Assembly (NCBI GenBank): GCA_003054695.1
Contig: QAZA01000039.1
Span: 372,001 to 436,000, forward strand
Reading direction: 5' to 3'
From: Verrucomicrobia bacterium LW23
GTDB taxonomy: Bacteria > Verrucomicrobiota > Verrucomicrobiia > Methylacidiphilales > UBA1321
Length of the DNA stretch: 64,000 nt
Position numbers and translations under genes: made by a program. Shown here piece by piece: positions 1 to 64,000 of the stretch; positions within the stretch are counted from its first letter, which is position 1; each line of letters opens with the position of its first letter. The notes below the pieces were generated by a model. That model searched no databases. It was not told where the DNA came from and saw only the letters and a program-made list of their open reading frames with translations.

Positions 1-609
1 CTCCAGCGCGGCAAAGTGCTCGTCCAGCTGCTTTTTGGAGGCAAAGGCCGTGCCATAAACGCGTTGCAGCTGCGGGTTCTTTTCGTCGCCCAGGTAGTAG
101 CTGGAGGACAGGTGCGTGAGCTTGAACGCGCCGATTTTGGAGGTGTCGGAGACGTGCACGCCTTCGCACAGGTCGATAAACTCGCCGTTTTGGTAGAGCG
201 AAATCACCGCGTCGGGCGCGATGCGGTTGAGGATATCGAGCTTGAACTTGCTCGCCTCGGCGCGGTCCGTCTGCGAGCCCAGGCGGCCGGCGTTGCCCAG
301 CGCCATGGCTTCATCGCGCGAGACGACTTTGCGTACGAAAGGCTGCTTGGCGGCGATGACTTTGGCCATCTCGGCCTCGATCTTCGGAAAGTCCTCCGGC
401 GTAATGCGATGCGCCAGCTGCATGTCGTAGTAAAAGCCCTGCTCCACGGGGGGGCCCGCAGCCAGCTGAGCGTCCGGCCACAGGGTAGTCACGGCGGTCG
501 CGAGCACGTGGGCAGTCGAGTGCCGCAGACGTTCGAGACTCGTCATGACAACTTTCGGCGCCTCGCCCGAGGGGGGAGCCGGATCCGGATTGCTGTTGGG
601 CTGTGACAT
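1..609 (-). CDS. thrS: Threonyl-tRNA synthetase, N-terminal part (cut by window edge)
   Basis: Charges tRNA-Thr in the cytoplasm. The 203 visible residues run off the left edge of the window. Residues 30-34 are HSTAH, the HxxxH of the editing (SAD) domain, and further on come DLCEGVHV and QRVYGTAF, which match the class II ThrRS/AlaRS editing domain; the editing cysteine is kept. The usual N-terminal TGS domain of about 60 residues is absent: the ATG at 609 is followed by about 20 Pro/Ser-rich residues and then the editing domain. An internal ATG at codon 22 is an alternative start. The same frame stays open upstream of 609 but its translation does not resemble TGS. The aminoacylation and anticodon domains are outside the window. 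Confidence 0.93.
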   Translation of the reverse strand, partial: MSQPNSNPDPAPPSGEAPKVVMTSLERLRHSTAHVLATAVTTLWPDAQLAAGPPVEQGFYYDMQLAHRITPEDFPKIEAEMAKVIAAKQPFVRKVVSRDEAMALGNAGRLGSQTDRAEASKFKLDILNRIAPDAVISLYQNGEFIDLCEGVHVSDTSKIGAFKLTHLSSSYYLGDEKNPQLQRVYGTAFASKKQLDEHFAALE

Positions 610-1274
610 AAGAACCGCATAGCATAGAGGAAGCCCGGGTCTTTCGTCAAGGCGCGCGGTGGAGTGGGGCGGCGGAACGGATGGAGGGTTTAGGTCGGAG
701 CGGAGGTGCAACCATCCCCGCAGGGGACGAGTACGAGCGTGCGCGTTCGCTCACGAAAAACGGACTTCCGCGATCTCCATTATGCAGTGCATTACCCCAT
801 TGTGCAAAGGCGCAAAGAGTTCAGGACGGACCCAGGATCGGTACTGGACCAGGGCTGGACGAGGACTGGGGTGGCCAAATCAGAAGGTGCCATACTGGCA
901 ACGTCCCCCGTAGCGTCCGTTGCGTGAATTCCCCCCCCCGAGGTTCGCCGCACCACAGCGCGGGGCAAAGTCTATTGCTGATTTTCACGCAACGGGCGCA
1001 AGGGGCGGAAGCGCAACGGACCCTGAGGGGGGAACGATGGCAGGCACGGTTTGCGAGTCTCGATACCGTGATGAGAACTGGGGTTGGATAGGGAAGGCTC
1101 CATCTTTCGCTTGACATTTTTAAGCAAATAACTTTACTTCGCAAAGTTTCTCACGCTTTATGCGCCAGCTCGTATTCTCCGCAGAAAGATGACAGAAATG
1201 GATTGCGAGTGCCTTATCGCTCGCTCCCCGATGACGTTCCGGCGTCCGTCGATCCCTACCCAGCCCCCCTTCGC
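610..1274. other. Intergenic region with an inverted repeat and one promoter-like site
   Basis: No convincing gene. An 11-base inverted repeat (arms 918-928 and 984-994, built on CGTTGCGTGAA) is visible. TTGACA at 1111-1116 is followed 16-17 bases later by TTTACT/TTACTT and could serve the phosphoesterase gene at 1275. The segment from 1122 (AGCAAATAACTTTACTTCG) resembles short sequences at 34324-34343 and 38423-38442. Short frames here have no recognisable product. Confidence 0.4.
1111..1139 (+). promoter_or_regulatory. Possible sigma-70-type promoter
   Basis: TTGACA at 1111 matches the -35 consensus. The -10 candidate around 1133-1139 is weak (TTTACT). It lies in an AT-rich patch of an otherwise GC-rich region, about 135 bases ahead of the metallophosphoesterase start. 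Confidence 0.3.
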
Positions 1275-2222
1275 ATGAATCCCTCCGCACCGAGCCCCAC
1301 GGCACCGGCAGTCGCCCAGCCCGACGCACCGGCGCCCGTCCGCCCGTCAACCGCCCAAAGCTTCCGCACGCTGACGCGCCGCACCTTCCTGTACGGCATG
1401 GCGGCCTCGGCCGCGGCGGCCGGATACTCCGTGCTGGGCGAGGCGCAATGGCTGGAGGTCACGCGCACGGCGGTGAAGGTGACGCGGGTGCCCATGCGGC
1501 GGCCGTTGCGCATCGTGCATCTGTCGGATCTCCATGCCTCGGAGCCCGTGCCGATGTCGCACATTCGCCGCGCCGTGGCCATGGCGCTGGAGCAAAAGCC
1601 CGATTTTATCGCGCTGACGGGCGACTACATTACCTGGAAGTTTACCGACTGGGACGACTACGCCGACGCGCTGGCACCCCTGGCCCGCTTTGCACCCACC
1701 TTCGCCGTCAAAGGCAACCACGATGGCGGGCGCTGGACCGTCCCGCCCGACGGCGACAACGGTTACGGCGACTCGATGATCAACCGCTTTCTGGCCAAAG
1801 CGGGCGTGGAGCTGCTCTCCAACGACGCGCGCGTGTTCCGCCTGGGCGAGCAGGAGGTGAACATCATGGGCATTGGCGACTACTGGACGCGCAACTCCCG
1901 CCCCGCCGACGCCTTCCGTAAGATGGCCGCGCAGAGCCCCGCCAGCGCCAGCCTCCCCACCGTGGTGCTGGCGCATAACCCGGATACCAAAAGCGTGTGC
2001 AAGCCCTATACGTGGGATTTGATGCTGAGCGGCCACACGCACGGCGGCCAGGTCCGCATCCCCTTTCTCCCGCCGCTGCGCCTGCCCATCAAGGATTGGA
2101 CGTGCTACGAGGGCCTCAACGGCTACGACGGCCGCCACGTCTACGTCACCCGCGGCGTCGGCAGCATCTGGGGTGTGCGCTTCAACTGCCGGCCCGAGGT
2201 GAGCGTGATCGAGTTGTCGTAA
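1275..2222 (+). CDS. Tat-type metallophosphoesterase (YkuE/LpxG-like)
   Basis: A 315-residue member of the calcineurin-like phosphoesterase family. A twin-arginine signal (LTRRTFLYGM followed by an Ala-rich hydrophobic stretch) sits near residues 33-55, so export through Tat is likely. Metal-binding motifs appear in the normal order: HLSDLHAS, LTGDYI, KGNHDGG, LAHNPD and SGHTHGGQ. The last motif is characteristic of the YkuE branch, which acts on phosphoesters at the membrane and includes the LpxG UDP-diacylglucosamine hydrolase; the substrate here cannot be read from the sequence. The ATG at 1275 was chosen because it leaves a normal-length Tat leader; the frame is open to 1203. It converges on the pseudopilin genes. 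Confidence 0.88.
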   Translation: MNPSAPSPTAPAVAQPDAPAPVRPSTAQSFRTLTRRTFLYGMAASAAAAGYSVLGEAQWLEVTRTAVKVTRVPMRRPLRIVHLSDLHASEPVPMSHIRRAVAMALEQKPDFIALTGDYITWKFTDWDDYADALAPLARFAPTFAVKGNHDGGRWTVPPDGDNGYGDSMINRFLAKAGVELLSNDARVFRLGEQEVNIMGIGDYWTRNSRPADAFRKMAAQSPASASLPTVVLAHNPDTKSVCKPYTWDLMLSGHTHGGQVRIPFLPPLRLPIKDWTCYEGLNGYDGRHVYVTRGVGSIWGVRFNCRPEVSVIELS

Positions 2223-2247
2223 GAGCTCGGGGCGGGCGGATCGACTC

Positions 2248-3231
2248 CTAATCCCCCCGCAGAATGCGGAACTTGCGGGAGAAGGTGTTGATGGAATCGA
2301 TGCCCGGGTTGGCGGCTTTGACTTGCTGCATGTAGCTGGCGATGGGCGCATCGAAGTTGGTGGGGTTGCTGGCGGGGGCGGCGGGCAGGGACTTGATGCG
2401 GACGACCTGGCGCGGGGCGACGCAGACCATGGAGACCTCCACAAAGCTGGGCAGTACGCTGTAGTTGGTGGGGTAGATGAGCTGGTTGGTGGACGTTTTG
2501 TCCAGGAAGGTGGTGGAGGCTTTGCGGCTGTCGAACGCGACGGCGGTGAGGGGCGTGCCGGTGCGGTCCAGCAGGCGCACCCAGATGCCCAGCACGCCGT
2601 CGGCCACCCAGCCTTTTTGGGCGGCGATGTTGTCGTCGGCGGCGGTGGCGGGGGCAAAGTTGTTAAAGAGCGCGGGGCTGATCCAGTTGCTGGGGTTGCT
2701 GTAGATAGTGTACTCCGGATTGGCGGTGCCCGTGCTGGTTTGCGCCTCAATGTAGACGCGGCGCAACTGGAGGCGGCTGTTGGCCGGGTTGGCCGTCTGT
2801 AAATCGCGCAGCACAAAGTAGCCGATGATGGCCATGTTGCCGCGCCCGTCGTTGCGCGCCACGGGAGCCTGCCAAAAGAAGCTGTCCGGGTTGGCCGTGT
2901 TGGCCGGCGCGCCGGTGGGGTTCAGCAGAAACTGCAGGGAGGCGGTGCTGGTGCGGCTCCACGGCAGAGCGGCTTTGGAGATGTCGCGGCCGATCAGATC
3001 AAGGCTTTCGCGCGCGACGCGGGTGACGTCGATCTGCTCCGTGGCGCGGGAGATGACGCTGGTGGTATTGGAGATGACGCTGAAGAGAATCCCGAGCAGG
3101 ATAATCATCATGAGGCTGACGACCATCAGCTCAATCAGCGTAAAGGCGCGGGTGTGGCGCAGGGCGCGGGGGGTGCGGCTGCGGCGCAGCGGGCGGGCCG
3201 CCGGGGATGTTGCGTGGGCTGCGGATGTCAC
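2248..3231 (-). CDS. Pseudopilin-like protein, Verru_Chthon cassette protein C type
   Basis: A 327-residue protein beginning with a type IV prepilin leader: a basic N-terminus, then FTLIELMVVSLMM and a hydrophobic helix of about 20 residues (residues 30-53). Cleavage and N-methylation by a prepilin peptidase before Phe is expected. After the helix comes VARESLDLIGRDISKA, typical of minor pseudopilins of the PulJ type. Length, context and the sequence after the helix fit protein C of the Verru_Chthon cassette, a set of four pseudopilin-type genes known from Verrucomicrobia. The start is GTG at 3231, eight bases after the stop of gene B. No gene for the large cassette protein A follows. Confidence 0.82.
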   Translation of the reverse strand: MTSAAHATSPAARPLRRSRTPRALRHTRAFTLIELMVVSLMMIILLGILFSVISNTTSVISRATEQIDVTRVARESLDLIGRDISKAALPWSRTSTASLQFLLNPTGAPANTANPDSFFWQAPVARNDGRGNMAIIGYFVLRDLQTANPANSRLQLRRVYIEAQTSTGTANPEYTIYSNPSNWISPALFNNFAPATAADDNIAAQKGWVADGVLGIWVRLLDRTGTPLTAVAFDSRKASTTFLDKTSTNQLIYPTNYSVLPSFVEVSMVCVAPRQVVRIKSLPAAPASNPTNFDAPIASYMQQVKAANPGIDSINTFSRKFRILRGD

Positions 3232-3239
3232 GGCGCGCC

Positions 3240-3770
3240 TTATTCGTAAAGATTGGTGGAGAGGCCGGAGCCGTACAGCGTACGGCCGACAGTACGCGTG
3301 TTGGTGGAGTTATAGAGCGGTGCCGGGTAGGAGAAGCTCACCGTCCACAAATACGCAAAGCTGCCGTCGTTGGCGCCCGTAATGGTGGCGGCGATGCCGA
3401 CCGGCACGCGTGTCACCTTGGCGCGGTACATAACCATGCCCGGCACGGCGTTGGTGAGGCGGTTGCCGGCGATGTCGAAGTAGTAGACGTTGGTGGAGTT
3501 CCACGCAGCGCCGGCCAGGGTGGCGGCGGGCAGCATGCGCAGTTCGGTATCGACGCTGCGCAGGGCGGCGGCCAGGGCGCTGTCGCGCTGGCTCTCGCGG
3601 CTGGAGCCCAGGCCGACGCCCAGGAGGTAAATGACGCTGACCAGGCAGAAGCTGAAGACGCCCAGCGCCAGCACCACCTCCACCAGCGAGAAGGCGCGGC
3701 GGTGCGAGCGGTGCACGGCGGCCGCCGCCGTTGCCGGGCAGCCGGCTCTATGGAGGGCGAAGGTACGCAT
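3240..3770 (-). CDS. Pseudopilin-like protein, Verru_Chthon cassette protein B type
   Basis: A 176-residue protein with a prepilin leader: a basic segment ending RRAFSLVEVVLALGVFSF, then the hydrophobic helix (residues 25-48). The conserved Glu five residues after the cleavage point is present. The remainder is Ser/Thr/Ala-rich and lacks cysteines in pairs, as in PulI/GspI-like minor pseudopilins. It lies between genes D and C, all on the minus strand, and is probably co-transcribed with C. The ATG at 3770 is preceded by a pyrimidine run (TCTCTCTCCCC) and not by a Shine-Dalgarno sequence. Confidence 0.82.
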   Translation of the reverse strand: MRTFALHRAGCPATAAAAVHRSHRRAFSLVEVVLALGVFSFCLVSVIYLLGVGLGSSRESQRDSALAAALRSVDTELRMLPAATLAGAAWNSTNVYYFDIAGNRLTNAVPGMVMYRAKVTRVPVGIAATITGANDGSFAYLWTVSFSYPAPLYNSTNTRTVGRTLYGSGLSTNLYE

Positions 3771-4000
3771 GGGGAGAGAGACTCTGCTACAGCGGCATTC
3801 TAGCGCGAATGCCAGCGGTTGAAAAGAGGTAATGGTGACTTGGATCCGACCGGGAGGCTGGGAATTCTGCTCTATATCAGATGAACGGGACTGGGCTCGC
3901 GCCCGGGCGTTTCATGACATCACCATCTTTGCTTCACTGTGAGGTTTAGGCCCATGACCGGTCGATACCCCTCCGGCCCATTCCCCAGGCGGGAGGCCCT

Positions 4001-4705
4001 TTAGTTGGAGATCACCTTCGCGCGGCCCGAGTCGGACTGCACAACAAGCGTAAACTCAGGCGTCGCATTGGTGCGGCCGCGCTGGCGCAGCGTCACCGCC
4101 GGGCCGGAGGTGGGGGCGCTGACGCTTCCGTCCGGGTAAAACACGATGTAGACGTACTCATTCACCGGCTTCGTGTCCATCTGCACGGGCAGGGTGCCGG
4201 TAAGGGGCGCTCCGGCGGTGGTGGAGTTATTGCTGAAAAAGCTGGAGCCGTCGGGGCGCTCAAACGCCTCCACCAGCACGTTGCGCGGCAGGCGGTTCCA
4301 CACGCTCTTGGGCTTCCACTGCATGGTGCCGGTGCTATCCTGACCGACGGCGGCCAGCAGAATCAGCGCCTGCGTGCTGCCGGGGTCCGCGGCGTCGGCG
4401 GTGGAGATGACGAGGGCGACGGGCTGGCCGCCGGACATGGCCATCTGGCGGGCCTGAGCCGTCATGCCGGCCACCGCGTTCAGGCCCAGCGAGACGGAGC
4501 GACCGGACATAATGGATACCAGCGCCGGGGCGGAGACGGAAAGCATGAGCGAAACCACCGCGATGACCGACATCAGCTCGATAAGGCTGAAGGCGCGACG
4601 ACGCGCACGGCTACCCCGTGTCGCCGCAGTGCCGCGACGCGCCGAGATGCTTGCCATACAGGCGGCCGCCCTGCTGGTCCAGTGGAGAAGGTGGAGTGCT
4701 TTCAT
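4001..4705 (-). CDS. Pseudopilin-like protein, Verru_Chthon cassette protein D type
   Basis: A 234-residue protein with a long basic leader ending RRRAFSLIELMSVIAVVSL, the prepilin cleavage signal followed by its transmembrane helix (about residues 38-60). The next part, AQARQMAMSGGQPVALVI, resembles GspH/FimT-type pseudopilins. First gene of the D-B-C set, separated from B by 230 bases in which no gene is seen. The assembled structure may be a secretion pseudopilus or surface filament; its function in Verrucomicrobia is not known to me. No pilus ATPase, platform protein or prepilin peptidase is in the window. Confidence 0.82.
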   Translation of the reverse strand: MKALHLLHWTSRAAACMASISARRGTAATRGSRARRRAFSLIELMSVIAVVSLMLSVSAPALVSIMSGRSVSLGLNAVAGMTAQARQMAMSGGQPVALVISTADAADPGSTQALILLAAVGQDSTGTMQWKPKSVWNRLPRNVLVEAFERPDGSSFFSNNSTTAGAPLTGTLPVQMDTKPVNEYVYIVFYPDGSVSAPTSGPAVTLRQRGRTNATPEFTLVVQSDSGRAKVISN

Positions 4706-5018
4706 GGGGTGGAGTGAATACCTAAACAGTAAGTTCCAATTCCCAGCTTTTCAATTTATACAGTAACTATACAGGGAAGATTGCAAAGCATTGAAAACAA
4801 AGCTCTTACATCGAGCTTTTGGATATGTGTTTCACATCCCCCATCCTTAACCCCGGCAAAATCACCGCTTTTTCCCGCAAAATCGCGCGTAAACCGGCTG
4901 CGAGGACTGCCGGCGCAAGGCGTGAGGGCGTATTGCTTAAGCGTTGATGATCAACAGATTACAGCGAAAAGCAAGGACGGGCTGCGCACTGACGTAGCGT
5001 GAGCTGCGGGATGCTGCG
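4706..5018. other. Intergenic region, AT-rich, no gene seen
   Basis: An AT-rich stretch around 4730-4800 upstream of the minus-strand pseudopilin gene probably holds its promoter, but no clear -35/-10 pair stands out. Nothing else is recognisable. Confidence 0.4.
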
Positions 5019-5366
5019 TCAGGCAACGGGCTTCATTGCCAGCTCCAGGCTGGGGGCGAAACGGAGCATGTTGCCCAGGCCTGCCACTTCAAAAAACTTC
5101 ATCAGCGTAGGGCGTACGTTGGTGATGGTGAGGAGGTTAGGCTTGCCGGCCTCCGCCACCTGCTTGGCCAGCAGCACAAACACGCGCAGGCCGGCGCTGC
5201 TGACGAAATTAAGCGCGGAGCAGTCCAGAATAAGGCCGTTGCCCGGGTCGCGAAGGCGGTTGATGGCGCGCTCGCGAAAATCAGCGGCGGTGTAGTTGTC
5301 GATCGATCCTGTGAGAGTCAGGATGATCCAACCGTCGGCTTCGCGTTCGGCAATTTCAAGGCGCAT
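5019..5366 (-). CDS. STAS-domain anti-sigma factor antagonist
   Basis: A 115-residue single STAS domain. The motif DCSALNFVSSAGLRVF contains the DxSxxxFxxSxG pattern of SpoIIAA/RsbV-type antagonists, with the phosphorylatable serine at the SSAG position. Such proteins bind an anti-sigma kinase and free a sigma factor when unphosphorylated. Neither a partner kinase nor a phosphatase is next to it. The ATG at 5366 gives the standard domain start; the longer frame would need a TTG at 5447. It lies 89 bases after the Rieske gene on the same strand; the two may share a transcript but have no obvious functional link. Confidence 0.85.
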   Translation of the reverse strand: MRLEIAEREADGWIILTLTGSIDNYTAADFRERAINRLRDPGNGLILDCSALNFVSSAGLRVFVLLAKQVAEAGKPNLLTITNVRPTLMKFFEVAGLGNMLRFAPSLELAMKPVA

Positions 5367-5455
5367 CCCGTCTTTGTATCGAAAACCCCGCACAAGGCCA
5401 ACAGAAATGAAGCGGGCGTTAACGATTTGGTGAAGGCGGCCTGGCAACGGGCCTG

Positions 5456-5791
5456 CTATTCATCCGCATCTTCCTCCTCCAGAAGGACATAAATGTATCC
5501 GGCGTCCACCTCAATCGGGTAAACCTCCACCTCCGGCCCCTCAAACAGCGTGCACTTGCCGGTGGTGAGGCTGAAGCTCCACAGATGCAGCGGGCACACC
5601 ACGTCGCCTCCCACAATCGGCCCGTTGTGCAGGGGGGCGCCGGCGTGGGGGCACGCGTTGTCGATGGCATGCAGCGCGCCCTCGCGGGTGCGGAACACCC
5701 CGATCTCCCACCCCGGCTGGACGAGGACACGGCGGCCGGTTCCGGCGGCAAGTTCGGATTCGGCGCAGACACGAAGCCTGGTGGTGGGCAT
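5456..5791 (-). CDS. Small Rieske [2Fe-2S] ferredoxin-like protein (NirD-like)
   Basis: A 111-residue soluble Rieske domain. Cluster ligands are seen as CPHAG (Cys-x-His) and CPLHLW (Cys-x-x-His), about 20 residues apart, as in NirD and in dioxygenase ferredoxins. No signal peptide or membrane helix is present, so it should be cytoplasmic. No nitrite reductase or dioxygenase gene is nearby, so its redox partner is unknown. The ATG at 5791 gives the usual family length; an in-frame ATG at 5860 would add 23 residues without Rieske similarity. The C-terminus is acidic. Confidence 0.85.
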   Translation of the reverse strand: MPTTRLRVCAESELAAGTGRRVLVQPGWEIGVFRTREGALHAIDNACPHAGAPLHNGPIVGGDVVCPLHLWSFSLTTGKCTLFEGPEVEVYPIEVDAGYIYVLLEEEDADE

Positions 5792-6119
5792 GGCGGGGGG
5801 AAGGATGGCGGAGCTAAAGCGTTGGTGCAACACCATTTGTAACGCAGGTGCCTGGCGCATGTCGTACAGAAGGCCGCACCATATTCTGCTCTCAATATTT
5901 CTTTACTAACAACGGTATGCGACTCAAACTGTTGTCAGCATACGCGGCTTCGAGGCGAGACCTTCATGTTTTACATGCGAGTTGCATCGGCGGCGTTGCG
6001 TGCACGGGAGATTTTTGCCATACTTCGCCCCTCGCTCCGCTCGGCCCATCCGCCGGCGGCTGGTACTCGTCGCCCGCAAGGCGCACGGGTAGAATTACTA
6101 GCACTCATTTTTGCTGATT
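5792..6119. other. Intergenic region between divergent genes, nothing recognised
   Basis: Separates the minus-strand Rieske gene from the plus-strand oxidoreductase. AT-rich around 5880-5940, where promoters in either direction could lie, but no strong consensus pair or operator is seen. Confidence 0.35.
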
Positions 6120-7157
6120 GTGAACGAACAACTGCGCATTGGTGTCACCGGTCTTGGCCGTGCAGGCTGGGATTTTCACTGCAAAACGCTGGCGCGCCAC
6201 CCGGATTTTAAGCTGGTGGCCGTGGCGGACAGCGAGGAGAGCCGGCGCTGGGAGGCAAGCAAGGCGCTGGACTGCGAGGCCTTCCCCAGCCACGAGATTA
6301 TGCTGGATGAGGCGAAGCTGGATGCCGTCGTCATCGCCACCCCCACGCACCTGCACCGGCCCATGGCCGTGGCCGCGCTGGAGGCCGGGCTGCACGTGCT
6401 GGTGGAGAAGCCGATGGCGCCGGACGCGACCGAGGCGCGCGCGATTGTAGCGGCGGCGGAGGCGAGCGACCGCCTGGTTACGGTGCATCAGGCGCACCGC
6501 CTGGCGCCTTATTTTCAGCACGCGCGCCATATCGTCAGCAGCGGGCAGCTGGGCGTGATTTACCACGCGCGCCGCGGCTGGTACGACTTTGCGCGGCGCG
6601 ATGACTGGCAGGCGCTGCTCGCCTACGGCGGCGGCGTGCTGCTCAACTACGGCTCCCACTTTCTCGATCAGCTGCTGGCCATTACCGGCGGCCCCGTCAA
6701 ACGCGTCTACTGCCAGCTGCGTCGCGTGGCCAGCCTGGGCGACGCCGAGGACATGGTGAAAATTGTGTACGAGACGGAAAGCGGCAGCACGGGCGAGCTG
6801 GATCTGAACTTTGCCAGCGCCCTGTGCCCGTACGAGCTGGAGCTTTTTGGCACGCACGGCACGCTGAGCATGCGCGACGGCGTCTTCACCATCCGCCGCT
6901 ACTCGCCCGACGATTTGCCGGAGAAGCAGTTAAACGCCGCGCTGGCCAGCCCCGGCCGCCAGTATCCCAGCGAGGCCATCCCCTTCCACACCGAGCAGAT
7001 TGCCGTGGATCCCAGCCTGGGCAAGGATGTGTTTGAGGATTTCGCCAGCGCCATCCATTCCGGCGGCTTTGCCTATGTTACTGCCGCGCAGACACTTCGC
7101 GTGATGGATCTCATCGACCGCTGTCGGTTTGACGCGGGGCGGATTATCACCTTGTAG
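6120..7157 (+). CDS. Gfo/Idh/MocA family NAD(P)-dependent oxidoreductase
   Basis: A 345-residue dehydrogenase-like protein. The N-terminal Rossmann fold shows GVTGLGRAG near residue 9, then VVIATPTHLH, and HVLVEKPMA, the conserved EKP motif whose Lys takes part in catalysis in this family. The C-terminal half fits the Gfo/Idh/MocA alpha/beta domain, with YGSHFLDQL carrying a family-typical His. Members oxidise or isomerise sugars, inositols or related polyols; the substrate cannot be told. The start is probably GTG at 6120, with TTG at 6111 as alternative; neither has a Shine-Dalgarno site. No sugar operon surrounds it. Confidence 0.88.
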   Translation: MNEQLRIGVTGLGRAGWDFHCKTLARHPDFKLVAVADSEESRRWEASKALDCEAFPSHEIMLDEAKLDAVVIATPTHLHRPMAVAALEAGLHVLVEKPMAPDATEARAIVAAAEASDRLVTVHQAHRLAPYFQHARHIVSSGQLGVIYHARRGWYDFARRDDWQALLAYGGGVLLNYGSHFLDQLLAITGGPVKRVYCQLRRVASLGDAEDMVKIVYETESGSTGELDLNFASALCPYELELFGTHGTLSMRDGVFTIRRYSPDDLPEKQLNAALASPGRQYPSEAIPFHTEQIAVDPSLGKDVFEDFASAIHSGGFAYVTAAQTLRVMDLIDRCRFDAGRIITL

Positions 7158-7412
7158 GGCAGTCGTCGAAGGATTACGCGGGTTCGCGTTCTCCTTTTTC
7201 GCATTTTGCATGGCGGGCTGTGGCGTGTTGGGGCATACAGGGTTAGATTAGCGGCGATACTAACGGGACGTGGGAGGAAGCGGCGCCAGGCCGACGATCG
7301 GGAAAGGACATCTTGCTCAAAATGTGTGGTCTGGGGTTGATTTTTTCTAACGTACGGTTTTATCTTAAGGTGTTAACTTTTTATCTTATTTATCGCTTAA
7401 AATTATAGTCTC

Positions 7413-8780
7413 ATGCGCATACTGATTATTGATGACGAGGTGAATATCCGCCAAACCTCCATGCTGGCCCTCGAGGCCCTGGGCCACGACTGCATGGAAG
7501 CTGACAGCAGCGCGGCGGCCATTAAGCTGATTCAGCGGGATGCCTTCGACGCCGTGTTTCTGGACCTTCGCCTGGGCGAGGAAAGCGGGCTGGATGTCAT
7601 CCCCAAACTGCTGGCGCTGGAGCCCAAGCTGCAGATCGTGCTGTTTACCGCGTACAGCTCCATCGATACCGCGGTAGAGGCCATGCGTGTTGGCGCGTTC
7701 GATTACCTGGCCAAGCCGTTTACGCCGGACCAGCTGCGCGCCGTGCTCCAGCGTATGTCCGCCAGCCGCAAGCTGGAGAATAAGGTGGCCGAGCTGGAAT
7801 CGCGCCTCTCCTCGGCCGAGCCGCTGGCCGATTTCTCCACCAGGGAGGCCTCGCTGCAAAAGGTGTTTGAGACGGCGACCAAGGCCGCGACGTCGTCCGC
7901 CACCATCCTCATCCTGGGCGAGAGCGGCACGGGCAAAAGCATCCTCGCGCGCGCCATCCACAGCCGCAGCCAGCAGCGCGACGGCGCGTGCATAACGGTG
8001 GCCTGCCCCAGCCTCTCGCGCGAGTTGCTGGAGAGCGAGCTCTTCGGCCACGTCAAAGGCGCGTTTACCGGCGCCGTGGGCGAGACGTGGGGCAAGGTTA
8101 AAGCGGCGGAGGGCGGCACGCTGTTTCTGGATGAAATCGGCGAGCTGCCGCTGGAAATTCAACCCAAGCTGCTGCGGCTGTTGCAGGAGCGCGAGTACGA
8201 GCGGGTGGGCGATCCCAAAGTGCGCAAGGCCAACGTACGCGTCATTGCGGCCACCAACCAGAATCTCGAGGAGCTGGTGAAGGCTGGGAAATTCCGCGAG
8301 GACCTGTACTACCGCATCAACGTCATCACCGTATCCATGCCCGCCCTGCGCCAGCGCCTGCAGGATCTGCCAATGCTGGCCGAGCGCCACCTGGAGTTTT
8401 TTGTGAAGCAGCAGGGCCGCGGCATCCGAGGCTACACGCCGGCGGCCATGGCGGCCATGCAGCGCTACTCCTGGCCGGGCAACCTGCGCGAGCTGCGCAA
8501 TGTGGTGGAGCGCGCGGTTATTCTCGCGCATGGCTCGTATGTGGATGTGGGCGATCTGCCCGACGTGTTCTCCAATGCGGAGCGCCCGGCCGGCTCCTCC
8601 GCTGTCGCCATCGGCTCCCGCGTCACGCTGGAGGAGCTGGAGCGCGACCACATCAAGGCCGTGCTGGCCATGGGTGTGAGCATGGAGGAGGCCGCGACGA
8701 TCCTGGGTATCGACCCGGCAACGCTGTACCGCAAACGCAAACGCCTGGCAGAGGAGGAGGCAGCTGCGGCAACGCGGTAG
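7413..8780 (+). CDS. Sigma-54-type response regulator, AlgB/NtrC family
   Basis: A 455-residue transcription activator. Receiver domain (1-118) with IIDDE, phosphoacceptor Asp51 in FLDLRLG and Lys101 in AKPF. AAA+ domain from about 145: Walker A GESGTGKS (169-176), GAFTGA loop (216-221), Walker [11 protein letters not shown] and the arginine-finger region [10 protein letters not shown]. The Fis-type helix-turn-helix at the C-terminus ends [14 protein letters not shown], very like AlgB of Pseudomonas. It precedes two sensor kinases in the same orientation; the first, 68 bases away, resembles KinB, so the pair is likely cognate. The upstream region 7320-7410 is AT-rich and likely holds the promoter. 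Targets are unknown. Confidence 0.92.
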
Positions 8781-8848
8781 TTGCCTGAAGATCCAGGCAA
8801 ATCGCTCTCCCCCATCCCTCCCTTCCCCCCCGCCCCCACCACCCACCC

Positions 8849-10756
8849 ATGCTACGCTTCCGCCTTACGATGGGCCTAATGTGCCTGGTGGTGGTGATGC
8901 TGGCGATGGGCCTGTTTGCGATCGACCGGTGCAGCCAGCTGGGCAAGCAGTTCCAGATCTTTCTGGTGGAGAGCGATGCGGCTGGGCATACGGCGCTGGC
9001 CATCAAGCGCAGCACCGGCCGGTTGCTCGGCGCGGCGCTCTCACGCCTCTCCGGCAACTGGGAGCCCAGCCGCTACGATTTTGCAGCCGAAAGCCGCGAG
9101 CTGGAAGAGCGCCTGAAGGACCTGGCGCGCGGCGTTACCGACAAGACCCGCCCGGGTGAGGAAGGGACCGAAGGCGAGCGCAGCGCGGCCGAGCGCCTGC
9201 TCACCAGCTACGGGGCGTTCGCGGCCAAGGCCCGGCTCTTTCTGGAGGGTGAGGAGAAGCCCTTTGCCCAGTGGCGCGTCGTCGCCTCAGGCCTGGGCGA
9301 TGAGGCCGCCAATGTGCTGGAGATTGCGGATCAGCTTACCGCCGCCCACCACGAGGCGGTGCGCGAAAGCCGCAACGCCGTGGCGGCCGGCGTTAACCAG
9401 ACGATCCGCGCGCTTATCCTCGCCATGATCATCGCCGTTGTGGCGGCCATCTACACGTGCTCGCGCCTTACCCGCGGCCTGCTGGAGCCGCTCACCTCCC
9501 TCAACGCGTCGATTAACCGCGTGGCCGACGGCAACCTGGATCAGGAGATCCCCGTGCTGAGTCAGGACGAGCTGGGGTTGCTGGCCCGCGCGTTTAACCG
9601 CATGGCCACGCACCTCAAGTTTTACCGCAACAGCACGTCGGAGGAGCTGATGCGGCTCAACCAGATTATCCGGTCCACGCTGGCCAGTTTTCCGGATCCC
9701 ATCTTTGTGCTTAACGCCGGCGGCGCGGTGGAGTTCCGCAACCCGGCGGCGGACCAGCTGGCGCTGCGCCTGCTGTTCTCGGGCATGCGCCGCCTGCCGG
9801 AGGAGGTGGAGCGCAAGGTGGAGGAGGTGCGCGCCAGCGGCCGGGATTATCTGCCCACCGGGTACAGGGATTGCCTGCGCTTTAAGATAGATGGCAGCGA
9901 CAAGTACGTGCTGCCGCGCATTGTGTTGCTGCGCGACAGCGCGGCGCTGATCTTTGGAGTGGCGGTGATTCTGGAGGACGTAACGCGCATGCGGCTGGTG
10001 GATGACATGAAGAGCAACCTGGTGGCCACCGTCAGCCACGAGCTCAAGACGCCGCTGACGAGCATCCGCCTGGCGCTCTACCTGATTCTGGAGCAGACCG
10101 TGGGCGGGCTCAACCCCAAGCAGCAGAAGCTGATGACGACAGCGCGCGACGAAACGGACCGCGTGCTGCGCACGCTCAACGACCTGCTCGATCTCTCCCG
10201 GCTGGATCACGGCACGCACGTGATGGAGCGCACGCTCGCGCTCCCCGGCGACATTGTGGAGAGCGCCGTGCGCGAGGCCCGTGTGGCCGCCGAGGAGGCC
10301 GGCATCACGCTGGAGAGCATCGTCGGCGACGGCCTGGGCGACGCACCGCTGCCGGCGGTGTCGGTGGATCTGCAGCGCATCTCCTACGTCTTTGCCAACT
10401 TGCTCACCAACGCCATCAAGTATTCCCCCTCCGGCAGCACCGTCACCTTCCGCTGTGTGCGCGACGGCGACGACGGGCAAATGCTGCGCTTTGAAGTGCG
10501 TGACCGCGGCCCCGGCATTGCGGAGGAGCACCACGCCCGCCTCTTCGAGCGCTTCTATCGCGTCAAAGGCACCGCAAAAACGGGGGCAGGCCTTGGCCTG
10601 TCCATCGCGCACGATATTGTGCTGGCCCACGACGGCCGTATCGGCGTAAAGAGTCGTCCCGGCGAGGGCAGTACGTTCTACGTTCTGCTGCCCGCCGCCC
10701 CCGCTCCTGCGCCGGCGGAAGGGCCGGCCGCATCCAACCCGGCCCCCACACCATGA
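8849..10756 (+). CDS. Membrane sensor histidine kinase, KinB-like
   Basis: A 635-residue kinase. One helix at residues 5-23, a helical periplasmic sensor region, a second helix near 185-205, then HAMP (ending around 260), a PAS domain beginning with SFPDPIFVLNAGG, HisKA with the phosphoacceptor in SHELKTPLTS, and HATPase_c with NLLTNAIKYSP (N box), DRGPGIAEE (G1) and GAGLGLSIA (G2). The architecture matches KinB, the partner of AlgB. Its TGA overlaps the ATG of the next kinase gene (ATGA, 10753-10756), so the two are translationally coupled. The leader before the ATG is C-rich with no Shine-Dalgarno site. Confidence 0.92.
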   Translation: MLRFRLTMGLMCLVVVMLAMGLFAIDRCSQLGKQFQIFLVESDAAGHTALAIKRSTGRLLGAALSRLSGNWEPSRYDFAAESRELEERLKDLARGVTDKTRPGEEGTEGERSAAERLLTSYGAFAAKARLFLEGEEKPFAQWRVVASGLGDEAANVLEIADQLTAAHHEAVRESRNAVAAGVNQTIRALILAMIIAVVAAIYTCSRLTRGLLEPLTSLNASINRVADGNLDQEIPVLSQDELGLLARAFNRMATHLKFYRNSTSEELMRLNQIIRSTLASFPDPIFVLNAGGAVEFRNPAADQLALRLLFSGMRRLPEEVERKVEEVRASGRDYLPTGYRDCLRFKIDGSDKYVLPRIVLLRDSAALIFGVAVILEDVTRMRLVDDMKSNLVATVSHELKTPLTSIRLALYLILEQTVGGLNPKQQKLMTTARDETDRVLRTLNDLLDLSRLDHGTHVMERTLALPGDIVESAVREARVAAEEAGITLESIVGDGLGDAPLPAVSVDLQRISYVFANLLTNAIKYSPSGSTVTFRCVRDGDDGQMLRFEVRDRGPGIAEEHHARLFERFYRVKGTAKTGAGLGLSIAHDIVLAHDGRIGVKSRPGEGSTFYVLLPAAPAPAPAEGPAASNPAPTP

Positions 10757-12777
10757 CGTCCCGCTCCATCACAGATCCCGCACGCTTTGCGAAGGTACTG
10801 CGCGAGACCGTTGTGCTTCCTATCGGCCTTATTGTGCTGGCGGCGCTGGTGCAGACGGCGATTATTGTGGAGCTGTTTGCCGTGGTGGGCTGGTACAATC
10901 ACTCCGGCACCATCATTGCCCGCATGCACGAGTGCGAGAAGCGCTTTGTCTCCATGGAGATCGGCTGGCGCAAGAATCTGCTGAGACGCGACGCCGCCTA
11001 CCCGGAGACGCTGGCGCAGGAGCGCGCGGAACTGACCGCCGCCCTCCGCAACCTGCAGCAGCAGGTGAGCGATAACCCGGAGCAGGTGCGCATGGTGCAG
11101 GAGGTGATGCGCGCCTGCGACGCCTGGGGGGACTTCGTCGTCGGCACGTTCGAGCCTTCGGGCCTGCCTGTTGCGCAGTCGCTGCCCGTATCGGTGCGCG
11201 AGCGCAATTTTGTGGTGCAACGCGGCGTGCACGCTGCCGTTGAGCAGTTTGTCGATCGCGAGGAACGGGTGCGCGCCGCCCGCTACGCGCAGGTCCATCA
11301 CATGGAGTGGGCGGCCCTCGCAGGCGGCGTGGCCATATGCCTGACGCTGGCCTTTGGCGTGGGCTGGCACGTGTGGCGCCAGCTCGCGGCGCTCTCCCAC
11401 GTCTACGAGACATCGCTGGAAATCATCGCCGCCAAAAACGCGGAACTCGAAATCTCCCGCAACCGGCTGGGCGACCAGAAGGAGTGGTTCCGCGTCATCC
11501 TCGCGTCCATCGGCGATGGCGTGATTGTGACGGACCGGCGCATGGTCGTGCAGTTCCTCAACGGCACCGCGGAGAAGATGGCCGGGCGCGATCGGCGCGA
11601 GATCCTGCAAAAGGATTTTCACGCCACCTACCGCCTCACGCACCTGGGCACCGGCAGCCCCGCACGCCAGGGCATTGAGAATGCGCTGGTGCGCAACGAG
11701 GTGGTGCCGCTCTCCAACCTGACGCTGGCACGCCAGGGCCGCGAGCCCCTGGCTGTCGATGCCACCGCCGCGCCGATTACCGACGTGGGCGGCCTGGTGC
11801 AGGGCCTGGTGCTGGTCTTTCGCGACGCCACCGCCCGGCACGAGGCCGAGCGTGCGCAGCGCAACTACGCGGCGGACCTGGAAAAGCAGGTGGAGGAGCG
11901 CACCTACAGCCTGCAGCGCGCGCTGGTGGAGATGCAGTCCTTCTCTTACACTATCTCGCACGATTTGCGCTCCCCCCTGCGGGCCATGCAGGGCTACGCC
12001 GTCGCTATTCTGGAGGACGACCCGAACCTCTCCGACGACACGCGCCGTTACCTGGAGCGCATCCGGCTGGCCGCCGAGCGCCTGGACAAGCTCATCCGCG
12101 ACTTGCTGGATTACAGCCGCATCTCGTTCCTGGACCCCGCCACCGAGGCCATCGACCTGGAGGCGCTGATTGATGAGATACTGGAGCAGTACGGCAACCT
12201 TCGCGCGCCCGGCATCCACATTACGGTGGAGAAGCCGCTGCTGCCCGTGCAGGGCCGGCAGATTACGCTGGTGCAGGTGCTCTCCAACCTGCTGAGCAAC
12301 GCGGCCAAGTTTGTGCGGCCCGGCGAGGAGGCCCGCATCCGCGTCTACACGCGCGAGGTCAAGCAATCTCCCCGGCCCTCCACCCCGCTGCCCGCGCTGG
12401 CGCCCGGCGGCTCGCCCAACCCGGCCGATACCAGCGTCGTTGCCCGCGTGCTGAAGCCGGACGGCCAGACATCTGAGGAGATACGCGACGAGCCGCAGGC
12501 CGCGCCGCCCACGCACGTGCGTATCTGCGTGCAGGACAACGGTATCGGCATTGCGCCGGACGACCTGGCCAAGATCTTTGGCATGTTTGTGCAGGCCGGG
12601 CCCGGGCAGAAATACGGCGGCACGGGCGTCGGCCTGGCCATAGTAAAGAAGGCGGCCGAGGGCATGGGCGGCACGGTGGGGGTGGAGAGCCTGCAGGGCA
12701 GCGGCAGCACCTTCTGGGTGGAGCTTCCGCGCGCCGCAAGCAAACCCGCCGCGCCCGCGGCAACGGGTAAGGCATAG
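10753..12777 (+). CDS. Membrane sensor histidine kinase with CHASE3-like sensor and PAS domain
   Basis: A 674-residue kinase, third gene of the two-component cluster. A helix at about 20-45, a helical periplasmic domain of CHASE3 type to about 180, a second helix near 190-210, PAS (about 235-370, IGDGVIVTDRRM), HisKA with SHDLRSPLRAM and HATPase_c ending GGTGVGLAIVKKAAEGMGG. Between the N box (LSNLLSNAAKF) and G1 box (DNGIGIAPDD) lies a Pro/Ala-rich insertion of several dozen residues, longer than usual. It belongs to the bacteriophytochrome-type HisKA group (DLRSPL) and has no receiver domain. Sharing an overlap with the KinB-like gene suggests two inputs converging on one regulator; this is inference. 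Confidence 0.88.
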   Translation: MTSRSITDPARFAKVLRETVVLPIGLIVLAALVQTAIIVELFAVVGWYNHSGTIIARMHECEKRFVSMEIGWRKNLLRRDAAYPETLAQERAELTAALRNLQQQVSDNPEQVRMVQEVMRACDAWGDFVVGTFEPSGLPVAQSLPVSVRERNFVVQRGVHAAVEQFVDREERVRAARYAQVHHMEWAALAGGVAICLTLAFGVGWHVWRQLAALSHVYETSLEIIAAKNAELEISRNRLGDQKEWFRVILASIGDGVIVTDRRMVVQFLNGTAEKMAGRDRREILQKDFHATYRLTHLGTGSPARQGIENALVRNEVVPLSNLTLARQGREPLAVDATAAPITDVGGLVQGLVLVFRDATARHEAERAQRNYAADLEKQVEERTYSLQRALVEMQSFSYTISHDLRSPLRAMQGYAVAILEDDPNLSDDTRRYLERIRLAAERLDKLIRDLLDYSRISFLDPATEAIDLEALIDEILEQYGNLRAPGIHITVEKPLLPVQGRQITLVQVLSNLLSNAAKFVRPGEEARIRVYTREVKQSPRPSTPLPALAPGGSPNPADTSVVARVLKPDGQTSEEIRDEPQAAPPTHVRICVQDNGIGIAPDDLAKIFGMFVQAGPGQKYGGTGVGLAIVKKAAEGMGGTVGVESLQGSGSTFWVELPRAASKPAAPAATGKA

Positions 12778-13045
12778 CAGCACTCAAGTGTGTCAATTAT
12801 GCGCCTTTTGACATACCTGCTTACAAAATAGCGCGCCCTGTGGCATACATTGTCATGCGGGATGGTGTAAGGTGAAAAGGGTAGCGGAGACTCCTCCGCA
12901 CGCCTGACCCGCGAAAAAGCGCAAGGTTTTGGGAAGAAACCGCACCGCGCAGCGCTCTCCTTGAACAGGGAAGCCCGGCGCGGCCGAGACGTTAGGCCGC
13001 GCGGTTGTCCCCCTTTCCACGCCCCACTTCTCTCTTATCCGCGTC

Positions 13046-15307
13046 ATGCAGATCTTCACTTCCTTTCCCATTGCCCGTGCGGCGCGCGCCGCTTTCGGGG
13101 CTATGTGTGTTGCCGTTATGGCCGTTGCCCTGCTGGCGGTGGCTACCGGCCGTGTGTTTGCAGCCGAGGCCCCCGCTGCGGCAACGCCCGCCGGCCCCGG
13201 CGTGGATGTGGAGCAGCCGCACCTGAAGGCGCGCATTACCGTGCAGAGCGACAAGATCGAGCCCGGCAAGCCGTTTGAGGTGGCGCTGACACTGACGCCC
13301 GAGGCGCACTGGCACACCTACTGGATCAACCCCGGCGACTCCGGCCTGGCGCCGTCAATCGAATGGAAGCTGCCGGAGGGCGTTAAGGCCGGGCCGCTGC
13401 GGTTCCCCACCCCGCACTACTTTACGGCGGCGGATGCCATCAACTACGGCTACGAGGCCGCGGCGACTTTTCTGGTGACTCTCACCGCCGACCCCGCGAA
13501 GGTGAAGGCGGGCGACGCGCTGAAGTTCGAAGCCACTGCCAACTGGCTGGTATGCAAGGATATATGCCTGCCCGGCGACGCCGCTTTCGCGTTCTCCCTT
13601 ACCGCCGCCGGCCCCGGCGAGGCCGCGCCCACCGCCGAAACCAAAGCGCAGTTTGCCGGCTGGAACGACCTGGTGCCCGCCCCGCTGCCCGGCTGGGAGG
13701 CTCGCGCCGAGAAGCCGACGCCGACCACGCTGCGCCTCATCTTCCGCCCCGAAAGCGGCGCGGCGCTGCCGGATCTCGGCAACGTGTACTTCTATGCGCA
13801 GACGGAACTGGCCGTGCAATCCTCTGCAAAGCAAGCGCTTACCAGGGAGGGCGGTGCTTATGTCCTTACCCTGGAGCGCCCTGCCAGCGCGCCCGATCTC
13901 TCCCAGGTTACCGGCCTGCTGAAAGCCGAGAAACCCTTCGCCCCGGGATGGAACCCTGCCCGCGCGTGGGAGATGACCGACGTCCCCGTCACCCCGCCCA
14001 AGCCCGGCTTTGCGATTGGCGAGGCGCTGATTTATGCGGGCGCCGCTTTTCTGGTGGGCCTGCTGCTGAACGTGATGCCCTGCGTGCTCCCGGTCATCTC
14101 GCTCAAAATCTTCAGCTTTATGGATCACGGCGGGCGCGGCGCCGCGCATGCGTGGCGGCACGGCCTGGCCTACACGCTGGGCGTGCTCGTCTCCTTTTGG
14201 GCGCTGGGCCTGGCGCTGGCGTTGCTGCGCGCGGTATCGCCCAGCTACAAGTGGGGCTTTTTGATGCAGGAGACGTGGTTTGTGTATCTCCTTACCGTTG
14301 TGTTTCTTGTCATGGGCATCTCCATGTTCGGCGTATTTGAGTTCGGCACCGGCCTGGGCGCGGCGGCCTCGCAGGCGTCGCACAGCAGCGGCGGCGGGCT
14401 CATTGGCTCCTTTGGCGGCGGCGTGCTGGCCACGGCGGCGGCCACACCCTGCACGGCGCCTGCGCTTACGGGGCCCATCCTCTACTCGCTTACGCAGCCC
14501 ATGCCTGTAACGCTGGCTATCTTTACTGCGCTGGGGCTGGGCCTGGCGGCGCCGTATCTGGTGCTCTCCACCTTTCCGCCGCTGCTCAAATACGTGCCCA
14601 GGCCGGGGGAGTGGATGGAATCCTTCAAGCAGTTTCTGGGCTTTCTGCTGATGGGCTCGGTCGCTTTCACCATCTTTACGCTATCCGTGCTGGTCTCGGA
14701 GCCCACGTCGATGCTGCTCGTGCTCTTTAGCCTGGTGGGCGTGGCGATGGCCTGCTGGGTCTATGGCCGGTGGACCTCCTACGAGCGCACCGAAAACGTG
14801 CGCATTCGCGGCGCTGTGGTGGCCGCGCTCATCATGATCGTGTCCCTGGGCAGCGGCTTTACGATGATCCGCACCGCCCCCGAGGAAGATCCCGCGTCCA
14901 TCGCGCGAGTCGCCACCCCCGGCGTACGCGCCCCGCACGAGGCCTGGTACCCTTACACGCCCGAGGCGGTAAAGGAGCTGACCGCCGCGGGCAAGCCGGT
15001 GTTTATCGACTTCACCGCCGACTGGTGCATCAACTGCAAGTTTTACGAGAAAACCGTGCTGGAAACCGCAGCAATGAAAGCCGAGTTTGCGCGGCGCGGC
15101 ATTACCACCTTCAAGGCCGACTTCACCCGGCGCAACGCCGTAATAGCCAAGGCGTTAGATCGCTACGGCGCCATCGGCGTCCCCGTCTACGTCCTCTATG
15201 GCGCGGACTCAACCAAACCACCCACGATCTGGACGGACGGCATCACCACCGCCAGCCTGACGGCGGCACTGGAAAAAACACCGGAAGCGGTTACCTTGAA
15301 GAAGTAA
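13046..15307 (+). CDS. DsbD/ScsB-like thiol:disulfide interchange protein
   Basis: A 753-residue inner-membrane electron carrier that moves reducing power from cytoplasmic thioredoxin to the periplasm. A signal peptide (residues 1-41) leads to a DsbD N-terminal periplasmic domain with Cys pairs in WLVCKDICLPG. The membrane domain (about 325-600) has the two redox cysteines in NVMPCVLP and ATPCTAP and about eight helices. The C-terminal thioredoxin domain has the active site DWCINCKF. Length and composition fit the long ScsB-like branch. The likely client, a secreted redoxin, follows 80 bases downstream. Confidence 0.9.
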   Translation: MQIFTSFPIARAARAAFGAMCVAVMAVALLAVATGRVFAAEAPAAATPAGPGVDVEQPHLKARITVQSDKIEPGKPFEVALTLTPEAHWHTYWINPGDSGLAPSIEWKLPEGVKAGPLRFPTPHYFTAADAINYGYEAAATFLVTLTADPAKVKAGDALKFEATANWLVCKDICLPGDAAFAFSLTAAGPGEAAPTAETKAQFAGWNDLVPAPLPGWEARAEKPTPTTLRLIFRPESGAALPDLGNVYFYAQTELAVQSSAKQALTREGGAYVLTLERPASAPDLSQVTGLLKAEKPFAPGWNPARAWEMTDVPVTPPKPGFAIGEALIYAGAAFLVGLLLNVMPCVLPVISLKIFSFMDHGGRGAAHAWRHGLAYTLGVLVSFWALGLALALLRAVSPSYKWGFLMQETWFVYLLTVVFLVMGISMFGVFEFGTGLGAAASQASHSSGGGLIGSFGGGVLATAAATPCTAPALTGPILYSLTQPMPVTLAIFTALGLGLAAPYLVLSTFPPLLKYVPRPGEWMESFKQFLGFLLMGSVAFTIFTLSVLVSEPTSMLLVLFSLVGVAMACWVYGRWTSYERTENVRIRGAVVAALIMIVSLGSGFTMIRTAPEEDPASIARVATPGVRAPHEAWYPYTPEAVKELTAAGKPVFIDFTADWCINCKFYEKTVLETAAMKAEFARRGITTFKADFTRRNAVIAKALDRYGAIGVPVYVLYGADSTKPPTIWTDGITTASLTAALEKTPEAVTLKK

Positions 15308-15387
15308 CGATCGCACAACGTCAGAACATAGGCGCGATGCCGGGGCTTGTCTGGCCCGGCGGCGCGGCAATACCCATCCAACAAGCC

Positions 15388-16020
15388 ATGATTCGTATGC
15401 ATAACTCTGTTACCCGTCTCCTTGGCGGCGCCTTCCTCGCGCTCGCCCTCACCGTATCCGCCGCGTTTGCCGCGCCGGAGATCGGCAAGCCGGCCCCCGC
15501 GTTCACGCTCAAATCCGCGGAAGGCAAGGAAGTCTCCCTCTCCGACTACAAAGGCAAGACCGTGGTGCTGGAATGGACCAACAAGGATTGCCCCTTCGTC
15601 GTCAAGCACTACAAGAACGGCGACATGCAGAAGCTGCAGGCCGACGCCGCCGCTGATGGCGTGATCTGGCTCAAGATCATCTCCTCCGCCCCCGGCACCC
15701 AGGGCCACCTTACCCCCGAGCAGGCTGTGGCGCACGAGCAGGAAGCGAAAGGCGCCGCGGTTGCTGTGCTGATCGACGAACCCGGCACCGTGGGCAAGGA
15801 GTACGGCGCCACCCGCACGCCCGAGATGTTCATCATCGATAAAGAAGGCACCCTCCTCTACAAGGGCGCCATCGACAGCATCAAATCCGCCAAACCCGAA
15901 GACGTGGCCAAAGCCGACAACTACATCAAGGCCGCCCTCGCCGCCATCAAGGAAGGCAAGCCGATCAAAGACACCGTGACCCCCGCCTATGGCTGCGGCG
16001 TGAAGTACAAGAAGGGCTAA
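15388..16020 (+). CDS. Secreted thioredoxin-fold protein (redoxin, PRX-like)
   Basis: A 210-residue protein with a signal peptide (residues 1-27, cleavage after AFA) and an AhpC/TSA-type fold. The active region reads EWTNKDCPFVVKHY: one cysteine followed by Pro, with no second Cys at the CxxC position, as in the PRX_like1 group. A cis-Pro-type region TRTPEMFIID follows. A second Cys lies in the C-terminal YGCGVKYKK. It follows the DsbD-like gene on the same strand and ends just before a strong hairpin, so the two probably form an operon for periplasmic thiol chemistry. ATG at 15388 or 15397 are both possible starts. A longer open frame upstream is ignored because it overlaps the DsbD gene. 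Confidence 0.85.
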   Translation: MIRMHNSVTRLLGGAFLALALTVSAAFAAPEIGKPAPAFTLKSAEGKEVSLSDYKGKTVVLEWTNKDCPFVVKHYKNGDMQKLQADAAADGVIWLKIISSAPGTQGHLTPEQAVAHEQEAKGAAVAVLIDEPGTVGKEYGATRTPEMFIIDKEGTLLYKGAIDSIKSAKPEDVAKADNYIKAALAAIKEGKPIKDTVTPAYGCGVKYKKG

Positions 16021-16061
16021 GCGTTTTCGGCTCTGCCCCGTCTTTACCCGCGCCTGCGCGC

Positions 16062-16089
16062 ATCAGGGCTCCCCTTCGGGAGCCCTGAT
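16062..16089 (+). terminator. Hairpin terminator after the dsbD-redoxin pair
   Basis: A perfect 12-base stem, ATCAGGGCTCCC pairing with GGGAGCCCTGAT around a short CTTC-type loop, 40 bases after the redoxin stop. The following T-run is short, so it may be a moderate terminator. Confidence 0.7.
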
Positions 16090-16266
16090 TTGCATACAAG
16101 ATGGCCGCAAGGAACTCCGGAGCGCCAAAGGCGCGAAATCTTATGGCGCAGGGGCGCAAGCGCTGGGAAGGCGGATCCCCGCCGCTACGTGTTCCGTAGG
16201 ACCGCAACAGCTCTGAGCGAGTTGTCCCGTAGCGCTATCGCGTCCCTCAACGACGCGCCCGGCATC

Positions 16267-16380
16267 AGAGGCTGTCGACATTTCCACGTTTTGCTGCCAT
16301 ACAATCAAACAGATTTTTAACGCCAAGGGCGGAAAGATCGCCAAGGGGAACCGCGGAATGCGGAACTGTCGACAGCTTCT
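16267..16380. repeat. Dispersed inverted repeat with TGTCGACA ends (copy 1)
   Basis: The ends read AGAGGCTGTCGACATT and, inverted, CTGTCGACAGCTTCT. Inside lies CGCCAAGGGCGGAAAG followed by ATCGCCAAGGGG, the right half of a hairpin seen in full at 38229-38326 and 41497-41594. The rest of 16021-16571 has no gene. Confidence 0.7.
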
Positions 16381-16571
16381 GGATTCCTCGGACTCTCACG
16401 CAGGGCTCACCCAAGGCTCACGCCCTGGGCTATTGGCTTTAGCGCCTGCGGTGCTTTAGATGATGTAATGTCTACACTCGTATTGAAACCGCTCGTCGTG
16501 CAACTCAATGCCTGCATGTTTAGATTCATTACGGCATCAATAGTTGCACGAACTATTTGTGACGCAGGACA

Positions 16572-19500
16572 TTAGCTGTGCGCGGGTGCCAGTTCGCGAT
16601 CGCCTTTTGTGCTGGGTTCGGGCCTGGGCGTGGGTTCGTCGGAGGCTTCGGGGGCGTTCTTGTCGGTGAGGCTGGTTTCGGGGTGACGCTTGTCGTTACG
16701 ATGGTCGCCTCCGTCTCCATCGCCGTCATCGCCGTGGCCGTGTTTGCCGGGGCCTGAGGAGCCGCCTTCGTCTTTGCTGCGGCCCCAGCCGAGCCTCATT
16801 ACCGTTACGTAAAAGACGGGGGTGAGGAACAGGCCGAAGAGGGTGACGCCGATCATGCCGGAGAAGACGGCGATGCCCATGGCCTGGCGCATTTCCGCAC
16901 CGGCGCCGGAGGCGATGACCAGTGGGTAGACGCCGGCGATGAACGCGATGGAGGTCATCAGAATGGGGCGCAGGCGAATGCGGCACGCCTCGATGGTGGC
17001 TTGCACCAGCGGCAGTTTCTCCTCCTGCACTTTGTGTTGCGCAAACTCCACGATGAGGATCGCGTTTTTGCACGCCAGGCCGACGAGCACGATCAGGCCG
17101 ATTTGCGTGAAGATGTTGTTATCGCCACCCGTGTACCACACGCCTCCAATCGCAAACAGCAGGCACATGGGCACGATAAGGATGATGCTCAGCGGTACGC
17201 GGAAGCTCTCGTACTGCGCGGCCAGCACAAGAAACACCAGCAGGATGCACAGCGGGTAGACATACACCGCCGTGTTGCCGGCCAAAATGCGCTGATAGGT
17301 CAGGTCCGTCCACTCCATGCCCATGCCGCGTGGCAGCACCGTGGCGGCAATCTTCTCCATGTCCGCCTCCGCCTGGCCGCTGCTGAAGCCCGGCGCGGGG
17401 CCGCCGCTGATCTCCGCCGCCGGGTAGCCGTTGTAGCGCATGGCGCGCTCCGGGCCGTAACCGGGGGTGACTTGCACCAGCGTGCCCAGGGGAACCATCT
17501 GGCCTTCGGCGTTGCGGGTTTTCAGCCGCGCAATCTGCTCGGGCTGCTCGCGGAACTTTGCGTCGGCCTGCGCCAGCACCTGGAAGGTGCGGCCAAAGCG
17601 GTTAAAGTCGTTAACGTACATGGAGCCCAGGTAAATCTGCAGCGTCTCAAACAGATTGCGCAGCGGCACGCCCATGGTCTTTGCCTTTTCGCGATCGATC
17701 TTCGCGTCCAGCTGCGGCACGTTTACCGTGTAGGTGGTAAAGGGCCAGCTTTGGCCGGGGGTGGCCGCGGCTTTGGCAATCATCTCGTTGGTGGACGTAA
17801 ACATCTGGTCCTGGCCCAGTTCCGCGCGATCCTGCACGTAGAGCTTGAATCCGCCCGTGGTGCCCAGGCCGTTGACGGGCGGGGGCGGGACGACGAGCAC
17901 AAAACCTTCCTGAATCTCCGCGTAGCGCTTGTTCAGCTCGGCGGTGATTTCATTACCGCTCTGCCCCTTCTTGCCTTTGCGGTGCTCAAAGCTGTCCAGG
18001 TTAAAGAACACGATGCCGGAGTTGGGCGACACGGTGAAGCCGTTGACGCTGAGGCCGGGGAAGGCGATGGCCTTGGTAACGCCGGGCACGCCAAGGCCAA
18101 TCTCGCTCATCTTCTTGATGACCTCGCGCGTGCGGTCCAGCGAGGCGCCGTCGGGAAGCTGCGTAAAGGCAATGAGATACTGCTTATCCTGCGGCGGCAC
18201 AAAGCCCGTGGGCACCTGCTGAAAGCTCCAGCCGGTCAGCACCAGCAGGCCGCCGTACAGCACCAGCGAGGCCGCGCTGTAGCGCACCACGGTGGAGACG
18301 CCGGCCGCGTATTTGTCGCCGCTCCACTCAAAAAAGCGGTTGAAGGGGCGGAAGAACCAGCCCAGGCACAGGTCGATAATGCGCGCGAACCAGTCCTTGG
18401 GCGCGTGGTGGCTTTGCAGCAGCAGGGCGCTCAGCGCGGGGCTCAGCGTCAGCGAGTTAAACGCGGAGATAACCGTGCTGATGGCGATGGTTACCGCAAA
18501 CTGTTTGTAGAACTGCCCGGTAAGGCCGCTGATGAACGCCGTGGGGATAAACACCGCGCACAGCACCAGGGCGGTGGCGATAATCGGGCCGGTCACCTCG
18601 TTCATCGCGCGCCGCGTGGCCTCGTAGGGCTCGTAGCCCAGGCCAATGTTGCGCTCCACGTTCTCCACGACGACGATCGCGTCATCCACAACAATACCGA
18701 TGGCCAGCACCAGGCCAAAGAGTGACAGTGCGTTAATGCTGAAGCCGAGCAGGTACATGAAAGCAAATGTGCCGACCAGCGAGACGGGCACCGCCGCCAG
18801 CGGGATGATCGACGCGCGCCACGTTTGCAGGAAGATCACCACCACGATAACGACCAGCACCACCGCCTCCACAAGCGTGTGCACCACCGCCTCGATGGAT
18901 GCCTCGACGAACACCGTCGGGTCGTAGTCGATGCTGTAGACGAGGTCCTCGGGGAAGTTCTTGGCCAGCTCGTCCATCTTGGCGCGGATATCGTGCGACA
19001 GCTGCAGCGCGTTGGCGCCGGGCAGCTGGAAGACGGGGATGGCAACCGACGGCTTGTTGTCCAGCAGCGATTGCAGCGCGTAGGTGCTGGCGCCCAGCTG
19101 CAGGCGGGCCACGTCCTTAAGCAGCACCTTCTGGCCGGTCTCGCCGGTTTTGACAACGATATTGCCGAATTCCTCCTCCGTAACCAGGCGGCCTTTGGTG
19201 TTGATAAGCAGGTCCAGCGCCACCGGCTTGCTCACCGGCTGCTGCCCCACGCCGCCGGCGGCGATCTGCACATTTTGCTCGCGCACGGCGGCCACGATGT
19301 CGCTGGCGGTAAGGCCGCGCGCGGCAATCTTGTCAGGGTCCAGCCAGATGCGCATGGCGTAGTCGCCGGAGCCGAAGATCTGCACCGCGCCGGCGCCGGG
19401 GATGCGCGCGAGCACGTCTTTAATCTGCAGCGTGGCATAGTTGCGCAGGTACACTTCGTCGTACCGGCCGTTGGGGGAGGTCAGCTGCACCAGCAGGGTA

Positions 19501-19913
19501 ATGTCGGGCGACTGCTTGTTGGTGACGACGCCGAGCGTGCGCACCTCCTCCGGCAGCTTGGGCAGCGCCTGCGACACGCGGTTTTGCACCTGCACCTGCG
19601 CCTTGTCGATGTCGGTGCCCAGCTTGAAGGTGACGGTCAGTGTCATCACCCCGTCGCTGGTGGCCTGGGAGAACATGTAGATCGAGTTCTCCACACCATT
19701 GATGACCTGCTCCAGCGGTGCCGACACCGTCTCCGCAATGGTTTTAGGGCTGGCCCCCGGGTAGTTGGCCGTAACGACAACAGTAGGCGGCACCACCTCC
19801 GGATACTCCGCAATCGGCAGCTGAAACATGGAGATCAGCCCGATCATGAAGATCACAATCGAAAGCACGGCGGCAAAAACCGGCCGGCTGATGAAGAAGT
19901 GGGAGAAGTTCAT
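16572..19913 (-). CDS. RND efflux pump, inner-membrane permease (AcrB/MexB type)
   Basis: A 1113-residue hydrophobe/amphiphile exporter of the HAE1 group. It begins MNFSHFFISRPVFA, the classic RND start, followed by the porter domain with ANYPGAS. The membrane motif GLVLAIGIVVDDAIVVVENV in helix 4 carries the two adjacent proton-relay Asp residues. Two repeats of six helices plus a large periplasmic loop each are visible. The C-terminus has an unusual charged Gly/Asp/His-rich tail of about 70 residues after the last helix. ATG at 19913 was chosen over the open upstream frame because that part is encoded by an inverted repeat (20008-20112). It is the last gene of a three-gene set; no outer-membrane TolC-type gene is nearby. 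Confidence 0.95.
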   Translation of the reverse strand: MNFSHFFISRPVFAAVLSIVIFMIGLISMFQLPIAEYPEVVPPTVVVTANYPGASPKTIAETVSAPLEQVINGVENSIYMFSQATSDGVMTLTVTFKLGTDIDKAQVQVQNRVSQALPKLPEEVRTLGVVTNKQSPDITLLVQLTSPNGRYDEVYLRNYATLQIKDVLARIPGAGAVQIFGSGDYAMRIWLDPDKIAARGLTASDIVAAVREQNVQIAAGGVGQQPVSKPVALDLLINTKGRLVTEEEFGNIVVKTGETGQKVLLKDVARLQLGASTYALQSLLDNKPSVAIPVFQLPGANALQLSHDIRAKMDELAKNFPEDLVYSIDYDPTVFVEASIEAVVHTLVEAVVLVVIVVVIFLQTWRASIIPLAAVPVSLVGTFAFMYLLGFSINALSLFGLVLAIGIVVDDAIVVVENVERNIGLGYEPYEATRRAMNEVTGPIIATALVLCAVFIPTAFISGLTGQFYKQFAVTIAISTVISAFNSLTLSPALSALLLQSHHAPKDWFARIIDLCLGWFFRPFNRFFEWSGDKYAAGVSTVVRYSAASLVLYGGLLVLTGWSFQQVPTGFVPPQDKQYLIAFTQLPDGASLDRTREVIKKMSEIGLGVPGVTKAIAFPGLSVNGFTVSPNSGIVFFNLDSFEHRKGKKGQSGNEITAELNKRYAEIQEGFVLVVPPPPVNGLGTTGGFKLYVQDRAELGQDQMFTSTNEMIAKAAATPGQSWPFTTYTVNVPQLDAKIDREKAKTMGVPLRNLFETLQIYLGSMYVNDFNRFGRTFQVLAQADAKFREQPEQIARLKTRNAEGQMVPLGTLVQVTPGYGPERAMRYNGYPAAEISGGPAPGFSSGQAEADMEKIAATVLPRGMGMEWTDLTYQRILAGNTAVYVYPLCILLVFLVLAAQYESFRVPLSIILIVPMCLLFAIGGVWYTGGDNNIFTQIGLIVLVGLACKNAILIVEFAQHKVQEEKLPLVQATIEACRIRLRPILMTSIAFIAGVYPLVIASGAGAEMRQAMGIAVFSGMIGVTLFGLFLTPVFYVTVMRLGWGRSKDEGGSSGPGKHGHGDDGDGDGGDHRNDKRHPETSLTDKNAPEASDEPTPRPEPSTKGDRELAPAHS

Positions 19914-20007
19914 AGGAGGTTGGTGGCGGGGGGACGGGGAGGCGAGAGGAGACGGAAGGAGATGGGCTATGGAAGGAAAGGGGAGGTGGGGGCTGCCCTC
20001 CGTCCTC

Positions 20008-20112
20008 CGCCCCTTGGTGCCCTGGTGTCTTGGTGGTGAAAATTCCCCCTCTGGAAAACTCCAGGCCCGGGGATTCCTCACCACCAAGACACCAGGGCGC
20101 CATGGGGGCGGC
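20008..20112. repeat. Imperfect inverted repeat of the ACCACCAAGACACC type
   Basis: Two arms of about 40 bases (CCCCTTGGTGCCCTGGTGTC and its inverse near 20075-20112) around a short loop. It lies between the small PN1-like gene and the RND gene and would form a strong hairpin in their transcript, so it might lower expression of the downstream pump or cause partial termination. Confidence 0.75.
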
Positions 20113-20209
20113 GGATACGAGTTTGCGATATAAACCGGTCGGTCGGTACGGAAAGTTGCCAAAGCGCGGGTATGCCCTCTCAGGCATTGCCCCGGCTATC
20201 CCGCCCCTG

Positions 20210-20749
20210 CTACTTCTCGCCCGGATTCTTCGGCATGACCTCCACGCCTTTCGCTCGCGCGGGCTCGGGGAGCTCGGGCAGCAGGGCGGGGACTTTGCCG
20301 TGGATCTGCGCGGCGGCCGCTTTGGGGTCGGCGCCGGGGGCGAGGGCGAGGGTTGTGATAACTTCGCCCTGTCCCCATTTGTCCGTGCGGCCTTTGTAGT
20401 CCACGCCGGCGTAGAGGGCGTTGAGCTTACCCTTCAGCTCCACAAGCTGGGCAAAGGAGGCGTCCGGATATTTGGCGATGATGCGCACGCGCGGCAGTTC
20501 CAGATTCGGCTCCGCCGCCTGCTGGGCTTTGCCGGCTTGCGGCCCGCCCCACAGGCTGGAGAGCTGCGGCCCGGCGTTGCCGGTGGTGTAGAGGTAGGCG
20601 CCCCAGCCCAGTGCAATCACCGCCAGAATCGCCACGCGCGACTGCCACGTGCGCCGCGTCCGCCGGCCCACATCCCCAATCACCTGCACGGGCCGGGAGG
20701 ACGAGGAAGAGGACGAAGACTGCGAGCCACGGTTGTTCTTGCGCTTCAT
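20210..20749 (-). CDS. Small one-helix protein resembling an RND porter PN1 subdomain
   Basis: A 179-residue protein: basic, Ser-rich cytoplasmic start, one transmembrane helix at about 38-55, then a periplasmic part. Residues about 85-178 line up by eye with the PN1 region of the pump encoded next door: AKYPDAS against ANYPGAS, GVD against GVE, LAPGADPKAAAAQIHGKV against a similar KLGTDIDKAQVQVQNRV segment, and LPELPEPARAKGV against LPKLPEEVRTLGV. The gene lies between the adaptor and pump genes on the same strand. I infer a free-standing PN1-like domain that may regulate or complete the pump; it is not a truncated pump since it has its own helix and linker. No named family is recognised. 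Confidence 0.75.
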   Translation of the reverse strand: MKRKNNRGSQSSSSSSSSRPVQVIGDVGRRTRRTWQSRVAILAVIALGWGAYLYTTGNAGPQLSSLWGGPQAGKAQQAAEPNLELPRVRIIAKYPDASFAQLVELKGKLNALYAGVDYKGRTDKWGQGEVITTLALAPGADPKAAAAQIHGKVPALLPELPEPARAKGVEVMPKNPGEK

Positions 20750-20888
20750 GATGCGTTGGCGATGGGAAATGCGGAGGAGCGGGGAAGTGTGCTAAGCCTC
20801 AGGTTTAAGGTTAACTGTCGCAGTTTAGGGGGAGGACGCCCGCCCTGCAAGGAGCGAGCATCCCGTTATTGCGCCGGCGCGGCCCGGC

Positions 20889-22499
20889 TCAGTTCTTCGA
20901 CGGAACGTGCGCAGGCGCAGTGTTTTGCGCCGTTTGTACGGCGGGCGCCTGCGGGTTCACTTCCATCTTGGGACGGGCGCGCTGAATGCCGTTGACCACC
21001 ACGCGCTCGCCCGCCTTAAGGCCGGTGCGGATCACCCGCTTGCCGTCCACAACAGGGCCTAGCGTTACGCCGCGGTACTCCACAATATTGCCGTCGCCCA
21101 CGGTGTAGACGAACTTTTGCGCCTGGTCGGTGCCCACGGCGGTGTCGGCCACCAGCACCGTCTCGCGGCTGTCGGTGGTCGGCACACGCACCCGGGTAAA
21201 CAGGCCGGGCACCAGCTTGCCGTCCGAGTTGGGGATGACGACGCGCAGCAGGATGGTGCTCGTGTTCGCGTCCAGGCGGTTGTCGATCGACTCCACCCAG
21301 CCCTTGTAGGGAAAGCCCTCCTGGCTGGTCAGCGCCATCTCCACGGGGATTTTCTCCTCCATCGCAGTGCCATCGGAGAGCGTCGTGGTGCGCTTGCTGT
21401 CGTTGCCGGGCGCGGCTTCGGAGCGGCTTGCGGCCTCCAGCGCCTTCAGTTTAATCAGCGTCTGCTCGTCAATGTCGACATGGACGTAGATTGGATCCAC
21501 AGATACAATGGTGGTGAGCAGAGAGGGCTCGCCGGCCTTGGCCGTGGTGCTGACGTAGTTGCCTACCGTCAGCAAAGCTCGGCTCACGCGGCCGTCGATC
21601 GGCGAGCGGATGGAGGTGAACTCCAGGTCCAGCTTCGCGGCATCCAGCAGCGCCTCAGCGGAGGCCAGTGCACTGCGCGCCTCGGAGAACGCCGTCACCA
21701 GCGTGTCCTCGGCCTCGACGCTGATAACGCGACCGTTGGCCAGCTTGTTGGCGCGCTGGGCCATGCGCTCGGCATTGGCCTGGCGGATTTTGGCGCGCTC
21801 CACGTCGGCCTGGCGCTGATCCACGATAACCTGGTAGGGGCGCGGATCGATGACAAAGAGCACATCGCCCTTCTTCACCATCTGGCCGGCGCGGAATTTC
21901 ACCTCCGTAATGTGGCCGGAGATGCGCGGCTTAACCTCCACGGCCTCAACCGCTTCGGTGCGCCCCGTAAACTCGTCCCACTCCGTCACCGGCTTGCTTT
22001 CCGCCTTGGCGACGGTGACGACCGGCGGCGCGGGTGGCGCCGTGGCGTGGCTCTCGTTGCAACCCGTAAGGCCCAGCGACGCGCCCGCAAGGACGATGGC
22101 CATCGCAAACGAGCCCAGCGGCAGCGGTACGGCCGCAAAGATAGGGGAGAGCATCCGCTGCACCGCGCCAGGGGTGGCTGAAGCAGGGGCGAGGTGCGGC
22201 CGGCCCCTGCGGGCGCGGGCGTCGGAGGGCGCCAGGCGGGCATCCAGCTCCACGGTCTCCATGTAGGCTACCACGTCCGCGTGCGAGGCGGTGCGCTCCG
22301 CTTCGGCGGCCTGCACGCGGGCGGCGGCGCGGCGCTGGGCGGCATTGGGGCGAGCGGCGGGGGCGTCTTCAATCGCGGCGACGCGGCCCGACGTGCGTGC
22401 CGGCTTGGGGGTAACGCGGCGGCCCCGGCGAACGGGGTGCGCGGCCGCGGTTGCGTCGCGATCATCATCAGCCGGCTGCGGGGAGGGGAGGTACGTCAT
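20889..22499 (-). CDS. RND efflux periplasmic adaptor (membrane fusion protein)
   Basis: AcrA/MexA-type adaptor that links pump and outer-membrane channel. The lipobox SLGLTGC near residue 147 predicts a lipoprotein. Then come the barrel-sandwich halves (EVKPRISGHITEVKF and FTSIRSPIDGRVSR), a coiled-coil hairpin between them, the beta-barrel and the membrane-proximal domain (YRGVTLGPVVDGKRVI). The frame opens with 115 Arg/Ala-rich residues before the expected signal peptide. An in-frame ATG at 22154 would give a protein starting MLSPIFAAV directly at the signal region and may be the true start. It heads the adaptor/PN1-like/pump set, beside an Rrf2 regulator on the same strand. Confidence 0.92.
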   Translation of the reverse strand: MTYLPSPQPADDDRDATAAAHPVRRGRRVTPKPARTSGRVAAIEDAPAARPNAAQRRAAARVQAAEAERTASHADVVAYMETVELDARLAPSDARARRGRPHLAPASATPGAVQRMLSPIFAAVPLPLGSFAMAIVLAGASLGLTGCNESHATAPPAPPVVTVAKAESKPVTEWDEFTGRTEAVEAVEVKPRISGHITEVKFRAGQMVKKGDVLFVIDPRPYQVIVDQRQADVERAKIRQANAERMAQRANKLANGRVISVEAEDTLVTAFSEARSALASAEALLDAAKLDLEFTSIRSPIDGRVSRALLTVGNYVSTTAKAGEPSLLTTIVSVDPIYVHVDIDEQTLIKLKALEAASRSEAAPGNDSKRTTTLSDGTAMEEKIPVEMALTSQEGFPYKGWVESIDNRLDANTSTILLRVVIPNSDGKLVPGLFTRVRVPTTDSRETVLVADTAVGTDQAQKFVYTVGDGNIVEYRGVTLGPVVDGKRVIRTGLKAGERVVVNGIQRARPKMEVNPQAPAVQTAQNTAPAHVPSKN

Positions 22500-22634
22500 A
22501 GTGTTGCGAGGTTAGGTGTGAGGGGGCGGGGAGGAAGGGAACGCGCTTAGTGATCGAAAGCTCTCAATCAATTAGCGTATTTGTAATGATAAAAGTAACA
22601 GAAACAGCCATGCAAGTGTATGATGTTGAGCGCG

Positions 22635-23285
22635 TTATACAGCCCTTCGGCTGGAGCCGGCGCCGGCTGTTGCGGTTGCTGCTGCCCTGCGGCGAAGCCC
22701 GGCGCGCGGCGGCGCCACCTTCGCGGGTTGCTTTGATGTTGCTGCTGCGTGATGGGTTGCTGTGGCAGCTGCCTTCGGCTTCCTGGCGCGGGCTGCCGCA
22801 ACCGCGCTGCTTTGCTTGAGCGAGGCAATCGGCACCAGAGCATCGCACGAGGCGAGTTCCTCTTCGTCCGCTTCCTCGATTCCTGCCAGGATGTCCGCTA
22901 CAGAGAACGAGGCAAGTCGTTCCTCCATAGTGGCTTGCGTTTTCTCCAGGATGCCCTCCATCGCCACCTTGATGTTGCAGCTTATCGGGCACAGCGGCTG
23001 CTCCGGGTAGTTGTGGATGGCAAACGCCCTGGGCGCATCCACCGCCCTGTAGATCTCCAGCAGCGACACTCCCGCGGGCTCGCGCGTCATCCAGCACGCA
23101 CCCTTCTTACCCGTCGCCGTCTCGATCAACCCCGCCTTGCTCAGGCGGGCCAAAATGCGGCGCACAAAAGCCGGGCTCGTATTCACGCTCTCCGCCAGCA
23201 CGCTGGAGACGCAGGCGTGGCCAGGATGGTAGGCGAGGCCCGCCATAATGTGCACGGCAATGGAGAACTGATGGTTGATCGACAC
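22635..23285 (-). CDS. Rrf2-family transcriptional regulator
   Basis: A 216-residue regulator. The winged helix-turn-helix covers residues 1-80 (NHQFSIAVHIM, then SPAFVRRILARLSKAGLI), followed by the Rrf2 signature EIYRAVDAP and a region with Cys residues (LCPISCNIK) at the place where IscR/NsrR-type proteins hold a cluster; only two cysteines are close together, so cluster binding is uncertain. The tail after residue 150 is Ala/Lys/Arg-rich low complexity. The start is taken as GTG at 23285 since the domain begins there; the frame is open to 23531 but the extra part is unlike the family. It lies upstream of the efflux genes on the same strand and may control them. Confidence 0.82.
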   Translation of the reverse strand: MSINHQFSIAVHIMAGLAYHPGHACVSSVLAESVNTSPAFVRRILARLSKAGLIETATGKKGACWMTREPAGVSLLEIYRAVDAPRAFAIHNYPEQPLCPISCNIKVAMEGILEKTQATMEERLASFSVADILAGIEEADEEELASCDALVPIASLKQSSAVAAARARKPKAAATATHHAAATSKQPAKVAPPRAGLRRRAAATATAGAGSSRRAV

Positions 23286-23727
23286 AACTGTTACTTTAAA
23301 AGTTTCAGTTCGCCGCGCAAGTCCTATTTTACGAAAAATTTCCGCCCGCGCCGCCGCCCCCGCAAAATCGGCCGCCGCGCGAAGTCTGCGCCGCGCGGAA
23401 ACAGCAGGAACCCTGCCCAGGCCGCGCGCCGCAACCGCAGGTAAGTGTATCGGTCTCATAGCTCCATTCCCTGGGGGTATAGTGAGAGTCAATCGTGGCG
23501 CCAATCGCGTCATCCGCTCATTCCACCACACGCCACTGACAACTGTATGTCAGCAGCCTTTTGCCATGAACGAACGGCCCCGACCATGCAGGACATCCAC
23601 CCCATTTTTTCCACAGAATGTGCTCCGCCCACCGCATACCCGCCACGACCACCTGCTGAAAGGCAAACCGCCTTGTCCGAACGGCCAAAACGCTCCGTGA
23701 ACGGCGGAGCGGATTCCGCAACTGCAC
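23286..23727. other. Intergenic region, no gene recognised
   Basis: Lies between the 3' end of the TIR gene and the start of the Rrf2 gene, both on the minus strand. The first 60 bases are AT-rich and probably hold the Rrf2 promoter (TTGCGC and TAAAGT 16 bases apart on the minus strand). The remainder shows nothing specific. Confidence 0.35.
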
Positions 23728-25707
23728 TTACGGCTTCTCGGGCGCGACGCTGCCCAGGCAGTACAGCAGCTCGGCCAGCGTCCAGTTGCCGCCCTTGCCC
23801 AGCATGGGGATGGCTTCCGGGCCCAGGTCCACGACGAGGTGGCCGAGGGTGCGGCGGACGCGGGTGATGTGAAGTTGCGGCTGAGGTATGCGGCGGGCGC
23901 GGCGCTGCCATTGCGTGCAGGCCTCGATGGCCCACGGGTACCAGTGAAAGTTGATGCCCTCCGTAAACTTCATCGGCCGCACGCCGGTGCCGGCGTCCAT
24001 CTCCACCACGTAGCTGAACTCGCCGGACGTGAGCGGATAGCTGAGCGTGCGGACGGCGCAGCGCGTGAGGTGCGCGGTGATGTCCGCCACCATCGACTCC
24101 GGCAGCGGGGGGATGGCGCCGTCGTTTTCCGCGCTCAGCAGCAGCGCATAGATTTGCAGCGTCAGCCCGTCCAGCGAGCGCGCTTCCATCTCGCGGTCGT
24201 CGCTTTGCCAGCCGGGAAAATCCAGGTCGCGCTCGTAGCCGGCGATGAGGCGGGCGGCCGTCTCGCGCAGTAACTCGTCGCGGCGCTCCGTGCTGCCCTG
24301 CCAGGACAAACCGGCCTGGCGCGCCTCCAGCAGCGCCATCAGCATCAACGTGCTGGTGTAGTGGCTGTAGCGGTCCTTCTCCGCCTGGCGCGGATACATG
24401 GCCCAGCCGCCCCGCGCCTGCGGATGGTAATGGTGCCCAAGCACTTGCGTTACAGTCGCCCAGTCCTTCGCCAGCTCCGCATCGGAGGTGGGATCGCCCT
24501 TCAGCACCTCCAGCCGGCGCATGGCGTCCGTGCAGGTGGCCAGGGCGGTGCAGATCCACGCCGCCACCTCCCCCTGCGTGGGGTTGCCTATCTTGTCCTT
24601 CTCGTTCCAGCCCATGGGCACGGGCGGCTGGCCGGGGGCGGGTGGTTCCGTGCGGATAATGTCCGGCGTAAACAGGCGGCGCAGGCCGCGCATGGCAATC
24701 GCGGCGTCGGCCGGCGTCAGGTCCGGGTTGCGGCCAATGGCGCTGATGATTTGCCCTGTGTTCCAGTAGGTGGGGTCAATAATGCGGCCGTCGGACGACT
24801 TGCGGCTGGCGGGCTCCGCGTTGGTGTACAGGTCGTTGGGCAGGCGATACTCGGCAAACTTGGCCATCAGGTCGGCGCGCAGCTTGCGGGCGTCGGCCAG
24901 CACGCGGGCGGACTCGGCCGGGGGGCGCAGCACGCTCATCTGCTCCTGGTCCAGCCAGGCGCGTATCGATTCGCCGCCCGGCAGGCCCAGGCCGGCGTCG
25001 GCGCCCAGCACAAACAGGGGGGCCAGGGCCAGCACGGCGGCCGCCTGCAGGGCGGTGCGGAGCATGGCGCGGCGGGCGCGCAGCTTCTCGCGTTGCAGCA
25101 GCGTATCCAGCCCCACCTCCAGCATGCCGGCCAGCACTTTCAGGGAAGCGTTGTGCGGGCCGTCCTTGTCGGGGCGTGCGTCGGCCGCGATGGGATCCAG
25201 CGCCACGGTGGTGTCGATGGAGCCGTCGTCGCGCAGCGGGTGGCGCAGCGCCTGGGGAAAGCAGTCCGCTGGGCCGCCCACATCCTTGGGCTCACCCTCG
25301 ATGATGATGGCCAGGATCCGTTCGCGCCGGCCCATCAACTTAAAGCGGCGGATCTCCTCGTTCACGTACAGGCTGCGCGCGGAGCGGGGGCTGCACAGCA
25401 CCACCAGGTAGCGGCTGCCCTCCAGAGCGCGCTGGATCTTCTCGTTGAGATCATGCCCGCTGGCCAGCTCGTCGCGATCGCGAAACACGGGGAACAGGCG
25501 GCGCGGCAGGGGGCCGTCGCGATGCGCCTTGCCCACCAGGTTGCCCGGCACGCGGTACGTCTCCAGCGTACGGTGCAGCCAGGCGGCGGACTTTTCATCG
25601 CTATGGCTGTAGCTGATAAACGCCCAGTACGCAAACTCCGACGATCCGCCCCCGCCACTGTTGCCGGCAGAAGTGTTTGGCTGCGAGGGAAATGTTGGAC
25701 CTGTCAT
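23728..25707 (-). CDS. TIR-domain membrane protein with C-terminal helical domain
   Basis: A 659-residue protein. An N-terminal Gly/Ser linker leads to a TIR domain at about 26-150: YWAFISYSHSDEKSAAW, the VFRDRDELASGHDL segment, VVLCSPRSARS and NEEI, where Glu117/118 sits at the position of the catalytic Glu in NAD-cleaving TIR enzymes. One transmembrane helix follows at about 215-237. The remaining 420 residues look helical and have no motif I recognise; phrases such as LTLQIYALLLSAEN recall alpha/alpha-toroid folds, which is only a guess. Related TIR proteins often carry WD40 or TPR repeats after the helix; none is visible here. ATG at 25707 was chosen because the frame above it is unlike the family. 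Role (defence or signalling) is unknown. Confidence 0.8.
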   Translation of the reverse strand: MTGPTFPSQPNTSAGNSGGGGSSEFAYWAFISYSHSDEKSAAWLHRTLETYRVPGNLVGKAHRDGPLPRRLFPVFRDRDELASGHDLNEKIQRALEGSRYLVVLCSPRSARSLYVNEEIRRFKLMGRRERILAIIIEGEPKDVGGPADCFPQALRHPLRDDGSIDTTVALDPIAADARPDKDGPHNASLKVLAGMLEVGLDTLLQREKLRARRAMLRTALQAAAVLALAPLFVLGADAGLGLPGGESIRAWLDQEQMSVLRPPAESARVLADARKLRADLMAKFAEYRLPNDLYTNAEPASRKSSDGRIIDPTYWNTGQIISAIGRNPDLTPADAAIAMRGLRRLFTPDIIRTEPPAPGQPPVPMGWNEKDKIGNPTQGEVAAWICTALATCTDAMRRLEVLKGDPTSDAELAKDWATVTQVLGHHYHPQARGGWAMYPRQAEKDRYSHYTSTLMLMALLEARQAGLSWQGSTERRDELLRETAARLIAGYERDLDFPGWQSDDREMEARSLDGLTLQIYALLLSAENDGAIPPLPESMVADITAHLTRCAVRTLSYPLTSGEFSYVVEMDAGTGVRPMKFTEGINFHWYPWAIEACTQWQRRARRIPQPQLHITRVRRTLGHLVVDLGPEAIPMLGKGGNWTLAELLYCLGSVAPEKP

Positions 25708-25891
25708 GGAAAGCGTAGCGTGTGCAGGCTTAAGCTGGGCGGGGGGAAGAGAGGGTACACCAAAGCGCAACGCACCCGCGTTGTCAAAGGAGAAGACGAG
25801 CGCGGGCGCGGAACTTTGCGCGGCCGGATTTGCGCGTTGTATGACGGTAATGTGGTGGCAAAACGTCACAATACATGCATACTCGCTATAT

Positions 25892-26470
25892 ATGGTAAAC
25901 CACACGTGTCGCTGTACTCTTGCGGCATTCCTGCTGCTGGTTGCCGGCATTTGCGAGGCCCGCGCGCGGCTGGGGGAGACGCTGGAGCAATGCGTAGCGC
26001 GTTACGGCACGCCTGTTGCCTTTGACCACGGCCGTAAAGAGGAGGTGAAGGCTCTCGCGTCCGTCACATTCAAAAAGGGCAACGTGCTCATCATGACCAT
26101 TATTTTGCAGGGGAAATGCGTGTGCATCCTCTACTCCAAACGGGGCGAGGGCGACAAAATCGAGGCGTGGGACGACGATGACCTTACCCTGCTGCGGGAG
26201 TTTAACAACAACGGCAAAGAGACCTGGGCACCGATCGACAAGCTGCAAGATGCGGTTGCGAAAGAGTACCGTGGCTTATGTGAGGATTTTGGCCTGAAGC
26301 TGAGCGAACCTGCATCGGTGCGAAGCGACAAACAGGCCTTTGGCCAGAATTACCATGACAAGCAGTATTGCCTGTTTTCCCAGGAGCTGCTCCAGTTCAT
26401 CCATAAGGAGAGACAAGGCGCCTCCGGCAAAGAGATGGACAAGAAACGGAAGGAGCTGGAGGGGCTTTAG
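25892..26470 (+). CDS. Secreted protein of unknown function, paralog 1
   Basis: A 192-residue protein with a signal peptide (residues 1-22, hydrophobic LAAFLLLVAGIC). The mature part begins ARLGETLEQCVARYGTP and is clearly homologous to the product of the second gene downstream at 26718, sharing LGETLEQC, a VTF-x-KKG strand, the ID following the conserved Trp, RSD and a C-terminal GL. Small size, a single compact domain and periplasmic location are all that can be said. The start was set at ATG 25892, since the longer frame overlaps the divergent TIR gene. Confidence 0.7.
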   Translation: MVNHTCRCTLAAFLLLVAGICEARARLGETLEQCVARYGTPVAFDHGRKEEVKALASVTFKKGNVLIMTIILQGKCVCILYSKRGEGDKIEAWDDDDLTLLREFNNNGKETWAPIDKLQDAVAKEYRGLCEDFGLKLSEPASVRSDKQAFGQNYHDKQYCLFSQELLQFIHKERQGASGKEMDKKRKELEGL

Positions 26471-26509
26471 AGAGTGTCTGAGTTTGCCTGCTATGGAAAT
26501 CATTTTCCT

Positions 26510-26596
26510 TTTTCCCCTCCGTTTGCTCCGTGGCTAATAACTTCCTTTCGAACTGAAATTTAACCACGGATATCACGGATTGCACGGAGGGGACGG
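26510..26596. repeat. Inverted repeat of the ACCACGGA/CCGTGG type
   Basis: Arms CCCCTCCGTTTGCTCCGTGG (from about 26514) and, inverted, the stretch ending GCACGGAGGGG (to 26596), with about 20 bases of loop. It follows the stop of the first paralog and may terminate its transcript. A piece reading TTCGACAGCTTCTGA at about 26627-26641 resembles the right end of the TGTCGACA repeat. Confidence 0.7.
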
Positions 26597-26717
26597 ACAG
26601 ATCCATGCGAGCGATTCGAGTTCGACTTTCGACAGCTTCTGATATCTGAATGCTTCTAATCCCTGGCTTACCCCGACGTCCCTGGCTATCCTTAACGCGT
26701 GCATCCACACACACCCT

Positions 26718-27323
26718 ATGCATTGGATTATCCCTCATACCCGGCGATACGCCCGAAGCTCGCTGCTGATCCCCGCTCTGGGTTTGGCGCTATCCCTTTC
26801 CCTCGTCGTCGCCATCACGCCAGCACGCGCACGGCTGGGGGAGACGCTGGAGCAGTGCAAGGCGCGCTATGGGGAGCCGCTTGGCTCGAGCGAAACGGGA
26901 ACAAAGTTCGAGCCCCTGGAGAGCTGCGTGACGTTTGGCTTCAAGAAAGGCGACGTGGAGATTGCGGCCATCTTTCTCAGGGATAAGTGCGTGGCGATCT
27001 CCTACCAAAAGCGCGTGGCCGGCGGCGACGGCTACGAGACGCTGGATAAAGATCAGCTGGAACTTCTGCGCGCCGCCAACACGCCCCCCAAAACAACGTG
27101 GGAATCCATTGACCAGATAGCCCGAGTGCTTGGGCAGGACTACTTTCGTGGCCTGACAAGCCTGGGCTTTCAGCTAACAGCATGGCCCACGGATATGCGA
27201 AGCGATCGCCTGGCCTTTGCGCAGGTGCGCGGCAAGGCCTACACTTTCGTCTCGCGCGAGCTGATTGAAGCCATTCGTAAGCAGGAGCTGGAGCAAAAGC
27301 TGAAGGACTTTGAGGGGCTGTAA
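26718..27323 (+). CDS. Secreted protein of unknown function, paralog 2
   Basis: A 201-residue protein with a signal peptide (about residues 1-36, LLIPALGLALSLSLVVAI) and the same domain as the product at 25892: ARLGETLEQCKARYGEP, FGFKKGDVEIAAIFL, WESIDQI, MRSD and a final KDFEGL. The pair arose by tandem duplication and has diverged well beyond recent copying. The ATG is preceded by CACACACACCCT, with no Shine-Dalgarno site. Function not recognised. Confidence 0.72.
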   Translation: MHWIIPHTRRYARSSLLIPALGLALSLSLVVAITPARARLGETLEQCKARYGEPLGSSETGTKFEPLESCVTFGFKKGDVEIAAIFLRDKCVAISYQKRVAGGDGYETLDKDQLELLRAANTPPKTTWESIDQIARVLGQDYFRGLTSLGFQLTAWPTDMRSDRLAFAQVRGKAYTFVSRELIEAIRKQELEQKLKDFEGL

Positions 27324-27435
27324 AGCGCCGCCACCAAAAATCCTCGCCTCAAGGAGCGGGGTATTTTGCGCGCCGCGATTAGCGCCGGGCTGATCGAGCA
27401 ACGCCCGCACCAGCCCCCTCACGATGCCCCCACGA

Positions 27436-30162
27436 TCAGTTCGGTACCGCTTCGGCGGGCTTCTCTGCGTTGGCTTCCGCCCGCTCCTGCGCTACGGATT
27501 CCGCCGTCACCATTTGCGGGCCCTGCTCCGGCTGGGGGCCGCGGCTGGCGGTGAATTTGACGTAGAGCCAGGCGCCGGCGACGTAGACGAGGCTGAGCAG
27601 CGGGATGATGATGCCCTCCCACGAGGGGTAGAGGCCCAGCCACAGGCCCATCCAGTTGGGGATGGTGAGGCCTTCGATAGGGTGGATGGGCAGCCAGCCG
27701 ATAGTTTGCAGAATGCGCACCGTGCTGCCGGTAAAGGTCATCAGAATCGACACGACCAGAAAGCCGGTCACCACAAGCATCTTGCGGTACGGCAACTTGT
27801 TGCCCAGCACAAAGATAAGCCAGCCCAGCACCAGAATCGACACCACGCCGATGCCAAAGCCCAGCGCCACGGAATCCGTGCCGCCGTCAAACATCAGCGA
27901 CTGCATAAACAGCGTCGTCTCAAAGCCTTCGCGGAAAATCGTGAGGAAGCCGACGCCCATCATGGCGATCGAATCCCACAGCGTGTCGGTCTTCTTGTTT
28001 ACCGCGCCGGCCAGCTCGCGAAGCGTGGAGTTCCAGCCCACCCAGTAGTATTTATGGAAGACCCAGTTCGTCACCATCAGCAGGATGCCGACCGCCGCGA
28101 TGGAGATGACCGCCTCCAGGTGCTCGCCGTATTTCATTAGAGAGGCGATGAGCGTTTGCGATAGCCAGAAGATCAGCACCGACGCCACCACGGCCAGCAG
28201 GGAGCCCACTGCGATAAGCTTGCGCTGCCGGGCGTAGGCCGCGCCGCGCATACCGGCCAGCAGGGCGGCCAGGATAACGACGGCCTCCAGGCCTTCGCGC
28301 GCCACAATTGTAAACGCCTGAAACACAACGGCCGCGGGGGAGATGACGACCTTGAGCAAGGCGCCGCATTCGTCCAGCAGGCCCAGCGTGCGCTGGTAGG
28401 CGGCTTCGATCTCGGCAATCGGCGCGCGGCGGTCCAGCAGCGCCTTGATGCCCAGCTTGCCGGGGTCGCCTTCCAGGAAGCTCTTCTCGGTACGGATGGC
28501 CAGCGCGGCGTCGCGCGTCATGGCGCGGATTTCGATTTCCGTGTCGAATGTGGAGTAGGCGTCCAGGCGCAGCGACTCCGCCTCCTGCCAGCGGCCGGCG
28601 CGGGCGGCTTTCAGGGAGTCCATGAGGCTGCTGCGCACTTCCAGCAGCATCTCGCTGATCACGTCCGTGCGGGCGCCGGCGCGGAAGAGGGTGAGCTCGT
28701 ACGGCCCCTCCAGGATGCCGAGAGCTGCGTTGGCGTGCCTGTGCACATCGGCGGAGGGCGCTTTGGAGGTGATGGCCTCTTCCAGCGCGTCCATCTCCTT
28801 CTCCAGCAGCGGCGCGTTTTTGGCGTGGATCTCGGCCTTGCTGGTGCGCCAGGCGGGCGCCAGCTCGTTGATGATTTCGTCGACGTTGGACGTAAACACC
28901 ACGGCCTCACGGTATTCGATCGGCACCACAATCCTGCCTTCGCGCACGCCCGCGTCAAACTCCTTGGGGATAAGGCGCAGCAGCTTCAGCATCAGGCGCT
29001 GGCGGCGGTTGATCTCGTTGTCGGTAAGCAGGTTAGGCAGCCCGAGCTCGATCGACTCGCGCCATTGCACAAAACCTTCCGGCAGGGTGATCTTCTCCGC
29101 CGACGCACCGGGGGCGGGCACGGGCTTGTCCGAGTTGGCGGCGGTGATGACCTGGCCGGAGTTGGATTCCGCCTCCGCGCCGGGCGCGGCTTTAAAGCGT
29201 GCAAGCCATGCCTCCGCCAACTGCTCGTAACTTCCGTTGCCCGAGGGTTTTGCACCGGCGGCAGCGGCCGGCACGTTGGCGGCGGCAACCAGCCACCCGG
29301 GCGTGTCGGCCAGGGTGTCGATCTCCGCCACGCGGCCGGCCAGGAGCGGCAGAGTGGGGTGGCCGGAGAGGATCAGGCGGCGCGCAGCCTCCAGCTTCTC
29401 GCGGATGCGGCTGGACTGGCAGGTAATCGCTTCGCGCGCAAGCAGTTGCGTCACGCCGTCCTGGGCGCTGCCGCTGGCGATGAGGCGCTGGATGGCCATG
29501 GCGCCCTCAATCAGGTTGGCGTGTTTGGGCAGGAGAATCATCGCGCGCCACATCTGGGTCGCGGCCACATCGCCACGCTTCTGGGCGGCCAGCATTTCGG
29601 CGGCGGCGATGTGCTCCAGGCGGGCGCGCGCCACGCCGGCCCACTCAGCGGCCTTGCGGTTGTCGGCAAACGACGGCGCGGCGCCGACAGACGGGCTGAG
29701 CGAATCGAACAGCCCCTTGACGAGCGCGGAGCCCTCGGGCGAGCGGACGTGGCCGGCCAGCACTTCCACCAGGCGGCGCGCCTCGGCGGCTTTCTCGCTC
29801 CACTCGGCGGCCGGCATTTCCGGGCCGGCGGCGTCCACCGTCATGCCCCAGCACAGCTTGCGCAGGTTCTCAAAGTCGAGCATCAGCATCGCGTCGGCGG
29901 GGATTTGCCCGGCGGGCGAGGAGGCGGGGGCAGCGGCCGGGGAATCCGCGCGGAGCGTGGCGGGGGAGGCCGCAAATGCCATAGCCATCGCCGTCGCAAA
30001 TAGCACAGCCACAAGCACCTTAGCTACACCCCGCACCGCGCGAACAGGCGCCCCCGGCACCACGGCCGTGCCATGGCGAAGCCAGTCGGCCAGGCGACAG
30101 GGGGTTGCGAGTGCCCCGGCAGGCGCGAATCTCGGCCGGAACGTGGTGGGGTGGTGCGTCAT
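27436..30162 (-). CDS. FTR1/EfeU-type iron permease with large periplasmic domain
   Basis: A 908-residue high-affinity iron permease. A signal region (about 45-65) is followed by roughly 550 residues of helical periplasmic sequence. The C-terminal FTR1 domain has seven helices and the two iron-binding REGxE motifs, AREGLEAVV and FREGFETTLF. The tail after the last helix is Gln/Glu/Ala-rich. Plain EfeU proteins are about 280 residues, so the N-terminal domain is a large addition, as seen in some FTR1 proteins with fused periplasmic modules. The EfeO-like gene lies upstream on the same strand. The start is ATG 30162; the Arg-rich first 45 residues suggest that a later start is possible. Confidence 0.9.
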   Translation of the reverse strand: MTHHPTTFRPRFAPAGALATPCRLADWLRHGTAVVPGAPVRAVRGVAKVLVAVLFATAMAMAFAASPATLRADSPAAAPASSPAGQIPADAMLMLDFENLRKLCWGMTVDAAGPEMPAAEWSEKAAEARRLVEVLAGHVRSPEGSALVKGLFDSLSPSVGAAPSFADNRKAAEWAGVARARLEHIAAAEMLAAQKRGDVAATQMWRAMILLPKHANLIEGAMAIQRLIASGSAQDGVTQLLAREAITCQSSRIREKLEAARRLILSGHPTLPLLAGRVAEIDTLADTPGWLVAAANVPAAAAGAKPSGNGSYEQLAEAWLARFKAAPGAEAESNSGQVITAANSDKPVPAPGASAEKITLPEGFVQWRESIELGLPNLLTDNEINRRQRLMLKLLRLIPKEFDAGVREGRIVVPIEYREAVVFTSNVDEIINELAPAWRTSKAEIHAKNAPLLEKEMDALEEAITSKAPSADVHRHANAALGILEGPYELTLFRAGARTDVISEMLLEVRSSLMDSLKAARAGRWQEAESLRLDAYSTFDTEIEIRAMTRDAALAIRTEKSFLEGDPGKLGIKALLDRRAPIAEIEAAYQRTLGLLDECGALLKVVISPAAVVFQAFTIVAREGLEAVVILAALLAGMRGAAYARQRKLIAVGSLLAVVASVLIFWLSQTLIASLMKYGEHLEAVISIAAVGILLMVTNWVFHKYYWVGWNSTLRELAGAVNKKTDTLWDSIAMMGVGFLTIFREGFETTLFMQSLMFDGGTDSVALGFGIGVVSILVLGWLIFVLGNKLPYRKMLVVTGFLVVSILMTFTGSTVRILQTIGWLPIHPIEGLTIPNWMGLWLGLYPSWEGIIIPLLSLVYVAGAWLYVKFTASRGPQPEQGPQMVTAESVAQERAEANAEKPAEAVPN

Positions 30163-30327
30163 GGTGGTGTGCGAGGGCTGGGGGACGCGCGCCGGGCAAA
30201 GTGCCAGCGTGCCGCGCGTCGAGTGTGTTTCGGAGCAAATCGGGAGGATTAGTGTAGTGGATGCGCGCCTGTCGGTAAAGCCGCGCTTCGGGAGAAGCTT
30301 TCAGTTATCCTGTTATCCCTTCCTATC

Positions 30328-30410
30328 CCCCCTTCGTGTCTTCGTGACTTTGCGGTTAACATTCCCCACGGATTGTTCACCACAAAGGCACGAAGTCACA
30401 AAGGGGGGAG
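30328..30410. repeat. Inverted repeat of the CACGAAG family (single hairpin form)
   Basis: CCCCCCTTCGTGTCTTCGTG on the left pairs with a matching segment ending CACAAAGGGGGG on the right. Located between the EfeO-like and EfeU-like genes. It is the simple form of the element whose arms enclose the nested repeats at 38132-38678 and 41373-41893. Confidence 0.75.
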
Positions 30411-30421
30411 AGGAGGATGCC

Positions 30422-31603
30422 TTATTTGGCCGCCTCGCTCGCCTTCTCCCCGGTTACGATGGCCGAGGCCTGGTCAATCTGCGGGACGAGTTTGTCCGCC
30501 ATCTCCTTGGCCTGGGCGGCCAGCTCATCGATCTGCGCGGGGGTGATGGCTTTGCCGGCTTTCTTCTCCTTTTCGGCCACCTGGTCGATGAAGCTGAGCA
30601 TGTTTTTGAAGCCGGTGTCGATAGATGTGGCGAGAGCCTTGTCCCTGGCCTCCACGTTGGGCTTAACCGCTGCGTACGTGGTGCTTACGCTGGTCATAAT
30701 GCCCTTCATATCGGAGACGCGGCTGACGGCGGCGAAGAGGCCGGACGTCTCGGGCGCGTAGCGGCTATCCTTCCAGTCGTCAAAATAGCCGCTCAGCGTG
30801 GGCGTCATCGTAACCAGGATGCCGAAGCAATCCGGCAGCGTGGGCGCCCAGGCGTTGCCGGCCGCCACCAGCTCGGCCGTTTTGGACTCCGCAACTTTGG
30901 CGGTGGCGACAACAAACGCGGGGTCGGGCAGCAGCTCGTCCTTGCCGTGGATCTTGACCTTCTGGCAAAACTCCTCGCTTTTGCCCCACAGCGCGGGCGC
31001 CATCAGGTAGGTAAAGAGGCTGCCTTTGCCCTCAATGGTTTTACCGCCGGCAAGCTCCAGCTTGACGGGGGCGGCCGGCAGGTCGGAGGTGGCCTTGTCG
31101 GCGGGCTGGCCGCTGTCCAGAAACACGTCAAAGTCGACCATCGTGTGCACGCCGGCCACGATGCCTTCCACCGTCTCGTAGCCAAAGCTGTCCAGCGCGT
31201 TGTAGTCGTCCTGCAGCAGGCTTACGAGTTTGCGCACCTCGTCAGGGGCCGCGGCGGCCGCCTTGTCCAGGCCGCCATGTTTCTCCGCCAGCGCCTGGTA
31301 GGCCGCGGCGTTTTTGACATACACCTTCGAGGCCTCGGCCATTTTGGCCAGGCGCACGGTAAGGTACTCCTTAAGCGTGGCAAACCGTTTGGCTGTTTCG
31401 GCATCCACGGCAGGGGCGGAAGCCGGGGCGTCCGCCGCCAGCGCTGAGGAAAGAGGAGCAGCCATGATGCCGCCAAGCGCCGCCATCAGGCCAACGCCCG
31501 CCGCCACCGCGGCCGTGCGACACGACAAGGAAAAGCGCGCGCGGGCAGGCGCGGTGCAGCTGTTGCTGCTGCTGAGACTCGGAGTCCGACCGTTGTATTT
31601 CAT
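30422..31603 (-). CDS. Periplasmic imelysin/EfeO-like protein
   Basis: A 393-residue exported protein (signal helix about 29-58). The mature part is helical and contains FGYETVEGIVAGVHTMVDFD, which I read as the region corresponding to the imelysin (M75) metal site, although the usual HxxE is not intact (HTMV). Repeated long helices, few cysteines and the position directly ahead of the FTR1 gene on the same strand support a role in delivering iron to the permease, as EfeO does for EfeU. The haem peroxidase EfeB is not present. The start is ATG 31603, preceded by a weak GGGTGG-like site. The family assignment is tentative. Confidence 0.6.
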   Translation of the reverse strand: MKYNGRTPSLSSSNSCTAPARARFSLSCRTAAVAAGVGLMAALGGIMAAPLSSALAADAPASAPAVDAETAKRFATLKEYLTVRLAKMAEASKVYVKNAAAYQALAEKHGGLDKAAAAAPDEVRKLVSLLQDDYNALDSFGYETVEGIVAGVHTMVDFDVFLDSGQPADKATSDLPAAPVKLELAGGKTIEGKGSLFTYLMAPALWGKSEEFCQKVKIHGKDELLPDPAFVVATAKVAESKTAELVAAGNAWAPTLPDCFGILVTMTPTLSGYFDDWKDSRYAPETSGLFAAVSRVSDMKGIMTSVSTTYAAVKPNVEARDKALATSIDTGFKNMLSFIDQVAEKEKKAGKAITPAQIDELAAQAKEMADKLVPQIDQASAIVTGEKASEAAK

Positions 31604-31857
31604 CGTTACCACCCTACCGCAGGTATCCAGCGCGTGCTGCCGCAGAGTTGTCATACTTTAGCGCGAAGTTGCGCCTTATTGGCGGTAAGTTGCGCATCAG
31701 ATGCATTAGCCGCGCTAATGCGCCCAGATTCCAGCCCGGTATGCCTGCCCGCGAGCCCCCTTTCCAGAGACCCGGCACGCCTTCCAACGCATCGGCCTTG
31801 CCATCCCCGCCGGCAGTACGCTAAGCCATACACGGAGCGTCGTCGCTCCGCCCCCTT

Positions 31858-34323
31858 ATGCCCAGCGCTGATCTCCATCTCCATTCCCGTTACTCGGACC
31901 GCCCGTCGGAGTGGCTTCTGCGAAAGGTGGGTGTGCCGCAGAGTTACAGCGATCCCGCCGCGCTGTACCAGAAGCTGCATGCCGCCGGCATGACGTACAA
32001 GACGATTACCGACCACAATCGCATTGAGGGCTGCCTGGAGATTGCGCACTTTCCGGATGTGTTTATCAGCGAGGAAGTTACGACCTATTTCCCCGATGGC
32101 TGCAAAATCCACCTCCTCGTCTGGAATATCACCGAGGAGCAGCATCGCGACATCCAGGCACTGCGGCCCAACATCTACGAGCTGGCCGGGTACCTGCGCG
32201 ACAACAACATAGCGCACGCTGTGGCGCACGCACTTGTCAGCCTCAATCAGCTGCTCACCATCGAGCATTTTGAGAAGCTGATCCTCCTCTTTAAAATCTT
32301 TGAGGGCCGCAACAGCAACCGCGAGCCGCTGGCGCAGACAACCGCCATGCTGTGTCTGCAAGCCCTTACGTCGCAGCATGTTGAGGAGATGGCCAACCGC
32401 CACGATCTGGCGCCGACCCACGCGGAGCCCCACAACAAGATCCTGACCGGCGGCTCCGACGACCATGGAGGCCTGTACGTGGCCCGCACCTACACGGAGG
32501 TAGCGCGCACCGCCTCCTCGCAGGGCGTGCACCACGGCAGCGCGGTGGCCATCCGCGAGTTTTTTGAGGCGCTGCAGCGCGGCGAGGCCGGCGCCATCGG
32601 GCCGATGGGCGATCCCCTATCACTCAGCAGCAGCATTTACGTCACCGCGTTTACCTACGCGGAGGACAAACTCAAACGCACCGCGCCCACCAGCGGCGGG
32701 CTTATGGCCAAGATGGCCGAGCGCTTTATCGCCGGGCAAAACCCCACGGCGTTTTCCCTCACGGAGCGCATTGGCCACATTGCGGAGGCGCTGCGCACCG
32801 GCAAGGCCTTCGACTTCGTCAAGCCGGGCGAGTCGACACTGGCGCGCGAGATTGGCAGCTACTTCTCCAACCCGGAGGTAAAGGCCGCGCTGGACAAGCT
32901 TATTGCCGCAGAGCCCAACGCGCAGCGCCGCTCCTTCCGCATGGCCTCGCACCTGACCAACGAGCTGAGCTACAAGCTCTGGTCGCAGTTCCTCACGCGC
33001 CTGCACAAAGGCAATCTGCTGGATGCGCTGCAGTCCATCAGCGGGCTGCTGCCCGTTGGCTGCGCAGTGCTGCCGTACGTCATGGCCTTTCACCAGCACG
33101 CGCCGGACCGCAAGCTGCTGGCCGCCGCCGCGCGCCGCATGACAGGCCGCCTGCCCAGCGTGCTGCAAAACGAAAAACGCGCCTGGTTTACCGACACGCT
33201 GGAGGACGTAAACGGCGTAGCCCGCACCATCCGCGCCATGACGCTGGCCGCCAAGAAGGCCGGCGCGGACCTCACGGTCGTCACCTCCCGCTCGGAGATT
33301 TCCATCCACGACATCCCGATCCGCAACTTCCCGCCCGTGGGCGAGTTCGAGATCCCCGAGTACGAGCTGCAAAAGCTCAGCTTCCCGCCCTTTCTGGAGA
33401 TGCTGGACTACCTGGAGCGCGGCAAGTTTACGGAGATCATCATCTCCACTCCCGGCCCCATTGGCATGTGCGCCTTTGCCAGCGCCAAGCTGCTGGGGCT
33501 GAAGGTGACCGGCATTTACCACACCGACTTTCCCCAGTACGCCCGCTTTCTCAGCGACGACGCGTTTGTGGAGACCATTACGTGGGGCTACATGCACTGG
33601 TTCTACGGGCAGTGCGACTCGGTCTTCGTCAACTCCGAGTTCTACCGCCGCTGCTGGATCGACCGCGGCATTGCGCCGGAGAAGCTCCGCATCTTCCCCC
33701 GCGGGCTGGATACCAGCAACTTCAGCCCGCGCCACTACGACGCCGCCTTTTGGACCCGCCGCAACGCCGCCGCCCGCGCGGCCGCCGGCGGCAGCCCGCC
33801 CGCACCGACGCTGCCCCAGCCGCCCGTGCTGCTGTACGTCGGGCGCGTCTCCAAGGAGAAGGACCTGGCGTTTCTGGCGGAAGTGCTTATAGCGCTGAAG
33901 GATAAAGGCCGCCGCTTTACCATGGCCGTCGTCGGCGACGGCCCCTACCGGCAAGAGTTGCAAACGCTGCTTCCCGACGCCATCTTTACCGGCGTGCTCA
34001 CCGGCAAGGAGCTCGGCGCCGCCTACGCCTCGGCCGACCTGTTCGTCTTCCCCAGCACCACGGACACCTTCGGCAACGTGGTTGTCGAAGCGATGGCCTC
34101 CGGCCTGCCCGTAGCCGTCAGCAACATCGGCGGCCCCCGCGAGCTGGTCACGACCGAACGCGAAGGCCGCGTCCTGCCCGCCCGCAACGTAGAGGCCTGG
34201 GTGCGCGGCCTGGAAGAAATGCTCGCCACCCTCCCCACCCGCGCCGCCCGCGAAGTCCTCGCCCAGAAAGTCCACGACGAACGCAGCTGGGACCGCGCCT
34301 TCACGACGTTTTGGGAGGGTTAA
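31858..34323 (+). CDS. PHP phosphoesterase-glycosyltransferase (GT4) fusion
   Basis: An 821-residue two-domain protein. Residues 1-230 form a PHP domain: DLHLHSRYSD at the start, TDHNRIEG, and GGSDDHGG near 200 carry the metal-binding residues. Residues about 440-820 are a GT-B glycosyltransferase of family 4: HTDFPQYAR, LLYVGRVSKEKDL and, near 745, GNVVVEAMASGLPV, where the Glu contacts the sugar nucleotide. The middle is helical. Similar fusions are known in other bacteria; the acceptor is unknown, but MgtA-like mannosyltransfer to a lipid is one possibility. It is cytoplasmic or membrane-associated. The ATG follows a C-rich leader. Confidence 0.88.
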   Translation: MPSADLHLHSRYSDRPSEWLLRKVGVPQSYSDPAALYQKLHAAGMTYKTITDHNRIEGCLEIAHFPDVFISEEVTTYFPDGCKIHLLVWNITEEQHRDIQALRPNIYELAGYLRDNNIAHAVAHALVSLNQLLTIEHFEKLILLFKIFEGRNSNREPLAQTTAMLCLQALTSQHVEEMANRHDLAPTHAEPHNKILTGGSDDHGGLYVARTYTEVARTASSQGVHHGSAVAIREFFEALQRGEAGAIGPMGDPLSLSSSIYVTAFTYAEDKLKRTAPTSGGLMAKMAERFIAGQNPTAFSLTERIGHIAEALRTGKAFDFVKPGESTLAREIGSYFSNPEVKAALDKLIAAEPNAQRRSFRMASHLTNELSYKLWSQFLTRLHKGNLLDALQSISGLLPVGCAVLPYVMAFHQHAPDRKLLAAAARRMTGRLPSVLQNEKRAWFTDTLEDVNGVARTIRAMTLAAKKAGADLTVVTSRSEISIHDIPIRNFPPVGEFEIPEYELQKLSFPPFLEMLDYLERGKFTEIIISTPGPIGMCAFASAKLLGLKVTGIYHTDFPQYARFLSDDAFVETITWGYMHWFYGQCDSVFVNSEFYRRCWIDRGIAPEKLRIFPRGLDTSNFSPRHYDAAFWTRRNAAARAAAGGSPPAPTLPQPPVLLYVGRVSKEKDLAFLAEVLIALKDKGRRFTMAVVGDGPYRQELQTLLPDAIFTGVLTGKELGAAYASADLFVFPSTTDTFGNVVVEAMASGLPVAVSNIGGPRELVTTEREGRVLPARNVEAWVRGLEEMLATLPTRAAREVLAQKVHDERSWDRAFTTFWEG

Positions 34324-34519
34324 GAGCAAATAACTTTGCGAATCATGTCGCAATGATCAACTCCGCCGTCATCGGAGAGGCTTTGCTCGAACACGGGGTG
34401 TCGACATTCTACCATTGTTGTGGAGAACATTCCCCTTTTGAAGGGAAAAGTTAGCCACCGATAACACCGATCGCACGGAGGGTATGGAGAGATCCTGGCG
34501 CCCACTTGGACTTGAGGCT
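34324..34519. repeat. Mosaic of dispersed-repeat remnants
   Basis: Holds AGCAAATAACTTTGCGAA at 34325-34342 (also near 1122 and 38424), GGTGTCGACATTCTA near 34399 resembling an end of the TGTCGACA repeat, and TAGCCACCGATAACACCG at about 34452 followed by GCACGGAGGG, one arm of the ACCACGGA-type repeat. No gene. Confidence 0.55.
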
Positions 34520-35266
34520 CTAACTCAGCTCGTCATCCTCGTCAAAATCGTCGCGGAGGTAGGGGTTGCCGCGGGCCTCGTGGCCGGTGGTGGTGGCGGG
34601 CCCGTGGCCGGGGTAGACGACGGTATCTTGCGGCAGGGGAAGCAGATGCGTGTAGATGCCGCGTCGCAGCACGGCCAGGGAGCCGCCGGGGAAATCCCAG
34701 CGGCCCAGCCCGCCGTTAAAGAGCACGTCGCCGCCGATGACGTAGCCCGGCCTGGCACCGGGGGCGCCGCCCGCCTCCGGCCGCATGTAAAACGCCACGC
34801 TGCCGGCGGAGTGCCCGGGGATGTGGAACGCCCGGAATGCCGCCCCTGCCACGGACCAGTCGGCCGCGCCGCGGTCCGGCAACGCAATCGGCTGCCACTG
34901 CGGCACAGGGCGAATGCCCGCGGCGGGCGGGAAGAAGCGGGAGAACAGAGCCGGCTGGCGCATCATGGGGGCGTCGGCATCGTGGGCGTGCACGGGGCAG
35001 TCGTGGTCGTCGGCAAGGCGCGCGGCGTCCCAAATGTGGTCGAAGTGGCCGTGCGTCAGCACCAGGGCGGCCAGGCGGATGCCGAGGCCGCGGATCATTT
35101 CGGCGGAGCCGTCCGGCGCGTCAAACATCACCCAGCCGCCGGGCGCGCGCACCAGCAAAAAGTTGGTGTGGAGCATGCCTGCCGTGCGCATCTCCGGGTG
35201 GGGCGCGGTGGTGGCGGGGGCGGGGGAAGGGGCGGACTGCTGCGTCTGCGGATCGGGGGTGGACAT
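34520..35266 (-). CDS. MBL-fold metallo-hydrolase (glyoxalase II-like)
   Basis: A 248-residue soluble hydrolase. Metal ligands follow the family order: THGHFDHIWD, HIPGHSAG, GGDVLF and YPGHGP. Fewer residues at the C-terminus than true glyoxalase II and no helical substrate-binding domain, so this is the shorter YcbL/hydroxyacylglutathione hydrolase-like type. The first 25 residues are Pro/Ser/Thr-rich; an internal start is possible but none is better supported. Transcribed away from the tRNA gene. Confidence 0.88.
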   Translation of the reverse strand: MSTPDPQTQQSAPSPAPATTAPHPEMRTAGMLHTNFLLVRAPGGWVMFDAPDGSAEMIRGLGIRLAALVLTHGHFDHIWDAARLADDHDCPVHAHDADAPMMRQPALFSRFFPPAAGIRPVPQWQPIALPDRGAADWSVAGAAFRAFHIPGHSAGSVAFYMRPEAGGAPGARPGYVIGGDVLFNGGLGRWDFPGGSLAVLRRGIYTHLLPLPQDTVVYPGHGPATTTGHEARGNPYLRDDFDEDDELS

Positions 35267-35407
35267 AGCGTGCTCAGAGTACGTGGAGTCGCGGCCTAAA
35301 AAAATCTAAAACTTTTCCTTGCGCCTTTCCCCCATATCCCGTACAACAAGCTTTCCACTCGCACGCAAGGTTGTTCAACATTGCGAGGCGTTTATGGTCC
35401 ACGAAGA

Positions 35408-35480
35408 GGGGTCATAGCTCAGTTGGTAGAGCGCCTCAATGGCATTGAGGAGGTCTGGGGTTCGAATCCCCATGGCTCCA
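35408..35480 (+). tRNA. tRNA-Ala (anticodon GGC)
   Basis: A 73-base cloverleaf. Acceptor GGGGTCA pairs with TGGCTCC (two G-T pairs), D arm GCTCAGTTGGTAGAGC, anticodon stem CCTCA/TGAGG with loop ATGGCAT (anticodon GGC), and T arm GGGGTTCGAATCCCC. The discriminator base is A; CCA is not encoded. Confidence 0.96.
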
Positions 35481-35607
35481 CTCTTCTTGGTTGTATTTCG
35501 GGCTTGGGTTGAAGTCGATGGCCTTCTTTTGGAAGGAGCACACTTTCAGTAAAAGTGTATCCATTTTGCTGCTACTCAGTCTTCATCCGGGAGGTGGAGC
35601 GGATTTT

Positions 35608-35683
35608 GTCCTTGGCGATATCATCACCCATCTGATAGTGAAGAGGTATTTATCGCCAAGTACGGAAAGTTTCGCCAAGGGGG
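35608..35683. repeat. Degraded copy of the CGCCAAGG repeat
   Basis: Contains TCCTTGGCGATATCATC on the left and TCGCCAAGTACGGAAAGTTT then CGCCAAGGGGG on the right, matching parts of the hairpin at 38229-38326. The surrounding 35481-35811 has no gene. Confidence 0.65.
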
Positions 35684-35811
35684 AACGGGATTCAGAGGAA
35701 GAAATGCGAAACCAACCGAATTGACGATTCGCCTTATGTCAAAGCAGGCAGGTTCGCGTGATCTTGTCTATGATCCTGCTCCTCAATGCGTCAGGGCTCC
35801 CTGCGTCCGCC

Positions 35812-36915
35812 CTAAAGCCCCAGCAGCGACGCGGGGAGCATGCCTTGCTCCCTGGCAAAGCGCATAAGGAGGACCTGGGCAGAGTTGACGACGTTGAAGG
35901 TGATGTGCAGGGCGATGGCCGCGTTGAGGGACCCTGTGTACTCGTAGGTAAGGCTAAGCACCAGCGCCAACACAAACAGGGGGAGGAATGACATGAGGTT
36001 GAAGTGAATGGCGGCAAAAACCAGCGAGGTGAGCAGGGTGGCGCCCCATGCGCCCAGGGCCGCGCGGCGGGGCCCTTCCCGCAGGCCGCTGCGGTCGCCC
36101 AGTGTCAGCAGGGTTTGCTTGATGGCCGGGTGCAGCAGGCCGCGAAAGACAATTTCCTCGTACACCGGCGCCACAAAAATCACTTTGGGCACAAAGAGCA
36201 GCAGCACCACATCCCACGGAAGCTCGCGAATGGCCTGGACGGGTGCCTGATCGGGCGTTGGCAGGTTAAGATGCTGATAAACAGCAAGTTGCGCCAGCAC
36301 CACCAGGTTGAGGATAGGAATGATGGCCAGAAAGAGCCAGATGCCGATCATCGCCGCCGTGCCGATGCTCATCCGGCGAAGGCCCAGGCGCTCGTTGCCC
36401 CTGGCCAGGGCGGCAAACAGCAAGAGAGCCGCGGCTGCCGGCACGCTGAGCGATACCGTGAGGGCGCACGCCGCCGCGAGGATGAGCATCCAGCCGAAGT
36501 TGTCATCCAGCTTAAAATGCGGCGGCGCGTTGTTGAAGGCCTGCGGCCCGTCGCGAAGCAATGCCAGCACGGCTAGGCGCAGCATGGCCAGCAGAGAGAG
36601 CAGGCACAAGCCGCCGTACACCGCAAAGGCCGTCACCGCCCAGGGCGGCAAATCCTGCGGGTTGAGACTGTGGGCGGAGGTGCCAGTGCCCCGGGAGGCC
36701 GTGGCCGCATTGGTTGGCGATGCCGGTACGGGGGCCTTCGGAGCAGGCGGGGCGACGGAGGCCTCGCCGACAATCGGCGGGGCGGAAGCGGCGGTAGCGG
36801 CGGAGGCGGTAAGGGGAGCGGCAACTGCAATCAGCACAGTCGCAAGCACTAACGCAGCGGCATGCGCGTACGCTTTCGGGGCGGGGGCGTGGCGGCAGTC
36901 GCTGCGGAAAATCAC
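35812..36915 (-). CDS. CPBP-family intramembrane metalloprotease
   Basis: A 367-residue membrane protein. A signal-like helix (about 17-42) and a Pro/Ala-rich segment precede about eight helices. The CPBP/CAAX protease motifs are present: YEEIVFRG (EExxxR), FAAIHFN (FxxxH) and LHITFN. Members cleave within or near the membrane; roles range from prenyl-protein processing to bacteriocin immunity, and no clue here favours one. The start is a GTG at 36913-36915 that overlaps the TGA of sppA (GTGA), so the two genes are translationally coupled. Confidence 0.87.
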   Translation of the reverse strand: MIFRSDCRHAPAPKAYAHAAALVLATVLIAVAAPLTASAATAASAPPIVGEASVAPPAPKAPVPASPTNAATASRGTGTSAHSLNPQDLPPWAVTAFAVYGGLCLLSLLAMLRLAVLALLRDGPQAFNNAPPHFKLDDNFGWMLILAAACALTVSLSVPAAAALLLFAALARGNERLGLRRMSIGTAAMIGIWLFLAIIPILNLVVLAQLAVYQHLNLPTPDQAPVQAIRELPWDVVLLLFVPKVIFVAPVYEEIVFRGLLHPAIKQTLLTLGDRSGLREGPRRAALGAWGATLLTSLVFAAIHFNLMSFLPLFVLALVLSLTYEYTGSLNAAIALHITFNVVNSAQVLLMRFAREQGMLPASLLGL

Positions 36916-38051
36916 GGCGTGCCCAGGAGGAGATGGCTGCTGAGGTAGTAAAGTTTGCCCGCCTCCAGCGGCAGGGAGTCCGGCCCAATTTGCAGGCGGA
37001 TGGTTGTTGAGGCGCCGGGCCCTCTGTTCGGGCCTTCAGCGCTCAGGCCCAGCACCTGCGCCAGGTTGCTGAGGCGGTTGACCTGCACAATGGCGTAGTC
37101 GTCGCCGGTGATTTTAGCCAGCGACTTCGCTTCGAGAACCGCGTCATCCACGTAGCCCAGCTTGTCGATCAGCTTGTTCTCCAGCGCCACCTTGCCGGTT
37201 AGCACGCGGCCGTCGGCCACGCCGTCGCGCAGCGTTTTCTCGTCGATCTTGCGCTCGCGGGCCACGATGCCCACAAATTTGCCGTAGGTTTCATCGATCA
37301 GGTCCTGCACGTATTTGCGCTCGTCCTCGGTCATCTCGCGGAACATGTTGCCCAGGTCCTTCATCTTGCCGGATTTAAAGATCATCGGCCGCACTCTGGC
37401 CATCTCCATAAGTCCCTGCGCATTAAAGGATTGCATGATGACGCCGATGCTGCCGGTCAGCGTCACGTCGTTGGCCAGAATTTTGGTGCCGCCCATGGCC
37501 ATGTAGTAGCCGCCACTGGTGGCCATGGTTTCCATGTAAATGACGACGGGCTTTTTGTACTGGTCGCGCAGCCTCTTGGTCTCGTTATAGAGCACGTCGC
37601 TGGCGTACACCTCGCCGCCGGGGGAGTTGATGCGGATGACGACGGCCTTGACCTCATCTTTGGCCGCCACGGCGTGGATTTTTTTGACGTAGTTCTCCAC
37701 CATGTCGCCCGAGGAGGTAATCATGCCGGAGATATCGATAACGGCGATCCATTTGCTGGCCCAGATGTTGCCGCGGACCGCCTTGTACTCAATATTATCC
37801 GCCGCCTTGCCCGCCGTATTGAGCGCAGCAAACAGGCCAACGTTGAACAGCATGCTGATGCCCAGCGCGATAAAAAGGAAAATGCCGAGGATCCAGAAGA
37901 TCCACGACGTGCCCGATGACTTGGCCGGTGCGGCGACGACAACCGGCACGGAGGGCGCCGGCGGCGCAGGATAGAACACGCCCCCCGGCGGTGTCGGCGG
38001 GACGGGCGAAGGAGAAGACGGCGGTGTCTGCGGCGGAAGATCCGAGCTCAT
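36912..38051 (-). CDS. sppA: Signal peptide peptidase SppA (S49 family, short form)
   Basis: A 379-residue inner-membrane protease that degrades cleaved signal peptides. A Pro-rich cytoplasmic start (1-45), one helix (about 49-72), then the single S49 domain of the short SppA type. The nucleophile is Ser179 in ETMATSGGYYMAMGG; the general-base Lys is probably Lys226 in IFKSGKMKD. INSPGGEVYA lies just before. The ATG at 38051 was chosen because the longer frame (to 38096) gives no added similarity. It overlaps the CPBP protease gene by four bases, pairing two membrane proteases. Confidence 0.93.
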   Translation of the reverse strand: MSSDLPPQTPPSSPSPVPPTPPGGVFYPAPPAPSVPVVVAAPAKSSGTSWIFWILGIFLFIALGISMLFNVGLFAALNTAGKAADNIEYKAVRGNIWASKWIAVIDISGMITSSGDMVENYVKKIHAVAAKDEVKAVVIRINSPGGEVYASDVLYNETKRLRDQYKKPVVIYMETMATSGGYYMAMGGTKILANDVTLTGSIGVIMQSFNAQGLMEMARVRPMIFKSGKMKDLGNMFREMTEDERKYVQDLIDETYGKFVGIVARERKIDEKTLRDGVADGRVLTGKVALENKLIDKLGYVDDAVLEAKSLAKITGDDYAIVQVNRLSNLAQVLGLSAEGPNRGPGASTTIRLQIGPDSLPLEAGKLYYLSSHLLLGTP

Positions 38052-38228
38052 GGATGCGCAAAGGTACACGACCTGCTTGGCTCGATCAAGTGGCAAAGCG
38101 TGCGGGGGAGGGGAAGGGGAGGGAATTATTCAACCACGAAGCACACGAAGTACACGAAATTACTGAGGGGACGAAAGGGGGAAGGGAGGTAACTGGGATG
38201 CTAGAGGCTGTCGACATTTCCGCTGCAT

Positions 38229-38326
38229 CCCCTTGGCGAAACTTTCCGTCCTTGGCGATACTATCTGCCTTGGAGCTACGGACCTTCAGATAACATCGCC
38301 AAGGGCGGAAAGTTTCGCCAAGAGGG
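38229..38326. repeat. CGCCAAGG hairpin (full copy)
   Basis: CCCCTTGGCGAAACTTTCCG and its continuation to CTATCTG pair with CAGATAACATCGCCAAGGGC and its continuation. It is preceded at 38202-38219 by GAGGCTGTCGACATTT, the left end of the repeat, but the right end is missing. Almost identical to 41497-41594. Confidence 0.85.
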
Positions 38327-38363
38327 TTGCTTCCACGATGTTCAACCTTCCTTACGTCCCCCT

Positions 38364-38415
38364 GGAGCGAGACATTCTCCTCCGTACTGCAGTACGGAGG
38401 AGAATGTCTCGCTCC
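38364..38415. repeat. Perfect 52-base palindrome
   Basis: Each half is 26 bases (GGAGCGAGACATTCTCCTCC plus GTACTG, then its exact inverse) with no loop at all. No second copy is seen in the window. It sits inside the CACGAAG arms. Confidence 0.9.
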
Positions 38416-38483
38416 GCATAAAGAGCAAATAACTGTGCGAATTGGTCTTACAGGGTTTTCCTTTAATTCCTTTAAGTCCCCTC

Positions 38484-38583
38484 CCCCTTAGCGGCTTTGT
38501 CCCCCTTAGCGTGATAATCTCTGTTTCAGTGTCCCGGAGAACAGAAATTTTATCACGCTAAGGGGGACAAAGCCGCTAAGGGG
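38484..38583. repeat. Perfect 34-base inverted repeat with 32-base loop
   Basis: Arms at 38484-38517 (beginning CCCCTTAGCGGCTTTGTCCC) and 38550-38583 are exact inverses. CTTAGCG occurs twice in each arm, so each arm is itself made of two similar units. The third hairpin in the nest. Confidence 0.9.
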
Positions 38584-38702
38584 GAAGGAGAAGGAGTCTC
38601 AAGTCTATTAAATCACCCTTGATCCTGTTCCCCTTTCGTCCCCTCCGTAATTTCGTGTGCTTCGTGTGTTTCGTGGTTAAATCAATCCCCTCTCGCGGTC
38701 TC

Positions 38703-39392
38703 TTACGCCGCCGGCTTTTCGAAGCTGGCGATGTAGGCGTAGCGGCCGTAGAGGTACTCGATTTCGAGTTTGCCTTTGCCGTCGCGGTGCATTTGCTGGA
38801 TGTACTCGAGCATCTCCGGGCGGTAGAAGACGTGGAATTTGCTGAGCCAGAATTTGAGGAAGCGGCTGAACCAGCGGGGCAGGTCGGCCTGGTCGCAAAA
38901 ATCCACAATGTAGAACTTTCGGCCGGGCTTGAGGTTGGCCAGCGCCACCTCTAGCGCCTGCGACCACGTGGGGATCATGCTGAGCGAGTAGCTGAAGAAG
39001 ATGACGTCGAACGGTTCGTCCAGGCCAAAGGTGCCCTTCGCGGTCAGGTCCTCCGCCAGGCAGGGGCGCAGGGTAATGGTGCTGGCGAGGCCGACTTTAT
39101 CCACGCTTTTGGCGGCAGTTTCCAGCATGGCCTCGCTGGCATCCAGCCCGTACAGGGGGAAGCCCGGGCGCTTTTGCGCCAGCACAATCAGGTTGCGCGC
39201 GGTGCCGCAGCCGATTTCCAGCACGCGGTCGGCCTGCGCCGTCTGGCTGCCGTCGGGGAGGGTGTGGCCGGCTTTGCGTAACTCCATGCGGTCGATGAGT
39301 TTATCGCGGCCCAGCAGGTAGTATTTGCGGCTCAGATCGTAGACATGCCGCGTAAAGCGGTACATGCGATCCATGGCTTCGGCTTGTCCCAT
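38703..39392 (-). CDS. btaB: BtaB-like SAM-dependent N-methyltransferase of betaine lipid synthesis
   Basis: A 229-residue class I methyltransferase. VLEIGCGTARNLIVLA is the SAM-binding loop, followed by LYGLDASEAML. The N-terminal MDRMYRFTRHVYDLSRKYYL is characteristic of BtaB, which adds three methyl groups to diacylglyceryl-homoserine to give the betaine lipid DGTS. It is next to btaA on the same strand and just downstream, which supports the assignment. ATG 39392 gives the normal start; the longer frame is not similar. The 215 bases between the two genes contain two hairpins. Confidence 0.88.
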   Translation of the reverse strand: MGQAEAMDRMYRFTRHVYDLSRKYYLLGRDKLIDRMELRKAGHTLPDGSQTAQADRVLEIGCGTARNLIVLAQKRPGFPLYGLDASEAMLETAAKSVDKVGLASTITLRPCLAEDLTAKGTFGLDEPFDVIFFSYSLSMIPTWSQALEVALANLKPGRKFYIVDFCDQADLPRWFSRFLKFWLSKFHVFYRPEMLEYIQQMHRDGKGKLEIEYLYGRYAYIASFEKPAA

Positions 39393-39448
39393 AACGGAGT
39401 GCGGCAGAGGGTGAAAGGGTGAGGAGAAAAGGGGAATTATCTGTATAA

Positions 39449-39509
39449 GCAAATGCCCCGCGAAAGCAGCGCCGCGCAAGGCGCAAAAGCTTATCCGCGA
39501 GGCATTTGC
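39449..39509. repeat. Hairpin between btaA and btaB
   Basis: GCAAATGCCCCGCG at 39449-39462 pairs with CGCGAGGCATTTGC at 39496-39509 with one mismatch; an inner GCGCC/GGCGC stem is nested. It lies in the leader of btaB and could act as an attenuator or processing site. Confidence 0.6.
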
Positions 39510-39548
39510 AAAGGGAGATAGCGACCGCGCTCGGCAATCGCCATCCCC

Positions 39549-39607
39549 CGCGACGGCCCCCGAAGGGCCGTCAGCAACAGGGGTCCAGCGCCCCGCGCTG
39601 GCGCTGG
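39549..39607 (-). repeat. Two-hairpin 3' element after btaA (copy 1)
   Basis: Read on the minus strand it starts directly after the btaA stop: CCAGCGC..GCGCTGG stem, then ACCCCTGTTGCTGAC and a GACGGCCC/GGGGCCGTC stem. The same element follows clpC at 54609-54664, with 34 bases identical. No T-run follows. Confidence 0.75.
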
Positions 39608-40882
39608 TTAGGGCTTAACGTAGAGGTGGAAGCCGCCGTAGATGGCGGAGCGGTCCTTCTTAAAGAGCTCGAGCGAGATATCCTTTTCGTACACGTAGCG
39701 CTTCTTCAGGTCGGCGTCCAGGGCCAGCGCCGCTTCCACGGGGCTGTCGCTGGCGGCGGTGCGGAAGATGACGCGGGTGCCGGGTTCGCCCACGCGGGCC
39801 ACTTCGCGCCACTGGTCGGCAATCTGCTGCGGCTTCATCCAGTCCTGGCTGTCCAGCATAATGAAGCTGTTGAGCGAGCCTTCGGGCTGCTTTTTCAGGA
39901 ACTCGATGTACGAGACGACGTGGGTGCTGACGCGGCTGACGTTGCGGCGTAGCTTGGCCCAGTTCTCTTCCTTCAGGTAGTCTGGCGTGGCGGCGCGGTT
40001 GACTTTGTCGTAGGTGCGGCCAAAGGCCTGCCACATAAAGTAGTTGTCCTCCACGGGGAAGTCGACGGCCAGGCGTTTGATGCGTTCGCGGTACACTTCG
40101 ATCATGCCGCCGCCGCCCACTTCGTCTTCCATGGCCTGAAACTGCTGCGGGGGGATGCCGAGGCTGTAGAGCGCCCAGGGGAGCTTGCCGCCGGTCTTCA
40201 CAATCCAGTTGTTGAAGAAGGGCTCTATCTCCTCGCGCCACACTTTCTCCTGCTCCTCCTTGCTACTGGCTTTAAACAGCTGGGTGGGGTCCTTGCGGGT
40301 GATCTTGGCGATCAAATGCAGGAAGCGGATGAAGTAGCCGAGCTTGGCGTAATCGTAAAAATTGCGGGAGAAGTATTTGATGCGCGGCCCGAGGAAGAGC
40401 TTGCGCATCGGCCCGCCACCTTCCCAAAAGCGGCGCGTTTCCTCGTCCAGATGGGCGCGGATATACTTGTTGTAGTTCTCCACATTGCGCTTGTCGTCGG
40501 CGTGGCCGAACATGAGGAAGAATTCCTCAAAACCCGGCAAGTGCTTGATGGCGGCCAGCTTAAGGCGCAGCAGGCAAATGTGGTTTTTGTTGAGATCGAT
40601 AGCGGTGACCGACTCGGGATCGTACACCAGGTAATTCAGCACATTACAGCCGCCGGAGCTGATCGTCATGATCTTGCTGGACGGCCCCAGCTTCAGCGCC
40701 TCCGCGTCTACGCGCGGATCTTCCCATATCTGGTTGTAGACGAAGGAGTTAAACCAGAACGTAAACATACGCTCCAGAATGCCCTGCTTCGACAGTGCGG
40801 AGTTGTGGTGAACGGCGCCGCGCAGGTACTCCGCTGTCGACGTGGCTTTGTCCGTGGGGCTGCTGATGGTTTGCTGGCTCAT
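39608..40882 (-). CDS. btaA: BtaA-like S-adenosylmethionine:diacylglycerol 3-amino-3-carboxypropyltransferase
   Basis: A 424-residue protein that transfers the 3-amino-3-carboxypropyl group of SAM to diacylglycerol, the first step to the betaine lipid DGTS. Diagnostic segments are FVYNQIWEDPRVDAEAL, ISSGGCNVLNYLVYDP (SAM-binding) and AIDLNKNHICLLRLKL, then TYDKVNRAATPDYL and MLDSQDWMKP in the C-terminal half, all typical of the DUF3419/BtaA family. No membrane helix. ATG 40882 follows a C/T-rich leader; a longer frame is not similar. With btaB it allows phosphate-free membrane lipid synthesis. The phosphate-signalling gene phoU is 9 kb away. Confidence 0.92.
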   Translation of the reverse strand: MSQQTISSPTDKATSTAEYLRGAVHHNSALSKQGILERMFTFWFNSFVYNQIWEDPRVDAEALKLGPSSKIMTISSGGCNVLNYLVYDPESVTAIDLNKNHICLLRLKLAAIKHLPGFEEFFLMFGHADDKRNVENYNKYIRAHLDEETRRFWEGGGPMRKLFLGPRIKYFSRNFYDYAKLGYFIRFLHLIAKITRKDPTQLFKASSKEEQEKVWREEIEPFFNNWIVKTGGKLPWALYSLGIPPQQFQAMEDEVGGGGMIEVYRERIKRLAVDFPVEDNYFMWQAFGRTYDKVNRAATPDYLKEENWAKLRRNVSRVSTHVVSYIEFLKKQPEGSLNSFIMLDSQDWMKPQQIADQWREVARVGEPGTRVIFRTAASDSPVEAALALDADLKKRYVYEKDISLELFKKDRSAIYGGFHLYVKP

Positions 40883-41372
40883 GGAGGAAAGTCTGGGGAT
40901 AGGGAAAGGATCGGTATCGACCCGTACTGCGCCTTTACGCCATTGCGTGGGGTAAGCGCCGGGCGGCGTGTCTGCCGTCAATCCCGAGGGTGGCGCTTGC
41001 CGGCGCAGTTACTGGTACGCCGGCTGTTGTTGTGTGGCTGGTGGCGAAGGGAATGTACAGGGGGTGGTTGATACGTGCGGTGCGATGCGGTGTGGGCTTG
41101 TGGCTATGCGATTGCGGGGGAATGGGGTCCGTGCGTCCAGCCGACGACGAAGCGAGCATGTCCCTTGTCGTGGAAGAGCGATCCGGCGGCGCGCCGGATG
41201 GTTTCCGCGCCCCTCTTCATGGTTAAAGTCGTGCGGCACGAATTCGCATGACTATGAGTGCCCGGCCCTTTCGCGTCAATAGGACATTTTCAGCCGGGCG
41301 CGTTGGCGGCGCAAAGTCGTGGATTTGTGACATGGCCGCCACGCGGGGGGAGGGGTTGGGAGGGGAGCTATT
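40883..41372. other. Intergenic region, nothing recognised
   Basis: GC-rich, with no coding pattern and no clear hairpin. Short frames on both strands overlap one another and have no family resemblance. Confidence 0.35.
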
Positions 41373-41469
41373 AACCACGAAGCACACGAAGTACACGAAA
41401 TTTACGGAGGGGACGAAAGGGGAGCGAGAGAATCAGGTTTTGAGAGGTGCTCTGTAAGCTCCCTTCTTC

Positions 41470-41642
41470 TAGAGGATGTCGACATTTCTGCCGCATCCCC
41501 TTGGCGAAACTTTCCGTCCATGGCGATACTATCTGCCTTGGATCTACGGACCTTCAGATAACATCGCCAAGGGCGGAAAGTTTCGCCAAGGGGATGCTTC
41601 CAGGGGATAAAGGGGGAGGAGGCCGAATGTCGACAGCCTCTA
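41470..41642. repeat. Complete TGTCGACA/CGCCAAGG element
   Basis: Ends TAGAGGATGTCGACATT and, inverted, AATGTCGACAGCCTCTA enclose the long hairpin 41497-41594 (CCCCTTGGCGAAACTTTCCG and its inverse). This is the only copy in the window with both ends and the full inner hairpin. No reading frame inside, so it is non-autonomous if mobile. Confidence 0.85.
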
Positions 41643-41647
41643 GTGTC

Positions 41648-41812
41648 CCTTCCCCCTCCTTCGCGTTCTTTGCGTCCTTCGCGCCCTTTGCGCGAAATCG
41701 GGGAGCGGTACTGACGTACGAATTCGTACGGCTATGTCTCAGGGCCATTTTTCGCGCAAAGGGCGCTAAGGACGCAAAGAACGCAAAGAACGCGAAGGGG
41801 GGGAGGGGAAGG
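41648..41812. repeat. TTCGCG/TTTGCG inverted repeat with inner palindrome
   Basis: Left arm from CCTTCCCCCTCCTTCGCGTT to CGCGAAA (41648-41697) pairs imperfectly with 41750-41812 (TTTCGCGCAAAGGGCGCTAA and onward). The loop holds a perfect 16-base palindrome, CGTACGAATTCGTACG, at 41715-41730. Confidence 0.8.
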
Positions 41813-41989
41813 AGACGGAGAACGAGATTCAAATAACTCATTATTCCTCATTCCCCTTTCGTCCGCTCCTCGTGTGCTTCGTGTGTTTCGTGGCTAAAAA
41901 CTCCCGTGATTTTCATCGCCTGTATAAAACCGTAAATGCTGCGTCAAGAGGCTGAAATTAAACCTGTTATACAAGTATTTAACTTTTTC

Positions 41990-42019
41990 TTGACTTATTA
42001 CCGCTTTTTACGTCATATA
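41990..42019 (+). promoter_or_regulatory. Possible promoter of the coiled-coil/TPR gene
   Basis: TTGACT at 41990-41995 and CATATA at 42014-42019 are 18 bases apart in an AT-rich stretch. Transcription would then begin very close to the ATG at 42026, so the mRNA might have almost no leader. Confidence 0.35.
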
Positions 42020-42025
42020 CGCCGC

Positions 42026-44113
42026 ATGCCATGCAAAACAATTCGCTTACTCACGGTTTTACTCCTTTTGCTAGCGCCGACGGCCCCGGCGCTTGCCGCA
42101 GGGGATTCGCTTCAGGATCAATACCTGAAGATCTATCTCAATATCCAGGAAGCCGATAAGCTGGAGGCCCAGGGCCAGAAGGCTTCCGCCCTGCGCAAAT
42201 ATCAGGACTCCTACGCCCAGCTGGACTCCCTGGCCAAAGCCAACCCGCAGTGGGAGAAGGCCATCGTCCAGTACCGCCTCAAGTACGTGCGCGGCAAAAT
42301 GTCCGGCCTGCGGGGCGCCCGCGATGCAAGCCCGGCCGCCGAGCGCACCGCCTCCACCACCCCCGCCCGCACTGGCACGGCGCGCACGGCGGCCGCAGCG
42401 CCCTCGCGCCCGGCCCCAGCGCCGGAGCCCGAGGAGCAGACGGAGGTGTACAGCTATAAGCAAAGCGGCGGCATGAGCGCCGGCAGCTACTCCCGCAAGC
42501 ACAGCGGCTTTATCGTCAGCCGCAACACCGGCACGCCTTACACCAAGGGGGGCGGGGCCGCCGCCGGCTCGTCCTCGCTGCGCCAGCAGATCAATGACTT
42601 GCAGGCGACGGTGGCCGATCTGCGCGCCAAACTGGGCAGCGCGGTTACGGAGAGCCAGGATCTGCGCCGCAAACTCGCCTTCACCACCAGGCAGCTGGCC
42701 GAGGCCAAGGCCAAACGCACCGACGCGAACATGTCCGCCCTGCTGGCCGAGAACGCCAGCCTGAAGGAAAAGCTCGCCACCGCCGAAGGCCAGATCCGCG
42801 ATCTGACCAGCGGCAACGGCGATCCCAACAGCAGCAATGTGGCCCAGCTGCAGGCGCAGCTGAAAACCATGCAGGCCCAGCTGAAGGCCAGCGAGGAAAG
42901 CAATGAGGAGTTCCGCAAGCAGAACGCCGAACTGCAAACCCAGCTTGCCGACGCCCGCCAGCGCCTGGCCGAGAGCGAGCAGCGCGTCGCCACCAGCGGC
43001 GCCGGCGCCAGCCCCGACATGGTGCGCGAGAACGAAACGCTCCGCGGCATCGTTCAACGCCAGCTGCAGGAGCAAGCCCGCCGCGACTTGGCCGCCCGCC
43101 TGGCCCGCGACGAAATGAAGCGCCTGAAGGTGGACAGCGATGTGCTGAAGCAGCAGGTGGACATCCTCGCCTCTCCCCTGGTTGCCCTGAGCGACGAGGA
43201 GCTCTCGCTCTTCCGCAAGCCCGGTACGCCTGTCGCCCCGGTTAACAGCGGCAACCAGCTCTCGCATCAAATCTCCCCGACCAAAACGGCGCCCGGCAAG
43301 ACGACCTCCGCCCCCGCCGGCACGCCGATGATCGACACGGCCCCCGCGCCGCTCTCGGACAAGCCCGTGCTGGCCAACAGCGGCACGCCCAAATCCACCG
43401 CCACGCAGCCCTCGCCCGCCACCGATCCCACCAAGATTGAGTACGTGCAGGCCACGCCCGGCGACGCCGCGCCCACCACGGCCGGCGCCCCCGGCAAGCC
43501 CGCCGGCACCGCCGACGGCGCCGGCGCGGATGGCGACCTGAGCAAGACGGCCCGCGTGCCCGAAGGCGCCCGCGGCCTGGCGCAGGAGGCAACCGATCTG
43601 TTTAACCGCAAACGGTTTGACGAAGCGTCCGCCAAGTACCAGCAGATCATCGACGCCTACCCGGACAGCCTGTACGCGTGGAGCAACCTGGGCGTGGTGC
43701 GCTTTCAGCAGCAAAACTTTCCGGAGGCGCAACGCGCTCTGCAGCAAGCGGTTAAGCTTAACCCTAACGACGACTTCTCGCACAGCGTGCTGGGTATCGT
43801 CTACTACCAGAGCGGCCGCTTTGATGACGCCGTAGCCAGCCTTACCCGCGCCGCCGCGCTCAATCCCAACAACGCGCAAACCCGCAACTACCTAGGCATT
43901 GCCTGCAGCCAAAAGGGCTGGCAGGAGGCCGCGGAAAGCGAGTGCAAAAAGGCGATTGCCCTGGACCCGAACTACGGCGACGCCCACTTTAACCTCGCGG
44001 TCATCTACGCCAGCCAAAAGCCCGCCAACAAGGACGCGGCCCGCAAGCACTACCAGATCGCCGTCGGCCTGGGCGTGCCCAAGGACGTGAAGCTGGAAAA
44101 GATGCTGCAATAA
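42026..44113 (+). CDS. Secreted coiled-coil and TPR protein
   Basis: A 695-residue exported protein. Signal peptide (1-25, LLTVLLLLLAPTAPALA), a short helical repeat region, then Pro/Ala/Thr-rich linker, a coiled coil at roughly 180-385 (long runs such as LRQQINDLQATVADLRAKL), another Pro/Thr-rich linker, and three to four TPR units from about 540 to the end (YAWSNLGVVRFQQQNFPEAQ, then SVLGIVYYQSGRFDDAV, and more). Such proteins act as periplasmic scaffolds, as YbgF/CpoB does for Tol-Pal, but no tol genes are near. ATG 42026 was chosen because it places the signal peptide at the start. Confidence 0.82.
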   Translation: MPCKTIRLLTVLLLLLAPTAPALAAGDSLQDQYLKIYLNIQEADKLEAQGQKASALRKYQDSYAQLDSLAKANPQWEKAIVQYRLKYVRGKMSGLRGARDASPAAERTASTTPARTGTARTAAAAPSRPAPAPEPEEQTEVYSYKQSGGMSAGSYSRKHSGFIVSRNTGTPYTKGGGAAAGSSSLRQQINDLQATVADLRAKLGSAVTESQDLRRKLAFTTRQLAEAKAKRTDANMSALLAENASLKEKLATAEGQIRDLTSGNGDPNSSNVAQLQAQLKTMQAQLKASEESNEEFRKQNAELQTQLADARQRLAESEQRVATSGAGASPDMVRENETLRGIVQRQLQEQARRDLAARLARDEMKRLKVDSDVLKQQVDILASPLVALSDEELSLFRKPGTPVAPVNSGNQLSHQISPTKTAPGKTTSAPAGTPMIDTAPAPLSDKPVLANSGTPKSTATQPSPATDPTKIEYVQATPGDAAPTTAGAPGKPAGTADGAGADGDLSKTARVPEGARGLAQEATDLFNRKRFDEASAKYQQIIDAYPDSLYAWSNLGVVRFQQQNFPEAQRALQQAVKLNPNDDFSHSVLGIVYYQSGRFDDAVASLTRAAALNPNNAQTRNYLGIACSQKGWQEAAESECKKAIALDPNYGDAHFNLAVIYASQKPANKDAARKHYQIAVGLGVPKDVKLEKMLQ

Positions 44114-44367
44114 GGGCGCGCGGGGCGGATCGGGAGAAGTCCCGCCGCCGCAAAGAGATGATAAAGCGCGGAATTGCGCGGCCGCTGGACGGCTCCGCTC
44201 CTCCGCTCGGATTACGCAAGCCCGGCCGACGGCCCCGCCCGGCGCCGCGCCTCGCTTGCCCTTCGGCTTACGCAAAAATTGTTCTCCAGCAGGCTGCCCC
44301 GCGGACTCTCCACCGCGTGGGCAGCACAGGCCGGGTCGCTCTCTCCATCGGCCCGGCCTCCCACCCT

Positions 44368-44432
44368 TTGCCCCCGGACTTCGCGAGTTGTTGTCGCTCG
44401 CATGGCATAAAGTCCGGGGGCAATCTTTTTTT
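44368..44432 (+). terminator. Strong rho-independent terminator
   Basis: A 14-base perfect stem, TTGCCCCCGGACTT (44368-44381) with AAGTCCGGGGGCAA (44410-44423), followed by TCTTTTTTT. It lies 255 bases after the TPR gene. Confidence 0.85.
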
Positions 44433-44495
44433 GCGGGGGCGGGTGCGGGAGAGAGGACGTGACGTGACGGGGGAAGGGGAGAACGAGCGCCTTCG

Positions 44496-44633
44496 CTACT
44501 CCAGCACTTCAACCAGCACCTCCCGCACATCGGCCCGGCTGTACAAGAGGTTGCACAGGCCTTCGGTGAGGTAATACATCGATTCCAGTGCGGCGAGAAG
44601 CATCAGAAGGATAGCGAATGTAAGCGGGTCCAT
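44496..44633 (-). CDS. Possible small membrane protein (45 residues)
   Basis: ATG at 44633 to TAG at 44496 encodes MDPLTFAILLMLLAALES and then YYLTEGLCNLLYSR before an acidic end (EVLVEVLE). Residues 4-20 would form one transmembrane helix. The amphipathic, charged C-terminus and sensible codon use argue for coding, but there is no Shine-Dalgarno site and no homolog is recalled. It lies close to the terminator at 44368. Confidence 0.4.
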   Translation of the reverse strand: MDPLTFAILLMLLAALESMYYLTEGLCNLLYSRADVREVLVEVLE

Positions 44634-45277
44634 GGCGGTTTCCGTATTGAGATGTTCGAGACGAGGATATGAATTGAATGTATAAGGAATGGTATGAACA
44701 GATTATTTCACGCAAGCATGCTGTTCCTGCGCTGAATATCTGTGGAGCAAGAACAATGCCAAACCTCTCCATCTCATTCTAAGGCGCAGCCACAGAACGA
44801 TTTGCGCGCAAACCAATCAATAGTCGCGCCAACAAATGCCATGCTCCGTGCGGCAGCTGTCGTGCATTTTGCAAGCGTACGAGCGCGAGGAGGAATGCTA
44901 CGGCATCTCCACGTAGCGCATTTTCCAGATAGCTTGCCGCAAATTCGCCAGGCCGCGGGCACGGCGTAGCCAGACGTTCGCAAAGATGAGACGGCGCGAG
45001 CGAGGTGCTCCAAGAACAGCGTAGCCGTTCCCTACCTTAGCCCGGCGTTGCCCGGAGCATTCTGATGCGAGGACTACCCCGGGAGAGTTCTTCCCCCACC
45101 CCCCACACGATTGGGATGCGGAGACCAGGCCTGCAAACGATGCAGCCCAGCGCCCCCCCCCAACGAGGAGGGGAACACTGGGCTGTCCGGGCTGACACCC
45201 GTCAACCTCGTCAACCGCATCACCCGCGCCCGTGGGCGCGGTTGAGCGTGCTGCGGGCGCAGGGGGTGGCGGCGCGC
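44634..45277. other. Intergenic region, nothing recognised
   Basis: The part 44640-44720 is AT-rich and may hold a promoter for the small frame at 44633. The remainder up to the next gene shows no coding pattern. Likewise 44114-44367 is GC-rich and without a gene. Confidence 0.35.
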
Positions 45278-45709
45278 TTAGCGCGGCTTGGGGGCGCTGT
45301 TGGTGCCGGCGGGAGCGGGGGGGCGGGGCGCGGCGTTGGTGGCGCCGGGCGCGGCGGGGGCGCCGGCGTTGGGCGTCTCGCGGATCTGCATGTCCAGCAC
45401 GATCTTGCGGGCGTCGGCGTTGTCCTGGCTCATCAGCAGCAGGTCACGCGCCATGCCTTCCAGGGCGGTGCCCACTTCGCGCTCCTGGTCGCGGATGCGC
45501 TGGAGTTCGGCAATCGCGCCTGGCTTGAGCTTGCCCAGCTCAGTCAGGTCCTTGGACATCTTGTCGGTGCTGTCCGTCAGCACAAGGTACTCGATGGTGT
45601 AGAAGATGCTCAGCATCAACAGGAAAGCGATGACGGGCGGAATCACCAGCGCAAGCGGGTCGTAGGAAGCGGGGGGCTGGGGAATATCAGGATACGTGTC
45701 GTCGTTCAT
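45278..45709 (-). CDS. Small one-helix protein with coiled coil and Pro/Ala tail
   Basis: A 143-residue protein: short cytoplasmic start, transmembrane helix at about 20-42 (LALVIPPVIAFLLMLSIFYT), a helical segment to about 115 and an Ala/Pro/Asn-rich tail ending PAGTNSAPKPR. Second of two similar small genes on the minus strand, 141 bases after the first. Size and layout recall accessory proteins of envelope complexes, but no family is recognised. ATG 45709 was chosen because the preceding frame is unlike a protein start. Confidence 0.65.
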   Translation of the reverse strand: MNDDTYPDIPQPPASYDPLALVIPPVIAFLLMLSIFYTIEYLVLTDSTDKMSKDLTELGKLKPGAIAELQRIRDQEREVGTALEGMARDLLLMSQDNADARKIVLDMQIRETPNAGAPAAPGATNAAPRPPAPAGTNSAPKPR

Positions 45710-45850
45710 GGCCGGGAATGGGGAGATGGGAAAGGGAAGGGAAAAGAGTGGTCGTTCAGCGTAAGGCCGGGGCTGCGTGCGCGCATGCGCGCTTGCGCCT
45801 GTGCCTGCGTTTGCGCGCATTGGCAGCGCAACAGCTTGCCCCGCAGCGGG

Positions 45851-46162
45851 TTAGCGGGAGGCGGGCTCCTGCGCGGCGGGCTGGGTGCCGGCGCGGATTT
45901 GAACGCCGTATTTGCCCAGCAGATGGCGCAGCGAGGGCGACGCCGCAATCTGCGCGGAGAGCGTCTGCAGCACGCTGACTTTGGCCTGACGGTTTTGCTG
46001 GCTCACAATCGCCTCGCGCTGCATCGCCTCCAGTTCCCGGCGCTCCTTGTTAAGGCTGGCCGCGACGCCGCGGGCGTTGGAGGAAGCTAGCATCATCATA
46101 AAGATGATGGCGATCAGATAGGTGCTGACCAGATAGAGGAGAATGGTGAGAATGCGGGACAT
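45851..46162 (-). CDS. Small one-helix coiled-coil protein
   Basis: A 103-residue protein with an N-terminal transmembrane helix (MSRILTILLYLVSTYLIAII) and a charged helix after it (LNKERRELEAMQREAIV) likely to form a coiled coil. The C-terminus is Ala/Gln-rich. Together with the gene at 45278 it makes a pair of bitopic proteins with helical soluble parts, which may associate. Function not recognised. Confidence 0.65.
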   Translation of the reverse strand: MSRILTILLYLVSTYLIAIIFMMMLASSNARGVAASLNKERRELEAMQREAIVSQQNRQAKVSVLQTLSAQIAASPSLRHLLGKYGVQIRAGTQPAAQEPASR

Positions 46163-46894
46163 ATTGCGGTTAAAGTGCGATACGGCTGGACGCGGAGTCG
46201 AAGGCGGGCGCGGCATGAACGAGGGCGGTTGCCCGGTCACTCAATCAAGGCGAGATGATGAGTCTATCAAACGCTATCGGCAAGGGACACGTCAAAAGTG
46301 AAGAGATCCTCATCTTTTTCCATTCATGTGCATGCCTGACGACGATGCGCGAAATAGCGTGCGTGGGGAACATCGTGGCCCCCATGCGCGCATGGCATGA
46401 TGCAACTTACGCAGAATACTGCCCGTTGCGGTGCAACTATTTTCGGAGGGTGTACACTACAAGATGTAGTAGTAAATAAGCGTGTATAATCTACCCGTCG
46501 CCCCCGGGGACAGCCGATGTCCCTGCTTTGTTTGTAAATCAAAAAGCGTAAAAATAAAAGTGCTTGCCCGATCACCACCTTCCGCCCTACATTTCCCCTA
46601 TCAACCGCGCAATCGGCGGCCCGGCTCCCCCAGAGCCGGGTGGAGCCAGGTCCCGGCCCGTTCTAAGGGAAGTGGACCTGCCTGAGCAACGTGCCCCACC
46701 CCGCAAGGGGCGGCAGTGTCTCAGACCGGCGCCTGCCTTTGGAGACTTGTATGGCCCACGCAAGTGGCTGGCGGTCGCGCATGCAGCGCGCCCGGTGTGG
46801 TAGCACGGATGGTCGTTGCAGCGCGCCCCGCAGTGGCGGCGGCGTCGGATGTAGTGATGGCATGAGCACAGGGCGGCCGTCGCCTCGGGCCGGC
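46163..46894. other. Intergenic region with a possible structured RNA segment
   Basis: No gene is recognised. AT-rich at 46440-46560. From about 46608 the sequence can fold into several stems: CCCGGCTC/GAGCCGGG, and CTGAG/CTCAG (about 46683-46724) enclosing TGCC/GGCA and CCCC-GCAA-GGGG, the last a GNRA tetraloop. A weak promoter-like TTGTTT with AAAAATA lies around 46528-46557. It matches none of SRP RNA, tmRNA or RNase P motifs that I can recall. Confidence 0.35.
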
Positions 46895-47164
46895 TTAGCT
46901 GGAGGAGCCGGGACGCGGTGCCCCCACTTGCTGCTGCAGGGCGGCCAGCGCGGCCTCCAGTTTGGCCACGCGGGCGGCAAGGTCGGCGCCGTCGACGGGC
47001 ACAGGTTTACTGCCCTTTTTCAGCTTGCCCTTGCGCGCCAGGTCCTGGGCGATAAGCAAGTCGATGTACGAGCTGAGGTTCTCCGCGCCGCCGTCGCGCA
47101 GCAGCTGGTTGGCGGCGTCCAGGTAGTCGGAGTCGACCGTGACGGAGATTTTCTTCTTCGGCAT
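46895..47164 (-). CDS. Ribbon-helix-helix protein (antitoxin-like)
   Basis: An 89-residue basic protein. KKKISVTVDSDYLDAANQLL and the following GAENLSSYIDLLIAQ fit a ribbon-helix-helix DNA-binding fold: one strand, then two helices. The C-terminal part (LAARVAKLEAALAALQQQV) should form a coiled coil. The gene is divergent from the small gene at 47249, 84 bases away, so the shared promoter region may be its operator. No toxin partner is adjacent on the same strand. ATG 47164 fits the fold start. Confidence 0.65.
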   Translation of the reverse strand: MPKKKISVTVDSDYLDAANQLLRDGGAENLSSYIDLLIAQDLARKGKLKKGSKPVPVDGADLAARVAKLEAALAALQQQVGAPRPGSSS

Positions 47165-47248
47165 GGTCGGATTGTATCCTACCAACGGTAGCATAATCAA
47201 GTGGAACCTGGGAATCTTGTTGAATTGTCGGATAAAGTAGGAGAAAGT

Positions 47249-47482
47249 ATGACAATGCGGAACGCGTCAGCCCCCTCTCATCACCACCAGCCTCCCGCAG
47301 GCAAACCGCCCCGGCTCGTCAAGGTGTCGCTCTCCCTGGCGCCCGGCCCCCTGGATGCCGCCCGCAAGCTGGCCATGGCCCAGGACGTCGGTTTCTCCCA
47401 CTACGTGCGGGCGCTGATGAAACGCGACCTGACGCGCCGCGGCTACCTGCCGGCGCATCGCCCGGGCACTCCCACCCCATAG
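47249..47482 (+). CDS. Small ribbon-helix-helix-like basic protein
   Basis: A 77-residue protein. VKVSLSLAPGPLDAARKLA and the following FSHYVRALMKRDL resemble a ribbon-helix-helix domain, with a His/Pro-rich start and Pro/Thr end. It has a good Shine-Dalgarno site (AGGAGA seven bases before the ATG), which is unusual in this window. Likely a DNA-binding protein; its partner or target is unknown. Confidence 0.6.
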   Translation: MTMRNASAPSHHHQPPAGKPPRLVKVSLSLAPGPLDAARKLAMAQDVGFSHYVRALMKRDLTRRGYLPAHRPGTPTP

Positions 47483-47547
47483 CGTTTCCCTGGCGCCGCC
47501 GCTCCTCTCGCTTCGCTATCTCCCACCCCCATGCCCTAACTACCACC

Positions 47548-48090
47548 ATGCCCACCACAACCTTGTTGCCCGATACCCGCTGCGCGCCTGGCCGCCGCTA
47601 CACCGGCGCGCCCTGCCGCCCCGGTCCGGCGCGCGGGGAGCACGCCCCGCTTTTGCCCGGCCTGCTGCACACCCCCGCCGCGCCGCCTTCCCCGACGCTC
47701 GCTGCATCGCCATCGCCGGCTCCGGTGCCCGGGCATCGCCCCGGCGCACGGGCCGCGGTGGATGCCAAGGAGCCGGTCGCCCCCGCCTGTCGCAGCGCCG
47801 CTCACCCGGGCAACCCGCCCGCCGCGCCGCCACGCCCGCGGGTGGCGCACCTTATTCCGGAGGCGGCGGACGAAGCCGTGATCCTCGCATGGGCCTCCGT
47901 GCGCGTGCCCGTGCAGGCGCTGGTGGATGTGAACGAAGGCCGCATCCTGGCCGTGCGATTCTTCTGGAACCGCAACTACACGGGCGAATGCGCCGACATC
48001 CCGCCCGGCACATCCGTTTTTGCGGAGGCGCAGTGGAGCGACGAGGTGCAGGAGGAAGTGGCCCGCATCGTGCCGGAGGCCGCGGAATGA
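47548..48090 (+). CDS. Hypothetical protein, Pro/Ala-rich with small C-terminal domain
   Basis: A 180-residue protein. Residues 1-95 are low-complexity Pro/Ala/Arg-rich. The C-terminal 80 residues look folded: AVILAWASVRVPVQALVDVN, GRILAVRFFWNRNY and an acidic helix ending EEVARIVPEAAE. Its TGA overlaps the ATG of the next gene (ATGA at 48087-48090), so the two are coupled. No family recognised. Confidence 0.55.
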   Translation: MPTTTLLPDTRCAPGRRYTGAPCRPGPARGEHAPLLPGLLHTPAAPPSPTLAASPSPAPVPGHRPGARAAVDAKEPVAPACRSAAHPGNPPAAPPRPRVAHLIPEAADEAVILAWASVRVPVQALVDVNEGRILAVRFFWNRNYTGECADIPPGTSVFAEAQWSDEVQEEVARIVPEAAE

Positions 48091-48881
48091 GCGCGCCCGC
48101 CTTTCCGCCCGGCACATGCAATCCGGCGGCCAGCGCCGGAGCTCCGCTGCCCGCCCGTCCAGACGAAACGCCGCGCCACGGCTGGCCGCGTCTGGCGCCC
48201 GCGGTCGCGCCGTCACCGCCGATGGCGGCAACCGCTCCGCCGACCGGCTTCCCGCTGGTCGTCATTCCGCGCCGGTCGATTCGCGTGGAGCAGCTGCCGC
48301 CCCGGGTTTGCGTGGAGGACGAGGGCCGTGCGGCAGATCGCCTTGCCGCGCAGCAACTTATGGAATACATGCGCGACTTGTGCCGACCCATCCCGCTGGA
48401 GCGCCGCCTGGCGTGCCGCCCCTGCGAGGGCGCCGGAGGCTGGCTGTGCCTGTACGAGCTGGAGATGGAGGGCGACTGGATGTACGGCTCGCTCCTGGTC
48501 TACTTTGCGCGCCCCGAGGTTGCCGTGCTGCGCGATCGCCTGGAGGCGCGCCGCCTTGCCGCCCAGGGCAGCCGATCGCAGCGCCCGCCGGCGCCCCGGC
48601 AGCCGCAGCTCCATAAAGAGCTCCACAAAGGCAGCATCACCGCCTCCGGGCGCTGGCGTCCGTCCGTTGCCGAGCTGGTGGCGCACGCCTGCACCCTCCC
48701 CACCGCCGCCTGGCCCACCCGCACGCGCGATCTCCTCAAAAGCGCTAACCTCTGGATGCGCCACCCCGGCGCCCCGGCCGCCTCCGCCCCACGTGCGCCG
48801 GACGCCGATACCGACACGCCCACACCCCTGAATGTAGCTCTGTGGACAGCCGCGCCGCCCGAAGGATGCTCGCACCATTAG
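48087..48881 (+). CDS. Hypothetical protein coupled to the preceding gene
   Basis: A 264-residue protein. After a Pro/Ala-rich start, residues about 55-165 appear folded, with cysteines at LACRPCEGAGGWLCLYELEM that might bind metal. The middle is basic (RRLAAQGSRSQRPP) and the end Pro/Ala-rich. No similarity is recognised. The overlapping start at 48087 is supported by the coupling; a longer frame from 47889 would overlap the preceding gene. Confidence 0.5.
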   Translation: MSAPAFPPGTCNPAASAGAPLPARPDETPRHGWPRLAPAVAPSPPMAATAPPTGFPLVVIPRRSIRVEQLPPRVCVEDEGRAADRLAAQQLMEYMRDLCRPIPLERRLACRPCEGAGGWLCLYELEMEGDWMYGSLLVYFARPEVAVLRDRLEARRLAAQGSRSQRPPAPRQPQLHKELHKGSITASGRWRPSVAELVAHACTLPTAAWPTRTRDLLKSANLWMRHPGAPAASAPRAPDADTDTPTPLNVALWTAAPPEGCSHH

Positions 48882-49063
48882 AGCTTTTTCCAGACAGCTT
48901 GTCGCGTACTCGCCAGGCTCCGGGAACGACGAAAGCCGTTCCCTCCCGTCACCGTAGGTTTGCCCGAGCTTTCTGAAGCGAGGCTAACCCCAGAGCGTTG
49001 CGCTCCAAAGCGCGGTTGGCGCGCTTCGCGGCGGTTGAGCTTAATGCACGCTCCTAATCCGAT

Positions 49064-49129
49064 CCAGAGGCTGTCCACAGTCTGCATTTCCTCTCTTCAA
49101 TCTTGGCGATCTTTCCGTCCTTGGCGTTA
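49064..49129. repeat. Left half of a TGTCGACA/CGCCAAGG repeat
   Basis: CAGAGGCTGTCCACAGTCTG, then ATCTTGGCGATCTTTCCGTC and CTTGGCG, matching the left half of the element. The right half is absent. The rest of 48882-49190 has no gene. Confidence 0.6.
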
Positions 49130-49190
49130 AAAACTCCCCTCGGCATTCATCGAGCGAAAGCTTCTCAAGAAAACCCATCCATATAACCTT

Positions 49191-49691
49191 ATGTTCAAGC
49201 AAATCGCCTCCAACACGTGCGTCACGTCTCCTGCCTCCCGCCCTTGTTCCGACTCAACCCCGGGTCCCGGTGCCGACAAAACGCCGGGACGCGCATCCCC
49301 CGGCGCGGGTTTGCCGTGTACGTTTGGGCCGCCAGTGGTGGTGCCGCAGGGGGATGGCTCTGTGCTGCTGAGGCCGGGGCGTGTGCAGACGGAGATGACA
49401 CCCGGGCAGGCGGCGGCGGCGCTTCGCGTGCACCGCAACACGGTATACGCCTATATTGAGATGGGGCTGCTGACCGAACGGCGGCCATCGCCCCAGCGCA
49501 TAATGCTGGATGCCGCCGAGGTGGCCGCCCTTCATGCCTCCATGCGCGATCCGGAGTACTGGACCCCCGGGCGCGTGACGGAACTGGCCGCAGCGCGCGC
49601 CCGGCCCCGCGGCACGGGCACCGGGCCGCGCATCTCGGCCCACACCGTCCGCAGCTCCCGGGCCCGCACGGCGGGCAGGGGACGGGAGTGA
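49191..49691 (+). CDS. Small helix-turn-helix (excisionase/MerR-like) protein
   Basis: A 166-residue protein. Residues about 68-115 read TPGQAAAALRVHRNTVYAYI and then a wing and MLDAAEVAALHA, the helix-turn-helix type found in DNA-binding excisionase and MerR-like proteins. The N-terminal 65 residues are Pro/Gly-rich, and the C-terminus is Arg/Thr-rich. No integrase or phage gene is close. It may regulate the accessory genes to its left. Confidence 0.65.
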   Translation: MFKQIASNTCVTSPASRPCSDSTPGPGADKTPGRASPGAGLPCTFGPPVVVPQGDGSVLLRPGRVQTEMTPGQAAAALRVHRNTVYAYIEMGLLTERRPSPQRIMLDAAEVAALHASMRDPEYWTPGRVTELAAARARPRGTGTGPRISAHTVRSSRARTAGRGRE

Positions 49692-49801
49692 GCGCGGTGG
49701 GCGTAACCGTGCATGGGGCCGCCCCGCCTGTGCGTGATAACCTGTAACGGCTCTCCAGTGCCCCAACTGATGCGCCATTATTCATGACGCTCAGTTGAGA
49801 A

Positions 49802-50467
49802 TCAGGCGGCGGTGGTCTTGTGCTTCTCGTGGCGGATATCCACGGCCTGGTAGAGATAAAAGATCTCTTCGGCAATATTCTTGGCGTGATCCGCAATGCG
49901 CTCCAGAGAGCGGGCGACCAGCGTGAGGTTGATCGCGCGGGTGATGGTGGAGGGGCTCTCCAGCATGTAGGTGGTCAGCTCGCGCGCCAGCTGGCGGTTG
50001 ATCTCGTCCACGGATTTGTCGCGGCGGATGATCTGCTGGGCCAGCTCAGCGTTGCCATCCACAAACGCGGTCATGGAGTCGCGGATCATGCCCAGCGCGA
50101 TGTCGGCCATACGGGGGATGTCGATCATCGGCTTAAGCTCGGGCTCGTTATTGAGATCCCTGGCGCGGCGTGCGATGGAGACGGCCTGATCGGCCAGACG
50201 CTCCAGGTTGCTGGAGATTTTGGAGGAGACGAGCATCAGGCGGCAGTCAAACGCCACCGGCGCCTGAAGCGCAATGTAAGTGATGACCATTTCGTCCAGC
50301 GCCACCTCCAGCTCGTCCAGCTGTGTGTCTTCGGCTTCCACCGTGTCGATAAGCGCGCTGTCGCGCTCCACCAGGGCCTTCATAGCCAGGCGCAGATTGC
50401 GCTCCGCCAGGCTGGACATCATCAGAACCGTCTCGCGAATTTTGGAAAGTTGATTCTCGCCTGTCAT
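49802..50467 (-). CDS. phoU: Phosphate-signalling regulator PhoU
   Basis: A 221-residue, all-helical PhoU protein of two three-helix bundles. The repeats show ALDEMVITYIALQAPVAFDC and SSNLERLADQAVSIARR in the first half and NLTLVARSLERIADHAKNIA in the second, with the conserved E-x(2)-AD pattern that binds iron clusters. PhoU modulates the Pst transporter and PhoR; neither pst nor pho regulator genes are in the window. The ATG at 50467 is the normal start; the longer frame runs into ctpA. It lies downstream of ctpA on the same strand and follows it by 109 bases. Confidence 0.93.
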   Translation of the reverse strand: MTGENQLSKIRETVLMMSSLAERNLRLAMKALVERDSALIDTVEAEDTQLDELEVALDEMVITYIALQAPVAFDCRLMLVSSKISSNLERLADQAVSIARRARDLNNEPELKPMIDIPRMADIALGMIRDSMTAFVDGNAELAQQIIRRDKSVDEINRQLARELTTYMLESPSTITRAINLTLVARSLERIADHAKNIAEEIFYLYQAVDIRHEKHKTTAA

Positions 50468-50576
50468 CCCCACAACATCGTTGCCAGAGCCCTCCGTTGC
50501 AAGCCCGCACTTGTGCCATTTGTGCGGCAAACGGGTGTGGGAGCTGTGACGATCCCCTCCCTCGCCTCGCCAAGGC

Positions 50577-51902
50577 TTACGGCGTGTTCCTGGCCTGGCG
50601 CGCGCGGTAGTCCGGCCCGTTCTGCCGCTGCGTGTGGATGCGCACGCCTTTAAGGGAGGCGACGGCGCGGTCCAGCTGGGTGTCGCGCAGGGTGCGGATT
50701 TGAGTTTGTTCCTCGGATGTGAGCAGGCGCGGGTTGCGGGCGGCGACAAGCTGGCGCTCTTCCTTCTCGGTAACCGGCGCGTAAATGTCGGGCGCGATGC
50801 CGACCTCGTGGATGGTTTTGCGACTGGGCGTGTAGTAGCGGGCGGTGGTGAGACGCAGGCCGACGCCGTTGCCCAGGTCCTGCACACTTTGCACGCTGCC
50901 TTTGCCAAACGACGTCTCGCCGAGGATGAGGGCGCGCCGCATATCCTTAAGGGCGCCGGCCACAATCTCCGCCGCGCTGGCGCTGTAGCCGTTAATCAGC
51001 ACGGTAATGGGGTAATTGGGGTGCCGCCGGCCGTTGCGGCTGCGGTACTCATAACTTTGCTGCGGCGTGCGGCCCTGGGTGGAGACAACCACGGTGTTGG
51101 GAGGCAAAAAGGCGCCGGCTATCTCCACCGCGGAATCGAGCAGGCCGCCGGGGTTGTTGCGCAGATCCAGCACCAGCGCCTCCATGCCCTGGGACTCCAG
51201 CCGGGCAAGGGCGCGCTCCATCTCCATCGGGCTGTTCTCACCAAACTGCTCCAGGCGGATGTAACCGATCTTGTCGGTGCCGGTCATCTCGGCGGGCAGC
51301 AGGCGCACCTCCTTAACGGTGGCCACCTTGATAATCTCGCGCGTCAGTTCCACGTCAAACACGTCGTCCGGCTTGCCTTCGGCGGAGCGCATCAGCGTCA
51401 TCTTCACCTTCTCGCCGCGCGAGCCGCGCAGGCGCTTGATGGCGCGGTTAAGGCCCATCTTCTCCGTGGTTTTGCCGTCGATTTTGAGGATGCGATCGCC
51501 GGGGAGAATGCCCGCGCGCGAGCTGGGCGTGTCCTCCATCGGCGCAATAATAATCACGTTGCCATCGCGCATGCCAACCACGATACCGAGGCCGGAGAAC
51601 TCGCCGCGCGTGTCCTTCTGCATCTCCGCAAAGCTCTCTTCATCAAGGAATTGGCTGTGTGGATCCAGTGACGACAGGATGCCTTTCAGGGCCGAGTATG
51701 TCAGGTCCTTGTAGCTCGTCTTGGTTGGGTCCACATACTCCTGGCGCACCAGCTCAATCACGCGCTGGAGAAGCAGCGTATTCTTGTAACTCTCATCCAC
51801 CTTCGCTTCGGCGGTGTCCGAGTACCATGCGTGAAAACCCAATAGACAATTCACGGCAATAGCCGTGAAGAGAAGTCCGAGTGGTCCACACCATCTACGC
51901 AT
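50577..51902 (-). CDS. ctpA: C-terminal processing protease (S41 family)
   Basis: A 441-residue periplasmic serine protease. One N-terminal signal/anchor helix, then the helical N-domain, a PDZ domain (GLGIVVGMRDGNVIIIAPM to DRILKIDGK), and the S41 catalytic domain with the nucleophile Ser in LINGYSASAAEIV and the general-base Lys in FGKGSVQ. It trims C-termini of exported proteins. The first residues carry an Arg pair and a single helix, so it may stay membrane-anchored. It lies on the same strand as rsmI upstream and phoU downstream. Confidence 0.93.
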   Translation of the reverse strand: MRRWCGPLGLLFTAIAVNCLLGFHAWYSDTAEAKVDESYKNTLLLQRVIELVRQEYVDPTKTSYKDLTYSALKGILSSLDPHSQFLDEESFAEMQKDTRGEFSGLGIVVGMRDGNVIIIAPMEDTPSSRAGILPGDRILKIDGKTTEKMGLNRAIKRLRGSRGEKVKMTLMRSAEGKPDDVFDVELTREIIKVATVKEVRLLPAEMTGTDKIGYIRLEQFGENSPMEMERALARLESQGMEALVLDLRNNPGGLLDSAVEIAGAFLPPNTVVVSTQGRTPQQSYEYRSRNGRRHPNYPITVLINGYSASAAEIVAGALKDMRRALILGETSFGKGSVQSVQDLGNGVGLRLTTARYYTPSRKTIHEVGIAPDIYAPVTEKEERQLVAARNPRLLTSEEQTQIRTLRDTQLDRAVASLKGVRIHTQRQNGPDYRARQARNTP

Positions 51903-52001
51903 CTTGACATACTAACATGCCGTGACCATCTGGCCAGCATAAAAACCTGAAAAAACTTCTCAGGGGCTGTCGATATTCGACTATAGTGGGGAAGGGAGTG
52001 T

Positions 52002-52793
52002 TTAACCCTCGTTAGAGCTATCTTCTTGTGGTTGAGGTGGTTGCGGTGCTTCGCCCTGGCGCAGGCGGCGGCGGTGGGCGCGCTCTTCTTCGCGGGTCAT
52101 CGGGGCGATGACCAGGCAGATTTCGCCGCGGGGCTCGTTGCGGCTGAAATGGTTGTGCAGATCGGTCGCGGCGCCGCGTCGCCATTCTTCGAATTTTTTG
52201 GTCAGCTCGCGGGCCACGCAAATGCGGCGGTCGCCCAGCTCCGTCGCAGCGTCCGCCAGGCTGCGCACGAGGCGGTGCGGGGACTCGTAAAAGACTGTGG
52301 CGCAGGTTCTTAGCGCGGCCTCGGCAAATTCGCGGCGGCGCGCGCCGCTTTTGGGCGGGAGAAAGCCGCCAAAGTGAAACGCATCAGGCTCAAACCCGCT
52401 GCCCACCAGCGCGGCGACAAGCGCCGACGGCCCCGGCACCACCTCCACGCGCAGCCCCGCGTCGACGCAGGCGCGGATGAGGCGCGCGCCGGGGTCCGAC
52501 ACGCCGGGGGTGCCGGCGTCGCTGATGAGCGCCACTTTTTCGCCGCGCTGGACGCGCTCGACCAGGTCGTCGCTGCGGCGCGCCTCGTTAAAGCTGTGGC
52601 AGCTGATCAGTGGGACGCGTAACGCCAGGTGGCGCAACAGGTTAGCGCTGTGGCGCGTGTCCTCGGCGGCAATCACATCGGCCTCGCTCAGCACACGCAC
52701 GGCGCGCAGCGTTATGTCCTCCAGGTTGCCGATAGGCGTGGCCACAACGTACAGGACGCCAACGGCTTGTGTGGGGGCGGATGGGGATGTCAC
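52002..52793 (-). CDS. rsmI: 16S rRNA (cytidine(1402)-2'-O)-methyltransferase RsmI
   Basis: A 263-residue enzyme that methylates 16S rRNA at C1402. The family signature GVLYVVATPIGNLEDITLRA opens the protein, followed by ADVIAAEDTRHSANLL, ALISDAGTPGVSDPG and VVPGPSALVAAL, all conserved SAM- and substrate-binding parts of the tetrapyrrole-methylase fold. The start is GTG at 52793. The C-terminus is Pro/Gln-rich. The region between it and ctpA contains GGGGCTGTCGATATTCGAC near 51963, a remnant of the TGTCGACA repeat. Confidence 0.95.
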   Translation of the reverse strand: MTSPSAPTQAVGVLYVVATPIGNLEDITLRAVRVLSEADVIAAEDTRHSANLLRHLALRVPLISCHSFNEARRSDDLVERVQRGEKVALISDAGTPGVSDPGARLIRACVDAGLRVEVVPGPSALVAALVGSGFEPDAFHFGGFLPPKSGARRREFAEAALRTCATVFYESPHRLVRSLADAATELGDRRICVARELTKKFEEWRRGAATDLHNHFSRNEPRGEICLVIAPMTREEERAHRRRLRQGEAPQPPQPQEDSSNEG

Positions 52794-52832
52794 GAGGCGG
52801 TGGGAATGAAAGTGTGATGCGAAAAGTAGCGT

Positions 52833-54308
52833 CTACTCCGAAGCTGCGTCCTGAACGGGCAAGCCATAAAAGCCCAGCGCCGGAATATTGGCTTCCGCAT
52901 CGCGAAGATGGGCCGGCGGATTGGCGCCCCATGCGCCGTGTACTACGGTGGCTCCTGAAGGTGTGCGACCCAGTTCAATGCGCACTGTATCCGGCACTTT
53001 GGCGACGACGTTTTTGATGGGCACAACTCCTTCGCTATCCTCTACGCGGAAATCCGCCTCTCCGGAGCCGATGAGGACAAGGTGCGTGGGTACGTTGTTG
53101 TAGGTGAGGAAGATATGGCGACGGTCCTTGTCGAAAACGGCCTCGCGTACATCGGGCACCGGCATGCTGACGGGCAGCCCGTACACCCGCTCCAGCGCCA
53201 GCCGCGCCTTGCGGGTGCCGAGGGTGAGGTTGCCGTCCGGGCTGGTGTGGATGAGGTCCGAGAGCGGCAAATCCAGAGTGGGCACGACACCCGCCGGGCC
53301 GGCCAGCTGGGCCACGCGTCGCTGAGCTTCACGCATCATCGTCCAGGCGCGGTGCACGCCCTCGGTCTGCGGGGTAAGGACGCGGTTGAGCTGGGCGATG
53401 AGGATGGGGAGCTCCAGGTGGCCCAGCGCGCGCCGGGTGGCGATAGCGAAGGCGGCAAAGCGCTGCTCGTAAGTAGATGCCGCCGTTTCATTTGCGTCGG
53501 ACTCACCCTGGTACCACAGCAGGCCGCGGATCTTTCCGCCGGCCAGTGTAATGCAATGGAGCATATTGTGGTAAAGTGGCGCGTCTGGATTCTGCTCCGG
53601 ATTCCATTTGTCCATGCCGGACCCACCCAGCGCCGTGGCGATGAGACCGATGGGGAAACGCAGCGCGTCGTGTAACTCCTTGCCAAAGCGCAGGTAAGGG
53701 GAATGGCCGGGATTGGAGCCTTCGATATTGGGGTGGGTGCTTCCTGTTGTCTCGTTAAGGGTATGTGTGGCAATGTCCCACGTTTCGTCATTACGCAAAA
53801 CGTGCACACCGAGTCGGGGCGGATCGTACACCGGGCCCCGGCCAAAGCCGGCGGCGTTGGATTGCCCGGCAATCACCCACAGGTCGCCCACCCCGATGTG
53901 GTGGACGACGTCGCCGTGCGGGCTCCACTCCACATTGCCGCGCAGGTCCAGCACCAGGCGCGATTCGATGCGGTAAAGGCCGCCGGCGGGGACGCTGGGG
54001 ATGACGTGGCGCCAGGCGGGCGCGGGCACGTCCTCGCTTACGGCGTCCTGCTCCAGCGCGGTTTGCCAGGGCACGACGACTTGCGCTGTATCCTCATGCA
54101 TCACACGCACTTGCACCAGCGGCTGGCGCGTGGTGGGCGGGTGGTGCCAACGACCGTGCAGGGGGATGGACGCAAAGCCTGGCTCGCCGCCCTCGCCCTC
54201 GGCCACGGAGGCGCCCTGCCAGTGCTGCTGGTAAATGCGAAACGGCACGGGGCCGCCGTCGATGCGGACGCCGATGAAGCCGGGCTTGGAAGCGGTGCTG
54301 GTGCTCAT
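52833..54308 (-). CDS. Sialate O-acetylesterase-type SGNH hydrolase
   Basis: A 491-residue esterase of the SASA/DUF303 type (carbohydrate esterase family 6-like). WVIAGQSNAAG holds the nucleophile Ser, and LLWYQGESDAN is the second conserved block; the His block is around HTSPDGNLTLG. An N-terminal beta-rich domain precedes the hydrolase and a small beta domain follows. No signal peptide is seen, so it would be cytoplasmic, unlike most secreted relatives. Members remove O-acetyl groups from sialic acids or xylan. No sialic-acid gene is near. ATG 54308 was taken as start. Confidence 0.85.
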   Translation of the reverse strand: MSTSTASKPGFIGVRIDGGPVPFRIYQQHWQGASVAEGEGGEPGFASIPLHGRWHHPPTTRQPLVQVRVMHEDTAQVVVPWQTALEQDAVSEDVPAPAWRHVIPSVPAGGLYRIESRLVLDLRGNVEWSPHGDVVHHIGVGDLWVIAGQSNAAGFGRGPVYDPPRLGVHVLRNDETWDIATHTLNETTGSTHPNIEGSNPGHSPYLRFGKELHDALRFPIGLIATALGGSGMDKWNPEQNPDAPLYHNMLHCITLAGGKIRGLLWYQGESDANETAASTYEQRFAAFAIATRRALGHLELPILIAQLNRVLTPQTEGVHRAWTMMREAQRRVAQLAGPAGVVPTLDLPLSDLIHTSPDGNLTLGTRKARLALERVYGLPVSMPVPDVREAVFDKDRRHIFLTYNNVPTHLVLIGSGEADFRVEDSEGVVPIKNVVAKVPDTVRIELGRTPSGATVVHGAWGANPPAHLRDAEANIPALGFYGLPVQDAASE

Positions 54309-54542
54309 AGGGAAAATGCCGTACCAGCATGCCACCGTCCGCGGGGGGAATCAAGGCGCGGGCGCGGCGTCGGTCTGCTTTACGGAACGCTTCGCTGCGA
54401 TCAAACCTTTTCAGCGCGTGCTCAAAGGCGGCGGGGCGAAGTCCCATGTCGCCGGATGGCGTTGAGTTTGGCGCCGGCCACCTCGTTGTTTCGGTGCAGC
54501 TTTTCGTGCGCAAAAACGCGGCGCACCAGCAGGCGCCTCCAC

Positions 54543-54582
54543 AAAAAGCCCGACCTCCCCAAAAGGAAGCCGGGCATTTTTG
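54543..54582 (-). terminator. Hairpin terminator downstream of clpC
   Basis: GCCCG at 54548 and CGGGC at 54571 pair, flanked by an A-run on the left and a T-run on the right, so it can act in both directions. It lies about 83 bases beyond the clpC stop, after the 3' element. Confidence 0.75.
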
Positions 54583-54608
54583 TAAGTCTTCCACGCGATG
54601 CCCCCCCT

Positions 54609-54664
54609 CGCGACGGCCCCCTGGAAGGGGCCGTCAGCAACAGGGGTCCAGCGCCCCGCGCTGG
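54609..54664 (-). repeat. Two-hairpin 3' element after clpC (copy 2)
   Basis: Starts at the clpC stop codon: CCAGCGCGGGGCGCTGG forms a 7-base stem, then ACCCCTGTTGCTGAC and a GACGGCCCC/GGGGCCGTC stem. It is the same element as 39549-39607 after btaA. The rest of 54309-54608 has no gene. Confidence 0.75.
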
Positions 54665-57172
54665 TTAGCTGGCGGCGGCGGGTTCGGCCGGGGCGGCGGG
54701 CGTTGTCGGGGTGAAGACGAGCTTGTCGCCGTCCAGCGTCACTTCGATGGTCGCGCCGTTTTTGATGTTGCCGCGGAGGATGTCCTCGGCTATCGGGTCT
54801 TCCAGGTGGCGCTCCACGGCGCGGCGCAGGGGGCGGGCGCCCCAGGCGGGCTCGTAGCCTTTGTCGATGAGGAAGAGCGTGGCCTGCGGGGAGAGCGTGA
54901 TGGAGATCTCGCGCTTCTTCAGGCGGGCGGTCACCTTCGCCACTTCGATCTCCACGATCTTGCCCAGGTCCTCGCGGGTGAGCGAGTGGAACACGATCAG
55001 GTCGTCAAAGCGGTTCAGGAACTCCGGCTTGAAGACGCGCTTGGCTTCTTCCAGCATCTTCTCCTTCATGGCGTCGTAGGTCGCGCCGTCCTGGCGCAGG
55101 CCAAAGCCCATGACGTTTTGCTTGCGCACCAGGTCGGCGCCCACATTCGACGTCATGATGAGGATGGTGTTGCGGAAGTCCACCTTACGGCCCAGCGAGT
55201 CGGTCACCACGCCGTCTTCCAGAATCTGCAGCAGCACGTTCCACACCTCGGGGTGAGCTTTTTCGAGCTCGTCGAAGAGGACGACGCTGTAGGGGCGACG
55301 GCGCACCTTCTCGGTAAGCTGGCCGCCTTCTTCGTAGCCCACGTAGCCGGGAGGCGATCCCAGCAGGCGGGTCACGTTGATCTTCTCCATGTACTCGGAC
55401 ATGTCGATCTGGATAAGCGCGGACGCATCGCCAAACATGTACTCCGCCAGCGTCTTGGCCAGGTGCGTCTTACCCACGCCGGTCGGGCCGAGGAAGATGA
55501 AGGAGCCGATGGGGCGTTTGGGATCCTTGAGATCCGCGCGGCTGCGACGGAGCGCTTTGCCGAGGGCGTAGACCGCTTCGTCCTGGCCGATGACCTTGCC
55601 TTTGAGCTGGTCGGAGACGTTGAGGAGGCGATCCATGTCCTTCTGCTCCATGCGGGTAAGGGGCACGCCCGTCCACTTGGAGACAACGTGCATGATGTCG
55701 TCGTCGGTAACGATGACTTCCTGCTCGTCGCGGCGGGTGCGCCACGTGGTCAGTACGCGTTCCAGGCGTTCCTTTGCTTCTTTTTCGCTGTCGCGCAGGG
55801 CGGCGGCTTTTTCGAAGTCCTGGGCCTTGATGGCGGCTTCCTTGCGGGTCTTGATCTCTTCGATCTCCGCCTCCAGTGTCTTTACATCCGGCGGGCGCAT
55901 GGTGGCGGCGATGCGGGCGCGGGAGCCCGCCTCGTCCATCACGTCAATGGCCTTGTCCGGCAGGAAGCGGCTGGGGATGTAGCGGTCCGACAGGCGGGCG
56001 GCGCTCTCCAGGGCGGCCTCGGTAAACTTGGCCTTGTGGTGCGACTCGTACTTGCCGCGCAGACCGCGCAGGATCTCGATGCTCTCCTCGACGCTGGGGG
56101 CCTCCACCATCACGTTCTGAAAGCGGCGGTCGAGCGCCGTGTCCTTCTCGATGAACTTGCGGTACTCGTTCAGCGTGGTGGCGCCGATGCACTGCAGCTC
56201 ACCGCGGGAGAGGGACGGTTTGATGATGTTGGACGCGTCCATGGCGCCCTCGGCCGATCCGGCGCCCACGATGGTGTGCAGCTCGTCGATAAACAGGATG
56301 ATGTTGCGCGCCTTGCGGATTTCCTCCATCACGGCTTTGATGCGCTCCTCAAACTGGCCGCGGTACTTGGTGCCGGCCACCATCAGGGCAAGGTCCAGGG
56401 TGATGACTTTCTTCTCGCGCAGCAGCTCGGGCACGTTGCCCTGCACGATTTCCTGCGCCAGGCCCTCCGCAATGGCGGTTTTGCCGACGCCGGCCTCGCC
56501 GATAAGCACCGGGTTGTTTTTGGTGCGGCGGCACAGGATCTGGATGACGCGCTCGATTTCGCTCTTGCGGCCGATAACGGGGTCCAGCTCGTGCTTGCGG
56601 GCCAGCTCGGTCAGGTCGCGGCCAAAGGCCTTGAGGGCGGGCGTCTTGACGTCCTTTTTGCCGGCCTCGCCGGGGCCGCCGGGGCCGCCCGAGCCGGTGC
56701 TGCTCTCTTCGTCCTCGCTCTCGCTGCCGGCCGCGTAGTTGGGGTCGAGTTCTTTCAGCACTTCGTTACGGGTGCGCTCGATGTCGACGTCCAGGCTCTT
56801 GAGAACGCGCGCGGCCACGCCGTCGCCTTCGCGCAGCAGGCCCAGCAGAATGTGCTCGGTGCCCACGTAGCTGTGGTTCAGCGCTTTAGCCTCCTTGTTG
56901 GCAAGGGCCAGCACCTTTTTAACGCGCGGGGTGTAGGGGATGTTGCCGGACATCTTGGTATCCGGGCCGGAGCCGACCTGCTTTTCGACTTCCTGGCGGA
57001 CAGTCTCGAGGTCGAGGCTCATTTTTTGCAGCACAGTCACTGCGACACCTTGTCCCAGCTTGATTAAACCAAGCAGAAGGTGTTCAGTCCCAACGTAATT
57101 GTGGTTGAAGCGGTCCGCCTCTTTACGTGCGAGGGCGAGGACCTGCTGAGCGCGTGGCGTGAAGTTATTCAT
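54665..57172 (-). CDS. clpC: AAA+ unfoldase ClpC
   Basis: An 835-residue Hsp100 chaperone that unfolds substrates for ClpP. Two Clp-N repeats (about 1-145) each have the Glu of the GTEH motif ([11 protein letters not shown] and [11 protein letters not shown]), which in Bacillus ClpC binds phosphoarginine. An acidic/Gly-rich linker follows, then NBD1 (Walker [19 protein letters not shown]), a UVR/M-domain-type helical segment ([20 protein letters not shown]), NBD2 (Walker A GPTGVGKT; Walker [12 protein letters not shown]) and a final domain with a C-terminal Pro/Ala tail. It is the last gene of a row of four on the minus strand with mcsB. It follows the usual ClpC length. Confidence 0.97.
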
Positions 57173-57416
57173 GTGTGGTGGGACTTATAGGGTACGGAGT
57201 ACGGGGAAAGAAAGTGGGTGGAATCGACCAGCTCGATAAGAATGAGCAAAAGTGGAAAGAAACATCATCGGCCGAGGCTCCTGATGGAGAGCAGGTTACT
57301 GCGGTTGCAACCGCATACCTTGCGTCGACACCTTCGTACCTGGGCACGCGGTGCGTAGAGCTCGGGTGATGTGAATAAGAGGAAAATAGCACTCATTTTA
57401 TTCGCCGCCACAAGGG

Positions 57417-58631
57417 TTATGCCTGGGCGTCTCCCTGTTGTTTCAGGTGCAGGCGATACAGGTGCTCAATATAATCATCAAGAATCATGCCAAGTTTCAC
57501 CGCGCCGTGCAAAATCTCTTCGGAAATAGTAACCGTCGCCTGGACCTTGCCGGGCGCGAGCGCAACATCCGCCGGGTAAGCCGCGCCGTGCTCCTGGGGA
57601 GGCGTTGCCCCGCGGTTGAAATCGAACGCGCGCTCAAGCTCCAGCCGCATCGCATGCAGCTGGATACCATAGCCTTGCAACACCTTGCACGCAACGCCGC
57701 TTCCTTCGCGCAGCAGGGCAATCGCGACGTGGCCCACGCCTGTCTCGGGGTGGGACATGCGCCGCGCCTCCGCCACCGCAAGGGCCAGCACCTGGGTCAG
57801 CCGCGGCGTCAGCTCGTGCGGGCTGGATGGCTCATCCGCGCCGGTGCCGGCGGCGAGCTCCAGGGTGTGACGTAGTGACTCAGCAGCCACGCCACATTTG
57901 CGCAGCACCGCCTCGGGTATGGCGTGCATCTCCAGCAGAGCCAGAAGCAAGTGCTCCGTGGAGATGTAGCGGCTGCCCAGGCGCGCGGCCACCTTGCGGG
58001 TAAGGGCCAGCGCTTGCGCGGCGCGCGGGGTGTGGGTAAGGCCCACGGCCCAGTCGGGGGTGTGCTGCCCAGTTGCCGCGGATTCGGCGACAGGCGGGCC
58101 TGCGATGCCCGAGCCAGGGGTCTCGGCCGGATTGTCCCCCTTTGCAACGGAGCACTGATCCTCGCAGGCAAAGGCCTCGGCAGCTGCTGCATCAAGCTCA
58201 GCGCCAAGTACTTCGGAGACTTCGGGCGCCTCGGCTTCGCCGCGCAGCTCTTTCAGAATCACCACAAACGGGTTGTAGGAGAGGCGGGCCATTGCCACGA
58301 GGATGTGCTGCGTGCCTGCGCCGGCGACCCCGGTTTCGGCGGCCAGGCTCTGCGCCATCGCCAGCGCTTTCTTCATCAGCGGCGTGTAGGGAATCTCCGC
58401 ACGGGGCTGCGTGGGAGCGGGGAGCTCGCCCGCGATGCTGGCGGCCACGGCGGCGCGCAGCTTGTCGGTATCCAGCCCGGCGCGAGCCAGCAGCACCCGG
58501 GCGCCGGATTCTTTCGCGTCCAGCATCGCCATCAGCATGTGCTCCAGGCACACAAACGGCTGATTCAGCCGCATCGCCTCAAACAGCGCCTTGGCGAGGC
58601 ACTGCTGAGCAAGTGGCGTGAAGCTTCTCAT
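57417..58631 (-). CDS. AAA-less protein with four Clp-N repeats and RHH-like C-terminus
   Basis: A 404-residue protein with no ATPase. Two double Clp-N domains (about 1-145 and 195-340) are joined by an acidic/Pro-rich linker. The pocket Glu is kept in repeats 1 (Glu30, CLEHMLM) and 3 (Glu226, STEHLLL), but is Gln108 in repeat 2 (GTQHILV) and Gly300 in repeat 4 (GVGHVAI). After a linker, residues 366-400 (VTISEEILHGAVKLGMILDD and then YIEHLYRLHLKQQ) fit a ribbon-helix-helix fold and resemble the end of the neighbour at 58784. The gene lies between that neighbour and clpC. It may bind arginine-phosphorylated proteins and DNA; both are inference. ATG 58631 was taken since the longer frame is unlike the family. 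Confidence 0.82.
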   Translation of the reverse strand: MRSFTPLAQQCLAKALFEAMRLNQPFVCLEHMLMAMLDAKESGARVLLARAGLDTDKLRAAVAASIAGELPAPTQPRAEIPYTPLMKKALAMAQSLAAETGVAGAGTQHILVAMARLSYNPFVVILKELRGEAEAPEVSEVLGAELDAAAAEAFACEDQCSVAKGDNPAETPGSGIAGPPVAESAATGQHTPDWAVGLTHTPRAAQALALTRKVAARLGSRYISTEHLLLALLEMHAIPEAVLRKCGVAAESLRHTLELAAGTGADEPSSPHELTPRLTQVLALAVAEARRMSHPETGVGHVAIALLREGSGVACKVLQGYGIQLHAMRLELERAFDFNRGATPPQEHGAAYPADVALAPGKVQATVTISEEILHGAVKLGMILDDYIEHLYRLHLKQQGDAQA

Positions 58632-58783
58632 GACGGCAAGGTGATGGCGAACGGGCGGTGAAGTGGGAGGGATTGAGGTGAGTAACACCCTGATGCGGAA
58701 GGATTTACCCGAATGCAGCAAAGAAGTCACGGCGAATCCCGCGACTGTAGTAATATGGCATGCTTTGGCCGGATTTTCCAGAG

Positions 58784-59470
58784 TTAAGCCTGGCTATCTC
58801 CTTGTTGTCCCTGTTGTTTCTGGTACAGGCGGTAGAGGTGCTCAAGGTAAGCGTCCAGCGTCATCCCGGCCTTTTGCGCCGCAGTGTGTATCTCTATGGG
58901 GATAAACACGTTGCATCGCATTTTGGCACCGGGCGGCGGGGTGGGGCCAATATTTGCGGGCGGCCATGTAGAGGTGACGGACGAGATCGACGGCTTTTGT
59001 GTGTTATCGGACGATGTTGCGTAATTTGGATCCAGTTCTTTGAGAACTTGCTGGTGGATGCTCTCCGGCGTCAGCCCCAGGCTTCGGAAGAGCCGCGCCA
59101 CCATGCCGTCGTTCTCGCGCACCAGCCCCAGCAGCAGGTGCTCCGATCCTAAGTACGTGTGGTCCAACTCCTTAGCCGCCTGGCATGCGTATGCCAGCAC
59201 CTTTTTAAAGCGCGGTGTGTAAGGGATGTCCCCCTCTTGCGCGGGCCCGACGACCGGGCCTGCCTGCTTCTCCACCTCGCTGCGAAGCGTCGCCGCGTCC
59301 GCACCCAGCCTGGCCAGGGCATCCACCGCGACACCTTGTCCCACTTTAAGGATCCCGAGCAGAAGATGCTCCGTGCCCAAAAAGTTGTGGCCAAGGCGAT
59401 CCGCTTCGGCCCGCGCATGCCCCATCGTCTGCTGGGCGCGGGGCGTTAATCTACTCAAGAAGTCATCCAT
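58784..59470 (-). CDS. AAA-less Clp-N protein with RHH-like C-terminus
   Basis: A 228-residue protein. The first 150 residues are a complete double Clp-N domain, very close to that of the local ClpC, with pocket residues Glu34 (LGTEHLLLG) and Glu110 (LGSEHLLLG); even the ending [10 protein letters not shown] is shared with ClpC. A Ser/Pro-rich linker leads to residues 186-220, CNVFIPIEIHTAAQKAGMTL and then DAYLEHLYRLYQ, which read as strand, helix, G-x-T turn and helix of a ribbon-helix-helix DNA-binding domain. I infer a regulator or adaptor that competes with ClpC for phosphoarginine. Its position next to mcsB supports this. ATG 59470 matches the ClpC start. Confidence 0.85.
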   Translation of the reverse strand: MDDFLSRLTPRAQQTMGHARAEADRLGHNFLGTEHLLLGILKVGQGVAVDALARLGADAATLRSEVEKQAGPVVGPAQEGDIPYTPRFKKVLAYACQAAKELDHTYLGSEHLLLGLVRENDGMVARLFRSLGLTPESIHQQVLKELDPNYATSSDNTQKPSISSVTSTWPPANIGPTPPPGAKMRCNVFIPIEIHTAAQKAGMTLDAYLEHLYRLYQKQQGQQGDSQA

Positions 59471-59703
59471 ATGTGCGTGGCGTTGGGTTGTTCTGACGGA
59501 CTGAGAAGGCACCGTGCGGGTAAAGGAGCGCTCTGCGGCGGCAACTGCCGCGCAGTGAGCCAAAGTGTCACTACACGGCGATACAAATATTCTCTGCCAA
59601 AGAACAAGTGACCGAGGCGGCAGCGCCCGGTGTCCGCTTCCTCTCACTCACCCGCTTGCGTAACTCTCCAAAGCCCAGGTACTTCGGAGTATCCACCTGC
59701 AGC

Positions 59704-59730
59704 GGCGCCCCCGGAAAAGGCCGGGAGCGC
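59704..59730 (-). terminator. Hairpin just after mcsB
   Basis: GCGCCCCCGG and CCGGGAGCGC pair around AAAAGG, directly downstream of the mcsB stop. There is no T-run, so it may slow transcription or protect an mRNA end and not fully terminate. Confidence 0.4.
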
Positions 59731-59742
59731 TAGCGCGCGCGC

Positions 59743-60933
59743 TTAATCTTCGTCGTCTTCGATTTCTTCGTCCTCGTCGTCGTCGCGCATCGCCGGCTTC
59801 GGCGGCTCCTTGCCTGCGCGGTCGGCCACTTCGTCGTCGGAGGCAAAGCCTTCCACCAGGCCCTTGGTGTTGGGCACGGGGATAAACTTGAGCTTTTGGC
59901 GCAGGAGATCGGAGCGCAGGCCGTCGCGTTCTTCCGTCGTCAGCTTGCGGTCAAAATCCTTTTGCAGGTGCGCGGGCTGGGTGCGGATAAAGAGCTCGTC
60001 GATGATGACGCGGTAGTCCTCCGGCAGCATGCCAAGGTCCACACCCAAACGCAACAGGGAGAGCAGGTTAAGTACCTCCTTGCTGGTTATGGAGTAGGAG
60101 TGCATCATAACGCCGTAGGCCCGCCCCACCTGGTCCGCCACCATTCGCGCTTTGTCCTGCAGCATGCGCTGGCGGGCGTTTTCCTCGTGCTCGATGATCT
60201 GGTTGATGACTTTGGTGAGGCGCTCGAGGATCTGCGCCTCGCTCTCGCCCAGGGTAATCTGGTTGGAGACCTGGAAGAGATTGCCCAGCGCCTCCGTGCC
60301 CTCGCCATACAGGCCGCGCACGGCCAGGCCGATGCGGTTGACGGCCTTGATGATCTGCGTAATCTGGTCACTGAGAACCAGGCCGGGCAGGTGCATCATC
60401 ACGCTGGCGCGCATGCCGGTGCCCACGTTGGTGGGGCAGGCCGTCAGGTAGCCGATTTGCGGGGAGAAGGCGAAGTCCAGCTTTGTCTCCAGCTCCTCGT
60501 CAATCTTCTCCACCATGCGCCACAGTTTGCTAAGCTGCTGGCCGCTCTTGATGGCCTGGATGCGCAGGTGATCCTCTTCGTTAATCATGACGCTGAGCGT
60601 GCGGGGCTTGTTGACGACAAGGCCGCTGCCGGCGTTCTTCGCCGCATGCTCCCGCGAGATAAGATGCTGCTCCACAAGCACTTGCTTCTCCAGCGGACTG
60701 AAGTGCTCCATGGAATCGTTGATAATAGCGTGAGACATCTCCGTCATCGACGCCACGGCGGGCTGTACAATGCCCAGGATACGCTCGCGCTCGGCTTTTT
60801 TGGCCCAGCCGGGGAACGGCGTCTTGGCAATGTTACGGGCGAGACGAATGCGCGTAGAGATGACGATGCGATTGCAGCCACCGTCGCCTTTAAGCCATTC
60901 GCTGCTGGAATTGAGCAAATTGGTTATTTTCAC
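59743..60933 (-). CDS. mcsB: Protein arginine kinase McsB
   Basis: A 396-residue kinase that phosphorylates arginine residues in proteins and so tags them for ClpC. VISTRIRLARNI and NVGTGMRASVM are the nucleotide-binding segments of the phosphagen-kinase fold; Cys166 in LTACPTNVGTG is the conserved active-site cysteine. Residues 336-341 read RDGLRS, almost the RDxxRA phosphoarginine-sensing pocket of Bacillus McsB, with Ser for Ala. The last 30 residues are very acidic, an addition to the usual 350-365 residues. The start is GTG at 60933. The activator gene mcsA and repressor ctsR, usual neighbours in Firmicutes, are absent; two Clp-N/RHH genes and clpC follow. Confidence 0.95.
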   Translation of the reverse strand: MKITNLLNSSSEWLKGDGGCNRIVISTRIRLARNIAKTPFPGWAKKAERERILGIVQPAVASMTEMSHAIINDSMEHFSPLEKQVLVEQHLISREHAAKNAGSGLVVNKPRTLSVMINEEDHLRIQAIKSGQQLSKLWRMVEKIDEELETKLDFAFSPQIGYLTACPTNVGTGMRASVMMHLPGLVLSDQITQIIKAVNRIGLAVRGLYGEGTEALGNLFQVSNQITLGESEAQILERLTKVINQIIEHEENARQRMLQDKARMVADQVGRAYGVMMHSYSITSKEVLNLLSLLRLGVDLGMLPEDYRVIIDELFIRTQPAHLQKDFDRKLTTEERDGLRSDLLRQKLKFIPVPNTKGLVEGFASDDEVADRAGKEPPKPAMRDDDEDEEIEDDED

Positions 60934-61190
60934 GCTAAAGGAAGGTTACATCCTGTAAAGGATATGTGCAAGGTGAGGAGGCCAGCTTTGCGGAAGAAAG
61001 TGCCACGACGAGAAATGCCCCGTCAAGGCGCTCTCCCCCAGGCTGCCCAAACTATACAGGCGCCCTCATGGCGGAGTCAAGGGAACCACGTGAAAAGGGC
61101 ACAAAAAGCACGGATTTATCAGCGATAACCTCCACAAAGCCAACAGGATGGGGAGGGGAAGGTACGGAGAGGAGAGCAGAGTACAGGATT

Positions 61191-61339
61191 TAACCACGAA
61201 CCGCACGAAGCACACGGAATTTGCGGAGCGGACGACAGGGGGAAGCGGGGAAGGGGCTTACCGACAACGTGGCTAAAGGCGCCCTTCCGCATTTGCCGGC
61301 TCCCTTTCGGGTTTCCTTTTCTCACCTTTTTGTGGTTAA
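61191..61339. repeat. Degraded CACGAAG inverted repeat
   Basis: Left arm TAACCACGAACCGCACGAAG at 61191 and a short right arm TTTTTGTGGTTAA ending at 61339. Arms are less alike than in the other copies. The rest of 60934-61502 has no gene; mcsA is not there. Confidence 0.55.
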
Positions 61340-61387
61340 GCTCCCCTTCCCCCGCCCCTCTGTGGCAACACCCCTTGGGCAAGTGAC

Positions 61388-61413
61388 AATTGCAAGAAAA
61401 ATGCATTGCAATT
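61388..61413 (+). promoter_or_regulatory. Palindromic operator-like site
   Basis: AATTGCAA (61388-61395) and TTGCAATT (61406-61413) form a perfect 8-base inverted repeat with 10 bases between, 90 bases before the acidic protein gene in its AT-rich promoter region. Confidence 0.4.
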
Positions 61414-61502
61414 ATTTGTGTCGATTTCGCTTTTTCCCCCACTTTTATCGTTCCATAATCCAAAGGTCGGGTTTATCCTAACCTCTCTCTCCTATTTCCC
61501 CT

Positions 61503-61859
61503 ATGAGCAAAGAGAACGAAATCTACGGCTTTTTTGGTCTTCTGTATTATGATGAACTCCCCGACTCGGAACTGGAGTCGCTGGAGGAGATCTTTAACGA
61601 TGCCGGCATCGACGCCTCCGTCTCCAGCACGGAGCTCGACTTCGATACCGAAGGGCTGGAGCACGACGAGTACACCGCGGTCATCAGCGTGCTGAAAAAG
61701 GTGGCCAAAGTCGTCAAGGAAGGCGAAGCGGAAATCAAATGCGAGATCGGCAACGACGAAGAAGGCGACCCGCGCTTTGAGTTTTACACCATCAAGGAAG
61801 GCAAACTCTGGCGCCAACCCGCCAAAATTGTGCGCGAAGTAGCCAAGCCGGTGAAGTAG
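61503..61859 (+). CDS. Small acidic cytoplasmic protein of unknown function
   Basis: A 118-residue, very acidic protein starting MSKENEIYGFFGLLYYDELP and rich in Asp/Glu to about residue 55; the last third is basic (KLWRQPAKIVREVAKPVK). No signal peptide or helix is seen. The frame is conserved-looking, with normal codon use, a C/T-rich leader (CCTATTTCCCCT) and a hairpin after it. No family recognised. It is separated from mcsB and divergent from it. Confidence 0.7.
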   Translation: MSKENEIYGFFGLLYYDELPDSELESLEEIFNDAGIDASVSSTELDFDTEGLEHDEYTAVISVLKKVAKVVKEGEAEIKCEIGNDEEGDPRFEFYTIKEGKLWRQPAKIVREVAKPVK

Positions 61860-61954
61860 GGCACGGCAAGCTTCGGCCGGAGAGTAACATAACTCGCAGG
61901 CCTGGAGCAGGTTAACACCGGGTATCCTTTATCAGGCATCCTATGCACTCAGGC

Positions 61955-61985
61955 GTTCTGACAACCTCTTCGAGGTTGTCAGAAC
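61955..61985. terminator. Bidirectional hairpin terminator
   Basis: A perfect 14-base stem, GTTCTGACAACCTC with GAGGTTGTCAGAAC around TTC, between the convergent genes ending at 61859 and 62084. Confidence 0.75.
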
Positions 61986-62083
61986 TGCTGATGCACGCGC
62001 CTGTAATCCGAAAGCATCTGCGGCTCCAACCGCTTTTGCCGCTTACGGCGCCCGTCCAGCCGCACACACAACTACACAACCGC

Positions 62084-63766
62084 CTACCCCGACGCCGCGC
62101 CGGCCATGGCCGTCTCCAGCGCTTTGCGCAACTCCTCCAGCTTGTAGGGTTTGGGGATGGCGGCGACGAAGCCGAAGGAGCGGTAGTCGCGCATGGCGGG
62201 GTGATCCAGGTAGCCGCTGCTGGCGATGCAGCGCACGCCGGGCGCCATCTTGCGCAGCGTGTGCACGGCGTCCTGGCCGCCCACGCCGTTGGGGATGATC
62301 AAGTCCAGCACCACGGCGTCGAACGGAGTTCCGGCCGTGCGCGCTTTGGTAAACAGCGCAATGGCCTGGGCGCCGCCCTTCGCCTTTTTAACCTGGTAGC
62401 CCAGCATCTCCAACATCTGGCCGACAACGTCCAGGATCAGCGGATCGTCATCCATCAGCAGCACGCGCGGCTTATCGCCCAGGCTGAGCGGTTGCGAGCC
62501 GGACTTGCCGTCCACGGCGCTTACGCTGTTGCTCAGCACACTGCCGCCCGCGCGTATGTCCTTCTGCAGCAGGCGTATGTAGATGGAAACCGTGGTGCCG
62601 ACGCCCTCGTTGCTATCCAGCAAAATGGTGCCCTGGTGGTTCTGCACCACGGAGAGCGCGGTCGTCAGCCCCAGGCCGTGGCCGCCGGGGCGCGAGGTAA
62701 AGTAGGGCTCAAAAGCGCGGTGCAGCGTCTCGGGATCCATGCCGTGTCCCTGATCGCGCACGCGAATGCGCAGGTAGTTGCCCTGCTCCAGGGGAAGCCG
62801 GTTATCGGGCGTTACACCGCACACGTCGGCCGTAATGCGCACCACCCCTTCGTTCATGGACTGCACGGCGTTGGTGATGATGCTGCCGATGGCGTGGCGC
62901 ATGGAGAGCGGCTCCACGTCGGCCATCGGCAAGCCCTCGGCAATCATAAACTCCGGGCGCGCGCGGGAGCCTCGGCACGTGTCGTTGGCCACATCGCGCA
63001 GCATGTTGGCCATGTTGACGGGGCGGCGCGGCGCGTCCTCCCGCTGGGAGATGGCCACCAGGCGCTCCACAACCTCGCGCCCGTGGTTGGCGGCACGCTC
63101 CATATCAAAAATGCGGGGATTGGCGGGATGGTTGGGCCCTACGATCGACTTGATGACCGTGCTGTAGCCTAAAATTTTGGTGATGACTTCCGCCACTTCC
63201 TTCGCCACGCCGTCGGCCAGCACGCTGATCGACTCGATCTTCTTGGCCTTGATCAGCTCCGCCTCCATCATCTTGCGCTTGGTGATATCGCGCGCGATAA
63301 GCACCATGCACTCAAAGGCGCCGCTTTCGTCCAGCACGGCGGTGGACTGGCTTTCCAGGTACACCCAGCTGCCGTTTTTGTGCTGCATGCGGTACTCCAC
63401 GCGCTGCCCCTGGCCGGTCTCCACCAGCGTGTTAAACGCCTCGATAACGCGCGCCTGATCGTCCGGGTGTACATCGCCCAGGGAGTACGTGCCCTCCATC
63501 TCGTCGGGCGTCAGGCCCAGGATGCTGAAATAGGCGGGATTGTTCCAGACACGGTGGCCATGCCGGTCGATAATCGCGATCAGGTCCGTAACATTGCCGG
63601 CGATAATGCGGAAAAAGAGCTTGTTGCGCGCCCATTCCGCTTCCTCCTGCCGGTAACGCTCCAGTTCGTCCTGAAGCTGAGCAATCATCGACGCCTGCTC
63701 CTGAACGATACGCGTCGCAGGAGACGAGAGGCGGCTGGTATTGCTGGTGACCTCTTGCATGTGCAT
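62084..63766 (-). CDS. PAS hybrid sensor kinase lacking the phosphoacceptor histidine
   Basis: A 560-residue soluble protein. Coiled coil (20-45), PAS domain (about 50-165, IIDRHGHRVWNNPAYFSILG with the following PAC segment), a dimerisation segment, HATPase_c (about 285-400; N box HAIGSIITNAVQ, G1 VRDQGHGMDP, G2 GGHGLGLTTA) and a C-terminal receiver (433-555) with Asp488 in VVLDLIIPNG and Lys in IPKPYK. In related kinases the dimerisation helix has a GIAHD-type H box; here it reads DGVAKEVAEVITKILGY, so Lys189 stands where the His should be. Autophosphorylation at the normal site is therefore not expected. Start ATG 63766 or 63760. Confidence 0.85.
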   Translation of the reverse strand: MHMQEVTSNTSRLSSPATRIVQEQASMIAQLQDELERYRQEEAEWARNKLFFRIIAGNVTDLIAIIDRHGHRVWNNPAYFSILGLTPDEMEGTYSLGDVHPDDQARVIEAFNTLVETGQGQRVEYRMQHKNGSWVYLESQSTAVLDESGAFECMVLIARDITKRKMMEAELIKAKKIESISVLADGVAKEVAEVITKILGYSTVIKSIVGPNHPANPRIFDMERAANHGREVVERLVAISQREDAPRRPVNMANMLRDVANDTCRGSRARPEFMIAEGLPMADVEPLSMRHAIGSIITNAVQSMNEGVVRITADVCGVTPDNRLPLEQGNYLRIRVRDQGHGMDPETLHRAFEPYFTSRPGGHGLGLTTALSVVQNHQGTILLDSNEGVGTTVSIYIRLLQKDIRAGGSVLSNSVSAVDGKSGSQPLSLGDKPRVLLMDDDPLILDVVGQMLEMLGYQVKKAKGGAQAIALFTKARTAGTPFDAVVLDLIIPNGVGGQDAVHTLRKMAPGVRCIASSGYLDHPAMRDYRSFGFVAAIPKPYKLEELRKALETAMAGAASG

Positions 63767-64000
63767 AAGATATTACCCAATCTTCACCTCATGACAAGGG
63801 GAAGATGCATGTTTTTAGACAAAACACGTGAAAATCTCTCTTTCAGGGATCCACGTGAGCCATTCGGTTCATGTAAATTTCGCGCTATGATCGAGTTTAG
63901 TGGCTGTACTGTGTATCGCCTTGATTTATTAGGCAAGCGTAATTTTGAGATACGAAACAACCACCCCAAAATGCAGATAACATCTTCCGCCCCACACCAT
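63767..64000. other. Right edge, no gene recognised
   Basis: AT-rich sequence upstream of the minus-strand hybrid sensor gene, probably containing its promoter. A short frame on the minus strand (63784-63969) has no supporting signal. Confidence 0.35.

What the first reader, a model, noticed from the sequence alone, without database searches (positions are those of the whole stretch)
20210..20749. Stand-alone PN1-like domain encoded between RND adaptor and pump
The periplasmic part of this 179-residue one-helix protein lines up with the PN1 porter subdomain of the pump next to it over about 90 residues, including AKYPDAS/ANYPGAS, the GVD/GVE position, a G-x-D-x(3)-A-x(3)-Q segment and LP-x-LPE-x(2)-R-x(2)-GV. 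A separate PN1 copy anchored by its own helix could sit at the pump entrance or compete in trimer contacts. I recall no described RND accessory of this kind.
Basis: partly seen in the sequence, partly recalled or inferred. Interest (0 to 1): 0.7.

Follow-up and report, generated by a model that had tools for sequence, protein, structure and literature searches.

The report
Free-standing piece of a drug pump
A small membrane-anchored protein, encoded between the two parts of a bacterial drug-export pump, is clearly a separate, heavily altered copy of one building block of such pumps; it may help or tune the pump, but it has been found in only one genome and its role is untested.

Summary
The minus-strand ORF 20210-20749 (179 aa) lies between an RND adaptor and an HAE-1 RND permease. 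Residues ~78-176 are a genuine PN1 porter subdomain: profile score 30.2 bits against at most 7.9 in 2000 shuffles; PDB hits are RND pumps in PN1 register (best E 4e-6); a single-sequence AlphaFold2 model already gives beta-alpha-beta-beta-alpha-beta and retrieves AcrD/AcrB first; a PN1-guided model matches pump PN1 at Z 13-14. The ORF has one transmembrane anchor and host-like codon usage. It covers PN1 almost exactly, with no remnant of other pump parts nearby. It is the only free-standing PN1 found in this genome; the other 12 lie in full-length pumps. No ortholog was found in about 110 related pump loci or several hundred Verrucomicrobiota genomes. It is very divergent (branch 3.38 against a median 0.18) and has lost the near-invariant pore-helix residues (Gln/Gln/Asn to Ala/His/Gly), so it is an RND-derived domain but hardly able to replace PN1 at the trimer centre. 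Best reading: a lineage-specific, membrane-anchored accessory of the adjacent pump, like MmpS or AcrZ in layout. Function is inferred; a relic remains a serious rival. Nothing like it was described in the papers searched.

The parts
20210..20749 (-). Gene for the 179-aa single-pass protein (P0001)
   Evidence: Intact ORF; best coding score of six frames (0.36 against 0.17 for the best other), GC3 0.84 and synonymous codon score 0.26, like the neighbouring pump (0.27) and adaptor (0.28)
20639..20749 (-). Residues 1-37: probably cytoplasmic, Ser-rich tail, 9 K/R against 1 D/E
   Evidence: Charge count; N-in orientation is inferred from the positive-inside rule
20579..20635 (-). Residues 39-57: transmembrane anchor
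   Evidence: Hydropathy maximum 1.57; helix 23-55 in the AlphaFold2 model
20519..20578 (-). Residues 58-77: linker, longer than the short TM1-PN1 connection of RND pumps
   Evidence: Alignment A1; low pLDDT, no secondary structure
20222..20518 (-). Residues 78-176: PN1 domain (beta-alpha-beta-beta-alpha-beta)
16572..19913 (-). RND (HAE-1) permease, 1113 aa; its own PN1 is about 19506-19805
20889..22499 (-). RND periplasmic adaptor (membrane fusion protein)
20003..20115 (.). Palindromic dispersed repeat between the small gene and the permease; folds as a very strong RNA hairpin
   Evidence: About 24 matching places in the genome; -95.6 kcal/mol, z -10.6

Best explanation
The gene encodes a single-pass inner-membrane protein whose periplasmic part is a complete PN1 porter subdomain taken, long ago, from an HAE-1 RND permease (shown by sequence and predicted fold). 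It is probably made together with the adaptor and pump (inferred from gene order). The N-terminal helix would hold the domain beside the pump at the membrane surface, and a flexible linker of about 20 residues lets it reach the porter domain (inferred). The most likely action is that of an accessory subunit or modulator: the domain binds the outside of the pump's porter domain or the adaptor, perhaps through the sheet edge that PN1 normally shares with PC2, and so stabilises or tunes the assembly. It is unlikely to take PN1's own place at the trimer centre, because its pore-helix residues are gone. Shown: the domain, its boundaries, the intact ORF with native codon usage, the position between adaptor and permease. 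Inferred: expression, topology, binding and any effect on efflux.
For: PN1 homology far above shuffles and in register with PDB pumps. The single-sequence AlphaFold2 model has the PN1 order of elements and its top Foldseek hits are AcrD/AcrB. The homologous stretch matches one subdomain almost exactly, and a six-frame search of the whole adaptor-pump gap finds no other pump remnant. Codon usage like its neighbours. In a neutral-decay simulation to similar identity only about 2% of copies keep an open, in-frame reading. Glycine/proline/turn positions of the fold are kept (14 of 36 conserved columns), while pore-helix residues are lost. Accessory proteins of similar layout exist: MmpS4 has one transmembrane helix, a linker and a periplasmic domain, and stabilises the MmpL4 trimer (PMC12803245); AcrZ modulates AcrB (PMC7267776). 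PN1 and PC2 share a beta-sheet (PMC8277102).
Against: No ortholog in any genome searched, so selection on the protein cannot be measured. Very long branch, 3.38 against a median of 0.18, which fits relaxed constraint as well as a new role. 22 of 36 conserved PN1 columns are lost. The operon's close relatives, and the 57%-identical second pump in the same genome, have no such gene. A 296-bp gap with a strong hairpin separates it from the permease, so co-transcription with the pump is uncertain. No binding evidence of any kind.
Confidence: 0.45

Rival explanations
1. Non-functional or dying relic: an N-terminal fragment of a duplicated RND pump gene that kept an open frame by chance and is drifting.
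For: No orthologs; very long branch; loss of most conserved columns; a dispersed palindromic repeat sits next to it, a possible sign of local rearrangement; the antisense frame is open too, so open frames come easily in this GC-rich DNA.
Against: Neutral decay to this identity keeps the frame open in only about 2% of simulated cases, and a PN1 score this high in 5-29%; codon usage typical of real genes; no trace of the rest of the pump; domain boundaries; the length differences from PN1 are whole codons.
Confidence: 0.3
2. A repurposed PN1 fold with a role unrelated to the pump, for example a periplasmic binding or envelope protein that merely lies in this operon.
For: Loss of the pore-helix and other conserved PN1 residues; the ferredoxin-like fold is generic: an acylphosphatase appears among the Foldseek hits of the single-sequence model.
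Against: Location directly between adaptor and permease, in the same orientation; relatedness specifically to RND PN1 rather than other ferredoxin-like proteins.
Confidence: 0.15
3. A PN1 mimic that inserts into, or competes at, the PN1 trimer centre of the neighbouring pump and so inhibits or gates it.
For: True PN1 homology with the neighbouring pump; its own anchor would keep it at the membrane surface near the pump.
Against: Pore-helix residues Q106, Q110, N111 (88, 94 and 99% conserved) are replaced by A, H, G; [quoted passage not shown]
Confidence: 0.1

Closest known systems
PN1 subdomain of HAE-1 RND permeases (AcrB, AcrD, OqxB; residues ~33-137)
   Same: Sequence (E 4e-6 in PDB) and predicted fold (Z 13-14)
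   Different: Here it stands alone on its own anchor, without TM2-12, PN2, PC1/PC2 or the funnel domain, and the pore-helix signature is lost
MmpS accessory proteins of mycobacterial MmpL RND transporters (MmpS4)
   Same: Encoded beside an RND transporter; one N-terminal transmembrane helix, linker, periplasmic domain (PMC12803245)
   Different: MmpS domain is a beta-sandwich with a disulphide; this one is PN1-like and has no cysteine
AcrZ, small accessory of AcrB
   Same: Single-helix membrane partner of an RND pump (PMC7267776)
   Different: AcrZ is a small transmembrane protein acting on AcrB's membrane part and (own knowledge) is encoded away from acrAB; it has no PN1 domain

Membership tests
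RND PN1 subdomain (homology) | Sequence similarity above chance to PN1 of HAE-1 pumps | tested here: met
RND PN1 subdomain (homology) | beta-alpha-beta-beta-alpha-beta fold superposable on pump PN1 | tested here: met
   Single-sequence model, low confidence. PN1-guided model: (this model leans on PN1 sequences)
RND PN1 subdomain (as it works inside a pump) | Conserved pore-helix Gln/Gln/Asn at the trimer centre | tested here: not met
   A146, H150, G151
RND permease (ACR_tran, PF00873) | 12 transmembrane helices, two periplasmic loops, ~1000 aa | tested here: not met
   179 aa, one hydrophobic segment, no Pfam hit; so not a pump
MmpS family | Single N-terminal transmembrane helix plus periplasmic beta-sandwich beside mmpL | tested here: not met
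   The domain is alpha/beta PN1-like, not a beta-sandwich; partner is HAE-1, not MmpL
AcrZ | Small protein consisting essentially of one transmembrane helix | tested here: not met
   179 aa with a 100-residue periplasmic domain
RND pump accessory subunit (works like) | Physical association with, and effect on, the pump | not testable with these tools
   Needs experiments; only gene position and homology are available

The most novel reading that the evidence does not exclude
A dedicated, membrane-anchored PN1 subunit: a porter subdomain split from an RND pump and kept as a separate regulatory or stabilising partner of a tripartite efflux system.
Probability: 0.33. Interest if true: 0.7.

Novelty: new variant of a known kind. 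Interest (0 to 1): 0.45.

Why it matters
RND pumps normally carry all porter subdomains in one chain. A subdomain living on as a separate anchored partner would show that pump pieces can be recruited as accessories, would extend the short list of RND partners (AcrZ, MmpS), and would give a natural tool to probe which PN1 surfaces can bind a pump from outside. If it is a relic it still suggests that PN1 can persist as an independent unit.

Tried and rejected
Pfam gave no hit for the small protein at E 5; NCBIfam gave weak RND hits only (best 8.6e-5). The possible free-standing relative in G023 (255-aa frame) is the start of an ordinary pump whose frame breaks further on. The large adaptor-pump gap of L065 holds an unrelated gene, and the other gaps over 150 bp hold no PN1. 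The plasmid search found nothing. A tree cannot say which HAE-1 pump the domain came from: 102 columns, one very long branch. No sigma-70 promoter or T-run terminator pattern in the gap, which means little for this phylum. The PN1-guided AlphaFold model is not independent evidence, since PN1 sequences were its alignment. Selection could not be measured, as only one sequence exists. In the gap survey one negative extreme (-1416) is an artefact of an incomplete gene and was disregarded. The name of the source organism was not established; kinship labels and related contigs point to Verrucomicrobiota.

Full report
What is there. On the minus strand, reading adaptor - small gene - permease, the window holds a periplasmic adaptor (22499..20889), a 179-aa ORF (20749..20210) and an HAE-1 RND permease (19913..16572). 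The distance from adaptor stop to permease start is 975 bases. In 110 related loci the median distance is 14 and the largest 568, so the inserted gene is specific to this genome among those seen.

Is the resemblance real? Yes. The window's pump and the small protein align with E 3e-5 for the pair. Searching the whole genome with the small protein returns, besides itself, only the PN1 of the adjacent pump (E 0.001). Across Verrucomicrobiota genomes the significant hits are the PN1 of RND pumps, residues ~78-176 of the small protein (best E 4.5e-8). Against the PDB the best match is the AcrD periplasmic construct (E 4e-6) and the other strong hits are RND pumps at residues ~35-130. A PN1 profile built without the protein scores it 30.2 bits; the best of 2000 shuffles scores 7.9 and the reversed sequence -2.1.

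Is the fold PN1? A prediction from the single sequence is of low confidence (mean pLDDT 55) but shows helix 23-55 followed by E87-94, H99-112, E117-122, E128-135, H142-156, E169-174, the PN1 order; its top Foldseek hits are AcrD and AcrB, E 1.6e-3 upward, probability 1.00. Foldseek also uses residue identity, so this is not a pure shape test. With PN1 sequences as alignment the domain alone reaches pLDDT 73.6, TM 0.75-0.81 to pump PN1 and Z 13-14, for example 1.8 A over 92 residues with 4r86_B; that model leans on the alignment.

Is it a gene? The minus frame has the best coding score of the six, GC3 0.84 and a synonymous codon score of 0.26, equal to its neighbours. An antisense frame is also open (20030-20995 on +), as often in GC-rich DNA, but scores lower. 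A neutral decay simulation from pump PN1 down to the observed identity leaves about 2% of copies open and in frame, and 5-29% with as high a profile score. These are rough model figures; they make pure drift unlikely, not impossible.

What has changed. Of 36 columns conserved at 85% or more in pump PN1 the protein keeps 14, mostly glycines, prolines and alanines of turns and core (P81, P86, A92, Y94, P95, A97, G115, G128, G139, A145, P158, L160, P161, G168). It loses E68 (100% in pumps), N111 (99%), Q110 (94%), Q106 (88%) and K133 (98%). The Q/Q/N set lies on the helix that, by alignment with AcrB (own knowledge), is the central pore helix; the review PMC8277102 places PN1 pore helices at the trimer centre and describes a beta-sheet shared by PN1 and PC2. 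Tree placement is within the HAE-1 group, with a branch of 3.38 against a median of 0.18; the exact source is unresolved.

Where else? Nowhere found. It is the only free-standing one of 13 PN1 matches in this genome. The second pump of the same type (57% identical) has adaptor and permease adjacent. No ortholog appears in 80 public loci of related pumps, in the genomes, or in plasmids. The libraries hold one genome per species and the genus has no other member among the relatives searched, so a narrow family could be missed.

How it may work. The anchored PN1 would stand beside the pump. MmpS4 offers a precedent of layout: a helix packed on the transporter, a linker, and a periplasmic domain that helps hold the trimer (PMC12803245). 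AcrZ shows that a small membrane partner can tune an RND pump (PMC7267776). By analogy the small protein most likely docks at the outside of the porter domain or on the adaptor. This is inference. Replacement of PN1 inside the trimer is disfavoured by the lost pore-helix residues.

Context. Between the small gene and the permease lies a palindromic element with about 24 matching places in the genome, folding at -95.6 kcal/mol as RNA. It could lower read-through into the permease or be a trace of rearrangement; neither was tested.

Verdict. The interpretation as a stand-alone PN1-like domain is right; its role is open. I give 0.45 to an accessory role and 0.3 to a relic.

Noticed in passing
20003-20115: Dispersed palindromic repeat with about 24 matches in the genome, several as close inverted pairs (for example C23:57973/58050, C11:121318/121388, C26:4771/4843); a strong hairpin, possibly a REP- or MITE-like element.
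   Followed up: partly
L065:3108-3617: In a Limisphaerales MAG an unrelated 169-aa gene occupies the same adaptor-permease gap.
   Followed up: partly
20889-22499: The mechanically called adaptor ORF has about 115 extra N-terminal residues; the lipoprotein-like stretch MLSPIFAAVPLPLG...LTGC suggests a later true start.
   Followed up: no
22635-23531: ORF with an Rrf2-like winged-helix stretch directly upstream of the adaptor, a possible regulator (recognised by eye only).
   Followed up: no
20030-20995: Long antisense open frame (321 aa) over the small gene; lower coding score, probably a by-product of GC-rich codons.
   Followed up: partly
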